Below are positions 1 through 47,037 of a DNA stretch of 47,037 nucleotides, in pieces. Source of the DNA: an uncultured Acetobacteraceae bacterium (GTDB lineage Bacteria > Pseudomonadota > Alphaproteobacteria > Acetobacterales > Acetobacteraceae); the NCBI GenBank assembly GCA_937873095.1, contig CALMVI010000078.1, forward strand, positions 1-47,037, written 5' to 3'. The number at the start of each line of letters is the position of its first letter. Position 1 is the stretch's first letter. Below the pieces are notes generated by a model. That model saw only the letters and a program-made list of their open reading frames with translations, was not told the origin of the DNA and did not search any database. Position numbers and translations under genes: made by a program.

Positions 1-343
1 CCCCGCTGCCGCCCCCGCCCTGGCCGAGCGCCCTCGCATCGAAATGCAGGAACAGCGGGGAGGCCGGGCGGCCCGGCTTGCCGTCCGAGACGCGTATCTG
101 CTCGATCGGCCCGGCCGGCAGCGGCAGCGCCGCCCACACGCCCGCAGCCTCCAGCAGCGGACGCGAGCCCGCGGCGATGGCGTAGGCGCGCCCGTCGAAG
201 CTCGGGTGTTCCATCGGCGGCAGCGCGGCGCGGTCGACCACGGCCACCGACAGGCCGGCCTGGGCCAGGCGGCACGCCAGCACGCCGCCGACCGGACCCG
301 CACCCACCACGCACACATCCACACGTCGCACACCCGCCTCCAT
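1..343 (-). CDS. UbiH/VisC-family FAD-dependent hydroxylase (N-terminal part, cut by window edge)
   Basis: Only the first ~114 residues are present; the gene runs off the left edge. Near the N-terminus is the dinucleotide-binding signature of flavin monooxygenases (VVGAGPVGG, about residues 11-19), followed by the first beta-alpha-beta unit ending in VVDR and an arginine-containing stretch (DGRAYAI) typical of the UbiH/UbiF/VisC/COQ6 hydroxylases, which put hydroxyls on the ubiquinone ring using FAD, NAD(P)H and O2. The ATG at 343 places the Rossmann motif at the usual distance from the start; an in-frame ATG at 373 would add ten residues. Which ring position it hydroxylates cannot be told from this fragment. 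It is transcribed away from the PII gene. Confidence 0.8.
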   Translation of the reverse strand, partial: MEAGVRRVDVCVVGAGPVGGVLACRLAQAGLSVAVVDRAALPPMEHPSFDGRAYAIAAGSRPLLEAAGVWAALPLPAGPIEQIRVSDGKPGRPASPLFLHFDARALGQGGGGSG

Positions 344-423
344 CGATGTTCCGGGACGGCCCAGCGGGGCCATGAAGCTGCCTAAACAGTGGGCATGAAC
401 CGGCGTAGCGTGAGGGTTCGGGG

Positions 424-440
424 TCGGCACGGTTCTTGTA
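424..440 (+). promoter_or_regulatory. Candidate sigma-54 promoter upstream of the PII gene
   Basis: The stretch reads GGCAC, five bases, then TTGT, with the GG at 426-427 and the downstream GT ten bases later. This resembles the RpoN consensus (TGGCAC-N5-TTGC) with the -12 GC changed to GT. It lies about 70 bases before the PII start codon. PII genes are often RpoN/NtrC controlled, so the location is sensible, but the match is imperfect and no NtrC site was identified. Confidence 0.3.
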
Positions 441-509
441 AGCCGTCCGGCTTGGCGACCCGTCCGGCATGGCGACCGGTCAGGCGTGCGGGGGCCAGGG
501 GGTACGGAG

Positions 510-848
510 ATGAAGCTCATTATCGCTATCGTCAAACCGTTCAAGGTCGACGACGTGCGCGAGGCGTTGACCCCGCTGGGCGTGCAGGGCCTCACCGTCA
601 CCGAGGTCAAGGGCTTCGGCCGGCAGAAGGGACAGACGGAGATCTATCGCGGCGCCGAGTACCACGTCAGCTTCCTGCCGAAGGTCAGGATCGAGGTGGC
701 TGTCGCGGCCGACCAGGCGGACGCCGTCGTGGAAGCCATCATGCGGTCGGCGCAAACCGGGAAGATCGGCGACGGGAAGATCTTCGTCCTCGACCTGCAA
801 CGGGCGGTGCGCATACGCACCGGAGAGCTGGACGCCGCCGCCCTGTAA
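510..848 (+). CDS. PII nitrogen-regulatory signal protein (GlnB/GlnK family)
   Basis: This 112-aa protein matches the PII family over its whole length. It has the T-loop with the uridylylation tyrosine at Y51 (YRGAEY, residues 46-51), the B-loop TGKIGDGKIF, and the C-terminal RIRTGE motif. PII trimers bind ATP/ADP and 2-oxoglutarate and report nitrogen status to targets such as AmtB, GlnE and NtrB. The start MKLIIAIVKPFK, Ser at position 54 and the VAVAADQ strand look more like GlnK/GlnZ than GlnB, but neither amtB nor glnA is adjacent, so the paralogue cannot be named safely. ATG at 510 follows a GGAG-type ribosome site. A sigma-54-like promoter lies upstream. Confidence 0.97.
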   Translation: MKLIIAIVKPFKVDDVREALTPLGVQGLTVTEVKGFGRQKGQTEIYRGAEYHVSFLPKVRIEVAVAADQADAVVEAIMRSAQTGKIGDGKIFVLDLQRAVRIRTGELDAAAL

Positions 849-927
849 GGCGGCAGCCCTGCCCGCCCGTGTTCCTGTTGCACCCTGGAGTACTGACCGC
901 CCCAGCTAGGGCGAACAGGTTGCACAC

Positions 928-1425
928 TCATGAAGCGACGGCAAAGCGGGCGAACGCCGCCGCCACGCTCTCATACACCGGCCGCTTGAAGGCCACGGCC
1001 AGGTCCGGAAGCTCGTGCAGCGCGGCCCAGCGCCAGTCGACGAACTCCGGATGCGGATCGTGATCCAGCACGATGTCGGAGTCGGCGCCGAGGAAGCGCA
1101 GGGCGAACCATTTTTGCCGCTGTCCCCGGTAGCGGCCGCGGAACGCGCTCTGGGCGATGTCGGGCGGCAGGTCGTAGGTCAGCCAGTCCGGGTGCTCGGC
1201 CAGGATGGTCGCGGCGTCGGTGCCGATCTCCTCCTTCAGTTCGCGGAACACCGCTGCAGCGGGTTCCTCATCGCCGTCGATGCCGCCCTGGGGCATCTGC
1301 CAGCTTGCCGGGGTGCCGTCCGGCAGGTCGGCCCGGCGGCCGACGAACACCTGTCCACGGTCGTTGAACAGGGCCGCGCCGACGTTAAGTCGGTACGGGG
1401 GGAGCCGGTCCGAGGGGTTGGTCAG
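928..1425 (-). CDS. rppH: RNA pyrophosphohydrolase RppH (Nudix), apparent CTG start
   Basis: RppH removes pyrophosphate from the 5' triphosphate end of mRNA and so triggers decay. The 165-aa product has the start YRLNVGAALFN, the GRR segment and a complete Nudix box (residues 47-69: G, E53, then RELKEEIGT). It also has the WFALRF strand typical of RppH/Ap4A hydrolases. In frame before the conserved region there is no ATG, GTG or TTG. A CTG at 1425-1423 lies eight bases after AGGAG and overlaps the TGA of the upstream deacetylase (CTGA), giving a protein that begins MTNPSD. I therefore infer a translationally coupled CTG start. It is the last gene of the envelope/glycolysis run. Confidence 0.92.
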   Translation of the reverse strand: MTNPSDRLPPYRLNVGAALFNDRGQVFVGRRADLPDGTPASWQMPQGGIDGDEEPAAAVFRELKEEIGTDAATILAEHPDWLTYDLPPDIAQSAFRGRYRGQRQKWFALRFLGADSDIVLDHDPHPEFVDWRWAALHELPDLAVAFKRPVYESVAAAFARFAVAS

Positions 1426-2501
1426 GGCGGTGTCTCCTGGATGGCCGGCCGGGGCGGCGGTATGGCGGTCAGCGGCGCCAGGACAACGCCTCTCGCCGCC
1501 AGGCCGTGCGCCCAGACGGCGATCCGGTCCAGCAGGACCGGTCTCGGCGGCCCGGCCAGTCCGATGGCGGCGCCGCGCCTGACGGCGTCCTGCTCCAGCT
1601 CGGCCAGGTTGCGGTCGATCGCCTGCGCGTCGGCCGGCTGCTCGGGCGGCGAGGCACGGTCCACGATCACGTCGACCACGCGCGGCCGGCTTCGCCCAGG
1701 CGCCGTCGCCAGCGGCGCGGACGCATCTGGCCTGGCGTCGAGGTAAAGCAGGCCGCGGCGTTCGACGGTGGCGAGCATCTCGGCGAAGGCCTGGGTGCTT
1801 TCGGCGAAACGGCCGCCGTTCAACCCGTCCGACCCGCCGGTGGCGCCCACGCACCCCGCCACGCTGGACAGCGCCCAGTCCAGGTTCTGGTCGTTCTGCG
1901 CCTGGGTCGACCCCACCAGAAGCTCCCGGTTCCCCTCCTCGATCATCGGGTAGCCGGTCGGCTCCATCGGGATCGACACCAGGCACTCCCGCCCGCCGCG
2001 TCGCGCCGCCTGCGCCAGCGCCGCAGCGTCGGCCGGCAGGGCATAGGCAGAGAAGGCCAGGTCGATCGCCGATGGCAGCGTGCGTATCGCCTGCTCGGTC
2101 AACTGACGATCCAGCCCAGCGCCGTCCAGCACAAGCGCCACGCGCGGGTGGCGCTCCGCCGGATCGAAGGCGGCGGCGTAGAGCGCGGCAGCGTGTCCGG
2201 TACCTGCGATCCTGGGCAGCATGCGGTCGGGCAGATATCCGCTCGGCTCCAGCAACGCCGGATCAGGGTCTGGTATGGCGGCGGTGTTCAACGGCAGCAT
2301 CGGCGCGGGCAGCGCCGCGCTGGGCGGCACGCTCGCCGGCCGCGCTTTCGGCAGCGCTGGGCGCGTCGGTTGCGATCCGGCGCGCGCGGGCTGCGAAGAC
2401 ATCTGTGCTGCCGGCCCCAGTATCTGCAGCCACGTGCCCCCGATCGCCAGGCTGGCCAGGATGACCGCCCAGAAGATGCCGAGCGGGCGGAAGCTGGTCA
2501 T
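1422..2501 (-). CDS. Divergent polysaccharide deacetylase (YibQ family)
   Basis: A 359-aa protein with one N-terminal membrane segment (residues ~7-29), a proline/alanine-rich linker to ~residue 90, then a catalytic-fold domain starting with RVALVLDGAGL. Recognisable parts of the divergent polysaccharide deacetylase family include LPSAIDLAFSAYA, SIPMEPTGYP, the LDWALSSVAG..GATGG segment and a late LLYLDARPD strand. The family is a NodB-like fold lacking the usual metal-binding pattern, found beside ctpA and envC in many proteobacteria; its substrate is not established, presumably an envelope glycan. It follows ctpA and overlaps the rppH start by four bases. Confidence 0.88.
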   Translation of the reverse strand: MTSFRPLGIFWAVILASLAIGGTWLQILGPAAQMSSQPARAGSQPTRPALPKARPASVPPSAALPAPMLPLNTAAIPDPDPALLEPSGYLPDRMLPRIAGTGHAAALYAAAFDPAERHPRVALVLDGAGLDRQLTEQAIRTLPSAIDLAFSAYALPADAAALAQAARRGGRECLVSIPMEPTGYPMIEEGNRELLVGSTQAQNDQNLDWALSSVAGCVGATGGSDGLNGGRFAESTQAFAEMLATVERRGLLYLDARPDASAPLATAPGRSRPRVVDVIVDRASPPEQPADAQAIDRNLAELEQDAVRRGAAIGLAGPPRPVLLDRIAVWAHGLAARGVVLAPLTAIPPPRPAIQETPP

Positions 2502-2556
2502 GATCCAGTTTGGTCACGGCCCGGGGCGTCGCGCGACGGCCCCGGATGCGGGCAGG

Positions 2557-2661
2557 CTAGAGCATGTTCCGTTCACTTGCGTTCACTCCACAGGCTCTAG
2601 CTCGTTGTTGCGAGCATCTTCACCCGATCAGACGATTCCGTCTGATCGGGTGCTGCTCTAG
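2557..2661. repeat. Intergenic palindromic repeat bounded by CTAGAGCA/TGCTCTAG
   Basis: The element lies between ctpA and the deacetylase gene. Its ends form an exact 8-bp inverted repeat (2557-2564 and 2654-2661). Inside is a perfect 14-bp stem with a four-base loop (2621-2634 / 2639-2652). Related ends or hairpins occur at 11166, 25700 and 29332, so it belongs to a dispersed repeat family. It may also act as a transcript-processing or attenuating hairpin inside the operon. Confidence 0.75.
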
Positions 2662-2714
2662 GACCAGCCAAGCACGGGCCCGCCCCGCCCCGGACCAGTT
2701 GCATCGAGACAACC

Positions 2715-4103
2715 CTATTTTGCGGCGTGGCGCTGAGCGGCCATGTCCTTCACAACGATGATGCCCTGTTGAAGTTGATAATCGGTGTCCGGCTTGGCCA
2801 GGTCGAATTTCGGCCAGTTCGCCGGCGGCTTGGCCTCGATCTGCTTGGCCTGCGCGGGAATATCGTCGCGCGGCGCGGGCGGCTTGGTGGGTGCGGAGCC
2901 GCCCTCGTTCTTCAGCGCGTGGTTGAGGTCCGCCTCGCGGTCCGGCAGGTAGTGGATCTCGTCCTCCCGGCTTTCCGCGACAGGAACGTCGGGCGCGATC
3001 CCCAGGCCCTGGATGGAGCGGCCGGACGGCGTGTAATAGCGCGCCGTCGTCAGGCGGATCGCCCCGTCATTGCCCATCGCCATGACGGTCTGCACCGAGC
3101 CCTTGCCGAAGCTGCGGGTGCCCACGATCACCGCGCGGCGATGGTCCTGCAGCGCGCCCGCCACGATCTCGCTGGCCGATGCCGAGCCGCCGTTGATCAG
3201 CACCACCAGCGGCAGCCCGTCCGTCAGGTCCGACCCCTTGGCGTCCCAGCGCTGGCTGTCCTCGGGATGCCGTGCCCGCGTGCTGACGATCTCGCCGTCC
3301 GGGATGAAGTCCTCGCAGACGTCCACCGCCTGGTCGAGCAGCCCGCCCGGGTTGTTGCGCAGGTCGAACACGACACCCCGCAGGTTGCCGTGGCTCTGCT
3401 CCTTCAGCTTGGCGACCGCTTCGCGCAGCTTGGTGTCGCTCTCCTCGTTGAAGCTCGTCATCCTGATGTAGCCCACATCGCCGTAGAGCGCCGACTTGAC
3501 CACCTGGATGTGGATCACCTCGCGCGTCATCGTCACGTCGATGGGCTTGTCGATGTGCTCGCGCTTGACGTTCAGCGTGATCGTGGTGCCGGCGTCGCCC
3601 TTCATCTGGTCCACCGCCTCGTTCAGCGAGAGGCCTTCGACCGACTTGCCGTTGAGCGACAGGATCAGGTCGCCGGCCTTCATCCCGGCGCGCGCGGCCG
3701 GCGTGTCGTCGATCGGGCTGATCACCTTCACCAACCCCTCGTCGGACGTGACCTCCAGCCCCAGGCCGCCGTATTTGCCCGTGGTGACGACCTGCATGTC
3801 CTTGTACTGCTTGGCATTCATGTAGCTGCTATGCGGATCGAGCCCGGTCAGCATGCCGTTCAGCGCGTTGTCGACCAGCTCGCGATCCTTGACCGGGGCC
3901 ACGTAGTCCGCGCGCACCTTCTCGAACACCTCGCCGAACAGGTTGAGCAGGTGGTAGGTGTCCTGCGGTCCGTCCGCCGCGCCGACCGTGTCGTCCGCAT
4001 AGGCGCGCGGCAGATGCAGGTGCGGCACGGTGCGCAGGACGGGGCCCGCGACGATGCCGGCCGCGAATGCCGCTCCGAGCAGGAGACTGTTGCGAAGTTT
4101 CAT
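2715..4103 (-). CDS. ctpA: Carboxy-terminal processing peptidase CtpA (S41 family)
   Basis: A 462-aa periplasmic serine peptidase that cleaves C-terminal tails of envelope proteins, often peptidoglycan hydrolases or their regulators. The start at 4103 follows AAGGA at good spacing and gives a signal/anchor segment (residues ~5-25). A PDZ domain spans ~105-185 (GGLGLEV, AGMKAGDLILSLNG). The S41 catalytic dyad is visible as S309 (NGGSASASE) and K334 (SFGKGSVQ), 25 residues apart as expected. The tail after ~400 is proline/alanine rich. It sits between a 49-aa membrane protein and the deacetylase gene on the same strand. Confidence 0.96.
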   Translation of the reverse strand: MKLRNSLLLGAAFAAGIVAGPVLRTVPHLHLPRAYADDTVGAADGPQDTYHLLNLFGEVFEKVRADYVAPVKDRELVDNALNGMLTGLDPHSSYMNAKQYKDMQVVTTGKYGGLGLEVTSDEGLVKVISPIDDTPAARAGMKAGDLILSLNGKSVEGLSLNEAVDQMKGDAGTTITLNVKREHIDKPIDVTMTREVIHIQVVKSALYGDVGYIRMTSFNEESDTKLREAVAKLKEQSHGNLRGVVFDLRNNPGGLLDQAVDVCEDFIPDGEIVSTRARHPEDSQRWDAKGSDLTDGLPLVVLINGGSASASEIVAGALQDHRRAVIVGTRSFGKGSVQTVMAMGNDGAIRLTTARYYTPSGRSIQGLGIAPDVPVAESREDEIHYLPDREADLNHALKNEGGSAPTKPPAPRDDIPAQAKQIEAKPPANWPKFDLAKPDTDYQLQQGIIVVKDMAAQRHAAK

Positions 4104-4264
4104 GGGCCAGGTCCTTGCATCGTCGAATGGCGTTCGTCTGTTGGGCCTCTGCGCCAGATGGGACGCTATCGCCACAGCGGAAGTTCATCTAAGCGCAGTG
4201 CCGCAACTCTAAAGCGCGTTCAGGCCGATGGTAAACGTCAGGCGGGTGCCGCGCATGCGCCGGC

Positions 4265-4414
4265 TCAGATCTTGCCGATCATGCCGTCCCAGACCGCCTT
4301 GCTGCCCCGCGGGTCCCCGGACGCTCCGCCCGGCTTGCTGCCCCATTTGTGCCATTGATAGCCGGCCTGGAACATCAGGAAGGAGTAGCACAGGAACACG
4401 ATGACGCTTGCCAA
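4265..4414 (-). CDS. 49-aa single-pass membrane protein, TTG start
   Basis: A short reading frame starts at a TTG preceded by GGGAGG at six bases, a near-ideal ribosome site, and ends at TGA 4265. The product begins MASVIVFLCYSFLMFQAG, a hydrophobic segment, followed by YQWHKWG and a glycine-rich linker to a final DGMIGKI. It fits between gpmI (27 bases upstream) and ctpA (about 160 bases downstream) on the same strand, so it is likely co-transcribed. In many alphaproteobacteria this position between gpmI and ctpA is held by the M23 peptidase gene envC, which is absent here. No function can be assigned. Confidence 0.7.
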   Translation of the reverse strand: MASVIVFLCYSFLMFQAGYQWHKWGSKPGGASGDPRGSKAVWDGMIGKI

Positions 4415-4441
4415 GGTCGGCCTCCCAAGAACAGTTACAGG

Positions 4442-6007
4442 CTAGACCATGCCCGGTCCGGGTGGAACGCCCGGAGGGTCAAACGCCGCTGTCCGCTCGT
4501 CCAGCAGCGGCTTGCCCGTCATCTCCTCCGGCTGGGCGATGCCCATCAGTGCCAGCAGCGTCGGCGCCAGGTCGGCCAGCCGGCCGTCATGCAGGGGCCG
4601 TCCCGGCCCGCCCGCCAGCAGCACCGGCACCGGGTTGGTCGTGTGTGCGGTGTGCGGGCCGCCGGTCGAGGGGTCGCGCATCAACTCGGCGTTGCCGTGA
4701 TCGGCCGTCACCAGCAGCGCGCCGCCGGCCCGCCCGATGGCGTCGGCGATCCGGCCGAGCCCGTGATCCACCGCTTCCACCGCGCGTATCGCCGCCGTCA
4801 GCACCCCCGTATGGCCCACCATGTCGGGGTTGGCGTAGTTCATCACGATCAGGTCGTAGCGTGCCGCATCGATGGCCTCCACCGCGCGGTCGGTCAGTTC
4901 GGCGGCGCTCATTTCGGGCTGCAGGTCGTAGGTCGCCACCTTGGGGCTCGGCACCATGACCCGGTCCTCGCCGGGGTACGGCGCTTCCTGGCCGCCGTTG
5001 AGGAAGTAGGTGACGTGCGGGTATTTCTCCGTCTCCGCCAGGCGCAGCTGCGTCCTGCCGGATGCCGAGACGACCTCGCCCAGGATGTGGGTCAGCGGCG
5101 CCGGCGGGAACAGCGCCCCCATCACGTGCGCCAACTCGTCGCCGTAGCGGGTCATCCCGGCAGCGGCGGCAAACGCGGTCGTGGACGAGCGTGGGAAGCC
5201 GGCGAACGCCGGGTCGGCCAGTGCCGCCAGGATCTCGCGCACCCGGTCGGCGCGAAAGTTGAAGCACAGCAGCACGTCGCCGTCGCGCATGCCCTGGTAG
5301 GGCCCGATCACCGAGGGGTCGATGAACTCGTCGCTCACGTCCTGGGCATAGGCGGCGCGAACCGCCTCGGCGGCCGTCGCGTAGCGGTCGGCATCGGCAA
5401 TCGCCATCGCGCGCCAGGCACGCGCCACACGCTCCCACCGGTGGTCGCGGTCCATCGCGTAGTAGCGGCCGCACACCGTCGCGATGGCCGCGCCCGCAGG
5501 CAACGCCGCCTCCAGTGCCGCCAGACACGCAGCGCCGGACCGCGGCGCGGTGTCCCGCCCGTCGGTCACCGCGTGGACCGCCACCGGCACGCCCGCCTCG
5601 GCCACGATCCGGGCGAGGGCGACGGCGTGGTCCTGGTGCGCGTGCACGCCGCCATCCGACACGAGGCCCATCAGGTGACAGGCGCCGCCGCGGAGCTGCG
5701 CGGCCGCGATCAGCTCCGTCAGCGCAGGCGCCTGCGCCAGGCTGCCGTCGCGTACGGCCCAGCCGATCCGCGCCAGCTCCTGACGCACCACGCGGCCGGC
5801 GCCGATGTTGAGGTGGCCCACTTCGGAATTGCCCATCTGGCCGTCCGGCAGCCCGACCTCGCCGCCATCGGTGCGCAGCAGCGCGTGCGGGCAGCCGGCC
5901 CAGAGCCGGTCGAAATTGGGCGTGTCCGCCAGTGCGACGGCGTTGTCGGACGCCTCTCCGCGCCAGCCGAAACCGTCGAGTATCAGCAGCATGACAGGGC
6001 GGGGCAT
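4442..6007 (-). CDS. gpmI: 2,3-bisphosphoglycerate-independent phosphoglycerate mutase
   Basis: GpmI interconverts 3- and 2-phosphoglycerate in glycolysis using two Mn ions and a phosphoserine intermediate. The 521-aa length is usual. The alkaline-phosphatase-superfamily metal site begins with D11 (ILDGFG), the nucleophile is S61 in QMGNSEVGHLNIGAG, and the second metal cluster appears as NYANPDMVGHTG and TADHGNAE near residues ~400-445. The start at 6007 is 22 bases after the stop of the lytic transglycosylase gene, and the small membrane-protein gene follows, so it is probably read as part of this run. Confidence 0.97.
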   Translation of the reverse strand: MPRPVMLLILDGFGWRGEASDNAVALADTPNFDRLWAGCPHALLRTDGGEVGLPDGQMGNSEVGHLNIGAGRVVRQELARIGWAVRDGSLAQAPALTELIAAAQLRGGACHLMGLVSDGGVHAHQDHAVALARIVAEAGVPVAVHAVTDGRDTAPRSGAACLAALEAALPAGAAIATVCGRYYAMDRDHRWERVARAWRAMAIADADRYATAAEAVRAAYAQDVSDEFIDPSVIGPYQGMRDGDVLLCFNFRADRVREILAALADPAFAGFPRSSTTAFAAAAGMTRYGDELAHVMGALFPPAPLTHILGEVVSASGRTQLRLAETEKYPHVTYFLNGGQEAPYPGEDRVMVPSPKVATYDLQPEMSAAELTDRAVEAIDAARYDLIVMNYANPDMVGHTGVLTAAIRAVEAVDHGLGRIADAIGRAGGALLVTADHGNAELMRDPSTGGPHTAHTTNPVPVLLAGGPGRPLHDGRLADLAPTLLALMGIAQPEEMTGKPLLDERTAAFDPPGVPPGPGMV

Positions 6008-6029
6008 CGTCAGGAACGGCTTTCATTAG

Positions 6030-6779
6030 CTAGTCGTCGGCGTCGCTAATCGATTGGCGGGGGTTTGGGAACGGGCCGTAGCGGCGCTGGTGGGACAGGA
6101 AGCGCTCGTTCAGCAGGCGGTACTGGTCCGACATCATGCGGTGCGGGCGGACGCTGGCCATCAGCTCGTGCTCGGTGGCCAGCACCGGGCGCAGCCTGGC
6201 CTGGGCGGCCAGCGCCGGGACGATGGCGATGACGTAGGGGTCGGGCACAAGCGGCTGCGCTGCCTGCGGCGGGACCTCCGCCGCCAGCGCAGTGTCGGCG
6301 AGCGTGCGGCCGGCGAGCGCGCTGCCAATGCCGCCGAGCCAGGCGACCGCCCGGGCGCAGTAGCGCGCCGAGAGCGGGGTCATCACCGCCTGGCCGAGCC
6401 CGGCCCGGTATTTCGTCAGCGACCGGCAGACATCTCCCCCGGCCAGCGCCCAGGCGCGCGCGAGGTAGCGCACGCCCAGCCGTATGTTGGTCGCCGGATC
6501 GGCCAACTCGGCCGCGGTGCCGAAGAAGCCGAGCTGCCGAGCCGTCGCCGGCATGACCTGCATGATGCCGATCTCGCCCGAACTGCCGACGGCGTCTGGC
6601 CGGTAGCCCGTCTCCACCATCGCCACCGCATCGGCCAGCTCCGGCGGCAGCCCCGCGGCCTTGGACTCCCGCAGCACGATCGGCAGGTAGAGCGCCCGCC
6701 CCCCAACCTCGCCGGGCATGGTGACCGCCCGCGCGCCCGATGCGAGCGTCATCAGGGCCAGGATGAGAGCAGCGCGCAT
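6030..6779 (-). CDS. Lytic transglycosylase, SLT domain, exported
   Basis: A 249-aa protein with an N-terminal signal peptide (MRAALILALMTLASGARA) and a goose-lysozyme-like SLT domain. The catalytic glutamate is E56 (VAMVETGYRP), followed by the family motifs GEIGIMQVMPAT (~68-79) and NIRLGVRYLARA. Such enzymes cut the glycan strand of peptidoglycan to give 1,6-anhydro ends. The C-terminal ~100 residues are not a domain I recognise. It is the first gene of the minus-strand run leading to gpmI, ctpA and rppH, and its start lies divergent to the aminotransferase gene at 6942. Confidence 0.9.
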   Translation of the reverse strand: MRAALILALMTLASGARAVTMPGEVGGRALYLPIVLRESKAAGLPPELADAVAMVETGYRPDAVGSSGEIGIMQVMPATARQLGFFGTAAELADPATNIRLGVRYLARAWALAGGDVCRSLTKYRAGLGQAVMTPLSARYCARAVAWLGGIGSALAGRTLADTALAAEVPPQAAQPLVPDPYVIAIVPALAAQARLRPVLATEHELMASVRPHRMMSDQYRLLNERFLSHQRRYGPFPNPRQSISDADD

Positions 6780-6941
6780 GCGCGCCAGTATCGCGCGCAG
6801 TCGTCAAGGCGGGGTTACCGGGGTGGAGAGCAGCGGCCGCGTCTGGTAGGCTCCTGCCTCGGGCGAGCACGGCCCTCAACCGGCGCCTATCGTTTGTCAC
6901 CCGCCCGGACCGCCTGACCGGGGCAGAATCAGGAGCGCCCC

Positions 6942-8216
6942 ATGGGCAACATCGACCTGCTCGCCCGCCGCACCGCGGCGGTTCCGCGGGCCCTGAGCCA
7001 CGCCACCCCGGTCTATGCGCACCGCGCGCGCAACAGCGAGGTGTGGGACGTGGAAGGCCGGCGCTACGTCGACTTCGCCGGCGGCATCGCGGTGCTCAAC
7101 ACCGGCCATTGCCACCCGCGCGTGATCGCGGCGGCGACCGAGCAGATGGGACGGTTCACCCACACCTGCGTGCAGGTGCTGGCCTACGAACCCTACGTGG
7201 CGCTCGCCGAACGGCTGAACGCGCTGGCGCCGTTCGAGGGTCCGGCGCGCACCATCTTCTTCACCACCGGCGCCGAGGCGGTGGAGAACAGCATCAAGAT
7301 CGCGCGCGCGGCCACCGGGCGCAGCGGCGTCATCGCGTTCGCCGGCAGCTTTCACGGCCGCACCATCATGACCAGCGCGCTAACTGGCAAGACGCTCCCC
7401 TACAAGCGCGGTTTCGGTCCGTTCCCTGCCGAGATCTACCACCTGCCGTTCCCGATCGAGCACCACAACGTGACCGTGGCCGAAAGCCTCAAGGCGCTGG
7501 AATTCCTGTTCCGTGCCGATATCGAGCCGAGCCGGGTGGCCGCCATCATCGTCGAGCCCGTGCAGGGCGAGGGCGGCTTCTACGAGGCGCCGCACGAGCT
7601 GCTGGTCGCCCTGCGGCGGGTGTGCGACCAGCACGGCATACTGCTCATCGCCGACGAGGTGCAGTCAGGTTTCGCACGGACAGGACGCATGTTCGGCATC
7701 GAGCACAGCGGCGTGCAGCCCGACCTCGTCACCGTCGCCAAGTCGCTCGCCGGCGGCTTCCCGCTCTCGGGCGTGATCGGGCGTGACGCGATCATGCAGG
7801 CGGCCGAACCGGGCGGGCTGGGCGGCACCTATGCCGGCAACCCTGTCGCCTGCGCCGCAGCGCTCGCCGTGCTGGACGTCATCGAGGACGAGCGGCTGAT
7901 GCAGCGGGCGACCACGATAGGCGACCGCATCAAGGCGCGCGTGCACCAGATCGCCGACCGCAATGACACCCTGCCGATCGGCGCGATACGCGGCCCCGGC
8001 GCCATGGTGGGGTTCGAGATTTTCCGCGAGCGCGGCGGCACCGAACCCGACCCGGAGGCCACCCGGCGGGTCACGGCCCGCGCGCTCGAGCACGGGCTGG
8101 TGCTGCTGTCCTGCGGCGTGTTCGGCAACGTCATCCGCGTGCTGGTTCCGCTGACGGTGCAGGACGAGGTGCTCGAGGAGGGTTTGGGCATGCTGGAGCG
8201 GGCGCTGCAGGTATAG
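6942..8216 (+). CDS. gabT: 4-aminobutyrate-type class III aminotransferase (GabT-like)
   Basis: A 424-aa PLP enzyme of the class III omega-aminotransferases. The cofactor loop TTGAEAVENSIKIAR (~108-122), FHGRT (138-141), the aspartate in IADEVQSGFARTG (~236-248) and the Schiff-base lysine K267 (TVAKSLAGGFPLSG) are present and match GABA/5-aminovalerate aminotransferases closely. Such enzymes move the amino group of 4-aminobutyrate to 2-oxoglutarate, giving succinic semialdehyde and glutamate. The ATG follows AGGAG at good spacing. No succinate-semialdehyde dehydrogenase gene is next to it, so the true substrate (GABA, aminovalerate or another omega-amino acid) is inferred from sequence only. 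Confidence 0.93.
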   Translation: MGNIDLLARRTAAVPRALSHATPVYAHRARNSEVWDVEGRRYVDFAGGIAVLNTGHCHPRVIAAATEQMGRFTHTCVQVLAYEPYVALAERLNALAPFEGPARTIFFTTGAEAVENSIKIARAATGRSGVIAFAGSFHGRTIMTSALTGKTLPYKRGFGPFPAEIYHLPFPIEHHNVTVAESLKALEFLFRADIEPSRVAAIIVEPVQGEGGFYEAPHELLVALRRVCDQHGILLIADEVQSGFARTGRMFGIEHSGVQPDLVTVAKSLAGGFPLSGVIGRDAIMQAAEPGGLGGTYAGNPVACAAALAVLDVIEDERLMQRATTIGDRIKARVHQIADRNDTLPIGAIRGPGAMVGFEIFRERGGTEPDPEATRRVTARALEHGLVLLSCGVFGNVIRVLVPLTVQDEVLEEGLGMLERALQV

Positions 8217-8321
8217 CCGCGCAGGCAGCGGCCGCGGCGTTGAACCGGACGTGAACGCCTGTCCGAAACTCTCGCCGGCAGCGCCCGTAGATCGTCTGCG
8301 GTCAACCAATGGGAGTTCATC

Positions 8322-8408
8322 ATGCCACAGATGTTCGACTGGATCTTCTACGCCATCATGATCCTGCCGCCGGCGTTCCTGGTCTGGGACTGGATGAGAA
8401 ATCGCTGA
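8322..8408 (+). CDS. 28-aa hydrophobic peptide
   Basis: A very short frame starts at ATG 8322, seven bases after GGGAG, and encodes MPQMFDWIFYAIMILPPAFLV followed by WDWMRNR, i.e. one membrane helix with a charged aromatic tail. It stands alone between the aminotransferase gene and the convergent GDSL hydrolase gene, and is followed by a hairpin at 8436-8460. The ribosome site and the helix plus positive tail make a real peptide plausible, but no family is recognised and nothing shows expression. Confidence 0.5.
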   Translation: MPQMFDWIFYAIMILPPAFLVWDWMRNR

Positions 8409-8435
8409 CCCGGCGTCGGACTTGTCAAGCCCCCG

Positions 8436-8460
8436 GGGCGCCCGACCAAATCGGGCGTCC
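8436..8460. terminator. Hairpin between convergent genes
   Basis: A 10-bp GC-rich stem containing one G-U pair and a CCAAA loop lies between the 28-aa frame and the convergent hydrolase gene. No clear T-run follows on either strand, so intrinsic termination is only a suggestion from position and structure. Confidence 0.35.
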
Positions 8461-8490
8461 TAGCCTGACCCGCCGCGCGCAGTCCCGGCG

Positions 8491-9399
8491 CTACCTCAAC
8501 CCGGCCAGCGCCAGGCCTGCGATGGCCAGGTGACCGGTTTCGGTCGGGTGCAGGTGGTCGAAGAACAGGAATTTGTCCTGCCCCGCTCCCGTCGCGTTGA
8601 GTGAGCCGCTGAACGGGTTGTCGAAATTGCCCGTCCAGACCGGCGTCGTCACGTTGGTCAGGCCGAACGCCGAGGGGTTTGCCACCGCCTGGTCGATCAA
8701 CCCGTAGGTGTTCACCAGATCCACGCTCAGGTGGTCTGCCGCGATCAGCGGCTGCAACTGGCTCGAGAGGTCCGAGTCGTAGAGCGCCGACAGGGTGGAC
8801 GCGGCGACAGCCTGGCCGGCCTCCTCCGGCGTCTTGCCCAGGTCCGGCACGTTGAGGATGGCGAAGTGGCACGCGCCGTCCGCCGCAAGCCCGCCGATGA
8901 ACGAGAGCTCGTCGCCGACGGCCGCCTGCACGTCGGCCACGGCCGAGGCCGGGTGCGCGGCATAGGCCGGCACCGCATCGATCACGTCGTTGCCGCCGAT
9001 CGACAGGGTGTACAGCGCGTTTGCCGCCGGGTGGGGGTCCTGCACCGCGAATTGCGCCAGTTGCGCCGGAAGGTCGAGCGGCGAGAGGCTGTGCAGCGGC
9101 TCCTCGCCGGCTTGTGCGCCGCCATAGGCGAAATCGGTCCCGCCCAGCAGGCTCGGCGCCGGCGCCGCCAGATGCAGGTCGCGCGCCAGGTCCTGAACCC
9201 AGACCGGACCATTGGTGAAGCGGCCATGCGAGTAGATGAACGGGTCGGGCAGGACGTGGGCGCTGGCGGTGTAGACGTTGCCTGCATCCGAAAGGCTGTC
9301 GCCGAACGCATAGATCCGGCCGAACTCCGCCTGGCCAGACTGGGCGTGTCCGGCAAATCTCTTGCCATCCCGCATCTCGAATGTCTGCCTGTCGATCAT
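8491..9399 (-). CDS. GDSL/SGNH-family esterase or lipase
   Basis: A 302-aa protein with the SGNH hydrolase blocks in order: FGDSLSDAGN (nucleophilic serine, ~residues 32-41), the oxyanion glycine in the early GGTDFAYGGA stretch, SIGGNDVID (~135) and the C-terminal DHLHPTETGH carrying the Asp-His pair (~281-290). The set resembles the plant-type and autotransporter GDSL lipases, which hydrolyse acyl esters. The start at 9399 is preferred over one ten codons upstream (9429) because GGAAGG lies six bases before it. No classical signal peptide is seen, so its location is unclear. Confidence 0.9.
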   Translation of the reverse strand: MIDRQTFEMRDGKRFAGHAQSGQAEFGRIYAFGDSLSDAGNVYTASAHVLPDPFIYSHGRFTNGPVWVQDLARDLHLAAPAPSLLGGTDFAYGGAQAGEEPLHSLSPLDLPAQLAQFAVQDPHPAANALYTLSIGGNDVIDAVPAYAAHPASAVADVQAAVGDELSFIGGLAADGACHFAILNVPDLGKTPEEAGQAVAASTLSALYDSDLSSQLQPLIAADHLSVDLVNTYGLIDQAVANPSAFGLTNVTTPVWTGNFDNPFSGSLNATGAGQDKFLFFDHLHPTETGHLAIAGLALAGLR

Positions 9400-9509
9400 G
9401 GCGCGCCTTCCAGTTCGAGTTTCGGCCATCCTGCGTCAAGTCAGCGCGACCCGGCAACCGGGACCGGCCCGAACGCTTAGCGTCTCTAAGAACCGGGAGT
9501 GAGGCGAAC

Positions 9510-9689
9510 ATGAGTGGCCATCCGCTGTATTGGCTCGTATTCGCCACCTTTATCGTGCTCCTTGGCTTCCTGGGCTGGAGCAAGCTGTCCACCAAGCGGA
9601 GCCTGGAGACGGGCGGCAGGACGTCGGGCATAGGCGGCCCGAACGATCCGCTGAGCGGCCACTCGCAGGAGACCGAGAAGCTGCCGTAA
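9510..9689 (+). CDS. 59-aa single-pass membrane protein
   Basis: The ATG follows GAGG at six bases. The peptide has one membrane helix near the N-terminus (LYWLVFATFIVLLGFLGW) and a polar, glycine-rich tail. It lies about 110 bases from the divergent GDSL gene and 78 bases ahead of the aspartic protease gene, with which it may share a transcript. No family or function is recognised. Confidence 0.6.
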   Translation: MSGHPLYWLVFATFIVLLGFLGWSKLSTKRSLETGGRTSGIGGPNDPLSGHSQETEKLP

Positions 9690-9767
9690 ACGCGGCGTTC
9701 ACGGTCCGGATGTAGGATTGCGTCCGACACGCTCCTGGCGGTCCCCCTTGCGCCGGAGCCACTTGCC

Positions 9768-10664
9768 GTGAAGATCGCCGTCCTGATCGCTCTGTTGGCC
9801 GCAGTGTCGGCGCATGCGGAATGCAGGATGGGGCGCGCGGCATCGCTTCCGATCACGCTGTGGCAGCAGAAGCTGTTCGTTCCTGTCGAGGTCGACGGCA
9901 CGCGCGCGTTCTTCTTCGTCGACACCGGCGCCAGCACCACCACGCTGTCTGAGCAATTGGCCGACCGGCTTAGCCTGCCGCGCGATTTCGACCGCAGCGC
10001 CGACGTGGTCGGGGTCGGCGGCGTGGAAAGCCGGCTCACCATCGTCCGTGCGAACGAGGTCTCCCTTCAGGCTGTGCACATCCAGAAGCAGAGCTTCCCG
10101 GTTGCAGCCTTCGCCGAGAGCATGGCGGACGGCTCTCCCGTGGGCGGGCTGATCGGCGCCGACATCCTGTCGCGGTTCGACCTCGACCTCGATCTCCCCG
10201 ACCGCCGCCTTGTTCTCTGGACGGTTGCGGGCTGCTCCGAGGTGAGGCCTGACTGGCCGGGAGACGCCGCGGGAACGCCGTTGCAGGTCGCACCCTCCCG
10301 CCATGCATCGATCCCCGTGCGGATCGACGGCGCCAGCCTGGATTTGCTGATCGACACCGGCGCGCCGACCCTGATCCTGTCCAGCCGGGCGGCGGCGCGC
10401 GCCGGTGCCACGCCGGACGTGCTGGAGGAAAACCGGCGCATGGTCGGCCACGGCGTCAACGACCGCGCGTTCGACGCGCGGATGCACATCTTTGGCCGGG
10501 TGGAAGTGGCCGGCCAGGTGTTTGGCGACGTTCGCGCCATCGTCGTCGCCCCAAGCCGCGTGCCGACGGGGGACGGGCTGCTGGGTCTGGAGTTCCTCAA
10601 ACGCGCGCGGGTCTGGCTGTCGTACGGCACGTCGACGCTGTTCGTTCAAAAGTCGAACGACTGA
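9768..10664 (+). CDS. Two-lobed retropepsin-like aspartic protease, exported
   Basis: A 298-aa protein with a signal peptide (MKIAVLIALLAAVSAHA). It carries two copies of a retropepsin-like lobe in one chain. The first has FVDTGAST with D52 and the partner motif GLIGADILSRF (~127-137). The second has LIDTGAPT with D196 and GLLGLEFLKRA near the C-terminus. In this family each lobe gives one active-site aspartate, so one chain could form a pepsin-like site without dimerising. A periplasmic location follows from the signal peptide. The substrate is unknown and no neighbour hints at it. Confidence 0.85.
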   Translation: MKIAVLIALLAAVSAHAECRMGRAASLPITLWQQKLFVPVEVDGTRAFFFVDTGASTTTLSEQLADRLSLPRDFDRSADVVGVGGVESRLTIVRANEVSLQAVHIQKQSFPVAAFAESMADGSPVGGLIGADILSRFDLDLDLPDRRLVLWTVAGCSEVRPDWPGDAAGTPLQVAPSRHASIPVRIDGASLDLLIDTGAPTLILSSRAAARAGATPDVLEENRRMVGHGVNDRAFDARMHIFGRVEVAGQVFGDVRAIVVAPSRVPTGDGLLGLEFLKRARVWLSYGTSTLFVQKSND

Positions 10665-10752
10665 CGGCCGGTCGCGCCGCGCTCCGCGTCAGGGTGCAAC
10701 TCTTGCCTGCAGGTGCCGTTTGGGTCGCCTGACGAAGCAATCGGGGAACACC

Positions 10753-11169
10753 ATGCAGAAAATATTATTGGGAGCCGCCGCCTCCGTCCTGGCGATGAAC
10801 ATGGCGTTTGCTCAGACCGCCGCGACCAGCCCGTCCGCGGCACCCGGCGCGTCGACTTCAGGCACCTCGATGGGCGCGCCGCCGACCGCCACCCCCATGA
10901 CCAACAGCACGGTCAACAACAAGGCTGCCGCCACCGGCGACACCAACCAGGCCGTCGTCACCACAGGCGCCAACGCCGACCAGCCGGCCAAAGGGGCCAA
11001 CAGCTTCACCATGAGGCAGGCCCGGGCGCGCATCGCCAAGAAAGGCTACACCCATGTGACCGGCCTGGCGAAGGACGCCAACGGCGTTTGGCGCGGCCAG
11101 GGCACCAAGGACGGTCAGCCGGTGCAGGTGTGGCTCGACTACAAGGGCAATGTCGGCCAGCAATCCTAG
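10753..11169 (+). CDS. Exported small protein with C-terminal PepSY-like region
   Basis: The 138-aa product starts with a signal peptide (MQKILLGAAASVLAMNMAFA), continues through a low-complexity Ala/Thr/Ser/Asn-rich linker (~22-85), and ends in a ~50-residue folded-looking segment (TMRQARARIAKKGYTHV ... WRGQGTKDGQPVQVWLDYKG) similar in pattern to PepSY domains, which are thought to be inhibitory or binding modules. The ATG follows GGGGA. The stop codon lies inside the repeat element at 11166. The function is unknown. Confidence 0.75.
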   Translation: MQKILLGAAASVLAMNMAFAQTAATSPSAAPGASTSGTSMGAPPTATPMTNSTVNNKAAATGDTNQAVVTTGANADQPAKGANSFTMRQARARIAKKGYTHVTGLAKDANGVWRGQGTKDGQPVQVWLDYKGNVGQQS

Positions 11170-11222
11170 AGCAGCATCATCCAGGCCGGCCATCATCCAG
11201 GCTGGCATCAGTTGGATGATCG
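11166..11222. repeat. CTAGAGCAG-type dispersed repeat with hairpin
   Basis: The element begins CTAGAGCAGC, matching the ends of the copies at 2557-2661 and, inverted, near 29369. It includes an 8-bp stem (11192-11199 / 11213-11220). It overlaps the stop codon of the preceding gene and may also end its transcript. Confidence 0.55.
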
Positions 11223-11240
11223 AGCCGCTCGGCAAACAAA

Positions 11241-11262
11241 GGTTGAGCGGGTCGGGCTGACA
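11241..11262. repeat. Copy 1 of a short repeat (GGTTGAGCG...CGGGCTGACA)
   Basis: This 22-bp core differs at two positions from a copy at 17548-17569, and similarity extends about 10-20 bases on both sides with some mismatches. It lies about 50 bases before the gene at 11310. Its role is unknown; a regulatory site or a mobile repeat remnant are both possible. Confidence 0.5.
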
Positions 11263-11309
11263 TCGTCGGCGCGAACCCGCTCTGGACCGAACGACAGGAA
11301 GACCAGACA

Positions 11310-11942
11310 ATGGCAACACGTACCCTTACGCGCCTTTTCGATAACCACGATGATGCGGTTGCGGTCGTGCAGTCGCTCGAGTCGGCCGGCTTCAGCCATG
11401 ACGACATCAGCATCGTGGCCAGCAACCACGACACCCGCTACACCACGGCGGGTTCTGGAGCCGGTTCCGGCGCTGCCGCGGCCGACGCGGGCGGCACGGC
11501 TACCGGAACCGGCGCCACGCTGGGCACGGTGCTGGGCGGCGGCGCGGGCCTGCTCGCAGGCATCGGCGCGCTGGCCATTCCCGGTGTGGGACCGGTCGTC
11601 GCGGCAGGCTGGCTGATTTCCACGCTGACGGGCGCCGGCATCGGCGCCGCCGTGGCGGGAGGCGTCGGCGGCATCGTCGGATCGCTAACCCATGCGGGCG
11701 TGTCCGAGGAGGACGCCAACCTCTATGCCGAGGGCGTACGCCGCGGCGGTTCGCTGGTCACCGTGCGGGTGGACGAGTCGCGCGCGCCGCAGGCCGAGCA
11801 GCTCCTCAACGGACGCAGCTACGTCGATCCTGCCGCCCGCCGCGCCGAATACGCGTCCACCGGGTGGGAGCGCTTCGACGACAAGGCGCCGGCCTACACC
11901 TCCGGCGCCGCAAGCACGTCGGCCACCAGAACCGTCCTGTAA
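11310..11942 (+). CDS. YflT/general-stress-type protein with glycine-zipper membrane core
   Basis: A 210-aa protein whose N-terminus (TRLFDNHDDAVAVVQSLE...ISIVAS) matches the heat/general-stress YflT (GSP17M) domain. A long Gly/Ala-rich hydrophobic stretch (~65-125) of repeated small-residue motifs can form two membrane helices, and a second alpha/beta segment follows (GVSEEDANLYAEGVRRGGSLVTVRVDE). The tail is polar. Proteins of this shape are common in alphaproteobacteria and are linked with stress. No sigma-factor site was confirmed upstream, although the repeated motif at 11241 sits in its leader region. Confidence 0.75.
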   Translation: MATRTLTRLFDNHDDAVAVVQSLESAGFSHDDISIVASNHDTRYTTAGSGAGSGAAAADAGGTATGTGATLGTVLGGGAGLLAGIGALAIPGVGPVVAAGWLISTLTGAGIGAAVAGGVGGIVGSLTHAGVSEEDANLYAEGVRRGGSLVTVRVDESRAPQAEQLLNGRSYVDPAARRAEYASTGWERFDDKAPAYTSGAASTSATRTVL

Positions 11943-11991
11943 ATCCCATTGGCCGCAGGGCGCCCGCCTCGGGCAGCCCTGCGACCGCGGA

Positions 11992-12525
11992 TCACGGTGC
12001 GGGGCTGGCCTGCATGTCGTGCAGCGCCTTGAGCGTGTTGCCGACATGCTGGTCGGGGTCCATCGCCTCGTAGCTGTAAACGATGCGGCCCGCGGGAGAG
12101 ATCACGTAGCTCGTCCGGCTCGACAGCGGCATCACCCGCAGCATGACGGCGTCGTAGGCGTGGCTGATGTGGCCGTTCGCGTCGGAAGCCAGCGGAAACT
12201 TGCCGGCGCAGTCGCTGACCGAAAACTTGTTCAGCTTCTCGATCCCGTCCATCGACACGCCGATTACCGTCGCATGCAGGGCGGCGAATTGCGGCATGGC
12301 GGCGGCGAACGCATGCGCCTCCGCCGTGCAGCCCGAGGTGAAGGCGGCCGGGTAGAAATACATGACCACCGGCCCTTTCTTGAGCGCGTCGGCCAGGTGG
12401 AACGAGAACGCGTTGCCGGCGAGCGTGGCGGGCGCGGTGAAATCCGGCGCCGTGGCACCTGGCTGCAGGGTGGCCAGGGCGGGGGTGGCCGCAAGGAGCG
12501 AGGTCAGGACGATGAGATGCCGCAT
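11992..12525 (-). CDS. Exported peroxiredoxin (AhpC/TSA, Prx family)
   Basis: A 177-aa thiol peroxidase-like protein. After a signal peptide (MRHLIVLTSLLAATPALA) comes the thioredoxin fold: PGATAPDFTAP, then VVMYFYPAAFTSGCTAEAHAF holding the peroxidatic cysteine in the P-x3-T-x2-C setting, and later VSMDGIEKLNKF and SYVISPAGRIVYSYEA. A further cysteine in SVSDCAGKFPL could be the resolving residue. It should reduce peroxides outside the cytoplasm. ATG at 12525 follows AGGAG. A GC-rich repeat (12542-12592) separates it from mrp on the same strand. Confidence 0.9.
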   Translation of the reverse strand: MRHLIVLTSLLAATPALATLQPGATAPDFTAPATLAGNAFSFHLADALKKGPVVMYFYPAAFTSGCTAEAHAFAAAMPQFAALHATVIGVSMDGIEKLNKFSVSDCAGKFPLASDANGHISHAYDAVMLRVMPLSSRTSYVISPAGRIVYSYEAMDPDQHVGNTLKALHDMQASPAP

Positions 12526-12541
12526 GGTGTCTCCTGAGGTA

Positions 12542-12592
12542 AGGCCAGGGCTCTGCCCTGGACCCGCTGGGGCCACGCGGCCCCAGGCCCCG
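12542..12592. repeat. GC-rich dispersed repeat, copy 1 (GGCCAGGG...CAGGCCCC)
   Basis: The sequence between mrp and the peroxiredoxin gene matches 26501-26552 closely, with short gaps and a divergent centre. It contains nested inverted repeats (CCAGGG/CCCTGG and GGGGCC/GGCCCC). This is a REP-like intergenic element. Confidence 0.65.
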
Positions 12593-13690
12593 TTATTTGT
12601 CAACACTTTCCCATACCGCTTTTGCAATTGATCGGAACGCCAGGGCGCCGGCGCTTTCGGGTGCGGCCAGCACGATCGGCTGGCCCGCGTCGCCGGCCTG
12701 GCGCACGTCCAGCAGCAGCGGCACCTCGCCCAGGAACGGCACGCCTAGCCTGAGCGCCTCCGTCCTTGCCCCGCCATGCCCGAAGATCGGGCTGGAGTGG
12801 CCGCAATGCGGGCAGTGGAAGACGCTCATGTTCTCCACCAGCCCGAGGATACGCACGCCCACCTTCTCGAACATCGCCACCCCGCGCCTTGCGTCGATCA
12901 GGGCGATGTCCTGCGGCGTGGACACGATCACCGCGCCGGCCACCACCACACGCTGCGCCAGTGTCAACTGCGCGTCGCCGGTGCCAGGGGGCAGGTCCAC
13001 CACCATCACGTCCAGCTCGCCCCACTCCGTCTCGCCCAGCATCTGCTGCAGCGCGCCCATGACCATGGGGCCGCGCCAGATCATCGCCTGGTCCTCCGGC
13101 ACCAGGAAGCCGAGCGACATGGCGCTCAGGCCGAAGGCGCGCACCGGCTGCATCATCTTGCCGACCACGTCCGGCTTGCGGTTCACACCCAGCATCCTGG
13201 CCATGCTGGGCCCGTGCACATCGGCGTCCACCAGCCCGGTGCGCAGGCCCATCTTCGCGAAACAGGCGGCCAGGTTGACCGAGACGGTGGATTTGCCGAC
13301 CCCGCCTTTGCCAGACGCGACCGCGACCACGCGTCGCACGCTGCTGAGGAACTTGGCGCCCTGCGGATCCTCGCCGTGTCCGCGCCTGACCCCGGGCGGC
13401 GGCTCGGTCATCGGGTTCGGCGCGGACGGAGCCGCCCGATGCGAGGTCAGCACGACGGCGGCGTTCAGCACCCCCGGCTGGCGCTTCAGCAGCGCGGTCG
13501 CCTCGGCCGCCACACGCTCCATCCTGCCCACCATCGCGCGCTCCGCCCGCAGCGCCAGGTGCACCAGCCCGTCCTTGGCCTGCAGCCCGTCGACCAGGCC
13601 GGCCGAGACGATGTCCCCCCCATCCGGCCCTGCGACGCCGCGCAGCGCCTCCATCAGGCTCGCCTGTAGCCCCGCCGTCGACTCCGCCAT
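12593..13690 (-). CDS. mrp: Mrp/ApbC P-loop iron-sulfur cluster carrier ATPase
   Basis: A 365-aa protein of the Mrp/NBP35 family, which holds a [4Fe-4S] cluster at a dimer interface and passes it to apo-proteins. An N-terminal DUF59-like domain spans ~1-85, then a linker, then the deviant Walker A SGKGGVGKST (126-135), DADVHGPS, the VVDLPPGTGD switch (~231-239) and the cluster-binding CPHC (C293, C296). The start MAESTAG at 13690 gives the family's normal N-terminus. It is divergently arranged with hflK (about 125 bases apart). Confidence 0.95.
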   Translation of the reverse strand: MAESTAGLQASLMEALRGVAGPDGGDIVSAGLVDGLQAKDGLVHLALRAERAMVGRMERVAAEATALLKRQPGVLNAAVVLTSHRAAPSAPNPMTEPPPGVRRGHGEDPQGAKFLSSVRRVVAVASGKGGVGKSTVSVNLAACFAKMGLRTGLVDADVHGPSMARMLGVNRKPDVVGKMMQPVRAFGLSAMSLGFLVPEDQAMIWRGPMVMGALQQMLGETEWGELDVMVVDLPPGTGDAQLTLAQRVVVAGAVIVSTPQDIALIDARRGVAMFEKVGVRILGLVENMSVFHCPHCGHSSPIFGHGGARTEALRLGVPFLGEVPLLLDVRQAGDAGQPIVLAAPESAGALAFRSIAKAVWESVDK

Positions 13691-13814
13691 GCTTTGCAAA
13701 CCTCCGGCAGCGGTCCATATGCGCGGTGCCAGCCCGGCATATGTGCCAACGCCGCGGGGCTGCCAACACCCGGAGCGTCTGCGCTGCACATCCGGGCCAG
13801 GAGATCAATCCGAA

Positions 13815-14972
13815 ATGCCGTCCGACCAAAACCCCTGGAACCTAGGCGGCGGCCCGCGGCGCCCGTCCAACCCCATCCAAGGCCCCTGGGGCGGCGGCGG
13901 ATCGGGCGGCGGCCAACTGCCGCCGGAGCTGGACCGGCTGATGGACCAGTTGCGCGCGCTGCTGCGCCGGTTCCTGGGCGGCGCCGGCGGCTCGGCCGGC
14001 CGGGGCGCGGTCCTCGCCGCCGTTGCGGTTGTGGCCATCTGGCTCGCCACCGGCTTCTACCGTGTCGAGCCGGACGAGCAGGGCCTGGTGCTGCGCTTCG
14101 GCGCCTATGTCCGCAGCACCCCGCCAGGGCTGAACTACCATGCCCCCTGGCCGATCGAGAGCGTGCTCCTGGTCGCCGTCACCCGCATCAACCGGGTGGA
14201 GATCGGCTTCCGCAGCACGGCCGCCGAAGAGCCTGACTCCTCGCCGCGCTCGCCCGATGGCACGTCGGAGCCGGCGCGCAGCGCTCCGGGGCGCGACCTG
14301 GCCGAGGAGAGCCTGATGCTGACGGGCGACGAAAACATCGTCGACATCAACGCCAGCGTGTTCTGGAAGGTGTCCGACGCGGCCGCGTTCAGCTTCAACA
14401 CCCGCAACCCTGGCTACACGGTGAAGTCGGCGGCCGAATCGATGCTGCGCCAGGTGGTCGGCCGAACCAAGATTCAGGAAGCCCTGACCGGCGGGCGCGC
14501 GGTGATCGAGCAGGCGGTGACGGTCGGCACGCAGGCGATCCTCGACCAGTACCATGCCGGCGTCGAGATCACCCAGGTGCAGCTGCAGAAGGTGGACCCC
14601 CCGGCCGACGTGATCGAGGCGTTCCGCGACGTGCAGCGCGCCAACACGGACGCCGACACCGCCCGCAACGACGCGCAGTCCTACGCCAACGACGTGGTGC
14701 CCCGCGCGCGCGGCGAGAGCGCCGCCATCCTGGCCCAGGCGAACGGCGCCAAGCAGGCCTCGGTAAGTGCGGCGACCGGCGAGGCGCAGCGTTTCCTGAG
14801 CGTCTATGCCGCCTACGTGCAGGCCAAGGACGTGACGCTCAGGCGGCTTTACATCGAGACCATGCAGGAAATCATCAAGGACACCCCGTCCATCGTGGTC
14901 GACGACAAGCTGCGCAGCATCCTGTCGACGCTGCCGCTGCAGGGCCCTGCCACGCAGGGAGACGCCAAGTGA
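13815..14972 (+). CDS. hflK: HflK, subunit of the HflKC SPFH complex
   Basis: HflK with HflC forms a large inner-membrane cage that surrounds and restrains the FtsH protease. The 385-aa protein has the usual Gly/Pro-rich cytoplasmic start (NPWNLGGGPRRP), one membrane helix (~62-80), then an SPFH/band-7 domain beginning FYRVEPDEQGLVLRFG and a long Ala/Gln-rich coiled coil (~285-350). An acidic, serine/proline-rich insertion (~140-170) is longer than in E. coli HflK. The ATG is preceded by AGGAG at a rather long distance. Its stop overlaps the GTG of hflC. Confidence 0.95.
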   Translation: MPSDQNPWNLGGGPRRPSNPIQGPWGGGGSGGGQLPPELDRLMDQLRALLRRFLGGAGGSAGRGAVLAAVAVVAIWLATGFYRVEPDEQGLVLRFGAYVRSTPPGLNYHAPWPIESVLLVAVTRINRVEIGFRSTAAEEPDSSPRSPDGTSEPARSAPGRDLAEESLMLTGDENIVDINASVFWKVSDAAAFSFNTRNPGYTVKSAAESMLRQVVGRTKIQEALTGGRAVIEQAVTVGTQAILDQYHAGVEITQVQLQKVDPPADVIEAFRDVQRANTDADTARNDAQSYANDVVPRARGESAAILAQANGAKQASVSAATGEAQRFLSVYAAYVQAKDVTLRRLYIETMQEIIKDTPSIVVDDKLRSILSTLPLQGPATQGDAK

Positions 14973-15838
14973 ACCGCCTCGTCCTGGGCGGCCTGGCGCT
15001 GCTCTTCGTCGTGTTCGTGCTGATCAACGTCAGCTTCTTCGAGGTGTCGCAGACCGAGATCGTGCTGATCACCCAGCTGGGACAGCCGGTGCGGGTGATC
15101 GAGGACCCCGGCCTGCACTTCAAGCTGCCCTTCGTGCAGACCGCCATCGCCTTCGACAAGCGCCTGCTGGACTACGAGGCGCCGCAGGAGGAGGTGATCC
15201 TGGGCGACCAGCGCCGCCTGATCGTGGACAGCTTCTCGCGCTACCTGATCACCAATCCGTTGCAGTACTACCAGACTGTCGGCCCGACCGAGGCCGGGAT
15301 AGAGGCGCGGCTGAACTCCGTCGTCACCTCCAGCCTGCGCCGCGTGCTCGGCGGCGAGACCCTGCTCGACGTCCTGTCGGCGCAGCGGCCGCGGATCATG
15401 GGCGCCATACGCGCCCAGGTGAACGACGAGATGAAGGGTTTTGGGGTGAACGTGGTGGACGTGCGCATCCGCCGCGCCGACCTGCCGGAGGAGAACACCG
15501 AAGCGATCCTGCAGCGCATGCAGTCCGAGCGGAAGCGCGTGGCCAGCCAGGCCCGGGCCGAGGGCGCCGAAGCCTCTGCCCGCATCAAGGCGGACGCGGA
15601 CCGGCAGAAGACCGTGCTGCTGGCCCAGGCCCGCGCCGACGCCGACCGGCTGCGCGGCGAGGGCGAGGCGCAGGCGATCGCCATCTACGCCAACGCCTTC
15701 CAGCGCGACCCGAAATTCTTCGCAACCTGGCGCACCCTGCAGGCGTACCGCGATGCTTTCGGCGCCGGCAAGTCCCGCCTGGTGCTGACCCCGCAGGACG
15801 ATTTCCTCAAGCTGATGCAGGGGCTCCCGGCGCAGTAG
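14969..15838 (+). CDS. hflC: HflC, subunit of the HflKC SPFH complex
   Basis: The 289-aa partner of HflK. An N-terminal membrane helix (~4-22) is followed by the SPFH domain (FEVSQTEIVLITQLGQPVR, then GLHFKLPF) and a C-terminal coiled coil with alternating Arg/Ala/Glu (SERKRVASQARAEGAEASAR...). The GTG start at 14969 shares bases with the hflK TGA, which shows translational coupling and an equimolar complex. The degP gene follows after a hairpin. Confidence 0.96.
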   Translation: MNRLVLGGLALLFVVFVLINVSFFEVSQTEIVLITQLGQPVRVIEDPGLHFKLPFVQTAIAFDKRLLDYEAPQEEVILGDQRRLIVDSFSRYLITNPLQYYQTVGPTEAGIEARLNSVVTSSLRRVLGGETLLDVLSAQRPRIMGAIRAQVNDEMKGFGVNVVDVRIRRADLPEENTEAILQRMQSERKRVASQARAEGAEASARIKADADRQKTVLLAQARADADRLRGEGEAQAIAIYANAFQRDPKFFATWRTLQAYRDAFGAGKSRLVLTPQDDFLKLMQGLPAQ

Positions 15839-15840
15839 CT

Positions 15841-15871
15841 GCGGTGCGGGCCGGAAAACGGCCTGCACCGC
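15841..15871 (+). terminator. Hairpin after hflC
   Basis: A 13-bp GC-rich stem with one G-U pair and a GAAAA loop starts two bases after the hflC stop. The T-rich CCTTCCTTTACC lies some 15 bases further on, so it may end or attenuate transcription before degP rather than being a textbook terminator. Confidence 0.5.
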
Positions 15872-15963
15872 GAAGGCGCTCAGCCTTCCTTTACCAGTCC
15901 AACTGCTTACTTGTGCACGAGCGCCCCTCGTGAACACACTCGGGCGGCACAAGGAACCGATGC

Positions 15964-17499
<1,536 letters not shown>

Positions 17500-17547
17500 G
17501 CCGCCCACAGGCAGGAGCGGCTCACCCGGTGCTGCCCGACAAACACG

Positions 17548-17569
17548 GGTTGAGCGCGCCGGGCTGACA
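17548..17569. repeat. Copy 2 of the short repeat also at 11241
   Basis: The 22-bp core shares 20 bases with 11241-11262. This copy lies between the convergent degP and beta-repeat genes, which argues against a promoter role and for a dispersed intergenic repeat. Confidence 0.5.
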
Positions 17570-17587
17570 CGGTCAGCCTGCGGGTGC

Positions 17588-19738
17588 CTACCCGTGGAAG
17601 CTCAGCAGCGTGCCGGCGCCGTGGTCGGCCGACAAACTGAAACTGCTGCTGGTGACGCTGCCGGCGAACGTCTCGCGTCCCAGCACGGTCCCTGATCCGT
17701 CGAACAGCGTCAGCACGTGCCCCGACAGGCTGTCGGAGGCGACGTGCCTGCCGGTGAAATCCAGCGCATCCCCCGTTGTCCAGCCGGTGATCGTCCCCGA
17801 GATCAGCCCGACGCCCGCCGCGGTGAACGTGCCGTTGGCGCCGAACACCAGACCCACTGTCGAAGCCTCGCCCTGCGTCAGGACGATGTCGCCATTGGCC
17901 ACGCTCAGCAGTCCCGTGCCGTTGACCGGACCGAGGCAGGTCATGGTTCCGCCATTCGTGCCGATGCGGCCGAGATCGACGATGTTGCCTGCGCCCAGCA
18001 CGCCCTGGCCGATGATGGTGGATCCGGCCGCGAGCGTCAGCCCGTTGCTGACCGAAAGCGTGCCGCCCTGGCTCAGCACCACGGCGCCATGCACGGACGC
18101 CCCGCCGAACACCGAGAGCTTGCCGCCGGCAACGTCGATCGTCGCAGCGCCTGCGGTCGCGACCCCCTGGCCTGCCGTGCCGACCAGCAGCCCGCCCGCC
18201 GACAGGTGGGATCCTGTGCCGAGCGTCACGGTGCCGGTCGTGCCGACGGTCAGGAGTTGTGTCGTGAGCACGTCGCTGCTGCCGGCCAGCGACAGGCTGC
18301 CGAGGTTGGCTCCGGCGCCGCCCACCACGACCGACCCGGCACTGACCGTACCGCCACCAGACACGGCGAGCGCTCCAGCGCCGTGCGGCGCAATTTCGAG
18401 CGCCCCCGCAACGGACCAATCCGAACCGTTCAGAACGCTGACCATCGAAGTCAGGCCGCGGCCCGACTGGACGACAGCATCGGGCACTGTCTGCCCGGAC
18501 GAAGCGGCTACATGAACCGCCGCACCGTTGCTGATGGTCAGCGTCCCTGCGTCGGCAGCCCCGACCAGCATCTGCCCCGTTCCGTTCAGCACAGAGCCTG
18601 CTCCATCGACGGTCAGCGCGAATCCGGTTGCCCCGTCGATCGCCACCCCCGGCGCGTCGGCAGAAGCTGACGTCAGCGTCACCTGCGCGCCTTTCTCGGT
18701 GACGGTGTTCCCCTCCGTTTCGAGCAAGCCACCGCCGAGCCGCAATGCCGTTTGGGGCCCTGTAACGTCCAGCAGCCCGACTTCGACGCTCAGGGCCGCG
18801 CCGGCAGACTCAGCGCCTCGGTCGGTCACCGAGAGTGTGCCACCGTCCGAGACGGTGAGCACACCCTCGCGGATGCTGGCCTGTCCTTCGACCAGCGCGT
18901 GGCCACCGTCGATGCTGTCGCTACCGGAAAGGAATAATACCTGGCCGCCTTCGGCATTGCCAACGACCAGGGTGGAGCCGGAAGCGACCGACAGGGCTCC
19001 GAACACCTCCTCGAAGTTGAGCGGGCCGACAGTGCTGCCGATCTTCGAGACATCCGTTTCACCGACGATGATGCCGGCACTCCCCACGGTGAGCGTACCG
19101 CTCACGTCCAGCACCGCATCATCCTGCAGCGACACCGTGCCGGGCTCCAGCGTCATGTTGCCGTCAACCGCCCAATGCGCGCCCGTCAGGCCTGCTTCGG
19201 CGGAGACGAGCACTGCATCACCGGCGGCCGAGTAGCTGGTGACCCACGCGCCGGCCGAAGCGGTGAACGTTCCGGCCGTGTCTCCATTGTCGGGAAAGTC
19301 CCCGATGAGGAAGGTGCCGGCTGTGTTCAGCACGCCGCCGGATATCGTCAGCATGCCGCCGTCGTTGACCTGCACCGCAGTGCCCGAAACAGAGGACGCG
19401 TTGAGGACGCCGCCGTCCTGCAGCAGCGTGCCGCCATCGATGGTCACCGTGTCGGCGTTCAGGGTCGCGCCGCCGCTGAGCGCCAGCTGCCCGTCCACTT
19501 CGACGTGGGATACGCCCAGCGTGGCGCCGATTGCGTAGCCGGGGCCGGACGTGTTCGACACCGTCAGCGAGGCAAGGCCGGTCGCCGCGCCGTCGATCGT
19601 GCCGGACCCGGTCAGCTCCACGAGGTCGCCCGCGCCTGGCGGCGATGCGGCGGTGACGCCGTCGGTCACGTCGAACCAGTTGGCGGCCACCCCGAACGCA
19701 GTGGATGTGCCGCCCTGCCAGGAATACGTCTTGCCCAT
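17588..19738 (-). CDS. Beta-strand-repeat (adhesin-like) protein, paralogue A
   Basis: A 716-aa protein made almost wholly of short Gly/Ser/Thr/Val-rich strands with recurring units such as GGTLSVS, GSGTIDG, LTVGTTGTVTLGTGSHLSAGG, the pattern of extended beta-helix or beta-solenoid surface proteins. The N-terminus (YSWQGGTSTAFGVAANWFDV) recalls the tryptophan-containing start of such repeat proteins. There is no signal peptide and no autotransporter barrel, so a type I or other route would be needed if it is exported; no RTX nonapeptides are seen. Its N-terminal ~75 residues and C-terminal ~230 residues are strongly similar to the protein encoded at 21945-24335. Function unknown, probably surface or matrix. 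Confidence 0.75.
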   Translation of the reverse strand: MGKTYSWQGGTSTAFGVAANWFDVTDGVTAASPPGAGDLVELTGSGTIDGAATGLASLTVSNTSGPGYAIGATLGVSHVEVDGQLALSGGATLNADTVTIDGGTLLQDGGVLNASSVSGTAVQVNDGGMLTISGGVLNTAGTFLIGDFPDNGDTAGTFTASAGAWVTSYSAAGDAVLVSAEAGLTGAHWAVDGNMTLEPGTVSLQDDAVLDVSGTLTVGSAGIIVGETDVSKIGSTVGPLNFEEVFGALSVASGSTLVVGNAEGGQVLFLSGSDSIDGGHALVEGQASIREGVLTVSDGGTLSVTDRGAESAGAALSVEVGLLDVTGPQTALRLGGGLLETEGNTVTEKGAQVTLTSASADAPGVAIDGATGFALTVDGAGSVLNGTGQMLVGAADAGTLTISNGAAVHVAASSGQTVPDAVVQSGRGLTSMVSVLNGSDWSVAGALEIAPHGAGALAVSGGGTVSAGSVVVGGAGANLGSLSLAGSSDVLTTQLLTVGTTGTVTLGTGSHLSAGGLLVGTAGQGVATAGAATIDVAGGKLSVFGGASVHGAVVLSQGGTLSVSNGLTLAAGSTIIGQGVLGAGNIVDLGRIGTNGGTMTCLGPVNGTGLLSVANGDIVLTQGEASTVGLVFGANGTFTAAGVGLISGTITGWTTGDALDFTGRHVASDSLSGHVLTLFDGSGTVLGRETFAGSVTSSSFSLSADHGAGTLLSFHG

Positions 19739-19864
19739 GAGCCGCCTGCCCCGATCCGAAACGCGCCCGCAATGGGTGCAGCGGTTCACGGGAAAGTCAA
19801 CGCGCAGCAAACGCCTCGTTTACCGGCCGGCCGCAATTTGCGACGGCGTTTTGCGGGTGAAATC

Positions 19865-21886
19865 ATGTCGTTCAAGGTCGCGCAATCTGGCGCAGTCGTT
19901 TCCGGCGGCGCGTCGGTCGCGCTCTCCCAGCTGTTCTCGGCGTCGGGCGGGGGCAACCCGGCCTACCTTGTCGTCTGCGCGCTGGACCGCGACGAGTACA
20001 CGGCCGCGTCCACCGGCAGCACCGGCAGCCTGAACGGCAATGGCCAGACGCTCGCCCTGGCGCCGGTGGACGGGGACGGACGGGGCGCCGGCATCGTCTA
20101 TGCCTGGCAGGCGTCGACCGGGCAGTACGTCAACGCCACCTACGGCACGTTGTCCCAGCTCAGCTACACGGCATCGACCAGCGCGCAGGACGTGACCAGC
20201 CTCTCGCTGTTCGGCGCCGGCTCGCTCGCCCAGGCCACCACCTATGCCAACAACGCGTTCGCCCTGATCCAGACGGACGCCGCGGGCTATCTCGGCTCGG
20301 CCACCGTGGTCGCGAACCCGGCCAACGCCGCCTCCCTGCCCGCCATGCCGCCTGCAGCGGCCACGCCAGACAGCATCGCCGCGACCGCGCTCAGCTTCGT
20401 GGGCGACGCCTGGAACATGGACGGCTGCTGGGTGCTGGCCAGCACCATTGCGGCCGAGGCGGGCGCCGCCCTGCCCATCCAGTCCACGCTGGTCGACGTG
20501 CCCGGACAGTCCAACGGCGAGTGGACCGTGCTCTATAACGGGCCGGCGTCGGCCAGCGCCAACTGGCAGAGCCTGGTCGGCACCGGGGACGTGGTCTGCT
20601 TCGGCCAGGGCAGCGGCGGACACATCACCACCTGCGTCAGCGGCGCAGGCGCGACGGCGCGGCTCGTCGACAACATCACCTATGTCGACAGCAGCGGCAC
20701 CATCGTGAACCTGGCTCATGACGGCTCGCCGGACGACGTGCTGGTGTCGGCGCCGCACCCCGCCAGCCAGGAATGGGCGGGGCTGAACGCCGCCGACGTG
20801 GTGATCTACGCGCTGGGCGTGCCAGAACTCACCCCGGTGCGCCCCGCGGTGGCCGATGTCGCAGGCACGGCCCTGACGCTATCCGGCCTGGTCACCGCCA
20901 GCGACCCCAGCCACCGCAGCGTGCTGCAGTACCAGGTGTATGACAGCCTGAACGGCGGCAGTTTCCTGTCGGGCGGCGCGGTGCAGACGGCCCATTCGGC
21001 GGCGTCCGCGCTGAGTGTTGCCAGCCTTGGCAGCGTCAGCCTGACCGACACCCAGGCGGGCACCGACACGCTGGAGGTCCGCGCCTATGACGGCGCCTAC
21101 TGGGGCGACTGGCAGGCGGTCAGCGTTTCGGTAACCGCGCCCGTGCTGCTGCCGCCCAGGATGGTGGCCCAGATGCCGGACCAGGTGTGGCAGCAGGGCA
21201 GCCATCTCAGCCTGACGCTGCCGGTGCTGTTTTCCGACCCGCAGCAGCAGGCGCTGCGCTACGCCGTTTCGGGTGCGGGCGGCGCTGCCCTGCCGTCCTG
21301 GCTGCGTTTCGATCCGGCCACCCGCACGCTATCGGGCGTCGTGCCGTCGGGCGGCATCGCCGCCTTCGCCATCACGGTGACCGCGACCGACACGTCCGGC
21401 CTGTCTGGGTCGGAGGTGTTCCACGCCTCCATCGCCGCCAAGCCGCCGCTGCTCGCGCACCAGACGCCGGCACAGATCTGGACCGAAGGCGGCAGCATCG
21501 CCTTCGCGCTGCCGGCAAGCACCTTCGCCGATCCGCAGGGCCAGGCCTTGAGCCTGCGCGCCACCCAGGCCAGCGGCGCGGCGCTGCCCGGCTGGCTGAG
21601 CTTCAATCCGGCCAGCGCCACTTTCCTGGGCACCGCGCCCGCCACGGTGCAGACCCTTTCCTTGCGGGTGACGGCGACCGATAGCAGCGGGCTGTCGGCG
21701 GCGGACACGTTCGGCGTCTCGGTCCGCGCCCCTGCCAACGCCGGCCTGAGCCTGGCCGACTGGCAGCCTGCCGACATCCTGCTGCACTGGGCGCCGCAAC
21801 CGACCGAACCGGGGGCGACCTACGCCCTCGAACGGCACGTCGCCCCGATGCCGGTGCTGCCGCTGCCGCACGGGTGGCATGGGTGA
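19865..21886 (+). CDS. NlpC/P60-like Cys/His domain protein with two cadherin-like (He-PIG/CADG) domains
   Basis: A 673-aa protein. An N-terminal ~165 residues resemble no family I can name. Residues ~170-275 look like an NlpC/P60-type cysteine peptidase or amidase core, with DGCWVLASTIAAEAG (C188) and GDVVCF...GGHITTCV (H253). After ~290 come a Ser/Thr-rich beta region and two dystroglycan/cadherin-like modules (~415-510 and ~512-610), each starting near a PPxxxxQ and carrying LPSWL(R/S)F and ITVTATD(T/S)SGLS. No signal peptide is visible. It is divergent from paralogue A (126 bases apart) and convergent with paralogue B. The catalytic assignment is inferred; activity is uncertain. Confidence 0.65.
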   Translation: MSFKVAQSGAVVSGGASVALSQLFSASGGGNPAYLVVCALDRDEYTAASTGSTGSLNGNGQTLALAPVDGDGRGAGIVYAWQASTGQYVNATYGTLSQLSYTASTSAQDVTSLSLFGAGSLAQATTYANNAFALIQTDAAGYLGSATVVANPANAASLPAMPPAAATPDSIAATALSFVGDAWNMDGCWVLASTIAAEAGAALPIQSTLVDVPGQSNGEWTVLYNGPASASANWQSLVGTGDVVCFGQGSGGHITTCVSGAGATARLVDNITYVDSSGTIVNLAHDGSPDDVLVSAPHPASQEWAGLNAADVVIYALGVPELTPVRPAVADVAGTALTLSGLVTASDPSHRSVLQYQVYDSLNGGSFLSGGAVQTAHSAASALSVASLGSVSLTDTQAGTDTLEVRAYDGAYWGDWQAVSVSVTAPVLLPPRMVAQMPDQVWQQGSHLSLTLPVLFSDPQQQALRYAVSGAGGAALPSWLRFDPATRTLSGVVPSGGIAAFAITVTATDTSGLSGSEVFHASIAAKPPLLAHQTPAQIWTEGGSIAFALPASTFADPQGQALSLRATQASGAALPGWLSFNPASATFLGTAPATVQTLSLRVTATDSSGLSAADTFGVSVRAPANAGLSLADWQPADILLHWAPQPTEPGATYALERHVAPMPVLPLPHGWHG

Positions 21887-21944
21887 GCAAGGCCAGGGCC
21901 GCCATGCGCTAGCGTGCGTCGCACGACGCCCCTGGCCTTTACCG

Positions 21945-24335
21945 TCAACTGTGAAAGCTCAGCATGGTGCCAGTGCCGTGGTCGGCCGAAAGCGAGAAGT
22001 TGCTGCTGGTGTAGCTGCCGGCAAACGCCTCACGGCCCAGCACGCTGCCCGAGCCGTCGAACAGCGTCAGCACGTGGTTGGAGAAACTGTCCGACACGGC
22101 GCGCAGGCCGGTCAGGTCGAACGCGTCCCCGGTGGTCCAGCCGGTGACGCCGCCTGATGCCATGCCCAGGCCCGCCACGGTGATGGTGCCGTTGGCGCCG
22201 AACACCATGCCGACGGTCGCGGCCTCGCCATGGGTCAGTATCATGTCGCCGCCGCCCGCCACGCTGAGCAGCCCGGTCCCGTTCACCGGTCCCAGGCAGG
22301 TCATGGTGCCGCTGCCGCAGCCGATGCGCCCGAGATCGGCGATGTTGCCGGCGCTCAGCACGCCCTGGCCGATGATCGTCGAGCCTGCGGCCAGGGTCAG
22401 CGTGTTGCTGACCGACAGCGTGCCGCCCTGGCTGAGCACCACGGCGCCGTGCAGGGCGGCACCGCCGAACACCGCCAGCTTGCCGCCCGCGATGGCGAGC
22501 GAGCCAGAGCTGGCCGGGACGGACCCGTTCGCCGCCGCACCGAGCAGCAGCCCGCCCGCCGAGAGGTGGGAGCCTGCGCCGAGCGTGACCGTGCCGCCGC
22601 CGCTGACGGTGAGCAGCCCGGTGCTGAGAACGTCGCCCGCGCCGGCGAGCGACACGGCGCTCTGGACGGTGCCGGTGCCGCCGACCGAGACGAGCCCGGC
22701 CGTGACCGTGCCGGCCGACGACACGAGAAGCGATCCGGAGCCATGCTGGCCGATTGCCAGCAGCCCGCGCGTGGTCAGCGCCGCGCCCGACACCGCCAGC
22801 GTGCCGCCATCGGTCACCTGCGCCGCGGTGCCGGAGGAGGAGGACAGGGCGAACACGCCGCCGTCGATGGCCGCCGTGCTGAGCGCGTCCGAGACCAGCA
22901 TTCCGCCGGTCGCGGTCAGCGAGGCGGCGCCGGAGACCGTCAGCGTTCCGCCGTCCCTGACGCCCAGTACGGCCCCGACCGCGACGGTTGCGCCGGCGAT
23001 GGCGATGGCGCCGCCGATTGTGCCGAACCCGTCATTGGCAGGATCGGTGCCGATGGCGGCGTGCGCGCCGGCGCCGAAGGCGATGCTGCTGCCGGCGAAC
23101 CCGACCAGGCTGCCTGCATCGAAGACGGCGCCCGTGCCGGCCGCGCTTACGCTGTTGACGCCGCCCGCGATGCTCTGGTCGACCGACACGGTCTGCCCCG
23201 CGCCGTTCCACACGCCGCCGGCGCCCACCGTGATGGCGTTGGTGCCGCCGCCCGCGCCGAGCTCGGTGTAGTCCTGCACGTTCAGGGTCTCGTGGCTGAT
23301 GGCCAGGCTGCCGTTGCCGCCGCCGGTGCCAAGACTGAGGTAGCCGATCGTCCCCGATCCCGATCCCGCCGCGTAGGCGGTCATCTGCAGGGTGCCGTTG
23401 CCGGCGCCGCCGATGACGACCGTTCCGGCCGTCCAGGACTCGCTGGCACCCAGCGCCAGCGTGCCGGATGCACCCGCGGAGACGCCCAGCGTGGCGCTGT
23501 CGGTGCTCAGCGTGCCGCCGCCTGCGACCACGTCGCCCTGGCCGGTGTCGCCGATCAGCATGCCGCCCGACACCGTCATCGTGGCACCCAGCGACACCAG
23601 CGTGCCCTGGCCCGCGACGGAGGCGCCGGGCGCGGTGGTTCCGAGCACGAGGCCGGGGCCGCTGGTGAAGCTGTCCGCCTCGAGCTGCGCGCCCTGGCCG
23701 AGCGCCAGCGAGCCCTGGCCGGACACGCCGAGCGCCAGCCCGCCATACAGCGTGGCGCTGCCGCCGCTGCCGATGGCCATGGCGCCCCGACCGCCCTGCA
23801 TGCCGACCGCCAGCTGCCCGCCCATGTCGCAGGCGAGCGTTCCGCCCGCCACCAGCAGCGTGCCGGCTTGGCCGGTGCCGATCCCGACCTGCACGCCGCC
23901 GCCGGCGGTGTAGACGGACGCGCCGGCCTCGATCTGCAGGCTGGAGACGAGCCCGGCGGAGCCGGAAACCGAGATCTGCAGCGCGTCGGCGCCGGCGCTG
24001 AGCGCGCTGCCCGACTGCATGACCAGCAAACCGCCATCCACGCCCAGAGTGTCGGCCGTGACGCCCGATCCGTCGGTCAGCGCCAGCGTGCCGCCGACCT
24101 CGATCGACGAGACGTCCAGCGTGGCGCCGAGCGCGTAGCCGCCGGAGGTGGTGGCCGAGACGGAGAGCGCGGACAGCCCGGTGGCGGTGCCGTCGATCGT
24201 TCCGGACCCGGTCAGCTGCACCGCGTCCCCTGCGCCGGGCGGCGAGGTGGCCGGAGTGGCGTCGGTGACGTCGAACCAGTTCGACGCGTCGCTGAAATCG
24301 GTGGAGGTGGCGCCTAGCCAGGAATAAAGCGTCAT
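21945..24335 (-). CDS. Beta-strand-repeat (adhesin-like) protein, paralogue B
   Basis: A 796-aa relative of the protein at 17588-19738. It shares the N-terminal WFDVTD...SPPGAGD..LTGSGTIDG block and the C-terminal ~230 residues, ending in the common FSLSADHG(T/A)GT(M/L)LSFH tail, while the middle is a different set of Gly/Ala/Thr-rich strands. No signal peptide or barrel domain is visible. The conserved C-terminus could be a secretion signal or a capping domain; this is inference. Together with paralogue A it encloses the Cys/His-cadherin gene on the opposite strand. Confidence 0.75.
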   Translation of the reverse strand: MTLYSWLGATSTDFSDASNWFDVTDATPATSPPGAGDAVQLTGSGTIDGTATGLSALSVSATTSGGYALGATLDVSSIEVGGTLALTDGSGVTADTLGVDGGLLVMQSGSALSAGADALQISVSGSAGLVSSLQIEAGASVYTAGGGVQVGIGTGQAGTLLVAGGTLACDMGGQLAVGMQGGRGAMAIGSGGSATLYGGLALGVSGQGSLALGQGAQLEADSFTSGPGLVLGTTAPGASVAGQGTLVSLGATMTVSGGMLIGDTGQGDVVAGGGTLSTDSATLGVSAGASGTLALGASESWTAGTVVIGGAGNGTLQMTAYAAGSGSGTIGYLSLGTGGGNGSLAISHETLNVQDYTELGAGGGTNAITVGAGGVWNGAGQTVSVDQSIAGGVNSVSAAGTGAVFDAGSLVGFAGSSIAFGAGAHAAIGTDPANDGFGTIGGAIAIAGATVAVGAVLGVRDGGTLTVSGAASLTATGGMLVSDALSTAAIDGGVFALSSSSGTAAQVTDGGTLAVSGAALTTRGLLAIGQHGSGSLLVSSAGTVTAGLVSVGGTGTVQSAVSLAGAGDVLSTGLLTVSGGGTVTLGAGSHLSAGGLLLGAAANGSVPASSGSLAIAGGKLAVFGGAALHGAVVLSQGGTLSVSNTLTLAAGSTIIGQGVLSAGNIADLGRIGCGSGTMTCLGPVNGTGLLSVAGGGDMILTHGEAATVGMVFGANGTITVAGLGMASGGVTGWTTGDAFDLTGLRAVSDSFSNHVLTLFDGSGSVLGREAFAGSYTSSNFSLSADHGTGTMLSFHS

Positions 24336-24482
24336 GCCTTCTCATTACATAAACGGAACAGGTTTCGCAACAGGGCAGCGGGCAGCAGTGGCAGCCCGTC
24401 CGATTTGCGCGATTCGCCCGCGGCGCTAGATTGCCCGCGACACGACCGCCGGACTTGCCCGGCCTGCCGGGAAACCCATCCG

Positions 24483-25607
24483 ATGAAGCTCAAGGCCGAC
24501 CGCGCGACGCTGCTCAAGGCCCTGGGGCACATCCAGAGCGTGGCCGAGAAGCGCAACACCATCCCGATCCTGGCCAACGTGCTGATTGCGGTAAGGGACG
24601 GCCGTCTTGCCTTCACCGCCACCGACATGGAGATCGCGGTCGTGGAGGACGTCGCTGCCACGACGACGCGCAACGGTGCCACGACCGCGCCGGCGGCGAC
24701 GATCTACGACATCGTCCGCAAGCTGCCCGACGGCGCCGAGGTGGAGCTGGACCACCCGGGCGGCGACGCGCAGCTCGCCTTGCGGGCCGGGCGGTTCGCG
24801 ACCTCGCTGCTGGTGCTGCCGGTGGAGGATTTCCCCAGCATGACCGCGGGCCAGCTGCCGCACCGCTTCCACCTCCCGGCCCTCACGCTGCGCGGCCTGA
24901 TCGACCGCACGCGCTTTGCCATCAGCACCGAGGAGACGCGCTACTACCTCAACGGCATCTACCTGCACGCCGTCGAAAGCGACGGGCACAGACGGTTGCG
25001 CGCGGTCGCCACCGACGGGCACCGGCTGGCGCGCGTGGAGGAGGATCTGCCCGAGGGGGCCGGGGCGATGCCGGGCGTCATCGTTCCGCGCAAGACGGTG
25101 GCCGAGTTGCGGAAGCTGCTTGACGAGGCGAGCGGCAGCGTCGAGGTCGGGCTGTCGGACACCCGCATCCAGTTCACCGTCGGGCCTATCACCTTGACGA
25201 GCAAGCTGATCGACGGGACGTTCCCCGAATACGACCGAGTGATCCCGCGCGACAACGACAAGGTCCTGCGCGTGGGCAAGAAGGACTTTGCCGAGGCAGT
25301 AGCCCGCGTGGCGGCGATCAGCAGCGAGCGGTCCAGGCCGGTGAAGCTGGCGTTGCAGAAGGACCTGCTGACCTTGTCGGCCGCGAGCCCCGACCAGGGC
25401 ACTGCGGTGGAGGAGCTGGACGGCGACCGCGTGCAATATGCCGCAGGGCCGCTGGAGATCGGCTTCCAGGCGCGCTACCTCAACGACATCACCGACCAGA
25501 TCACCGAACAGGTGGAGTTCCGCTTCGCCGACGGGTCCGCGCCCACCATCGTGCGCGATTCGGCCGACGAGTCCGCTCTGTACGTGTTGATGCCGATGCG
25601 GGTGTAG
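24483..25607 (+). CDS. dnaN: DNA polymerase III sliding clamp (beta subunit)
   Basis: A complete 374-aa beta clamp, the normal length, with its three repeated domains. Family landmarks include MKLKADRATLLKALGHIQSVAEKRNTIPIL-type start (first ~30 residues), FAISTEETRYYLNGI in the middle domain, ATDGHRLA (~175), the PEYDRVIP strand and the C-terminal LYVLMPMRV. The ring tethers polymerase III and other enzymes to DNA. ATG 24483 lacks a strong ribosome site. It is followed by a hairpin, not by recF, and no dnaA is near; no DnaA-box cluster is visible in the upstream 147 bases. Confidence 0.97.
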   Translation: MKLKADRATLLKALGHIQSVAEKRNTIPILANVLIAVRDGRLAFTATDMEIAVVEDVAATTTRNGATTAPAATIYDIVRKLPDGAEVELDHPGGDAQLALRAGRFATSLLVLPVEDFPSMTAGQLPHRFHLPALTLRGLIDRTRFAISTEETRYYLNGIYLHAVESDGHRRLRAVATDGHRLARVEEDLPEGAGAMPGVIVPRKTVAELRKLLDEASGSVEVGLSDTRIQFTVGPITLTSKLIDGTFPEYDRVIPRDNDKVLRVGKKDFAEAVARVAAISSERSRPVKLALQKDLLTLSAASPDQGTAVEELDGDRVQYAAGPLEIGFQARYLNDITDQITEQVEFRFADGSAPTIVRDSADESALYVLMPMRV

Positions 25608-25699
25608 GGCGGCCCTGGCCGCCCGGGGTCGCATGGGCTCAGTCGGCCGCGCGCGCCGGCTGTCGTGCCGTTTACAGTCCAAAAACCGTGTATTGCTAC

Positions 25700-25740
25700 A
25701 GCATGTTCGGTTCAAGTTGACCGAACATGCTTTACTTTTT
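25700..25740 (+). terminator. Terminator-like hairpin after dnaN (repeat-related)
   Basis: A 12-bp stem (AGCATGTTCGGT and its complement, 25700-25731) is followed by TTACTTTTTG, the form of an intrinsic terminator. The arm AGCATGTTC also occurs at 2560 within the repeat element there, so the terminator may be a domesticated repeat. Confidence 0.65.
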
Positions 25741-25865
25741 GCATGCTCTTGACTGCTGCCATGTCCTACATGCGCACCCTGCTAGGCCGTCCAGCCCCGT
25801 CGTCCGTGCCAGCCCGCCATCCAGCCTGGCTGAGGCAGGCACGCCCGCTGGACGGCTGAGCCGGG

Positions 25866-26393
25866 TCAGCTGCCCTGCAGCGCCGAGCGGGCCTGGCTGA
25901 TCGCGCCGCGGCAGCTCGGGTCGTTCTGCGCGTTCAGGTCGACCGCCTTCTGCCAGGCCATCTTGGCGCGCGACATCTTGTCGTCGCTGGCGGTCGTGGT
26001 GCCGGGATGGCTGCCGGGCGCGGTCTCCACCCCGTTGCTCTTGCCCTGCGCCGCAGCCGTCGGCTTGCCGAGCTGCTGCTGCCGGACATCGGCGTCCGAC
26101 GTCGCCACGTTGGAAGACGCGGCGTCGAGCTCCTTGGTTCCTGCCGTGCCTCCCACGCGGTTGTCGGCGGAGGTTCCTTTCTTGTCGCTCATGGCGCTCT
26201 GGCCGCCGCTCGGCGCGTTGCCCGGGTTGGAGCCGGTCAGCGTGCCTGTCGTCGCGGGGCCGAGTGCCGGGCTTTGGCTCAGCTGCCGCCCGACGGCGGC
26301 GATGTCGTCCGAACACGGCCCGGCAAACGCCGCGGCCGGGGCGAGGGCGGCGCAGCTTGCCAGGACTGCGCAGCGCACGAGGGTCAGGGTCAT
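25866..26393 (-). CDS. Exported low-complexity protein of unknown function
   Basis: A 175-aa protein with a clear signal peptide (ending ...AAAFA-GPC), two cysteines (one just after cleavage, one in NDPSCRGA), a long Gly/Ser/Asn/Thr-rich disordered middle and a helical C-terminus (MSRAKMAWQKAVDLNAQNDPS). The two cysteines could pair after export. No known family is recognised. The gene is convergent with dnaN and divergent from the B12 locus. Confidence 0.65.
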   Translation of the reverse strand: MTLTLVRCAVLASCAALAPAAAFAGPCSDDIAAVGRQLSQSPALGPATTGTLTGSNPGNAPSGGQSAMSDKKGTSADNRVGGTAGTKELDAASSNVATSDADVRQQQLGKPTAAAQGKSNGVETAPGSHPGTTTASDDKMSRAKMAWQKAVDLNAQNDPSCRGAISQARSALQGS

Positions 26394-26500
26394 GAACGAT
26401 CTCCGGTGGTTCTTGTTGGTGCCGAAACGCTCTCGCGCGACTGCGGTTTTTGCGGGTTCCCTCGTCCAAAGGGCCCATTGTTTCTTCAGGCTGTTGGGTT

Positions 26501-26552
26501 AGGCCAGGGCCCTGCCCCTGGACCCCGCTGGGGTTTGGAACGCCAGGCCCCC
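26501..26552. repeat. GC-rich dispersed repeat, copy 2
   Basis: This stretch matches 12542-12592 (shared GGCCAGGG-CTGCCC-TGGACC-GCTGGGG and CCAGGCCCC blocks). It sits between the exported protein gene and the cobalamin riboswitch. A half-element GATGCTCTAGG of the other repeat family follows at about 26590. Confidence 0.6.
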
Positions 26553-26611
26553 GATCGTGACGCGTTGGGGTGATTCCATTTGGTCGAACGATGCTCTAGG
26601 GTTGGGCCAGA

Positions 26612-26830
26612 CGATGGTGGCCCGGCAACGGGCTGAAACGGGAATGCGGTGCAGCGCCGCAGCTGCCCCCGCAACTGTAAGCTGCCCAAGCCTGTCCCAC
26701 ACAGCCATTGCCGCAGCCTGCGGCGAGAAGGCGGGGCAGGCGGTCCACCCGGCAGGGCGGACAGGCAGCGAGCCAGGAGACCGGCCAGCGTCGAGACTGC
26801 GCGCGCGCGTCGGGCGGGGTGCACCGAGGC
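26612..26830 (+). promoter_or_regulatory. Cobalamin (B12) riboswitch
   Basis: All the conserved blocks occur in order: GAAACGGGAATGCGGTGC, GCAGCTGCCCCCGCAACTGTAAG (near 26661-26685), AGCCATTG, GAGAAGGC, the B12 box GAGCCAGGAGACCGGCC (about 26770-26786) and a following GGGCGGGGTG element likely to form the kissing loop. The RNA binds adenosylcobalamin or related forms and turns the downstream gene down when B12 is plentiful. It lies about 80 bases ahead of the btuB start. The 5' and 3' limits are approximate. Confidence 0.93.
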
Positions 26831-26911
26831 AGTGGGGAAGACCCGCATGCGGCAATCGCCGTGTTGCACGCCGCCCGGCACGTGCCGGCGGCCATGTGGA
26901 GTCGTACGCCC

Positions 26912-28879
26912 ATGCGTGTTCTGTTTCTTGCTGCCCTGGCCGCAACCCTTCCGCGCGCGCTGCACGCGCAGGCCAACCCCGATTCGCAGGAGAACATCGC
27001 GGTCACAGCCACGCGCGTGCCGAGCGCGGTCGTGGACCTGCCGGCCGGCGTCACCGTCATCGACCGGCGCACGATCGAGGAGCGCGGCTATGTCAGCCTG
27101 GTCGATGCGCTCGCCGCGGTGCCGGGGCTGCGCGTGGTGCAGACCGGCGGGCCCGGCAGCCAGTCGAGCGTGTTCATCCGCGGCACCAACTCGAACCACG
27201 TGCTGGTGCTGCGCGACGGCGTGCCCGTCAACGACCCTGGCGACCCTGGCGGCGCGTTCAATTTCGGCGTCGATACGCTGGAGGACGTGGAGCGCATAGA
27301 GATCGTGCGCGGGCCGATGTCGAGCCTGTACGGGTCGGGCGCCATCGGCGGGGTGATCAACCTGATCACCCGGCACGGCGCGGGCTTGCCGCACGGCCAC
27401 GCGACGCTGGCCGGCGGCGCGCCGCGCGCCGGGCTGGCGCAGGCCGACATCGCCGGCGGCTTCGGCATCTGGGATTACTCGGCCAATGCGGAGGGCCTCT
27501 CGGAACGCGGCTTCGACCAGACGCCGAGCCGCGAACGCCCCGTCTATACCGGGGAGGTGGACGGCGACCGCAGCAAGCAGGCGCAGGTGGAGCTGGGCGC
27601 AACCCTGTTGCCCGATACGCGGGTGTCCGTGCTGCTGCGCGCGCGGGACGCCAAATACGGCTATGACGAGCAGGATTTCGACGCCGGCAACGCCACCGGC
27701 TACGACGCCTCTCTGTTCGGGCGCCTGGGCGTGACCAGCAAGCTGCTGGACGGGGTCTGGGACACGCGGCTGTACCTCACCCGTGTGCAGGACGACCGCC
27801 GCTATACGATCGGGTTCTACGCCGACGACCCCAACGCCACGCAGGAAGACAGCCGCTACCACGGCAGGCGCACGGACGCTCAGTGGGACAACACACTGCA
27901 CGCCCCTGACGTCTCGGTGCTGACCGCCAACAGCGTGACGTTCGGCTACGAACATCAGTCCGACCAGGCCGACAGCAAGATCAACGAGGTGTTCGGCGGG
28001 ACACCCTATCTCAGCACGGTGCGCGCGCATGACGACACCGATTCCGGCTATGCCGGCCTGCAATCGACGCTGCTCAAGCGCATCGCACTCACCGGGCAGT
28101 TGCGCGAGGATGCGACCACGCTGGCCGGCAGTGCGTTCACTTGGCGGCTGGGCGGCGTGCTCGACATGCCGGAGACTCTCTCGCATCTGAAGGCGTCGTA
28201 CGGCACCGGCTTCCGCGCGCCTGCGCTGTATGACCGTTACGGCATCGACAGCTTCGGCTATGTCGGCAACCCGGCCCTGCGGCCCGAGCGTTCGGAGGGC
28301 TACGAGGCCGGCTGGGTGGCCGAACTGCCGGTGACGCCGAAACAGAGCGCCAGCGTCGGGGTCACGTATTTCAGCAACCGCATCCGCAACCTGATCCAGG
28401 TGGAGTACGCGCCGGACTTCCTGTCATCCACCCCGGTCAACATAGCCAGCGCGCGCGCGCAGGGGATCGAGACGACGGTGACCTACAAGGCAGCGCCCTG
28501 GGTCCAGGCCGACCTCACCTACACCTACACCGATGCGCGCGACCTCGGCGCCCACACCCAGCTGCCGCGCCGCCCCTACAACCAGGGCTCTGCCGACCTT
28601 CGGCTTATGCCGGTGCGCGGCGTGGTGATCGCGCCCGAGCTGCTCTACGTGGGCAGTTTCCAGGACTTCATCACCACCGATGACGGCCTGCCGGCCACGC
28701 CCTATGTCGGGCGGTCGCGCAGCGGGCTAATCTTCAACCTCAACGCCACCTGGCAGGCGACGCGGACGGTCGAACTGTTCGCCTGGGGCAAGAACCTGGG
28801 CAACTCGACCTTCGAGCCGGCAAACGGCTACCAGACGCCTGGCGCCTCCGTGCTGGCAGGTGCGCGCCTGCGTTTCTGA
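26912..28879 (+). CDS. btuB: BtuB-type TonB-dependent vitamin B12 receptor
   Basis: A 655-aa outer-membrane transporter. It has a signal peptide (MRVLFLAALAATLPRALHA), a TonB-box-like ENIAVTATRVP, a plug domain (VIDRRTIEERGY...VLRDGVPVNDPGDPGG...ERIEIVRGPMSSLYGSGAIGGVINLIT) and a 22-strand-type barrel ending in an aromatic residue (GARLRF). The plug matches BtuB and the cobalamin riboswitch directly upstream supports B12 as substrate. An in-frame ATG six codons upstream (26894) is possible, but 26912 gives the better signal peptide. TonB/ExbBD are not in the window. Confidence 0.95.
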   Translation: MRVLFLAALAATLPRALHAQANPDSQENIAVTATRVPSAVVDLPAGVTVIDRRTIEERGYVSLVDALAAVPGLRVVQTGGPGSQSSVFIRGTNSNHVLVLRDGVPVNDPGDPGGAFNFGVDTLEDVERIEIVRGPMSSLYGSGAIGGVINLITRHGAGLPHGHATLAGGAPRAGLAQADIAGGFGIWDYSANAEGLSERGFDQTPSRERPVYTGEVDGDRSKQAQVELGATLLPDTRVSVLLRARDAKYGYDEQDFDAGNATGYDASLFGRLGVTSKLLDGVWDTRLYLTRVQDDRRYTIGFYADDPNATQEDSRYHGRRTDAQWDNTLHAPDVSVLTANSVTFGYEHQSDQADSKINEVFGGTPYLSTVRAHDDTDSGYAGLQSTLLKRIALTGQLREDATTLAGSAFTWRLGGVLDMPETLSHLKASYGTGFRAPALYDRYGIDSFGYVGNPALRPERSEGYEAGWVAELPVTPKQSASVGVTYFSNRIRNLIQVEYAPDFLSSTPVNIASARAQGIETTVTYKAAPWVQADLTYTYTDARDLGAHTQLPRRPYNQGSADLRLMPVRGVVIAPELLYVGSFQDFITTDDGLPATPYVGRSRSGLIFNLNATWQATRTVELFAWGKNLGNSTFEPANGYQTPGASVLAGARLRF

Positions 28880-28902
28880 GTCGGGCAGGAGCCGGAGGGT
28901 CG

Positions 28903-29322
28903 ATGAGGCAGGTTTCGGACACGCTGATCCTTCAGACCCGCACCCGCGGGCTGACCGACATCACGCGCCACGCATCCGCCTTCCTGCGCGACAGCGGCAT
29001 ACGGTCCGGGCTGCTGACGCTGTGGTGCCGCCACACCTCCGCCTCTCTGCTGGTGCAGGAGAACGCCGACCCCGACGTGCGGGCCGACCTGGAGGCGTTC
29101 TTCGCGCGCATCGCGCCGGAGGGAAGCGGCCTGTACGTGCACGGCGCGGAAGGGCCCGACGACATGCCCGCCCATATCAGGGCCGCGCTGACGCAGACGC
29201 AGCTGAGCGTGCCGGTCGGGGACGGCGCGATGGCGCTCGGCACCTGGCAGGGCATCTACCTCTACGAGCACCGGACCCGGCCCCACCGGCGCGAGGTGGC
29301 GATACACGTCATCGGGGAGTAG
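28903..29322 (+). CDS. yjbQ: YjbQ family protein (UPF0047)
   Basis: A 139-aa protein matching YjbQ/UPF0047 over its full length: the LTLWCRHTSASLLVQENADPDV block, the PDDMPAHIRAALT segment and the LGTWQGIYLYEHR C-terminal strand. Members form trimers and some have weak thiamin-phosphate synthase activity; the physiological role is not settled. It starts 23 bases after btuB and so could be read from the same transcript, although a strong hairpin follows it at 29332. Confidence 0.93.
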   Translation: MRQVSDTLILQTRTRGLTDITRHASAFLRDSGIRSGLLTLWCRHTSASLLVQENADPDVRADLEAFFARIAPEGSGLYVHGAEGPDDMPAHIRAALTQTQLSVPVGDGAMALGTWQGIYLYEHRTRPHRREVAIHVIGE

Positions 29323-29331
29323 GTGGGCGCG

Positions 29332-29370
29332 GCAGCGCCATCCAGACCATACCAGTCTGGATGGCGCTGC
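29332..29370 (+). terminator. Strong hairpin after yjbQ (repeat-related)
   Basis: A perfect 16-bp stem with a seven-base loop lies ten bases after the yjbQ stop. The right arm ends GCTGCTCTAA, matching the end of the repeat at 2557-2661. It could separate btuB-yjbQ from the downstream transport genes or protect the upstream message from decay. Confidence 0.6.
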
Positions 29371-29406
29371 TCTAAACCGGGGCAGGCCGCAAGAGGTGCT
29401 GAACGC

Positions 29407-30294
29407 TTGAACACGATGCGCATCGCTGGGGTCAGCATCGGCGTCGGCCTGGTCGTGCTGGCGCTGAAAGGCGCCGCCTGGGGCGTGACCGGCAGCGCTG
29501 CCTTCTACTCCGATGCGCTGGAAACCGTGGTGAACGTGGCGGCGTCCAGCGTCGCCTACGCAGCGTTGCGCTTCGCCGCGCGCCCGGCCGACCTGAACCA
29601 CCCCTATGGCCACGACAAGGCGGAGTTCCTGGCCGCCGTGGTCGAGGGCGTGCTGATCGTCGTCGCCTCCGTCAGCATCCTGCAGCACGCCTGGGGCGCC
29701 TGGCTGCATCCGCGCGTGCTCAGCGCGCCCATCCTGGGCGTCGGGCTGAACATGGGGGCGACCGCGGTGAACGCCCTGTGGGCAGCCGTGCTGTTCCGGG
29801 CGGCGCGACGCGTCCGCTCCCCAGCACTGGCCGGCGACGCGCGGCACCTGATGGGCGACGTGGTGACCAGCTTCGGCGTGGTCGCAGGCGTGGGACTGGT
29901 CGTGACCACCGGCGTGCTCCGGCTGGACGCGGTGATCGGCGCGGCGACGGCGGCCTACGTGCTCTACACGGGGGTGCGGCTCATCGGCGATTCGGTGGGA
30001 GGGCTGATGGACATGGCGCCGGCCGACGACACGGTGCAGAGGATCGAGCGCGTGCTGGTGGCCGAAGGCGGCGGTGCGATCGAGGCGCACGACATCCGCA
30101 CACGGCAGGCCGGCCGCAGCACCTTCGTGCAGTTCCACCTGGTCGTGCCCGGCAGCATGCGGGTCGATGAGGCGCACGAGATCTGCGACCGCATGGAGTC
30201 CGCCCTGCGCGCGGACATGGAGCATTTGCTGGTCAGCATCCATGTGGAACCGGAGCACAAGGCCAAGCATGACGGGGCTGTTGCGCTTGAGTAG
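29407..30294 (+). CDS. Cation diffusion facilitator (CDF) metal transporter
   Basis: A 295-aa inner-membrane protein with about five to six hydrophobic helices and a C-terminal cytoplasmic ferredoxin-like domain (RVDEAHEICDRMESALRADM...VSIHVEP). Metal-site motifs of the CDF family are visible: YSDALETVVN, HPYGHDKAEF and GDARHLMGDVVTS. These proteins export Zn, Fe, Co or Mn in exchange for protons; the metal is not deducible. The TTG at 29407 lies ten bases after AGAGG; the ATG three codons later (29416) is the alternative. It overlaps the start of the B12-binding protein gene. Confidence 0.92.
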   Translation: MNTMRIAGVSIGVGLVVLALKGAAWGVTGSAAFYSDALETVVNVAASSVAYAALRFAARPADLNHPYGHDKAEFLAAVVEGVLIVVASVSILQHAWGAWLHPRVLSAPILGVGLNMGATAVNALWAAVLFRAARRVRSPALAGDARHLMGDVVTSFGVVAGVGLVVTTGVLRLDAVIGAATAAYVLYTGVRLIGDSVGGLMDMAPADDTVQRIERVLVAEGGGAIEAHDIRTRQAGRSTFVQFHLVVPGSMRVDEAHEICDRMESALRADMEHLLVSIHVEPEHKAKHDGAVALE

Positions 30295-31078
30295 GAAGAA
30301 GGCAAGGCTTCCTCTTGAAAGAAGAAGCAAGAACTTTTGCTTTTTGGTTGCGGTTTTCCTGACGGTCGGCCGCGCCTGGGGTGCGGGTGTTGTCTCGCTG
30401 AACCTGTGCACGGACCAGTTGCTGGTGCTTCTGGCGCCTGCGCGGGTGGCGGCGCTTGAGCCTTTGGCGCGCGATCCTGCCCTGTCGTTCGTGGCCGGGG
30501 CGGCGGCGGGTCTGCCAACGGTCCGCGCGGATGCGGAGGCGGTGCTTCGCCTGCACCCCGATCTGGTGCTGGCCGGGCGCTACGGGGCGCAGACGACCGT
30601 GGCGCTGCTGCGCGCCCGCGGCTTGCGCGTGGTGCAGTTCGGCGAGGCGGAGAGTTTTGCCCAGATCGGCGCGCAGGTGACCGAGGCGGCGGGCCTGCTC
30701 GGCGCGCCTGAACGCGGCCGGGCGCTGGTCGAGGCGATGTGGCGCAGGCTTGCCGCGCTGCGCCCGCGCAGGGGGTCGGCGGTCATGTGGCAGGCCGGCG
30801 GCTGGACGGCCGGGCCGGGAAGCCTGGCGGATGCGGCGCTGCGGGCGGCAGGCCTGTCGGACGCGGGCACCGGCGGCCGCATGGGCGTCGAAGCGCTGCT
30901 GGCCCGCCATCCGGACCTGCTCGTGGTCGAGGCGGCGCCGCGCACCCCGTCTATGGCCACCGACCTGGCCCGCCATCCGGCGCTGGCCGGGTTCGCGCGG
31001 GTGGAGGTGCCCGCGCCGCTGCTGATCTGCGGCGGCCCGTTCTCCGTCGGCGCGGCCGAGCTGCTGGCGGCACGATGA
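30269..31078 (+). CDS. btuF: BtuF-like periplasmic cobalamin-binding protein
   Basis: A ~269-aa substrate-binding protein of the cluster that serves FecCD/BtuC importers. Typical segments are VVSLNLCTDQLLVLL, RVAALEPLA, the AVLRLHPDLVLAGRYGAQTTVALLRARG hinge region and LLARHPDLLVVEAAPRT. The cobalamin assignment rests on the riboswitch, btuB and the adenosyltransferase around it. The first ~25 residues come from an AT-rich repeat-like patch (30293-30360) and read as lysine/arginine-rich, so the true start may be later, for example TTG 30344, which leaves a short signal peptide ending near AWG-A. Its stop overlaps the btuC start. Confidence 0.85.
   Translation: MTGLLRLSRKKARLPLERRSKNFCFLVAVFLTVGRAWGAGVVSLNLCTDQLLVLLAPARVAALEPLARDPALSFVAGAAAGLPTVRADAEAVLRLHPDLVLAGRYGAQTTVALLRARGLRVVQFGEAESFAQIGAQVTEAAGLLGAPERGRALVEAMWRRLAALRPRRGSAVMWQAGGWTAGPGSLADAALRAAGLSDAGTGGRMGVEALLARHPDLLVVEAAPRTPSMATDLARHPALAGFARVEVPAPLLICGGPFSVGAAELLAAR
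30293..30360. repeat. AT-rich repeat-like patch at the btuF 5' end
   Basis: A stretch far richer in A and T than its surroundings holds two small hairpins (AGGAAG/CTTCCT and AAGCAA/TTGCTT). Sequences of this kind recur between genes in Acetobacteraceae in my memory, so I infer an inserted repeat; only one copy is in this window. It overlaps the presumed 5' end of btuF. Confidence 0.4.
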
Positions 31079-32010
31079 GGCTGCTGTGGGCGTCGGTCGC
31101 CCTTCTTGCGGCCGGCTCGCTCCTGGCCGGTGCGGCCGGCTGGGGCGTGCCCGACTGGCTGGTCCTGGAGCAGATCCGCCTGCCGCGCACGCTGCTCGCG
31201 GTGCTGGTGGGCGGCGGGCTGGGCCTGTCTGGCGCTGTGCTTCAGGGGGCGCTGCGCAATCCGCTGGCCGACCCCGGGCTGCTCGGCATCGGCGGATGCG
31301 CCGCGTTGGGGGCGGTGCTCGCGTTCTACTGGGGCGTTGCTGCCGCCTTCGCCCCGGCCCTGCCGCTGGGCGCGCTGTTCGGGGCAGGGCTTGGATGCGC
31401 CGTGCTGCTGGGCGGGCTCGGCCGCCACGTCTCCGGCGCGGCGCTGATCCTGGGCGGTGTCGCGCTGTCCGCCGCGGCCTCGGCGCTGCTGGCGCTCGCC
31501 CTCTCGCTGGCGCCCAACCCCTTCGCCCTGGCCGAGATCACCTTCTGGCTGATGGGCGGGCTGGAGGACCGCACGCTGCTGCATCTGGCGCTCGCGGCGC
31601 CGGTGATCCTGGGCGGCTGCGCGCTGCTGCTCGGGCTCGGTCCGCGGCTCGACGGGCTGGCGCTGGGGGAGGCGACGGCGGCGACGCTTGGCGTGCCGGT
31701 GCAGACCACGATGCGGCTGGCGGCCGTCGGCGTCGCCCTGGCGGTGGGGGGCGGTGCGGCGGTCGCCGGCGGCATCGGGTTCGTGGGCCTGGTGGTGCCG
31801 CACGTGCTGCGCCCCTGGTTCGGGGAGCGTCCTGGCGGCCTGCTCTGGCCGTCGCTGGCCGGCGGGGCCGTCCTGCTGCTGGCCGCCGACCTGCTGGCGC
31901 GCCTCGCCCCGCTGCTGCTGCCGCTGCAGGCCGAGCCGCGGCTGGGCGTGCTGACGGCCCTGCTCGGCGCGCCGTTCCTGGTGCGCATCGCGCGCCGGAC
32001 GGTCGCATGA
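31075..32010 (+). CDS. btuC: BtuC-like FecCD-family ABC permease
   Basis: A 311-aa very hydrophobic permease with about nine to ten helices. FecCD/BtuC landmarks include IRLPRTLLAVLVGGGLGLSGAVLQG (~residues 33-60), the NPLADPGLLG loop, and the coupling region GGIGFVGLVVPHVLRPWFGE that contacts the ATPase. It moves the substrate from the binding protein across the inner membrane. The ATG overlaps the btuF stop (ATGA) and the ATPase gene overlaps its end in the same way, so the three are translationally coupled. Confidence 0.93.
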   Translation: MRLLWASVALLAAGSLLAGAAGWGVPDWLVLEQIRLPRTLLAVLVGGGLGLSGAVLQGALRNPLADPGLLGIGGCAALGAVLAFYWGVAAAFAPALPLGALFGAGLGCAVLLGGLGRHVSGAALILGGVALSAAASALLALALSLAPNPFALAEITFWLMGGLEDRTLLHLALAAPVILGGCALLLGLGPRLDGLALGEATAATLGVPVQTTMRLAAVGVALAVGGGAAVAGGIGFVGLVVPHVLRPWFGERPGGLLWPSLAGGAVLLLAADLLARLAPLLLPLQAEPRLGVLTALLGAPFLVRIARRTVA

Positions 32011-32696
32011 TCGGGGTTGCCGACCTGCGGGTGGCACTCGGCGGGCGACCGGTCCTGCAAGGCGTGACGTTCCGGGCGGGCCCTGGCGAGTTCGTGGCGG
32101 TCTGCGGGCCGAACGGCGCCGGCAAGACCACGCTGCTGCGCGCGCTGGCCGGGCTGCTGCCGGGATGCCGGGTGCAGCCGCGCCAGGTCGCCTACGTTGA
32201 GCAGGGCGCCCGTTCGGCCTGGGGCCTGACAGTCATCGAACTGGTGATGCTTGGCCGTATACCCTGGGGGGATGCCGATGCAGACGCGGCGGGCCGGGCG
32301 ATGCAGCTGTGCGGCGTGGCCGGCCTGGCCGGGCGGCGCATGGACCGGATATCCGGCGGGCAGGCGCGCCGCGCCATGCTGGCCCGCGCGCTGGCCACCG
32401 AGGCGCCGGTGCTGTTGCTGGACGAGCCGGCGGCCGACCTCGACCCCCGCGCCGGCCACCAGGTCATGCGCCTGCTGGCCGGCCTGGCGGCGGGTGGCTC
32501 TACCGTGGTGGCGGTGCTGCACGCGGTGGAGCTTGCGGCGGCCTACGCCACCCGCATGTTGGTGCTGGACGAAGGCCGGGTCATGGCGGACGGACCGCCT
32601 GCTCTGGCCATGCCGGCGGCGGCGGCCTGTTTCGGCATGGAGCTCGGCACCGATGGGTCCGCCCGGCTGCTGCCGCCGCGGGAATGGGAGGGGTGA
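32007..32696 (+). CDS. btuD: BtuD-like ABC transporter ATPase
   Basis: A 229-aa ATPase with Walker A GPNGAGKT (34-41), a Q-loop region (VEQGARS), signature ISGGQ (115-119, instead of the usual LSGGQ), Walker B VLLLDEPAAD (~135-144) and the H-loop VLHAVELAAAYA. It belongs to the iron-siderophore/cobalamin importer class and should pair with the FecCD-type permease. It starts within the btuC stop codon overlap and runs into the adenosyltransferase gene, whose ATG shares a base with its TGA. Confidence 0.93.
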   Translation: MIGVADLRVALGGRPVLQGVTFRAGPGEFVAVCGPNGAGKTTLLRALAGLLPGCRVQPRQVAYVEQGARSAWGLTVIELVMLGRIPWGDADADAAGRAMQLCGVAGLAGRRMDRISGGQARRAMLARALATEAPVLLLDEPAADLDPRAGHQVMRLLAGLAAGGSTVVAVLHAVELAAAYATRMLVLDEGRVMADGPPALAMPAAAACFGMELGTDGSARLLPPREWEG

Positions 32697-33247
32697 TGGC
32701 GGTGCGCATCGACCGGGTGGTGACGCGGGGCGGCGATGGGGGCCAGACGTCGCTCGGCGACGGAACCCGCGTGGGCAAGGACCACGCGCGGGTCGACGCC
32801 TACGGCACGGTGGACGAGGCGAACGCCACGCTGGGCATCCTGCGCCTACACACAGGCGACAACGCGGCCGTCGACGCCATGTTGGCGCGCATGCAGAACG
32901 ACCTGTTCGACATCGGCGCCGATCTGTGCGTGCCGGGCGAGGCGGGCGACCGGCTGCGCGTGCCGGCCGGCATGGCGGCGCGCCTGGAGTCCGAGGTGGC
33001 CGAGGCGAACGAGACCCTGCCGCCGCTGACCAGTTTCGTGCTCCCCGGCGGCACGCACGCCGCGGCCTACGCCCACCTCGCCCGGACCGTGGTGCGCCGT
33101 GCCGAGCGGCTGGTGGTGCACCTGGCGCAGAGTGAGGCGGTGAACCCGGAGGTGGTGCGCGCCCTGAACCGGATGTCCGACCTGCTGTTCGTGCTCGGCC
33201 GACGCTTCAACCAGGGCCGCGATACGCTGTGGCGGCCGGGCGGCTGA
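32696..33247 (+). CDS. PduO-type cob(I)alamin adenosyltransferase (ATR)
   Basis: A 183-aa enzyme that transfers adenosyl from ATP to cob(I)alamin to make coenzyme B12. The PduO/MMAB features are all present: VVTRGGDGGQTSLGDG at the N-terminus, VDAYGTVDEANATLG (~34-48), the helix with MQNDLFDIGADLC, and the C-terminal NRMSDLLFVLGRRFNQ. Its fourth place in the overlapping btuF-btuC-btuD series links import directly to adenosylation. Confidence 0.95.
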   Translation: MAVRIDRVVTRGGDGGQTSLGDGTRVGKDHARVDAYGTVDEANATLGILRLHTGDNAAVDAMLARMQNDLFDIGADLCVPGEAGDRLRVPAGMAARLESEVAEANETLPPLTSFVLPGGTHAAAYAHLARTVVRRAERLVVHLAQSEAVNPEVVRALNRMSDLLFVLGRRFNQGRDTLWRPGG

Positions 33248-33285
33248 GGTGCCAACGTTCCCTGGAGTGGCGGGGGACCGCCGCT

Positions 33286-33948
33286 TCACATCGGCGGCTT
33301 CACCCCGTCCTGTCCGACCGCCACGAACTTCGCCTGCACGCCCGCGCCCGCAGGGATGCCCACGATGAACACCTGGGCGCCCTGCTTGACCACGGAGGGT
33401 CCTGCCATCTTGAACGCCACCACGGGGGCGGTCGGCGGCACTACGATGTCCTTGTGGCCGCCCTTGTAGGCGACGGTGATGTGCAAACCGCCCCCTGCAG
33501 ACGACGCGGCCCCGACCGTGCCGTTAGTCATCGTGCTGCCTACGGCCGGAGCCTGGCCGGCCTGCACGGTGCCGTTGGTCATCGAGCTTGCGGTCTGGCC
33601 GCCCGCCGTGTCGGGCAGCTTGTCCCACGGATAGTGGCCCTCGCCCTGGCCGCGCAGCTCTGGCGGGAACACCACCACCTCAAGCGCGGTCATGTGGCTT
33701 CCGAAGCCCTTGGTGGCGGTGCCGATGAAGCTTCCCGGTGCGACCGCCTTGATGTCGGAGGCGATGACGGCCGCGTAAGCCGCGTCGGGCCCGAGCGCCA
33801 CCTTCACCTCTGTGCCGTCCGCCTGGCGAACGGTCAGGCTGGCCGGCGTGGCCGCAGTGATCGTGCCGCGGACGCGCTCGGCCACGGGTGCGGCCTGGGC
33901 AGCAAGCGCGATGCTGCCGGCCGAGACTGCAAGAAGGATGCGACGCAT
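33286..33948 (-). CDS. Exported protein of unknown function
   Basis: A 220-aa protein with a signal peptide (MRRILLAVSAGSIALAAQA). The first mature ~90 residues form a beta-rich region (VRGTITAATPASLTVRQADGTEV...GSFIGTATKGF) like the small OB/DUF5666-type barrels. A linker with two near-identical octamers (SSMTNGTV and STMTNGTV, ~120-145) follows, and then a second beta region (ITVAYKGGHKDIVVPP). It is convergent with the adenosyltransferase gene and followed by no strong terminator. I do not recognise the family. Confidence 0.7.
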   Translation of the reverse strand: MRRILLAVSAGSIALAAQAAPVAERVRGTITAATPASLTVRQADGTEVKVALGPDAAYAAVIASDIKAVAPGSFIGTATKGFGSHMTALEVVVFPPELRGQGEGHYPWDKLPDTAGGQTASSMTNGTVQAGQAPAVGSTMTNGTVGAASSAGGGLHITVAYKGGHKDIVVPPTAPVVAFKMAGPSVVKQGAQVFIVGIPAGAGVQAKFVAVGQDGVKPPM

Positions 33949-33953
33949 GGGCG

Positions 33954-34277
33954 TTAGCCTTTCAGTTTCTTGGTGCACAGGCTGTAGTAGCCGCCGCCCT
34001 TCTGGATCCAGGCCAGGCCGCCATTAGCATGGGTGGCCTTGTTGGCGGTGTACTGGTCCAGGCAGCTGTGCATGCGCGCCTGGCCGGCGGGAAGCTTGGC
34101 GTATTTAGCGGCGACCCTGCCGGGAAACACTGCGGGTGAGGCGATCTTGGCGGGTGCGGAGGGTGCCGCGGGAGGGGTTGCCGGCGGCGTGGCCGCGGCC
34201 GGAGCGGGTGCTGCGTGCGCCGCAGCGAGGACGGTCAGCACGGCCAGGCTGGCGGGGATTGTGACTCTGATGGGCAC
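33954..34277 (-). CDS. Small exported protein with conserved-looking C-terminal Cys pair, GTG start
   Basis: A 107-aa protein read just upstream of the gene at 33286 on the same strand (five bases apart), so the two are probably co-transcribed. The GTG at 34277 follows GGAG at eight bases. A signal peptide (PIRVTIPASLAVLTVLAAAHA) is followed by an Ala/Pro-rich linker and a ~60-residue core with two cysteines (HSCLDQY and YSLCTKKLKG). No known family is recognised. Confidence 0.65.
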   Translation of the reverse strand: MPIRVTIPASLAVLTVLAAAHAAPAPAAATPPATPPAAPSAPAKIASPAVFPGRVAAKYAKLPAGQARMHSCLDQYTANKATHANGGLAWIQKGGGYYSLCTKKLKG

Positions 34278-34308
34278 GGACGTCGCTCCGGAAGGCCGAG
34301 GCGGCACC

Positions 34309-35037
34309 ATGCCGTATCGGGCCCGGCTTGGCCAATGCGGGCGGCCGGGCTTGCGGGGGGAGCGGGGGCTGTGCCAGCGTCAGACGGTGCAGCTAGCCTC
34401 CGCGGATAAGGACGTCAGACGGTCCGCCAGAAAACGCCTGCCCCGCCATATCGGCTTCATCCCGGACGGCAATCGCCGGTGGGCCAGCGGCCGCGGCATG
34501 GGACGCGAGGCAGGCTATGCGCACGGCGTGGAGCCCGGACTGCAGCTCTACGAGATTTGCCGCGACCTGGGGATTGAGGAGGTCTCGGTCTACGGCTTCA
34601 CCCAGGACAACACACGGCGCCCCAGCGCCCAGACGGATCAGTTCCGTCAGGCCTGCGTTGTAATGGCCGAGGAGATCGCACGGCGCGGCTCTTCGCTGCT
34701 GGTGCTGGGCGACGACACCTCGCCCCAGTTTCCGCCCGCGCTCAAGACGTTCAGGACGCGGCAGGGTGAGGGCATCAAGGTCAATTTCCTGGTCAATTAC
34801 GGCTGGGAATGGGACCTGGACGGGCTGCGCGAGGGCCAGCTGCGGTCCCACGAGGTGTCACGGCTGGACCTGATCGTGCGCTGGGGCGGCGGACGCCGGC
34901 TGAGCGGCTTCCTGCCGGCGCAGTCGGTCTACGCGGATTTCTTCGTGCTCGACGAATACTGGCCGGATTTCGAGCCGGCGCATCTGGACCGGGCTCTGGA
35001 CTGGTTCCGCCACCAGGACCGTACGCTTGGCGGTTAG
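34309..35037 (+). CDS. cis-Prenyltransferase (undecaprenyl diphosphate synthase family), variant active site
   Basis: A ~242-aa protein of the UppS family, which condenses isopentenyl diphosphate onto an allylic primer in cis. The first motif HIGFIPDGNRRWA carries the key D53, SVYGFTQDNTRRP (~94-104) matches the second, and DLIVRWGGGRRLSGFLPAQSVYADF (187-211) the fifth. In that motif the usual RTGGE is RWGGG, so the metal-binding glutamate is replaced by G195. It may make a shorter or different polyprenol, or be weakened. ATG 34309 has GAGG at seven bases; a later GTG (34386) is possible, since 34309 lies only 31 bases from the divergent gene start. Confidence 0.85.
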   Translation: MPYRARLGQCGRPGLRGERGLCQRQTVQLASADKDVRRSARKRLPRHIGFIPDGNRRWASGRGMGREAGYAHGVEPGLQLYEICRDLGIEEVSVYGFTQDNTRRPSAQTDQFRQACVVMAEEIARRGSSLLVLGDDTSPQFPPALKTFRTRQGEGIKVNFLVNYGWEWDLDGLREGQLRSHEVSRLDLIVRWGGGRRLSGFLPAQSVYADFFVLDEYWPDFEPAHLDRALDWFRHQDRTLGG

Positions 35038-35180
35038 GCACGGGCGAGTTCAGCTGACCCGCCCAGACCGCCGGAACGCGTCATGCTGCCGGGCGGCGAA
35101 CCCGGGGCCGGCTAGACCGTTGCTGATAGGTCGGCGCGCTCCAGCTTTGGGGGCGTGCGCAATCGGTTGAGGATCATGCT

Positions 35181-35495
35181 GTGAGTTCCAGCAGGACTGT
35201 GCGGGTCGGGTGTTTGATGCTCGCAGCCGTTCTCACGTCCATGCCGGCGGTTGAGGCGGTGGCGCAGCATCGCGGATACCGCGGCAGCTATCACGGCGGT
35301 TATGGCCGTCGTTATGATGACAGGTATCGCGGGCGCGGCGGCGGTTTTGTGGGAGGCGCGCTGCTCGGGCTTGGCGTCGGCGCCGTGATCGGCGGAACCG
35401 TCGCCAGGCCTTATTATCCGCCGCCGCCGGTCTATTACTCGCCGCCTCCGCCCGTGGTTTATGCCGCGCCGCCCGGCGCCTATTACCCGTACTGA
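35181..35495 (+). CDS. Small exported Gly/Tyr/Pro-rich protein with glycine zipper, GTG start
   Basis: A 104-aa protein beginning at GTG 35181, eight bases after GAGG. It has a signal peptide (to about AVAQ), an Arg/Gly/Tyr-rich segment, a glycine-zipper hydrophobic stretch (GGALLGLGVGAVIGGTVA) and a Pro/Tyr-rich tail ending PYY..PYY..YPY. Such proteins are common outer-surface or envelope proteins in alphaproteobacteria without known function. Confidence 0.65.
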   Translation: MSSSRTVRVGCLMLAAVLTSMPAVEAVAQHRGYRGSYHGGYGRRYDDRYRGRGGGFVGGALLGLGVGAVIGGTVARPYYPPPPVYYSPPPPVVYAAPPGAYYPY

Positions 35496-35537
35496 CCCTC
35501 AGAGGCCGCCCGCTACGGCGGCGTAAGGAGTCGATCG

Positions 35538-36020
35538 ATGACAGTGACGACCTCGGCCAGGCTTCTGGCCATCGCGACAATGGTCCTGGCAGGCCCTGGC
35601 GTGCCGGGCATGTCGGCGCGCGCCGCGCCCGGCGACCAGGCCACCGCGTCTTCGCCGGCCTTGCCGCCCGATATCGCTGCGAAGGTGCAGCAGCATAATA
35701 GGGCGTTGCACGACCAGTTGCAGATCACCCCACAGCAGCAGGCTTTATGGGACCGCTTCGCCGCCGTTACGGTCAGCAACGCCGCCGATATCGGCCAGGC
35801 GTTCAACGAGCGCGGCGCCAAACTGGACACGATGACAGCGGCGGAGAACATGCAGTCCTTCGCCCACGTGGCGCAGGTGCACGCGGCCAACATGCAGAAG
35901 GCGGCCGACACGTTCCAGGCGCTATACACCACGTTTTCCAGCCAGCAGAAGCAGGTTGCCGACGATGTGTTCCGAAACAAGCTGGCCGGCAGTCCGGTGG
36001 GACGCAAGCATGCCGGTTAG
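35538..36020 (+). CDS. Spy/CpxP-family (LTxxQ) periplasmic protein
   Basis: A 160-aa exported, helical protein. After a signal peptide (to about ARA) it has two copies of an LTxxQ-like motif: ITPQQQALWDRFA (~62-74) and YTTFSSQQKQVADDVF (~128-144). Spy and CpxP members are periplasmic chaperones or regulators of envelope stress sensors. The start follows AAGGAG. It lies 42 bases after the glycine-zipper gene, and 36 bases before the MAPEG gene, all on the same strand. Confidence 0.8.
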   Translation: MTVTTSARLLAIATMVLAGPGVPGMSARAAPGDQATASSPALPPDIAAKVQQHNRALHDQLQITPQQQALWDRFAAVTVSNAADIGQAFNERGAKLDTMTAAENMQSFAHVAQVHAANMQKAADTFQALYTTFSSQQKQVADDVFRNKLAGSPVGRKHAG

Positions 36021-36056
36021 GGCGGCACTAGCCGCCTTGATACCGGGGCGCGCGGC

Positions 36057-36443
36057 GTGACCATCGAACTCGTCATGCTGGCTTGGGCCATCGTGCTCGG
36101 CTTGGTCCATGCGATCGCCACGGGGCAGTTCACCACCGTGCAGCACGGCCTTGCCTACGGCCTGAGTCCGCGCGATCAGAAGAAGGAGCTGACCGGCGTT
36201 GGCGCCCGCGTGCAACGCGCCTTCGCCAACTACATGCAGACGTTTCCGTTCTTCGCTGCCGCGGTATTGACGGCCCATCTGGCCGCGCGCCATGGTTGGC
36301 TGACGGTGTGGGGCGCCCAGCTCTATTTCTGGGCGAGGGTAGCCTACGTTCCGCTCTATGCCGCAGGCCTGCCGGTGGTGAGGACCTTGGCGTTCCTCGT
36401 TGCAACGTCCGGCATAGCGATGATCCTGATCGCCTTGATGTAG
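36057..36443 (+). CDS. MAPEG-family membrane protein, GTG start
   Basis: A 128-aa inner-membrane protein with four helices and the MAPEG pattern: the loop with RVQRAFANYMQTFPFFAAAVL (~64-84) carrying the conserved R-x-x-N-x-x-E/Q-type arrangement, then WGAQLYFWARVAYVPLYAAG. Members include glutathione transferase-like enzymes; in bacteria the substrate is usually unknown. The GTG at 36057 lacks a strong ribosome site. Confidence 0.85.
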   Translation: MTIELVMLAWAIVLGLVHAIATGQFTTVQHGLAYGLSPRDQKKELTGVGARVQRAFANYMQTFPFFAAAVLTAHLAARHGWLTVWGAQLYFWARVAYVPLYAAGLPVVRTLAFLVATSGIAMILIALM

Positions 36444-36532
36444 TCCGCCGCATGCCTTGGCATGCCAGCATACGCGCGCGATTGCCGCCTGATCCGCCGC
36501 CGGCCTAGCCTCACCGGGCGGGACGTGAGATC

Positions 36533-36910
36533 TTGCGGGTGACCATCGTCTGCCACACCCTGTTTGTCCTGGACTGGCGATGTCTGAAGGCGACATGCTG
36601 GTCGCCGAAACCGGCCAGCTCAGTTGGATGAGCGGCGGCATCGAATAGGCGGCGAGGTGGTGGAGCATGATGGCCTAGGGCGGGGTGCTGCGCGTGCATC
36701 CAGGCCATGTCGGCATGTTCGAGGGGCGCGTGCGGTTCGGCATCACCAGGCCACGCGGCGTATGCAACATTTTCTCCGGCGTCGAGGGCCTATTCGTCGC
36801 CGAGTTGACCGGCCCAGTCGCGTTTGGCTGCAGACGCTGACGGAGCCGGATCTCGCGCACGTCTTGACGCCCTACCTGTCGCGCGAGAACGGTTCAGTGG
36901 AGCAGGGGAC
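36533..36910 (+). pseudogene. Degraded AIM24/DUF124-family gene
   Basis: Translation in more than one frame gives family-typical pieces in the right order: TIVCHTLFVLDW, SEGDMLVAETGQLSWMSGGIE, then GGVLRVHPGHVGMFEGRVRFGIT, FSGVEGLFVAELTGP, and in another frame RVWLQTLTEPDLAHVLTPYL. The reading frame is broken by a shift near 36577, in-frame stops at 36646 and 36676 where the middle of the domain is missing, and a single-base loss near 36816. The intact protein would be about 220-250 residues. This is a clear decayed gene, not a sequencing slip, because there are at least three lesions. Confidence 0.75.
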
Positions 36911-36989
36911 GCAGCTGGGCGTGGCTGGGGCTGTGTCGAGAAGTCTTTTCCAACCGACTGATGCGCCGTTCGGTCTCGCCTTGCTTTCG

Positions 36990-37025
36990 CCCGCGTTGCG
37001 GACGCGCGCGCGTCCGCAACGCGGG
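36990..37025. terminator. Perfect 36-bp palindrome between pseudogene and SDR gene
   Basis: The sequence equals its own reverse complement over 36 bases (arms of about 17 bp around CG). It starts six bases beyond the stop of the minus-strand SDR gene and lies between two convergent, damaged genes. It could act as a bidirectional terminator or be a repeat element; there is no T-run. Confidence 0.45.
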
Positions 37026-37030
37026 CGAAC

Positions 37031-37797
37031 TCAGAGGCGCATGCCGCCGGAGGCTTCGATCCTTTGCCCGTTCATCCAGCGGTTCTCCGCCGCAACGAGA
37101 GCGGCCGCGATCGGACCGATGTCGGAGATGCGGCCGGCACGGCCGAGTGCGGTGTTGGCCGAAACCATGCGGTTGACCTCCGGATTGTCGCGCACCATGC
37201 CGCCGCTGAAATCCGTCTCGATTGCCCCTGGCGCCAGCGTGTTGGCGGTGATGCCGCGCGACCCGAGTTCGGCGGCCAGGTAACGGGTGAACACCTCTAT
37301 CCCGCCCTTCATCATGGCGTAGGCGGACGAGCCCGGAAACGAGAAGCGTGCAAGTCCGCTCGAGACGTTCAGGATGCGCCCACCGTCGGCCAGCAGCGGC
37401 AACAGGCGTTGCGTGAGGAAAAACGGTCCCTTGAGATGCACGTTCATCACCTCGTCGAACTCGGCCTCCGTGGTCCCGGCGATCGAGTTGTGCAGGCTGG
37501 TGCCGGCATTGTTCACCAGCACATCGAATTTTGTGCGGCCCCAAATGCGTTCGAGCGTCTCGGCCAAGCGTGCGGCGAACTCAGGAACGTGGCATTGGCG
37601 CCAACGTCGAGCTGAAGCGCCGCGGCACGTCGGCCGGCCGCCTCAACGGTGCGAATGACAGCCTCCGCCTCGTCCTGGCGCGACCGCCAGGTGATCACGA
37701 CGTCCGTGCCCGCCCGCGCGAGGTGCTCGGCCATGCTGCGACCGAGGCCGCGGCTTCCGCCAGTGATCAGGGCGATGGTCTGTGTCGTCTGGCTCAT
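37031..37797 (-). pseudogene. Short-chain dehydrogenase/reductase, single frameshift
   Basis: The gene begins at 37797 (GGAG at eight bases) with the NAD(P)-binding motif TGGSRGLGRSMAEHLA. It continues in one frame to LQLDVGANATF (~37587), after which the second frame carries FAARLAETLERIWGRTKFDVLVNNAGTS, NVSSG, the catalytic YAMMK, GITANTLAPGAIETDF and GGMRL. One base, probably a C in TTCC(C)TG near 37585, is missing. Without it the protein would be a normal ~255-aa SDR. The gene is divergent from a LysR regulator. It could be a true mutation or a sequencing error. Confidence 0.8.
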
Positions 37798-37899
37798 AAG
37801 GAGTGCTCCGTTGCGTGCGACGGGACTTGGCCGTTCTGCGCTTGCCGGACAATCGTCTCACCCTTGCCATCACCGTTCCATCCAGGCGAACAATCGCCG

Positions 37900-38790
37900 A
37901 TGGATCGGCTGTGCGCGATGCGTCTTTTCGTGCGGGTGGTGGAGCGGCGCAGCTTTCGTGCTGCCGCCTCCGACCTCGGCATGCCCCGGTCGAGCGCCAC
38001 CGCCGGCATCAAGGCGCTGGAGGCAGCCCTCGGCACAACGCTGCTGCGCCGCTCCACACGCCATGTCGGGCCGACTGAGGAGGGGGAAGGCTACTACCGC
38101 CATTGTGTCGCCGTGCTCGGCGAAATGGACGCGGTCGAGACGGCGTTGCGGGGCCGTGTGCCCACGGGCACCTTGCGGGTCGACACCAGCGCGCAGTTCG
38201 CCCGCACCTGGCTGCTGCCCGCTCTTCCCGATTTCCTCTCCAGGCATTCCGGGCTGCGTTTCCACCTCAGCGAGGGCGACCGCTTGGTAAACCTCGTCGG
38301 CGAGGGTGTCGACTGCGTGATCCGTGGCGGAGAGACGACGGAAGGCGATCTGATGGTGCGCCGCCTGGGTGCGCTGCCGGAGATCACGTGCGCAAGCCGC
38401 ACCTATCTCGCGCGGCACGGCGAACCGCGCTCGCCAGACGATCTGGAAGGGCACGAGATGGTCGGCTTTGTCTCCTCGCGAACCGGAGCGGTGCTGCCGC
38501 TGGAGTTCACCATCGAAGGGCAGACGCGCGAATACACCCTGCCTGTGCGGGTGAGCGCCACCGGTGCGGACAGCTGTGCCACCCTCGCGCAACTGGGCTT
38601 TGGACTGGTGCAGCTGCCGCGCATCCGCTTTGCCGACGCCTTGCAGTCGGGAGCGATGGTCGAAGTGCTGCGCCCGTATCGGCCGCCGCCGCTGCCGATC
38701 TCGCTGCTGTACCCGCGCCGCCTCGTGCCGGCGCGGCTTCGCGTGTTCATCGACTGGCTTGAAGAAGCGCTCGTTCCTGCAATGGTATGA
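37900..38790 (+). CDS. LysR-family transcriptional regulator
   Basis: A 296-aa LysR-type regulator. The winged helix-turn-helix covers ~1-60 (MRLFVRVVERRSFRAAASDLGMPRSSATAGIKALEAALGTTLLRRSTR-type pattern), followed by the inducer-binding fold (TGTLRVDTSAQFARTWLLPALPDF, then VIRGGE and a second Rossmann-like lobe). It is transcribed away from the SDR gene with 102 bases between the starts, the common arrangement in which such regulators control the divergent gene. The inducer is unknown. Confidence 0.93.
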   Translation: MDRLCAMRLFVRVVERRSFRAAASDLGMPRSSATAGIKALEAALGTTLLRRSTRHVGPTEEGEGYYRHCVAVLGEMDAVETALRGRVPTGTLRVDTSAQFARTWLLPALPDFLSRHSGLRFHLSEGDRLVNLVGEGVDCVIRGGETTEGDLMVRRLGALPEITCASRTYLARHGEPRSPDDLEGHEMVGFVSSRTGAVLPLEFTIEGQTREYTLPVRVSATGADSCATLAQLGFGLVQLPRIRFADALQSGAMVEVLRPYRPPPLPISLLYPRRLVPARLRVFIDWLEEALVPAMV

Positions 38791-39008
38791 TCGTGGCCGG
38801 GGCGGCTGGTCCGGCTGCAGGTCCGCAAGGGCGTCCTTTGGCGGTGGACGGTCGCATCCGGACACTGAAGACAAGGCGCCTTCCCTTGATCTAGCACTCC
38901 TGGCTAAGGTCCTCAGCGGTTCGCACCGCGACGGTTCGACGCGCGTCTCGCCCACGACACGTTTGCGGCCGCCGCTGTCGAAGCCAGACCTTACTTACGG
39001 ACGAATCG

Positions 39009-41555
39009 ATGCGAAAATTGCGGGACCTGCTCGGCCCAAACCCTCTGCTGAGCGTGTGCATGGTGGTGACGACTGTGCTCGCCATACTCACGGCACTCAA
39101 GGTGACCCCGTCAGTTCCGCCGTCCCTGGGCTACCTCCTGCTCGGCCTGCTTGTCGCTTCCGCCAATGTGTATTGGGGCTCGACGGTCGTTCGACTGTGG
39201 CCGCGCGTCGTCGGTGGCGCCGGCGGCTATTGGCAACTCCGGCCGCGTTCGAAGCTGCGTCTTGCGAATGGCGTACCAAAGGGGATCCCTGCGCTTGATG
39301 AGCTGAACCGGATGACCGGTCTGGATCTGGTCAAGACCGAAGTGACCACGCTGATCCAGCGATTGCAGGTCGAGTTGGCGCGGCAGGAAAGAGGTGCGCG
39401 AACGACGCCGATCTCCCTGCACATGGTGTTCACGGGATCGCCCGGCACCGGAAAGACGGCGGTTGCGAGGCTGTATGGCGCCGTGCTGCGTGATCTCGGC
39501 GTGCTGGAGAAGGGTCACCTGATCGAAACGGACCGTGCAGGGCTTGTCGCCGGCTACATCGGCCAGACAGCCCTGAAGACGAAGAAGGTCATAGCAGACG
39601 CCCTCGATGGCGTACTATTCATAGACGAGGCCTATTCCCTGATCGACAAGGGCGGCACCGGGCAGGATTTCGGGCGGGAAGCAATCGACACGCTGTTGAA
39701 GGAGATGGAGGACAAGCGGGATAGGCTGGTCGTCATCGTCGCGGGCTATCCGGATCCGATGCGCCAGTTCGTGGCAAGCAATCCCGGCTTGCCTTCGCGT
39801 TTCACCAAGACGCTGTCGTTCGACAACTACGAAGCAGCCGAACTGGTGGAGATCACCCGGTCGATGGCGCAACGCGACGGTTTTCGCCTGTCCCACGAAG
39901 CCGACACGATCCTGCGAAACTACTTCGAGCGGGCCAGGACATCGGCAAGCTTCGCCAACGCCCGCACCGCGCGAACGGTTCTCGAGCGCGCTCGCGAGGC
40001 GCAGGCCGTGCGGGTGGCGCCGCTGATCGCCAGCGATGGCGACCTCAACGCGTTGACCGTGTCCGACATCCAAGCGGCAATCACGACGAGAGCCGCCGCG
40101 ATCGGCCAGGGCACCAGCGCGGTGGACGAATTACGGGCAATGATCGGCCTGGACTCGGTCAAAGCCGAGATCGGAACGCTGGTCTCCCGGCTGAAAGTTG
40201 AAGCCGCGCGGCGGGAGCGTGGACTGCCAGTGGCACCCGTCTCCCTTCACATGGTTTTCGCCGGACCGCCAGGCACCGGCAAGACCGTGGTGGCGCGGCT
40301 TTACGGCGCCATCCTGCGCGATCTCGGCGTGTTGGAGAAGGGCCATGTCATCGAAACGGACCGTGCGGGGCTCGTCGCCGGGTATGTCGGGCAGACGGCG
40401 CTCAAGACACGGGAGAAGATAGCTGACGCACTGGACGGGGTTTTGTTCATCGACGAAGCCTACACGCTCACCGGGCAGGGAGACGCGGGTGACACCTTCG
40501 GCCGGGAAGCCGTCGATACCCTGCTGAAGGAGATGGAGGACAAGAGGGATCGGCTGGTTGTCATCGTCGCGGGCTATCCGGATCCGATGCGCAAGTTCCT
40601 GGCCAGCAATCCGGGTCTGCCCTCGCGTTTCACCAAGTCCGTGCCCTTCAACAACTACGAGGTGGACGACCTCGTCGCCATCACCGGCACAATCGCGCAG
40701 CGTGACGGGATGCGCGTGTCCCTGGATGCCGATCAGACCCTGAGACGCTTCTTCGAGCGAGCCCGCATGATGCCGGACTTTGCAAACGCCCGCACCGCGC
40801 GAACGCTTGTCGAGCGCGCGCGAGAGGCGCAGGCGGCGCGGATCGCGCCGCTCATGGAGACTGCTCACGTGAGCCTGGACGAGTTGACCCTGACCGACAT
40901 CGAAACGGCTGCTCACGCAAGCATGGATGCACCGGCAGAACAGAACTCCACAAGCATCGGCACAGGGTTCTTCGTTCACGCCGACGGCTACGTCGTGACG
41001 AACGCGCACGTCATCGCCGGTCATGAGAGTCCAAAAGTCGTCTGCGGCTCCGGCGAGCCGGTCGAGGCGCTGGTCGCCGCGCGGGACGAAAAAAACGACC
41101 TGGCCCTGCTGAAGGTCGCGCTCGCTCACGATCATGTCGCAAGGCTGCGCACGGGCGTGAAAGTCGGCGAGGAACTGGCGGCTTTCGGCTACCCGCTCTT
41201 CGGCAGGCTTTCAGCCGCCGGCAACTTCACTTTGGGAAACGTGTCGGCCCTGGCGGGAATGCAAAATGACAGCAGACATATCCAGATCACCGCGCCGATA
41301 CAGCCGGGCAATAGCGGCGGTCCGGTCGTGGACCGTGCGGGCAACCTGATCGGAGTCGCCGTCTCGGGTCTGGGCGCGCACGAAAAAGGCGCGGCACAGA
41401 ATGTCGGTTTCGCCATCAACATCAACACGCTGACGGCGTTCCTCGAGGCACACGGCGTGTCCTATTTGGCCGAAACGAGCGAAGACCCGCTTCGAAACGT
41501 GGAGCTTGCGGACAAGGCGCGGGCGATGTCCGTGTTGATCATCTGCGAGACCTGA
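39009..41555 (+). CDS. Membrane-anchored double CbxX/CfxQ AAA+ ATPase fused to a trypsin/HtrA-type protease
   Basis: An 848-aa protein. Two hydrophobic segments (~12-30 and ~39-56) would anchor it with both ends on one side. AAA+ module 1 spans ~96-360 with Walker A GSPGTGKT (143-150), Walker B VLFIDEA (202-208) and an arginine in PSRF (R264). Module 2 spans ~373-635 with GPPGTGKT (419-426), VLFIDEA (478-484) and R540. Both are of the CbxX/CfxQ/SpoVK/EccA type. A serine protease domain follows (~645-815) with a complete triad: H667 (TNAHVIAG), D697 (EKNDLALL), S769 (GNSGGPVV). If the ATPases face the cytoplasm, so does the protease. Two small anchored proteins are encoded directly downstream. 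The role is unknown; an ATP-driven protease or conflict system is inferred. Confidence 0.88.
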   Translation: MRKLRDLLGPNPLLSVCMVVTTVLAILTALKVTPSVPPSLGYLLLGLLVASANVYWGSTVVRLWPRVVGGAGGYWQLRPRSKLRLANGVPKGIPALDELNRMTGLDLVKTEVTTLIQRLQVELARQERGARTTPISLHMVFTGSPGTGKTAVARLYGAVLRDLGVLEKGHLIETDRAGLVAGYIGQTALKTKKVIADALDGVLFIDEAYSLIDKGGTGQDFGREAIDTLLKEMEDKRDRLVVIVAGYPDPMRQFVASNPGLPSRFTKTLSFDNYEAAELVEITRSMAQRDGFRLSHEADTILRNYFERARTSASFANARTARTVLERAREAQAVRVAPLIASDGDLNALTVSDIQAAITTRAAAIGQGTSAVDELRAMIGLDSVKAEIGTLVSRLKVEAARRERGLPVAPVSLHMVFAGPPGTGKTVVARLYGAILRDLGVLEKGHVIETDRAGLVAGYVGQTALKTREKIADALDGVLFIDEAYTLTGQGDAGDTFGREAVDTLLKEMEDKRDRLVVIVAGYPDPMRKFLASNPGLPSRFTKSVPFNNYEVDDLVAITGTIAQRDGMRVSLDADQTLRRFFERARMMPDFANARTARTLVERAREAQAARIAPLMETAHVSLDELTLTDIETAAHASMDAPAEQNSTSIGTGFFVHADGYVVTNAHVIAGHESPKVVCGSGEPVEALVAARDEKNDLALLKVALAHDHVARLRTGVKVGEELAAFGYPLFGRLSAAGNFTLGNVSALAGMQNDSRHIQITAPIQPGNSGGPVVDRAGNLIGVAVSGLGAHEKGAAQNVGFAININTLTAFLEAHGVSYLAETSEDPLRNVELADKARAMSVLIICET

Positions 41556-41656
41556 TCCGACACGGCAACGGCTTGCTCTCTGCAGAACGGTATGGAGTGC
41601 GTCCGCGAACCGTTATAGTCTCCTGTAACCAAGTGGGTGTTCGGACCGTCAGGACG

Positions 41657-42238
41657 ATGTCGGGAGACGAGAAGGCGCACGCGTTCCAACCGCAGACGGC
41701 CCGCGCGCCTGCCGGCTTGCCCGGCGGCTGGGCCGCGGTACTTATTGCTATAATATCGGCGTTGATCGCCGGTGTGGCGGCACGGCCCAAGGTTGAAGGA
41801 CCAGGCGGCGTCGTTCCGTCGGACGTCAGCAGGCTGTCTGAAGTGGCACCGGACGAGATCGGGGCCGCCCTGCAGACTTTGGATGCGTCGCCTGAACAGA
41901 TCGCGCAGTTCCTTGCCCGGCAACCCTGCCGGCGCAAGCTCGCCTGGGTCGTCCTCGGCCACCTGCCGAACCGGCCGGCCGGCCGGATCAGGCTGCAGTC
42001 GGGCAAATACATCTCGCCGGCTTTCGACCTGACGGATGTGCCGGTCCGAGTGGCGTTGCCGTATCCCGCGCCATATCCAGCCGGCCAAGGCACGATCGCG
42101 GTTGTTGGCGCCTCCTCGGATGCCAGCGTAGCGCTGACGCCGCCTTGGCAAGTGGCGGGCCACCAAGGATTGCAGTCGCGAGAGGTGACGTGGACCCCTG
42201 TTGACGGCTGTCTGGCCGCGAACCGGACGGCGGATTGA
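41657..42238 (+). CDS. Unknown membrane-anchored protein, first partner of the AAA-protease gene
   Basis: A 193-aa protein. A short polar N-terminus is followed by one membrane helix (~24-42), a segment with SDVSRLSEVAPDEIGAALQTL that looks helical, and a beta-rich remainder with two cysteines (C91 and C185) that could form a disulfide if it faces the periplasm. ATG 41657 is close behind AGGA; an upstream in-frame TTG (41573) would add 28 residues. No family is recognised. It begins 101 bases after the AAA-protease gene, and its stop shares a base with the next start. Confidence 0.65.
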   Translation: MSGDEKAHAFQPQTARAPAGLPGGWAAVLIAIISALIAGVAARPKVEGPGGVVPSDVSRLSEVAPDEIGAALQTLDASPEQIAQFLARQPCRRKLAWVVLGHLPNRPAGRIRLQSGKYISPAFDLTDVPVRVALPYPAPYPAGQGTIAVVGASSDASVALTPPWQVAGHQGLQSREVTWTPVDGCLAANRTAD

Positions 42239-43026
42239 TGCGGCGTCTCGCAACCAAGCTCGCCTTCGTGCACCGCACCCTTTGGCAACGCGACCACATC
42301 TATCGATGGGCCGTCTTGCTCGGGCCGCCCCCAGTCATCGGCGTCGCCATCGCCGCGCTGTGTCTCGCGGTGATCCCCACGATCTGGACTGGCACATCGA
42401 CTCCGACCGGCGGCGCGCCGTGGGCCCACTGGACCAGGCCGTTTGCGCGGCAGACACAGCCGTTCGTCGAGTCCACTCTGCCGTTTCCCGCACGCGACGC
42501 GAGCGGCCGCTACAGAGGGTTGCAGACGGGCTGGCGGGGCCAGGTGCATTCGATCTCAATCGATGCGACGCGGGACGTCAACGTCAACGGGTTGGTGCTG
42601 GCCAGCTTCACCTTGGATCAGACCGACATTCCGATGCAGCGCACCGTGGATGCCGGGCCGGCGGCGGGACTTTTTGTTGCCGCTGCGCAGAGCTTCTTCG
42701 TCGCCCAGATACCAGGCCTGTATGCGTTTTCTGCCAGGCTCTCCCGAGCCGGGACGCAATCGGCCGACTGTCTCGTACGACTGGGTTCATTTGGGCACCC
42801 GATGATACGCAACATCAACCTCAACACGGAGAGCCACGCCGTGCTGACCTACCCGACAACGCAGTTTCGGCTCGCACCCGGGTTGTTCAGGGTGGGCGTG
42901 GGTGTCGGGTGCTGGCGAGGCGACCGCGTCCTGGGGGCTGGCAGCCTGACCCTGATGGTTCGCACGCCCGGAGAGGCGGCCATGCGGCCTGCTACCGCGT
43001 GGGAGCTGATGAGGCCAGCGTCGTGA
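42238..43026 (+). CDS. Unknown membrane-anchored beta-rich protein, second partner
   Basis: A 262-aa protein with one helix (~24-48) and a long, mostly beta domain after it. The strand FVAQIPGLYAFSARLSR (~154-170) faintly recalls PA14-like or carbohydrate-binding sandwiches, and two cysteines (C178, C225) lie in the domain. The ATG overlaps the previous stop (TGATG), so the two proteins are coupled and probably work together. The assignment to a fold is tentative. It is the last gene before the prophage-like segment. Confidence 0.65.
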   Translation: MRRLATKLAFVHRTLWQRDHIYRWAVLLGPPPVIGVAIAALCLAVIPTIWTGTSTPTGGAPWAHWTRPFARQTQPFVESTLPFPARDASGRYRGLQTGWRGQVHSISIDATRDVNVNGLVLASFTLDQTDIPMQRTVDAGPAAGLFVAAAQSFFVAQIPGLYAFSARLSRAGTQSADCLVRLGSFGHPMIRNINLNTESHAVLTYPTTQFRLAPGLFRVGVGVGCWRGDRVLGAGSLTLMVRTPGEAAMRPATAWELMRPAS

Positions 43027-43216
43027 TGGTCAAGCATGAGCGTCGGACCAAATACACTATTATGGTTCAAGCGTCGAGCATTGGTTCGGCGTCCACGCTA
43101 TGCCGAGCGGGTCATCCTGAAAAACGGCAGACGAGGGGATCATGCGTGGTGCGTTGGCCGATGAGGTGAGCTATGCCATCCAAGCTACCTGACGCGAAGC
43201 GTTACCAGCCGTTCTT
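43027..43216. other. Junction between host genes and prophage-like segment
   Basis: About 190 bases with no convincing gene. A 42-codon frame at about 43035 lacks a ribosome site and resembles nothing known. Base composition falls from here rightwards. An attachment site could be here, but its partner repeat would lie outside the window, and no tRNA gene is visible. Confidence 0.4.
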
Positions 43217-43639
43217 CTAATGCCGTTCAAAAATGTTCTCTATCAGCCAGCGGTAAAGCGGTTCCGCCAGCCATAACGCCGCACTGCCGAATACCCCAGT
43301 GGCAAATAGGAGGCCGGCGGCACGAGCCTTCAGAGCTGCAATATCATCAATAGGCCGCTGCAACGCTCCAACGGATGTTGCCAAGTCTTGGACGCAGCGA
43401 TCCTCGCTCGCACTGCGTATACGCAAACTCTCGATATCGTGGTGAGCGAGCCAAAATAGTCGGTCAAACTTTTCTTCCATCTGGCGGTGCTCATGTCTGA
43501 GTATGGTCAAGTCAGATCTCACCAGGTCATAAAGCTGGTCTGCTTGAGCCTGCCGCAAGTCTACTATCCCGTGCAAACCACGAACTTCGCTCAGCACTTC
43601 ACCCATTTGCTGAAATAGAAGGTTGACATCATCCTTCAT
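43217..43639 (-). CDS. Phage coiled-coil/transmembrane protein (DUF1515-like)
   Basis: A 140-aa protein with a long charged helical region (~1-100, including RSDLTILRHEHRQMEEKFDRLFWL) and one C-terminal hydrophobic helix (~107-127). The layout, like the DUF1515-type proteins found near tail genes of alphaproteobacterial prophages, suggests a membrane-associated phage product, possibly holin- or spanin-related; this is inference. It starts 22 bases after the tail spike gene and is the last gene of the prophage on this side. Confidence 0.6.
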   Translation of the reverse strand: MKDDVNLLFQQMGEVLSEVRGLHGIVDLRQAQADQLYDLVRSDLTILRHEHRQMEEKFDRLFWLAHHDIESLRIRSASEDRCVQDLATSVGALQRPIDDIAALKARAAGLLFATGVFGSAALWLAEPLYRWLIENIFERH

Positions 43640-43661
43640 CTTGGAACACCCCCGCTGACAT

Positions 43662-45929
43662 TCAGCTGATGCTTAGAACTCCATTGTTGTTCCACACTTG
43701 CCCAGACCCGTTGGCAGGTTTGCTGGTAGGGAGCCCGGTGAGGAAGAGTCCACCGCTGGGTGTCAGCCACAAAGCCCCTTTGGGCTGAAGTCCAAGCCCG
43801 CCAGCGTTGGTCGTGACCAAGCTTAAGTTACCGGGACTTGCGTTTTGCAAAGTGATCCAATTCGTTGCTCCCACCACGCTCGTTAACGTAGCAAGGTTTC
43901 CTCCTCCGGCTGTCCCTCCAGCGGCACTGATTGTTAAGTTACCGCCTTTGGTTTGCAGAACACCCCCAACGACCGAGTCCGTACCGTCAAAACAGAGAGT
44001 AGGAGCATTACCTGTCGTCGCGGGTTGATGGCGAATGAGGTTTGCCGCCGAAGCCACGTTGTTAACTCGAAGCAGGGGGTTGCCTGCGGAGTTGCACACT
44101 ACAAAGTCTTTCATGACGGAAAGGCCGGCTGGCGTTCCAGCACTTCCCGGAGAAACGAACGAAATGTAATTACTTGCTTCAAGAGGAGTGGGATCGACAA
44201 AAGCCGTATTTAATGGCACATTGCTTAAGTTCAATCCATAAGCTGTTAAACCAACGGTGCCGTTCGCCCCGACAATCTCAATGACGGTCGCCAGGTCTTC
44301 GAAGTGGCACCCGCTTATTATGTTGCTGGATGAGTTCGCTGTGCTATTAAACTGGAACGCAACGTCTTGACTATTTCCTCCGGTCGGACCGCCGACAAAA
44401 TTACATCCAGAGACATGAAGGTTAGACACGTTAAGCAGATTGAAAAAGGTTTCTGGCGAATTAGGCCCTAAGTCTCGAGTGATATCGAGATTTGACACGA
44501 ACACGTCGGTGACGTTGGAAAGCTGCATCGTGCCCAGATTTGTATTAACCTCGCCGCCTGTGACCCAAAGCCCCAGCAACATCGCGCGTCCGATGACGTA
44601 GCCCGCCCATCTCGTCTCGTCCGTCTGCGTGAAAAAATAATCTGCCGCTACCACGAGCGGGTTGTTGAGGTAAATTCCTTCACAGTATCCTGTTTGCAAG
44701 ACAACCGTGTTTCCGTAGTAGGCCTGCAACCCGCTTATTCGTGTGTCGATAGATCCGTTTAGCTCGATGACCGCGGAACTTGTGGCCCCCGAAGGTGCAG
44801 GTGGTCCAAACCAAGAAAGACCATCGAGTTGAGAGCTCCAGCAATTATTGAGAACTAAGCCGCGTTGGAACGTCTGTGGAAACGGCGCAACTCCATTCGC
44901 AGCGTTCGGATAGCCAAATAGCTCTACGTCTTGAACGACTGTTGTTACGTACCCAAAAGCTGTTGAAGGAGGATATGTGAGTCGAATCGCGCACGCAGTC
45001 TGCCCGGCCATGCAGTCGGCGTAGATTGATAACGATGAGACTACGACTTTGTTAAACAAGTTGGCAGGCGCGAAGTCGAAGCCGATCCCGGTATGTTGCA
45101 GATGGATGCGAGTTTGACCTCGCCCTGCCCCCCTGAGATGAACGGCTTTCCCGTTGATGGTAAGCGGGCTCATCAACCAGTAATCGCCGGCAGGTACAAA
45201 CACCTGACCGCCCGTAACTGCCAGTTGCGCAAACGCGGCATTGAATGCCGAACTACAATCCGCGCCTCCTACGGACGCACCAAAGTCAATGACGTTTATG
45301 ACATCGAGACTACGGGCACTGAGAGTCCGGGGAAAGGCGCCTGTCACCGCAACCGAGGCGAGACTGGCATCCCCGGCCACAGGTGCTGTGACCTGACCGT
45401 TGCCATTCAACGAAGCAAACCCACCCGCCGGAATTTTTGCCGCAAGCGCTGCAACGCTTCCCTGTGCGGACCCAAGTCCCTGGGTTAAATTGGCAAGACT
45501 AGTCGAAACGCTTGGATCTGTGCTGGCACTTACGATGCCGGTGGAGCCAATGGCTACGTTCGAGCCGGCGGAAAACAGCGAGTGGAGAGCCGAGATTGGC
45601 AGCCGTTTTGGCGTTCCTCCCGCGTTGAGAATGACCTCGTCGGTGGGTGCAAAGGCCGTCTCCTGAACAAAACTACCGTGATCGCCACCCGTTGCTGCTA
45701 GGGAGCTCCCCAAGACGGTTAAACCCAGGCCGACATTCAAGGCTTCTGGGCCTCCAGGCCCAAGCGACGCCCTTCCCAATATACTCGGGCTAGGAACCTC
45801 GATGATTTGTTGAGTGCCGCTTAGCAGTTCAGCAACAGTAACTTCCCGAGTGACGCCCGCTTGACTGACTGGGATCTCGTCTTGTGCTCCGCTTTGCTGC
45901 GCGCTCGGCAACTCAGGAATTGTGGGCAT
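43662..45929 (-). CDS. Phage tail spike/fibre with pectate-lyase-like beta-helix
   Basis: A 755-aa protein. The N-terminal ~200 residues are a phage-fibre type attachment region (PTIPELPSAQQSGAQDEIPVSQ...). From ~209 the VINVIDFGASVGGADCSSAFNAAFAQL start and VFVPAGDYWL (~235-250) are the Pectate_lyase_3 signature that begins a right-handed beta-helix, which continues with repeated N/S-rich strands. The C-terminus GSGQVWNNNGVLSIS is a common phage tail ending. Such spikes bind and often cut host surface polysaccharide and set host range. AGG precedes the ATG closely. Confidence 0.88.
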   Translation of the reverse strand: MPTIPELPSAQQSGAQDEIPVSQAGVTREVTVAELLSGTQQIIEVPSPSILGRASLGPGGPEALNVGLGLTVLGSSLAATGGDHGSFVQETAFAPTDEVILNAGGTPKRLPISALHSLFSAGSNVAIGSTGIVSASTDPSVSTSLANLTQGLGSAQGSVAALAAKIPAGGFASLNGNGQVTAPVAGDASLASVAVTGAFPRTLSARSLDVINVIDFGASVGGADCSSAFNAAFAQLAVTGGQVFVPAGDYWLMSPLTINGKAVHLRGAGRGQTRIHLQHTGIGFDFAPANLFNKVVVSSLSIYADCMAGQTACAIRLTYPPSTAFGYVTTVVQDVELFGYPNAANGVAPFPQTFQRGLVLNNCWSSQLDGLSWFGPPAPSGATSSAVIELNGSIDTRISGLQAYYGNTVVLQTGYCEGIYLNNPLVVAADYFFTQTDETRWAGYVIGRAMLLGLWVTGGEVNTNLGTMQLSNVTDVFVSNLDITRDLGPNSPETFFNLLNVSNLHVSGCNFVGGPTGGNSQDVAFQFNSTANSSSNIISGCHFEDLATVIEIVGANGTVGLTAYGLNLSNVPLNTAFVDPTPLEASNYISFVSPGSAGTPAGLSVMKDFVVCNSAGNPLLRVNNVASAANLIRHQPATTGNAPTLCFDGTDSVVGGVLQTKGGNLTISAAGGTAGGGNLATLTSVVGATNWITLQNASPGNLSLVTTNAGGLGLQPKGALWLTPSGGLFLTGLPTSKPANGSGQVWNNNGVLSIS

Positions 45930-45990
45930 ACTACCTACCTGTTTGTACTTGCAGAAATATTCCAGCTGACGCTACGCTATTCATTGTAGA

Positions 45991-46470
45991 TCATGTGGTG
46001 ATGGGCGAACCAACCTGATCTGTTATCGCAAGACCGTTCTGGTCTGTTATCGCAGAGTTAGGCAATATCGAAACGCTCAATGCAGCCACAGGCAAGTACA
46101 CCGTTCTCGAAATGGCTCTACCGTTGTTGGTGGTGCTCGTGACAGTAACCGAGTAGGTAGTTCCGGCTTGACCGCTTGTAAGCCATAGAATGGCTTGTGT
46201 GCCCTCAGCATTGGACGATTGGAGGGTGAGGTCGCCAGTCTGGTTGGGCGATATAATGACGTCTAACGTCGCGACAGCGTCTCCGACGTCTCCCGCCAGT
46301 ATATCGGAGTAGTCAACGACGTAGTCCAAGGTGTCGCCAGGATCTTTGACTGGCCACGCCAATATGGATGGGAACGTCTGCAACGATCCTCGTGGGATAG
46401 GTCCGCAGCAATCGACTGTAACCACTCGTGCAGTCGTTATTTGCCATCTGAAATTTGCTTGTGTCGCCAC
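45991..46470 (-). CDS. Phage fibre-tail adaptor-like protein, GTG start
   Basis: A 159-aa protein with the pattern WPVKDPGDTLDYVVDYSDIL, DAVATLDVIISP, then an Ig-like beta segment (LQSSNAEGTQAILWLTSGQAGTTYSVTVT) typical of small phage proteins that lie beside tail fibres. The GTG at 46470 follows AAGG at about eight bases. Its position between the glycine-rich gene and the tail spike fits a structural role at the tail tip. Confidence 0.75.
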   Translation of the reverse strand: MATQANFRWQITTARVVTVDCCGPIPRGSLQTFPSILAWPVKDPGDTLDYVVDYSDILAGDVGDAVATLDVIISPNQTGDLTLQSSNAEGTQAILWLTSGQAGTTYSVTVTSTTNNGRAISRTVYLPVAALSVSILPNSAITDQNGLAITDQVGSPITT

Positions 46471-46558
46471 ATCATCACCTTGGAATTAGCAGAATATTAG
46501 CTATTTGGGTGAAAGACCCCGGAGTGCTTGTTTTAGAGAGGAATGACCACAAGCGGAT

Positions 46559-47037
46559 TCACCACTCGACAATCACCAGGCCGGCTCCGCCCTGACCACC
46601 CAAACCGCTGCCGATACCGCCGGAGCCACCTCCGCAGACCCCCGGTGCGTTGCGGCCGTTTGCTGAAGGGGTAAGCGCACCAGATACGCTTAAGGCTCCT
46701 CCTGCGGCATAGGCGGAGCCACCCGCGCCACTCAGCCAGATGCCGCCGGCGCCGAACGGATCGCCACCGGAACCGCCCTCAATTGCGAAACCCGACCCAA
46801 AGCCCATGCCCGGCGCCGTCCCCCCGCTTCCGGGCAAACTCCCGGTACCGTTCCCTCCCGATTGCCCACCAGTCGCCGACGCCAAACTCCCAAAACTTGA
46901 GGTTCCCCCGCCAGCTTCCGAGCCTGCGCCGCCGTTTCCGACACTGACAACGTAGCTCTGTCCCGGCTCCACGTTGTAGAACCCCTCGCAGAATCCCCCG
47001 CCCGCGCCGCCGCCCCCCGCGCTGCCAAAACCCCCCC
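46559..47037 (-). CDS. Glycine-rich phage tail protein (5' end outside the window)
   Basis: The C-terminal ~160 residues of a protein that enters from the right edge. It is dominated by glycine-rich runs with the phage-tail motif GQSYVVSVGNGGAGSEAGGG and the ending GGAGLVIVEW, common in receptor-binding tail proteins with polyglycine domains. The GTG inside at 46972 is probably not the true start, since the frame stays open to the window edge with the same composition. Confidence 0.7.
   Translation of the reverse strand, partial: GGFGSAGGGGAGGGFCEGFYNVEPGQSYVVSVGNGGAGSEAGGGTSSFGSLASATGGQSGGNGTGSLPGSGGTAPGMGFGSGFAIEGGSGGDPFGAGGIWLSGAGGSAYAAGGALSVSGALTPSANGRNAPGVCGGGSGGIGSGLGGQGGAGLVIVEW

Follow-up and report, generated by a model that had tools for sequence, protein, structure and literature searches.

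A predicted membrane-anchored AAA+ protein fused to a serine protease, with two recurring partner genes, in an uncultured Acetobacteraceae bacterium

The window, a stretch of 47,037 nucleotides of an uncultured Acetobacteraceae bacterium, contains a fusion gene followed by two partner genes, P2 and P3, with the following features.

39009..41555, + strand: 2TM-AAA-AAA-trypsin fusion, 848 aa (ORF; Pfam AAA twice, AAA_lid_6 twice, Trypsin_2)
39027..39191, + strand: predicted membrane hairpin at the fusion N-terminus, aa about 7-61 (hydropathy, charge count, tblastn)
39291..40094, + strand: AAA+ module 1 of the fusion, aa 95-362 (Walker A GSPGTGKT, Walker B LFIDE, pore-loop Tyr)
40119..40925, + strand: AAA+ module 2 of the fusion, aa 371-639 (Walker A GPPGTGKT, Walker B LFIDE, pore-loop Tyr)
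40959..41357, + strand: Trypsin_2 domain of the fusion, aa 651-783 (Pfam E 1.1e-27; triad H667/D697/S769)
41657..42238, + strand: P2, with one TM helix at aa about 24-42 and a conserved outer domain at aa 57-185 (C91 and C185)
42238..43026, + strand: P3, with an N-terminal motif F.H..LW.rD..YR.A, one TM helix and a predicted PA14-like outer domain at aa 76-262 (C178 and C225)
42265..42327, + strand: P3 motif, aa 10-30, presumed to lie on the cytoplasmic side (hhalign)

The fusion frame starts with ATG and runs without interruption over 848 aa. Its hydrophobic segments lie near aa 7-30 and 38-61, positive charge flanks both outer sides of the hairpin by charge count, and hydropathy detected no membrane segment between the AAA part and the protease. 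Each AAA module has a pore-loop tyrosine (LVAGYIGQT and LVAGYVGQT), and the Trypsin_2 triad aligns with those of alphaproteobacterial serine proteases, which share the C-terminal tail. The ORF, Pfam matches and motifs confirm the initial annotation of an 848-aa protein with two membrane segments, two complete ATPase modules and an intact-triad serine protease, and its proposal of a membrane-bound AAA+ machine with a fused, apparently intact protease is supported by the frame, motifs and triad.

The likeliest start of P2 is the ATG at 41657, 101 nt past the stop codon of the fusion, and the P2 and P3 genes overlap as TGATG. The outer domains of both products are mainly beta in AlphaFold2 models (for P3, two of five models are above pLDDT 70). 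The two cysteines outside the helix are conserved in all seven P2 proteins compared and in all seven full-length P3 proteins compared, the frame-broken P3 of one relative (G112) being left out of this count and of alignments A2 and A3. Hydropathy, modelling and cysteine conservation thus agree with the earlier description of two coupled genes with one-helix, beta-rich, two-cysteine products. The fold of P2 was not recognised by Foldseek (best E 0.062) or VIA (best Z 4.5), and a PDB sequence search with the P2 profile gave a best E of 3.4. Kinship of P2 with P3 was rejected (hhalign 0.2%), and similarity to a Pycsar effector (PycTM; E 0.028 and 0.039, below the cut-off, in one of five members) was taken as chance.

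The outer domain of P3 is predicted to have a PA14-like fold. Foldseek matched its model to PA14-type lectin domains (E 1.1e-06, probability 1.00) with low TM-scores (0.33-0.41 by query length for PA14-type rows), and VIA matched it to an anti-sigma-factor domain (6qe7; Z 13.0, rmsd 2.9, 142 aligned) and to PA14-type domains (Z about 10-13). None of six P3 members matched the Pfam PA14 profile at E<=5, and the best E in a PDB sequence search with the P3 profile was 0.46. PA14 lectins bind sugars and have a calcium-binding aspartate pair.

In Methylobacterium, where P2 is also present, the N-terminal motif of P3 (H..LW..D..YR) stands before different outer parts: in one protein it is followed by PG_binding_1 (E 4.2e-07) and in another by a region of weak Sel1 similarity. 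The match between the P3 motif and Methylobacterium is limited to 33 columns (hhalign 51.6). The motif also occurs in split form in mobilisation operons, downstream of a type IV coupling protein (T4CP), and comparison of these plasmid-type proteins with the Methylobacterium P3-type proteins by hhalign showed it to be common to both. P3-like outer domains are present in secreted-type proteins, namely plasmid-type proteins with a signal-like start and a FlgO/CsgG protein. The positive-inside signal of P3 is modest, and is reversed in two Methylobacterium proteins counted. Another P3 match (G395, E 8.6e-4), located inside an 853-aa AsmA-looking frame, was dropped as chance.

P2, a hairpin-anchored AAA gene and P3 occur together in the window and at seven other loci, in the order P2-AAA-P3 in six of these seven; the strain Endobacter medicaginis CECT 8088 has the plain operon. 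Since tblastn detected homologues of P2, P3 and the N-terminal hairpin together in 7/7 of the other trio loci, the association is beyond chance. The earlier claim that the partners belong to the system and probably face outward is supported. The initial annotation had also considered that homologues of the fusion might stand without partners in fixed housekeeping contexts; instead, a family scan found a P3-type neighbour beside all seven hairpin-type AAA matches and also P2 beside six, and the flanking genes vary from one trio locus to another. The P2 profile matches 3 of 385 genomes of the class, each time adjoining a hairpin AAA gene and a P3-type gene.

All ten modules of the eight trios fall into a single clade of the AAA tree (100/99), and the duplication of the AAA module of the window is older than the split from its closest relative (G090). 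The hairpin AAA of Mesorhizobium clusters with a module from a protein in which no hairpin was detected (98/91), and this tells against the membrane type having arisen only once. One partial module (G188), the split gene of pACRY04, the second Mesorhizobium plasmid and G676 were left out of the tree; of two domain matches in G640, one was kept as a module example and the other, with three internal stops, was dropped. Since the trio recurs, and the P3 motif recurs with other outer parts, the core is the motor plus its partners. The hairpin AAA motor, P2 and P3 form a recurring module to which the protease is a rare addition. What the sequences show is the architecture, the intact motifs, the recurrence of the three-gene core, the exchange of outer parts behind the P3 motif and the secondary place of the protease.

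Of 14 related loci searched by tblastn with the trypsin region, only G090, which is 71% identical, gave a match, a decayed remnant; in the six further trio loci no trypsin was detected. The earlier view of the trypsin as the defining part is not upheld. Because the remnant lies at the same junction, the fusion is no artefact of chimeric assembly in the window. A family scan for a second intact fusion gave only the decayed one. None of 174 plasmid records with a match at E<=1e-40 covers at least 80% of the fusion, and none of 11 phage records with a match at E<=1e-20 covers 80%; phage matches cover at most 60%, at aa 56-601, which is the AAA part (best 10 of 11). Among viral contigs, no relative was found by the P2 profile, and none of the fusion with few peptide patterns. 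Plasmids gave no match to P3 of the window at E<=0.01 and one match to its P2, in Methylobacterium. The intact fusion is present only in the window among what was searched, and may be transient. A literature search, mostly outside subscription journals, found no description of such a fusion or system.

Most likely, we infer, the locus encodes a membrane-bound, ATP-driven machine that is regulated by, or acts on, envelope-facing partners. On balance, a membrane-anchored AAA+ machine of the SpoVK/CbbX/EccA clade probably works as a unit with the two single-pass partners, with proteolysis added in this genome. P2 and P3 would place cysteine-paired domains, that of P3 PA14-like, in the periplasm, and the AAA ring would probably contact, or grip, the N-terminal motif of P3 on the cytoplasmic side. 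Responding to the partners, the ring would spend ATP on pulling or remodelling a target in the membrane or envelope. With the ring doubled and the trypsin fused behind it, threaded substrates could be cut, in an FtsH-like layout (two TM segments, AAA, protease) made from other parts. This scheme supposes the topology, the disulphides, hexamer formation, docking of the P3 motif, an envelope signal and unfolding that is coupled to cleavage. A wider interpretation is offered tentatively: the locus may represent an unnamed transmembrane AAA+ signalling family in which H..LW..D..YR.A docks interchangeable periplasmic parts (PA14-like, peptidoglycan-binding or Sel1-like, or split and secreted) to a membrane-anchored SpoVK/CbbX-clade ring, encoded with P2 on chromosomes and with a coupling protein in mobilisation operons, and turned here into a true ATP-driven serine protease that would have arrived at the FtsH layout independently.

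The scarcity of the trypsin, undetected in six other trio loci and decayed in the seventh, would also suit a non-proteolytic chaperone that assembles or disassembles an envelope complex and carries the trypsin as a passenger being lost; a 2023 analysis describes characterised clade members as dedicated chaperones and found no peptidase link (PMC10659427). This reading is unlikely though worth serious consideration, and against it, the fusion frame in the window is intact, its triad is complete, and its C-terminal tail is one that related serine proteases also have. It is considerably less probable that the AAA/P3 pair originally controlled the T4CP or its substrates, as a conjugation or secretion accessory, and that the chromosomal copies have kept such a role. 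The AAA gene is directly 3' of the T4CP gene in all five loci examined (G068, G393, pACRY04 and two Mesorhizobium plasmids), where it is followed by two genes, the first for a short membrane protein, at the positions corresponding to the two P3 parts. However, no T4CP was noticed by eye beside the eight trios, on contigs that are partly short, P2 was undetected in the five T4CP-type loci (tblastn E<=0.01), and the P3-like protein of Mesorhizobium matches A3 weakly (56.5) and A5 not at all (0.4).

Least probable of all, and very doubtful, is a role in phage defence, which the initial annotation had proposed, or in conflict, with the protease as an effector released when infection is sensed at the envelope. 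AAA+ ATPases and trypsins are paired in proposed conflict systems (PMC7159879), the distribution is sporadic, and the GC content of the fusion is 0.636 versus 0.681 for the window. The adjoining prophage edge noted earlier is real (tail spike, gp77 adaptor and tail-fibre genes); of the decayed genes said to lie nearby, one holds, an SDR gene across two frames (37031-37797), while a LysR frame (37531-38790) has both LysR domains. Nevertheless, phage defence finds no support: none of ten flanking genes picked from five relatives and the window matches a PADLOC model at E<=1e-5, the PADLOC matches of the fusion itself are at domain level, P2, P3 and the flanking genes scanned have no MoxR, vWA or VMAP part, and the protease is not conserved along with the system. 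The fusion scores 39 on the IetA equivalog, with a cut-off of 510. The partner in IetAS defence, IetS, is a subtilase, and neither P2 nor P3 has a subtilase match in Pfam.

A serine protease fused within the SpoVK/CbbX/EccA clade, together with a decaying copy in a relative, illustrates how a chaperone-type AAA+ protein can gain and lose a protease. With its defined make-up, the recurring P2/AAA/P3 operon offers a module in which to test how signals or forces might get across the inner membrane, and a single short motif connects chromosomal and plasmid-type versions.

Among known systems, the PA14 anti-sigma factors (6qe7, 6qdi) share with P3 the predicted PA14-like fold of the outer domain. 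RsgI proteins, like P3, have a single-helix membrane anchor. P3 differs in that its inner part is a short motif and its partner an AAA+ ATPase; literature on PA14 anti-sigma factors, mostly outside subscription journals, contained no description of such a system. FtsH has an N-terminal two-helix anchor, an AAA motor and a C-terminal protease on the cytoplasmic side, a layout that the fusion repeats, with its cytoplasmic side predicted. It scores 26.9 versus 1008 on the FtsH model and has no M41 among 25 of 27 Pfam matches. The fusion also differs from FtsH in belonging to what the 2023 analysis places as the sister clade (PMC10659427), in having two AAA modules and in having a serine rather than a zinc protease. 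With HtrA/DegP and alphaproteobacterial Trypsin_2 proteases it shares Trypsin_2 and the triad, and with the latter also the tail, but it has no PDZ (among 25 of 27 Pfam matches), its trypsin is fused behind AAA modules, and its degP model score is 106.1 versus 416.2. The VMAP and MoxR-vWA ternary conflict systems likewise combine an AAA+ ATPase with a trypsin-type peptidase (PMC7159879), whereas the fusion is of another AAA clade, is predicted to be membrane-anchored and has no vWA or VMAP in the genes scanned.

The fusion fits the SpoVK/CbbX/EccA clade in its classical AAA domain with AAA_lid_6 (Pfam), the GY sensor-1 signature, the pore-loop tyrosine, and the AGY and NPGLPSRF stretches (VAGYP and NPGLPSRF in both modules); the sensor-2 pattern tried matches module 2 only. 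It exceeds the cut-offs of the SpoVK (TIGR02881; 522.4 versus 422.95) and EccA (479.2 versus 466.65) equivalogs because the scores of its two modules add up, single-AAA relatives scoring 249.3, 245.4 and 263.1 for SpoVK and 246-249 for EccA, and both assignments were rejected. The N-terminal half of the EccA model is not matched by the fusion (best stretch 272-542 of 557); the genome gave no WXG100 match in a search positive in only 2 of 14 controls, and no EccB match in one positive in no control. The CbbX Rubisco activase model (TIGR02880) was rejected at 450.5 versus 459.25 even with two modules, and a separate CbbX in the same genome scores 509.3. The fusion differs from the clade in its predicted membrane hairpin, tandem modules, P2 and P3 partners and in-frame Trypsin_2 peptidase (aa 651-783). 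The 2023 analysis reports no evidence for peptidase fusions or interactions in this clade (PMC10659427), to which the fusion is therefore an exception: what is new here is a protease fusion in an AAA+ clade reported there without peptidase links.

The three-gene layout of the initial annotation, a fusion protein with two AAA modules and a trypsin triad followed by two partner genes, was borne out in the window, a single entire 47-kb contig from an assembly of 3.69 Mb:

39009-41555: the fusion, with two hydrophobic segments, then two AAA modules, then a Trypsin_2 domain
most likely start ATG 41657: P2, the first single-helix, two-cysteine partner
most likely start ATG 42238: P3, the second such partner

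Both AAA modules possess Walker A, Walker B, the pore-loop tyrosine and the NPGLPSRF stretch, and the Trypsin_2 domain carries H667, D697 and S769. The hydrophobic segments are flanked by positive charge on their outer sides and joined by a loop that is almost free of charge (one K/R), suggesting that the N-terminus is a hairpin with both ends inside. Because no additional hydrophobic segment separates the AAA modules from the trypsin, the protease should, judging from sequence, be cytoplasmic. Upstream of the locus (37031-37797, minus strand), a short-chain dehydrogenase gene lies across two overlapping frames and is apparently frame-broken; a prophage edge with tail spike, gp77 fiber-tail adaptor and tail-fibre genes occupies 43217-46972 (minus strand), and GC is 0.554 for 43217-47037 versus 0.681 for the window. 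By eye, two long glycine-/serine-rich frames (17588-19810 and 21945-24335, minus strand) resemble each other and are autotransporter-like.

The conserved core is not the fusion but the trio of hairpin-anchored AAA protein, P2 and P3. A family scan (E<=1e-80) matched the fusion in 11 of 299 genomes, the window counted. Seven encode a hairpin-type AAA; the remaining four (G009, G014, G048 and G188) encode larger proteins with several AAA modules and lack a hydrophobic segment within the first 100 frame residues, the G188 frame extending past the contig end so that its N-terminus is outside the data. In six of the seven hairpin-AAA genomes (the window, its closest relative G090, G027, G184, G112 and G001) both partners adjoin the AAA gene; in G068, P3-like parts are spread over two genes and P2 gave no match. 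Further trios were found in G719, a genome from another family, and L029, a metagenome-assembled genome, and joint tblastn recovered the hairpin N-terminus, P2 and P3 in all seven trios other than the window's. The gene order is P2-AAA-P3 in all six single-AAA trios, with a 4-nt overlap of the AAA and P3 frames in five; the AAA frame of G719 is interrupted close to its end, a single open frame holds P2 and AAA in G184, and P3 is frame-broken in G112. The window order is AAA-P2-P3, and in G090 P2-P3 lie on the opposite strand, facing the AAA gene. The flanks vary, including ATP synthase genes, an RND pump and a Tle1-like gene among others (names mostly by eye).

The system is rare and scattered. 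With the P3 profile (E<=0.001), matches came from 9 of 397 genomes in the family, 3 of 385 in the class and 1 of 398 in the phylum, this single one being the window itself; the scans comprised 1,996 genome slots in which the same genomes often recur, and the counts apply to sampled genomes. Of the family matches, six belong to trios, two to mobilisation-type loci (G068, G393) and one, in G395, is likely due to chance; at class level the profile found the window and G719, and domains of G640 matched weakly. The P2 profile matched three of the 385 class genomes (window, G719, G676).

In a tree of 29 AAA modules, the ten from the eight trios form one group (100/99), within which module 1 of the window pairs with module 1 of G090 (96/92), and the two second modules likewise pair (95/92); by this one-to-one pairing, the tandem is older than the split between them. 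The three Methylobacterium modules cluster (100/100), so a separate duplication is indicated there. A star also marks a broader hairpin-type group, made up of 15 modules (100/96); the Mesorhizobium module lies outside it, beside a G048 module (98/91). In G090, a stop codon after module 2 is followed by a trypsin remnant: 29 residues of the trypsin start (55% identical, TNAHV histidine kept) and a tail-like end, the middle with Asp and Ser missing. The trypsin fusion therefore predates the split and was lost in G090. Across 14 related loci, tblastn with the trypsin region detected this remnant alone, and the window holds the one intact fusion found among the genomes and records searched. Its trypsin part is similar, through to the final residues, to serine proteases from alphaproteobacterial plasmids (best 45.8% identity).

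A wider family includes a Methylobacterium bullatum record (L054) and genome G676 (L061), which encode P2, 2TM-AAA and 2TM-AAA-AAA, along with tandem proteins that start with the N-terminal P3 motif (HGSLWYEDPWYRLAW and similar) plus a membrane helix:

L054 7658-11774: three tandem P3-motif proteins behind two membrane AAA genes, Methylobacterium

Of two P3-motif proteins scanned, one has PG_binding_1 (E 4.2e-07) and the other Sel1 below cut-off. The Methylobacterium P2 is a firm homologue (hhalign 99.3); the P3 motif is a short match (hhalign 51.6 to A3, the alignment of P3 proteins, and 87.3 to A6, the plasmid-type alignment). In all five mobilisation-type loci (G068 and G393, whose contigs also carry relaxase genes, Acidiphilium plasmid pACRY04 and two Mesorhizobium plasmids) an AAA gene comes immediately after a type IV coupling protein gene, and next come a short gene for a membrane protein and one more gene. 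In the first three, the short gene matches the P3 N-terminus (95.1) and the further gene the P3 outer domain (94.6); in Mesorhizobium, the likeness of the short gene to the P3 motif is loose and by eye, and the outer domain matches A3 moderately (56.5) and A5 not at all (0.4). One AAA gene is interrupted:

L057 9281-22942: membrane AAA gene split by an island (Tn3 and IS256 transposases, metal transporter), NC_009470.1, conjugative Acidiphilium plasmid pACRY04

P3 probably faces outward. The charge pattern flanking its helix gives modest support and is reversed in two Methylobacterium proteins; P3-related domains occur in proteins whose start is signal-like or that include a FlgO/CsgG part, as in

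L046 7464-8609: fusion of a FlgO/CsgG-type domain with a P3-like outer domain, preceded by a gene for an uncharacterised 420-aa protein with no Pfam match

The G640 domain is accompanied by a weak SH3 match and nothing else. Five AlphaFold2 models of P3 had mean pLDDT of 76.8, 72.3, 51.7, 38.6 and 36.2, and the best contains a beta domain matching PA14-type structures by Foldseek and VIA (best VIA match 6qe7, Z 13.0). Because the Foldseek TM-scores are low and none of six P3 members matched Pfam PA14, the modelled likeness is one of fold, not family. Cysteine spacing is 47 in all seven full-length P3 proteins and 94-95 in all seven P2 proteins.

We infer the function of the locus throughout: P2 and P3 would monitor an envelope target or keep hold of it, the inner motif of P3 would engage the AAA ring, the ring would pull, and in the window protein the pulled substrate could reach the trypsin. 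The main rival reading is that of a chaperone whose protease is a passenger; according to a preprint (PMC10659427), characterised members of the SpoVK/CbbX/EccA clade are dedicated chaperones, and its analysis of the clade found no sign that peptidases are fused to, or interact with, its proteins. The mobilisation-type loci suggest another option, a role linked to conjugation. Phage defence, raised in the initial annotation, is the least supported reading: none of ten hand-picked flanking genes, of which five relatives supplied nine and the window one, matched PADLOC at E<=1e-5. Proposed conflict systems pairing AAA+ ATPases and trypsins (PMC7159879, PMC10907252) have AAA types and partners that differ from those of the window.

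Many Streptomyces plasmid records, including L062 827-4171 with its two C-terminal AAA modules, encode proteins that are annotated as containing beta-helix repeats and that resemble the SpoVK/CbbX/EccA clade in their AAA-matching part. To the absence of peptidase fusions reported for this clade in the preprint, the window fusion is an exception. The same source places the clade as sister to FtsH (PMC10659427), whose layout the window fusion mirrors. Unlike the periplasmic HtrA, the protease of the fusion would lie in the cytoplasm.
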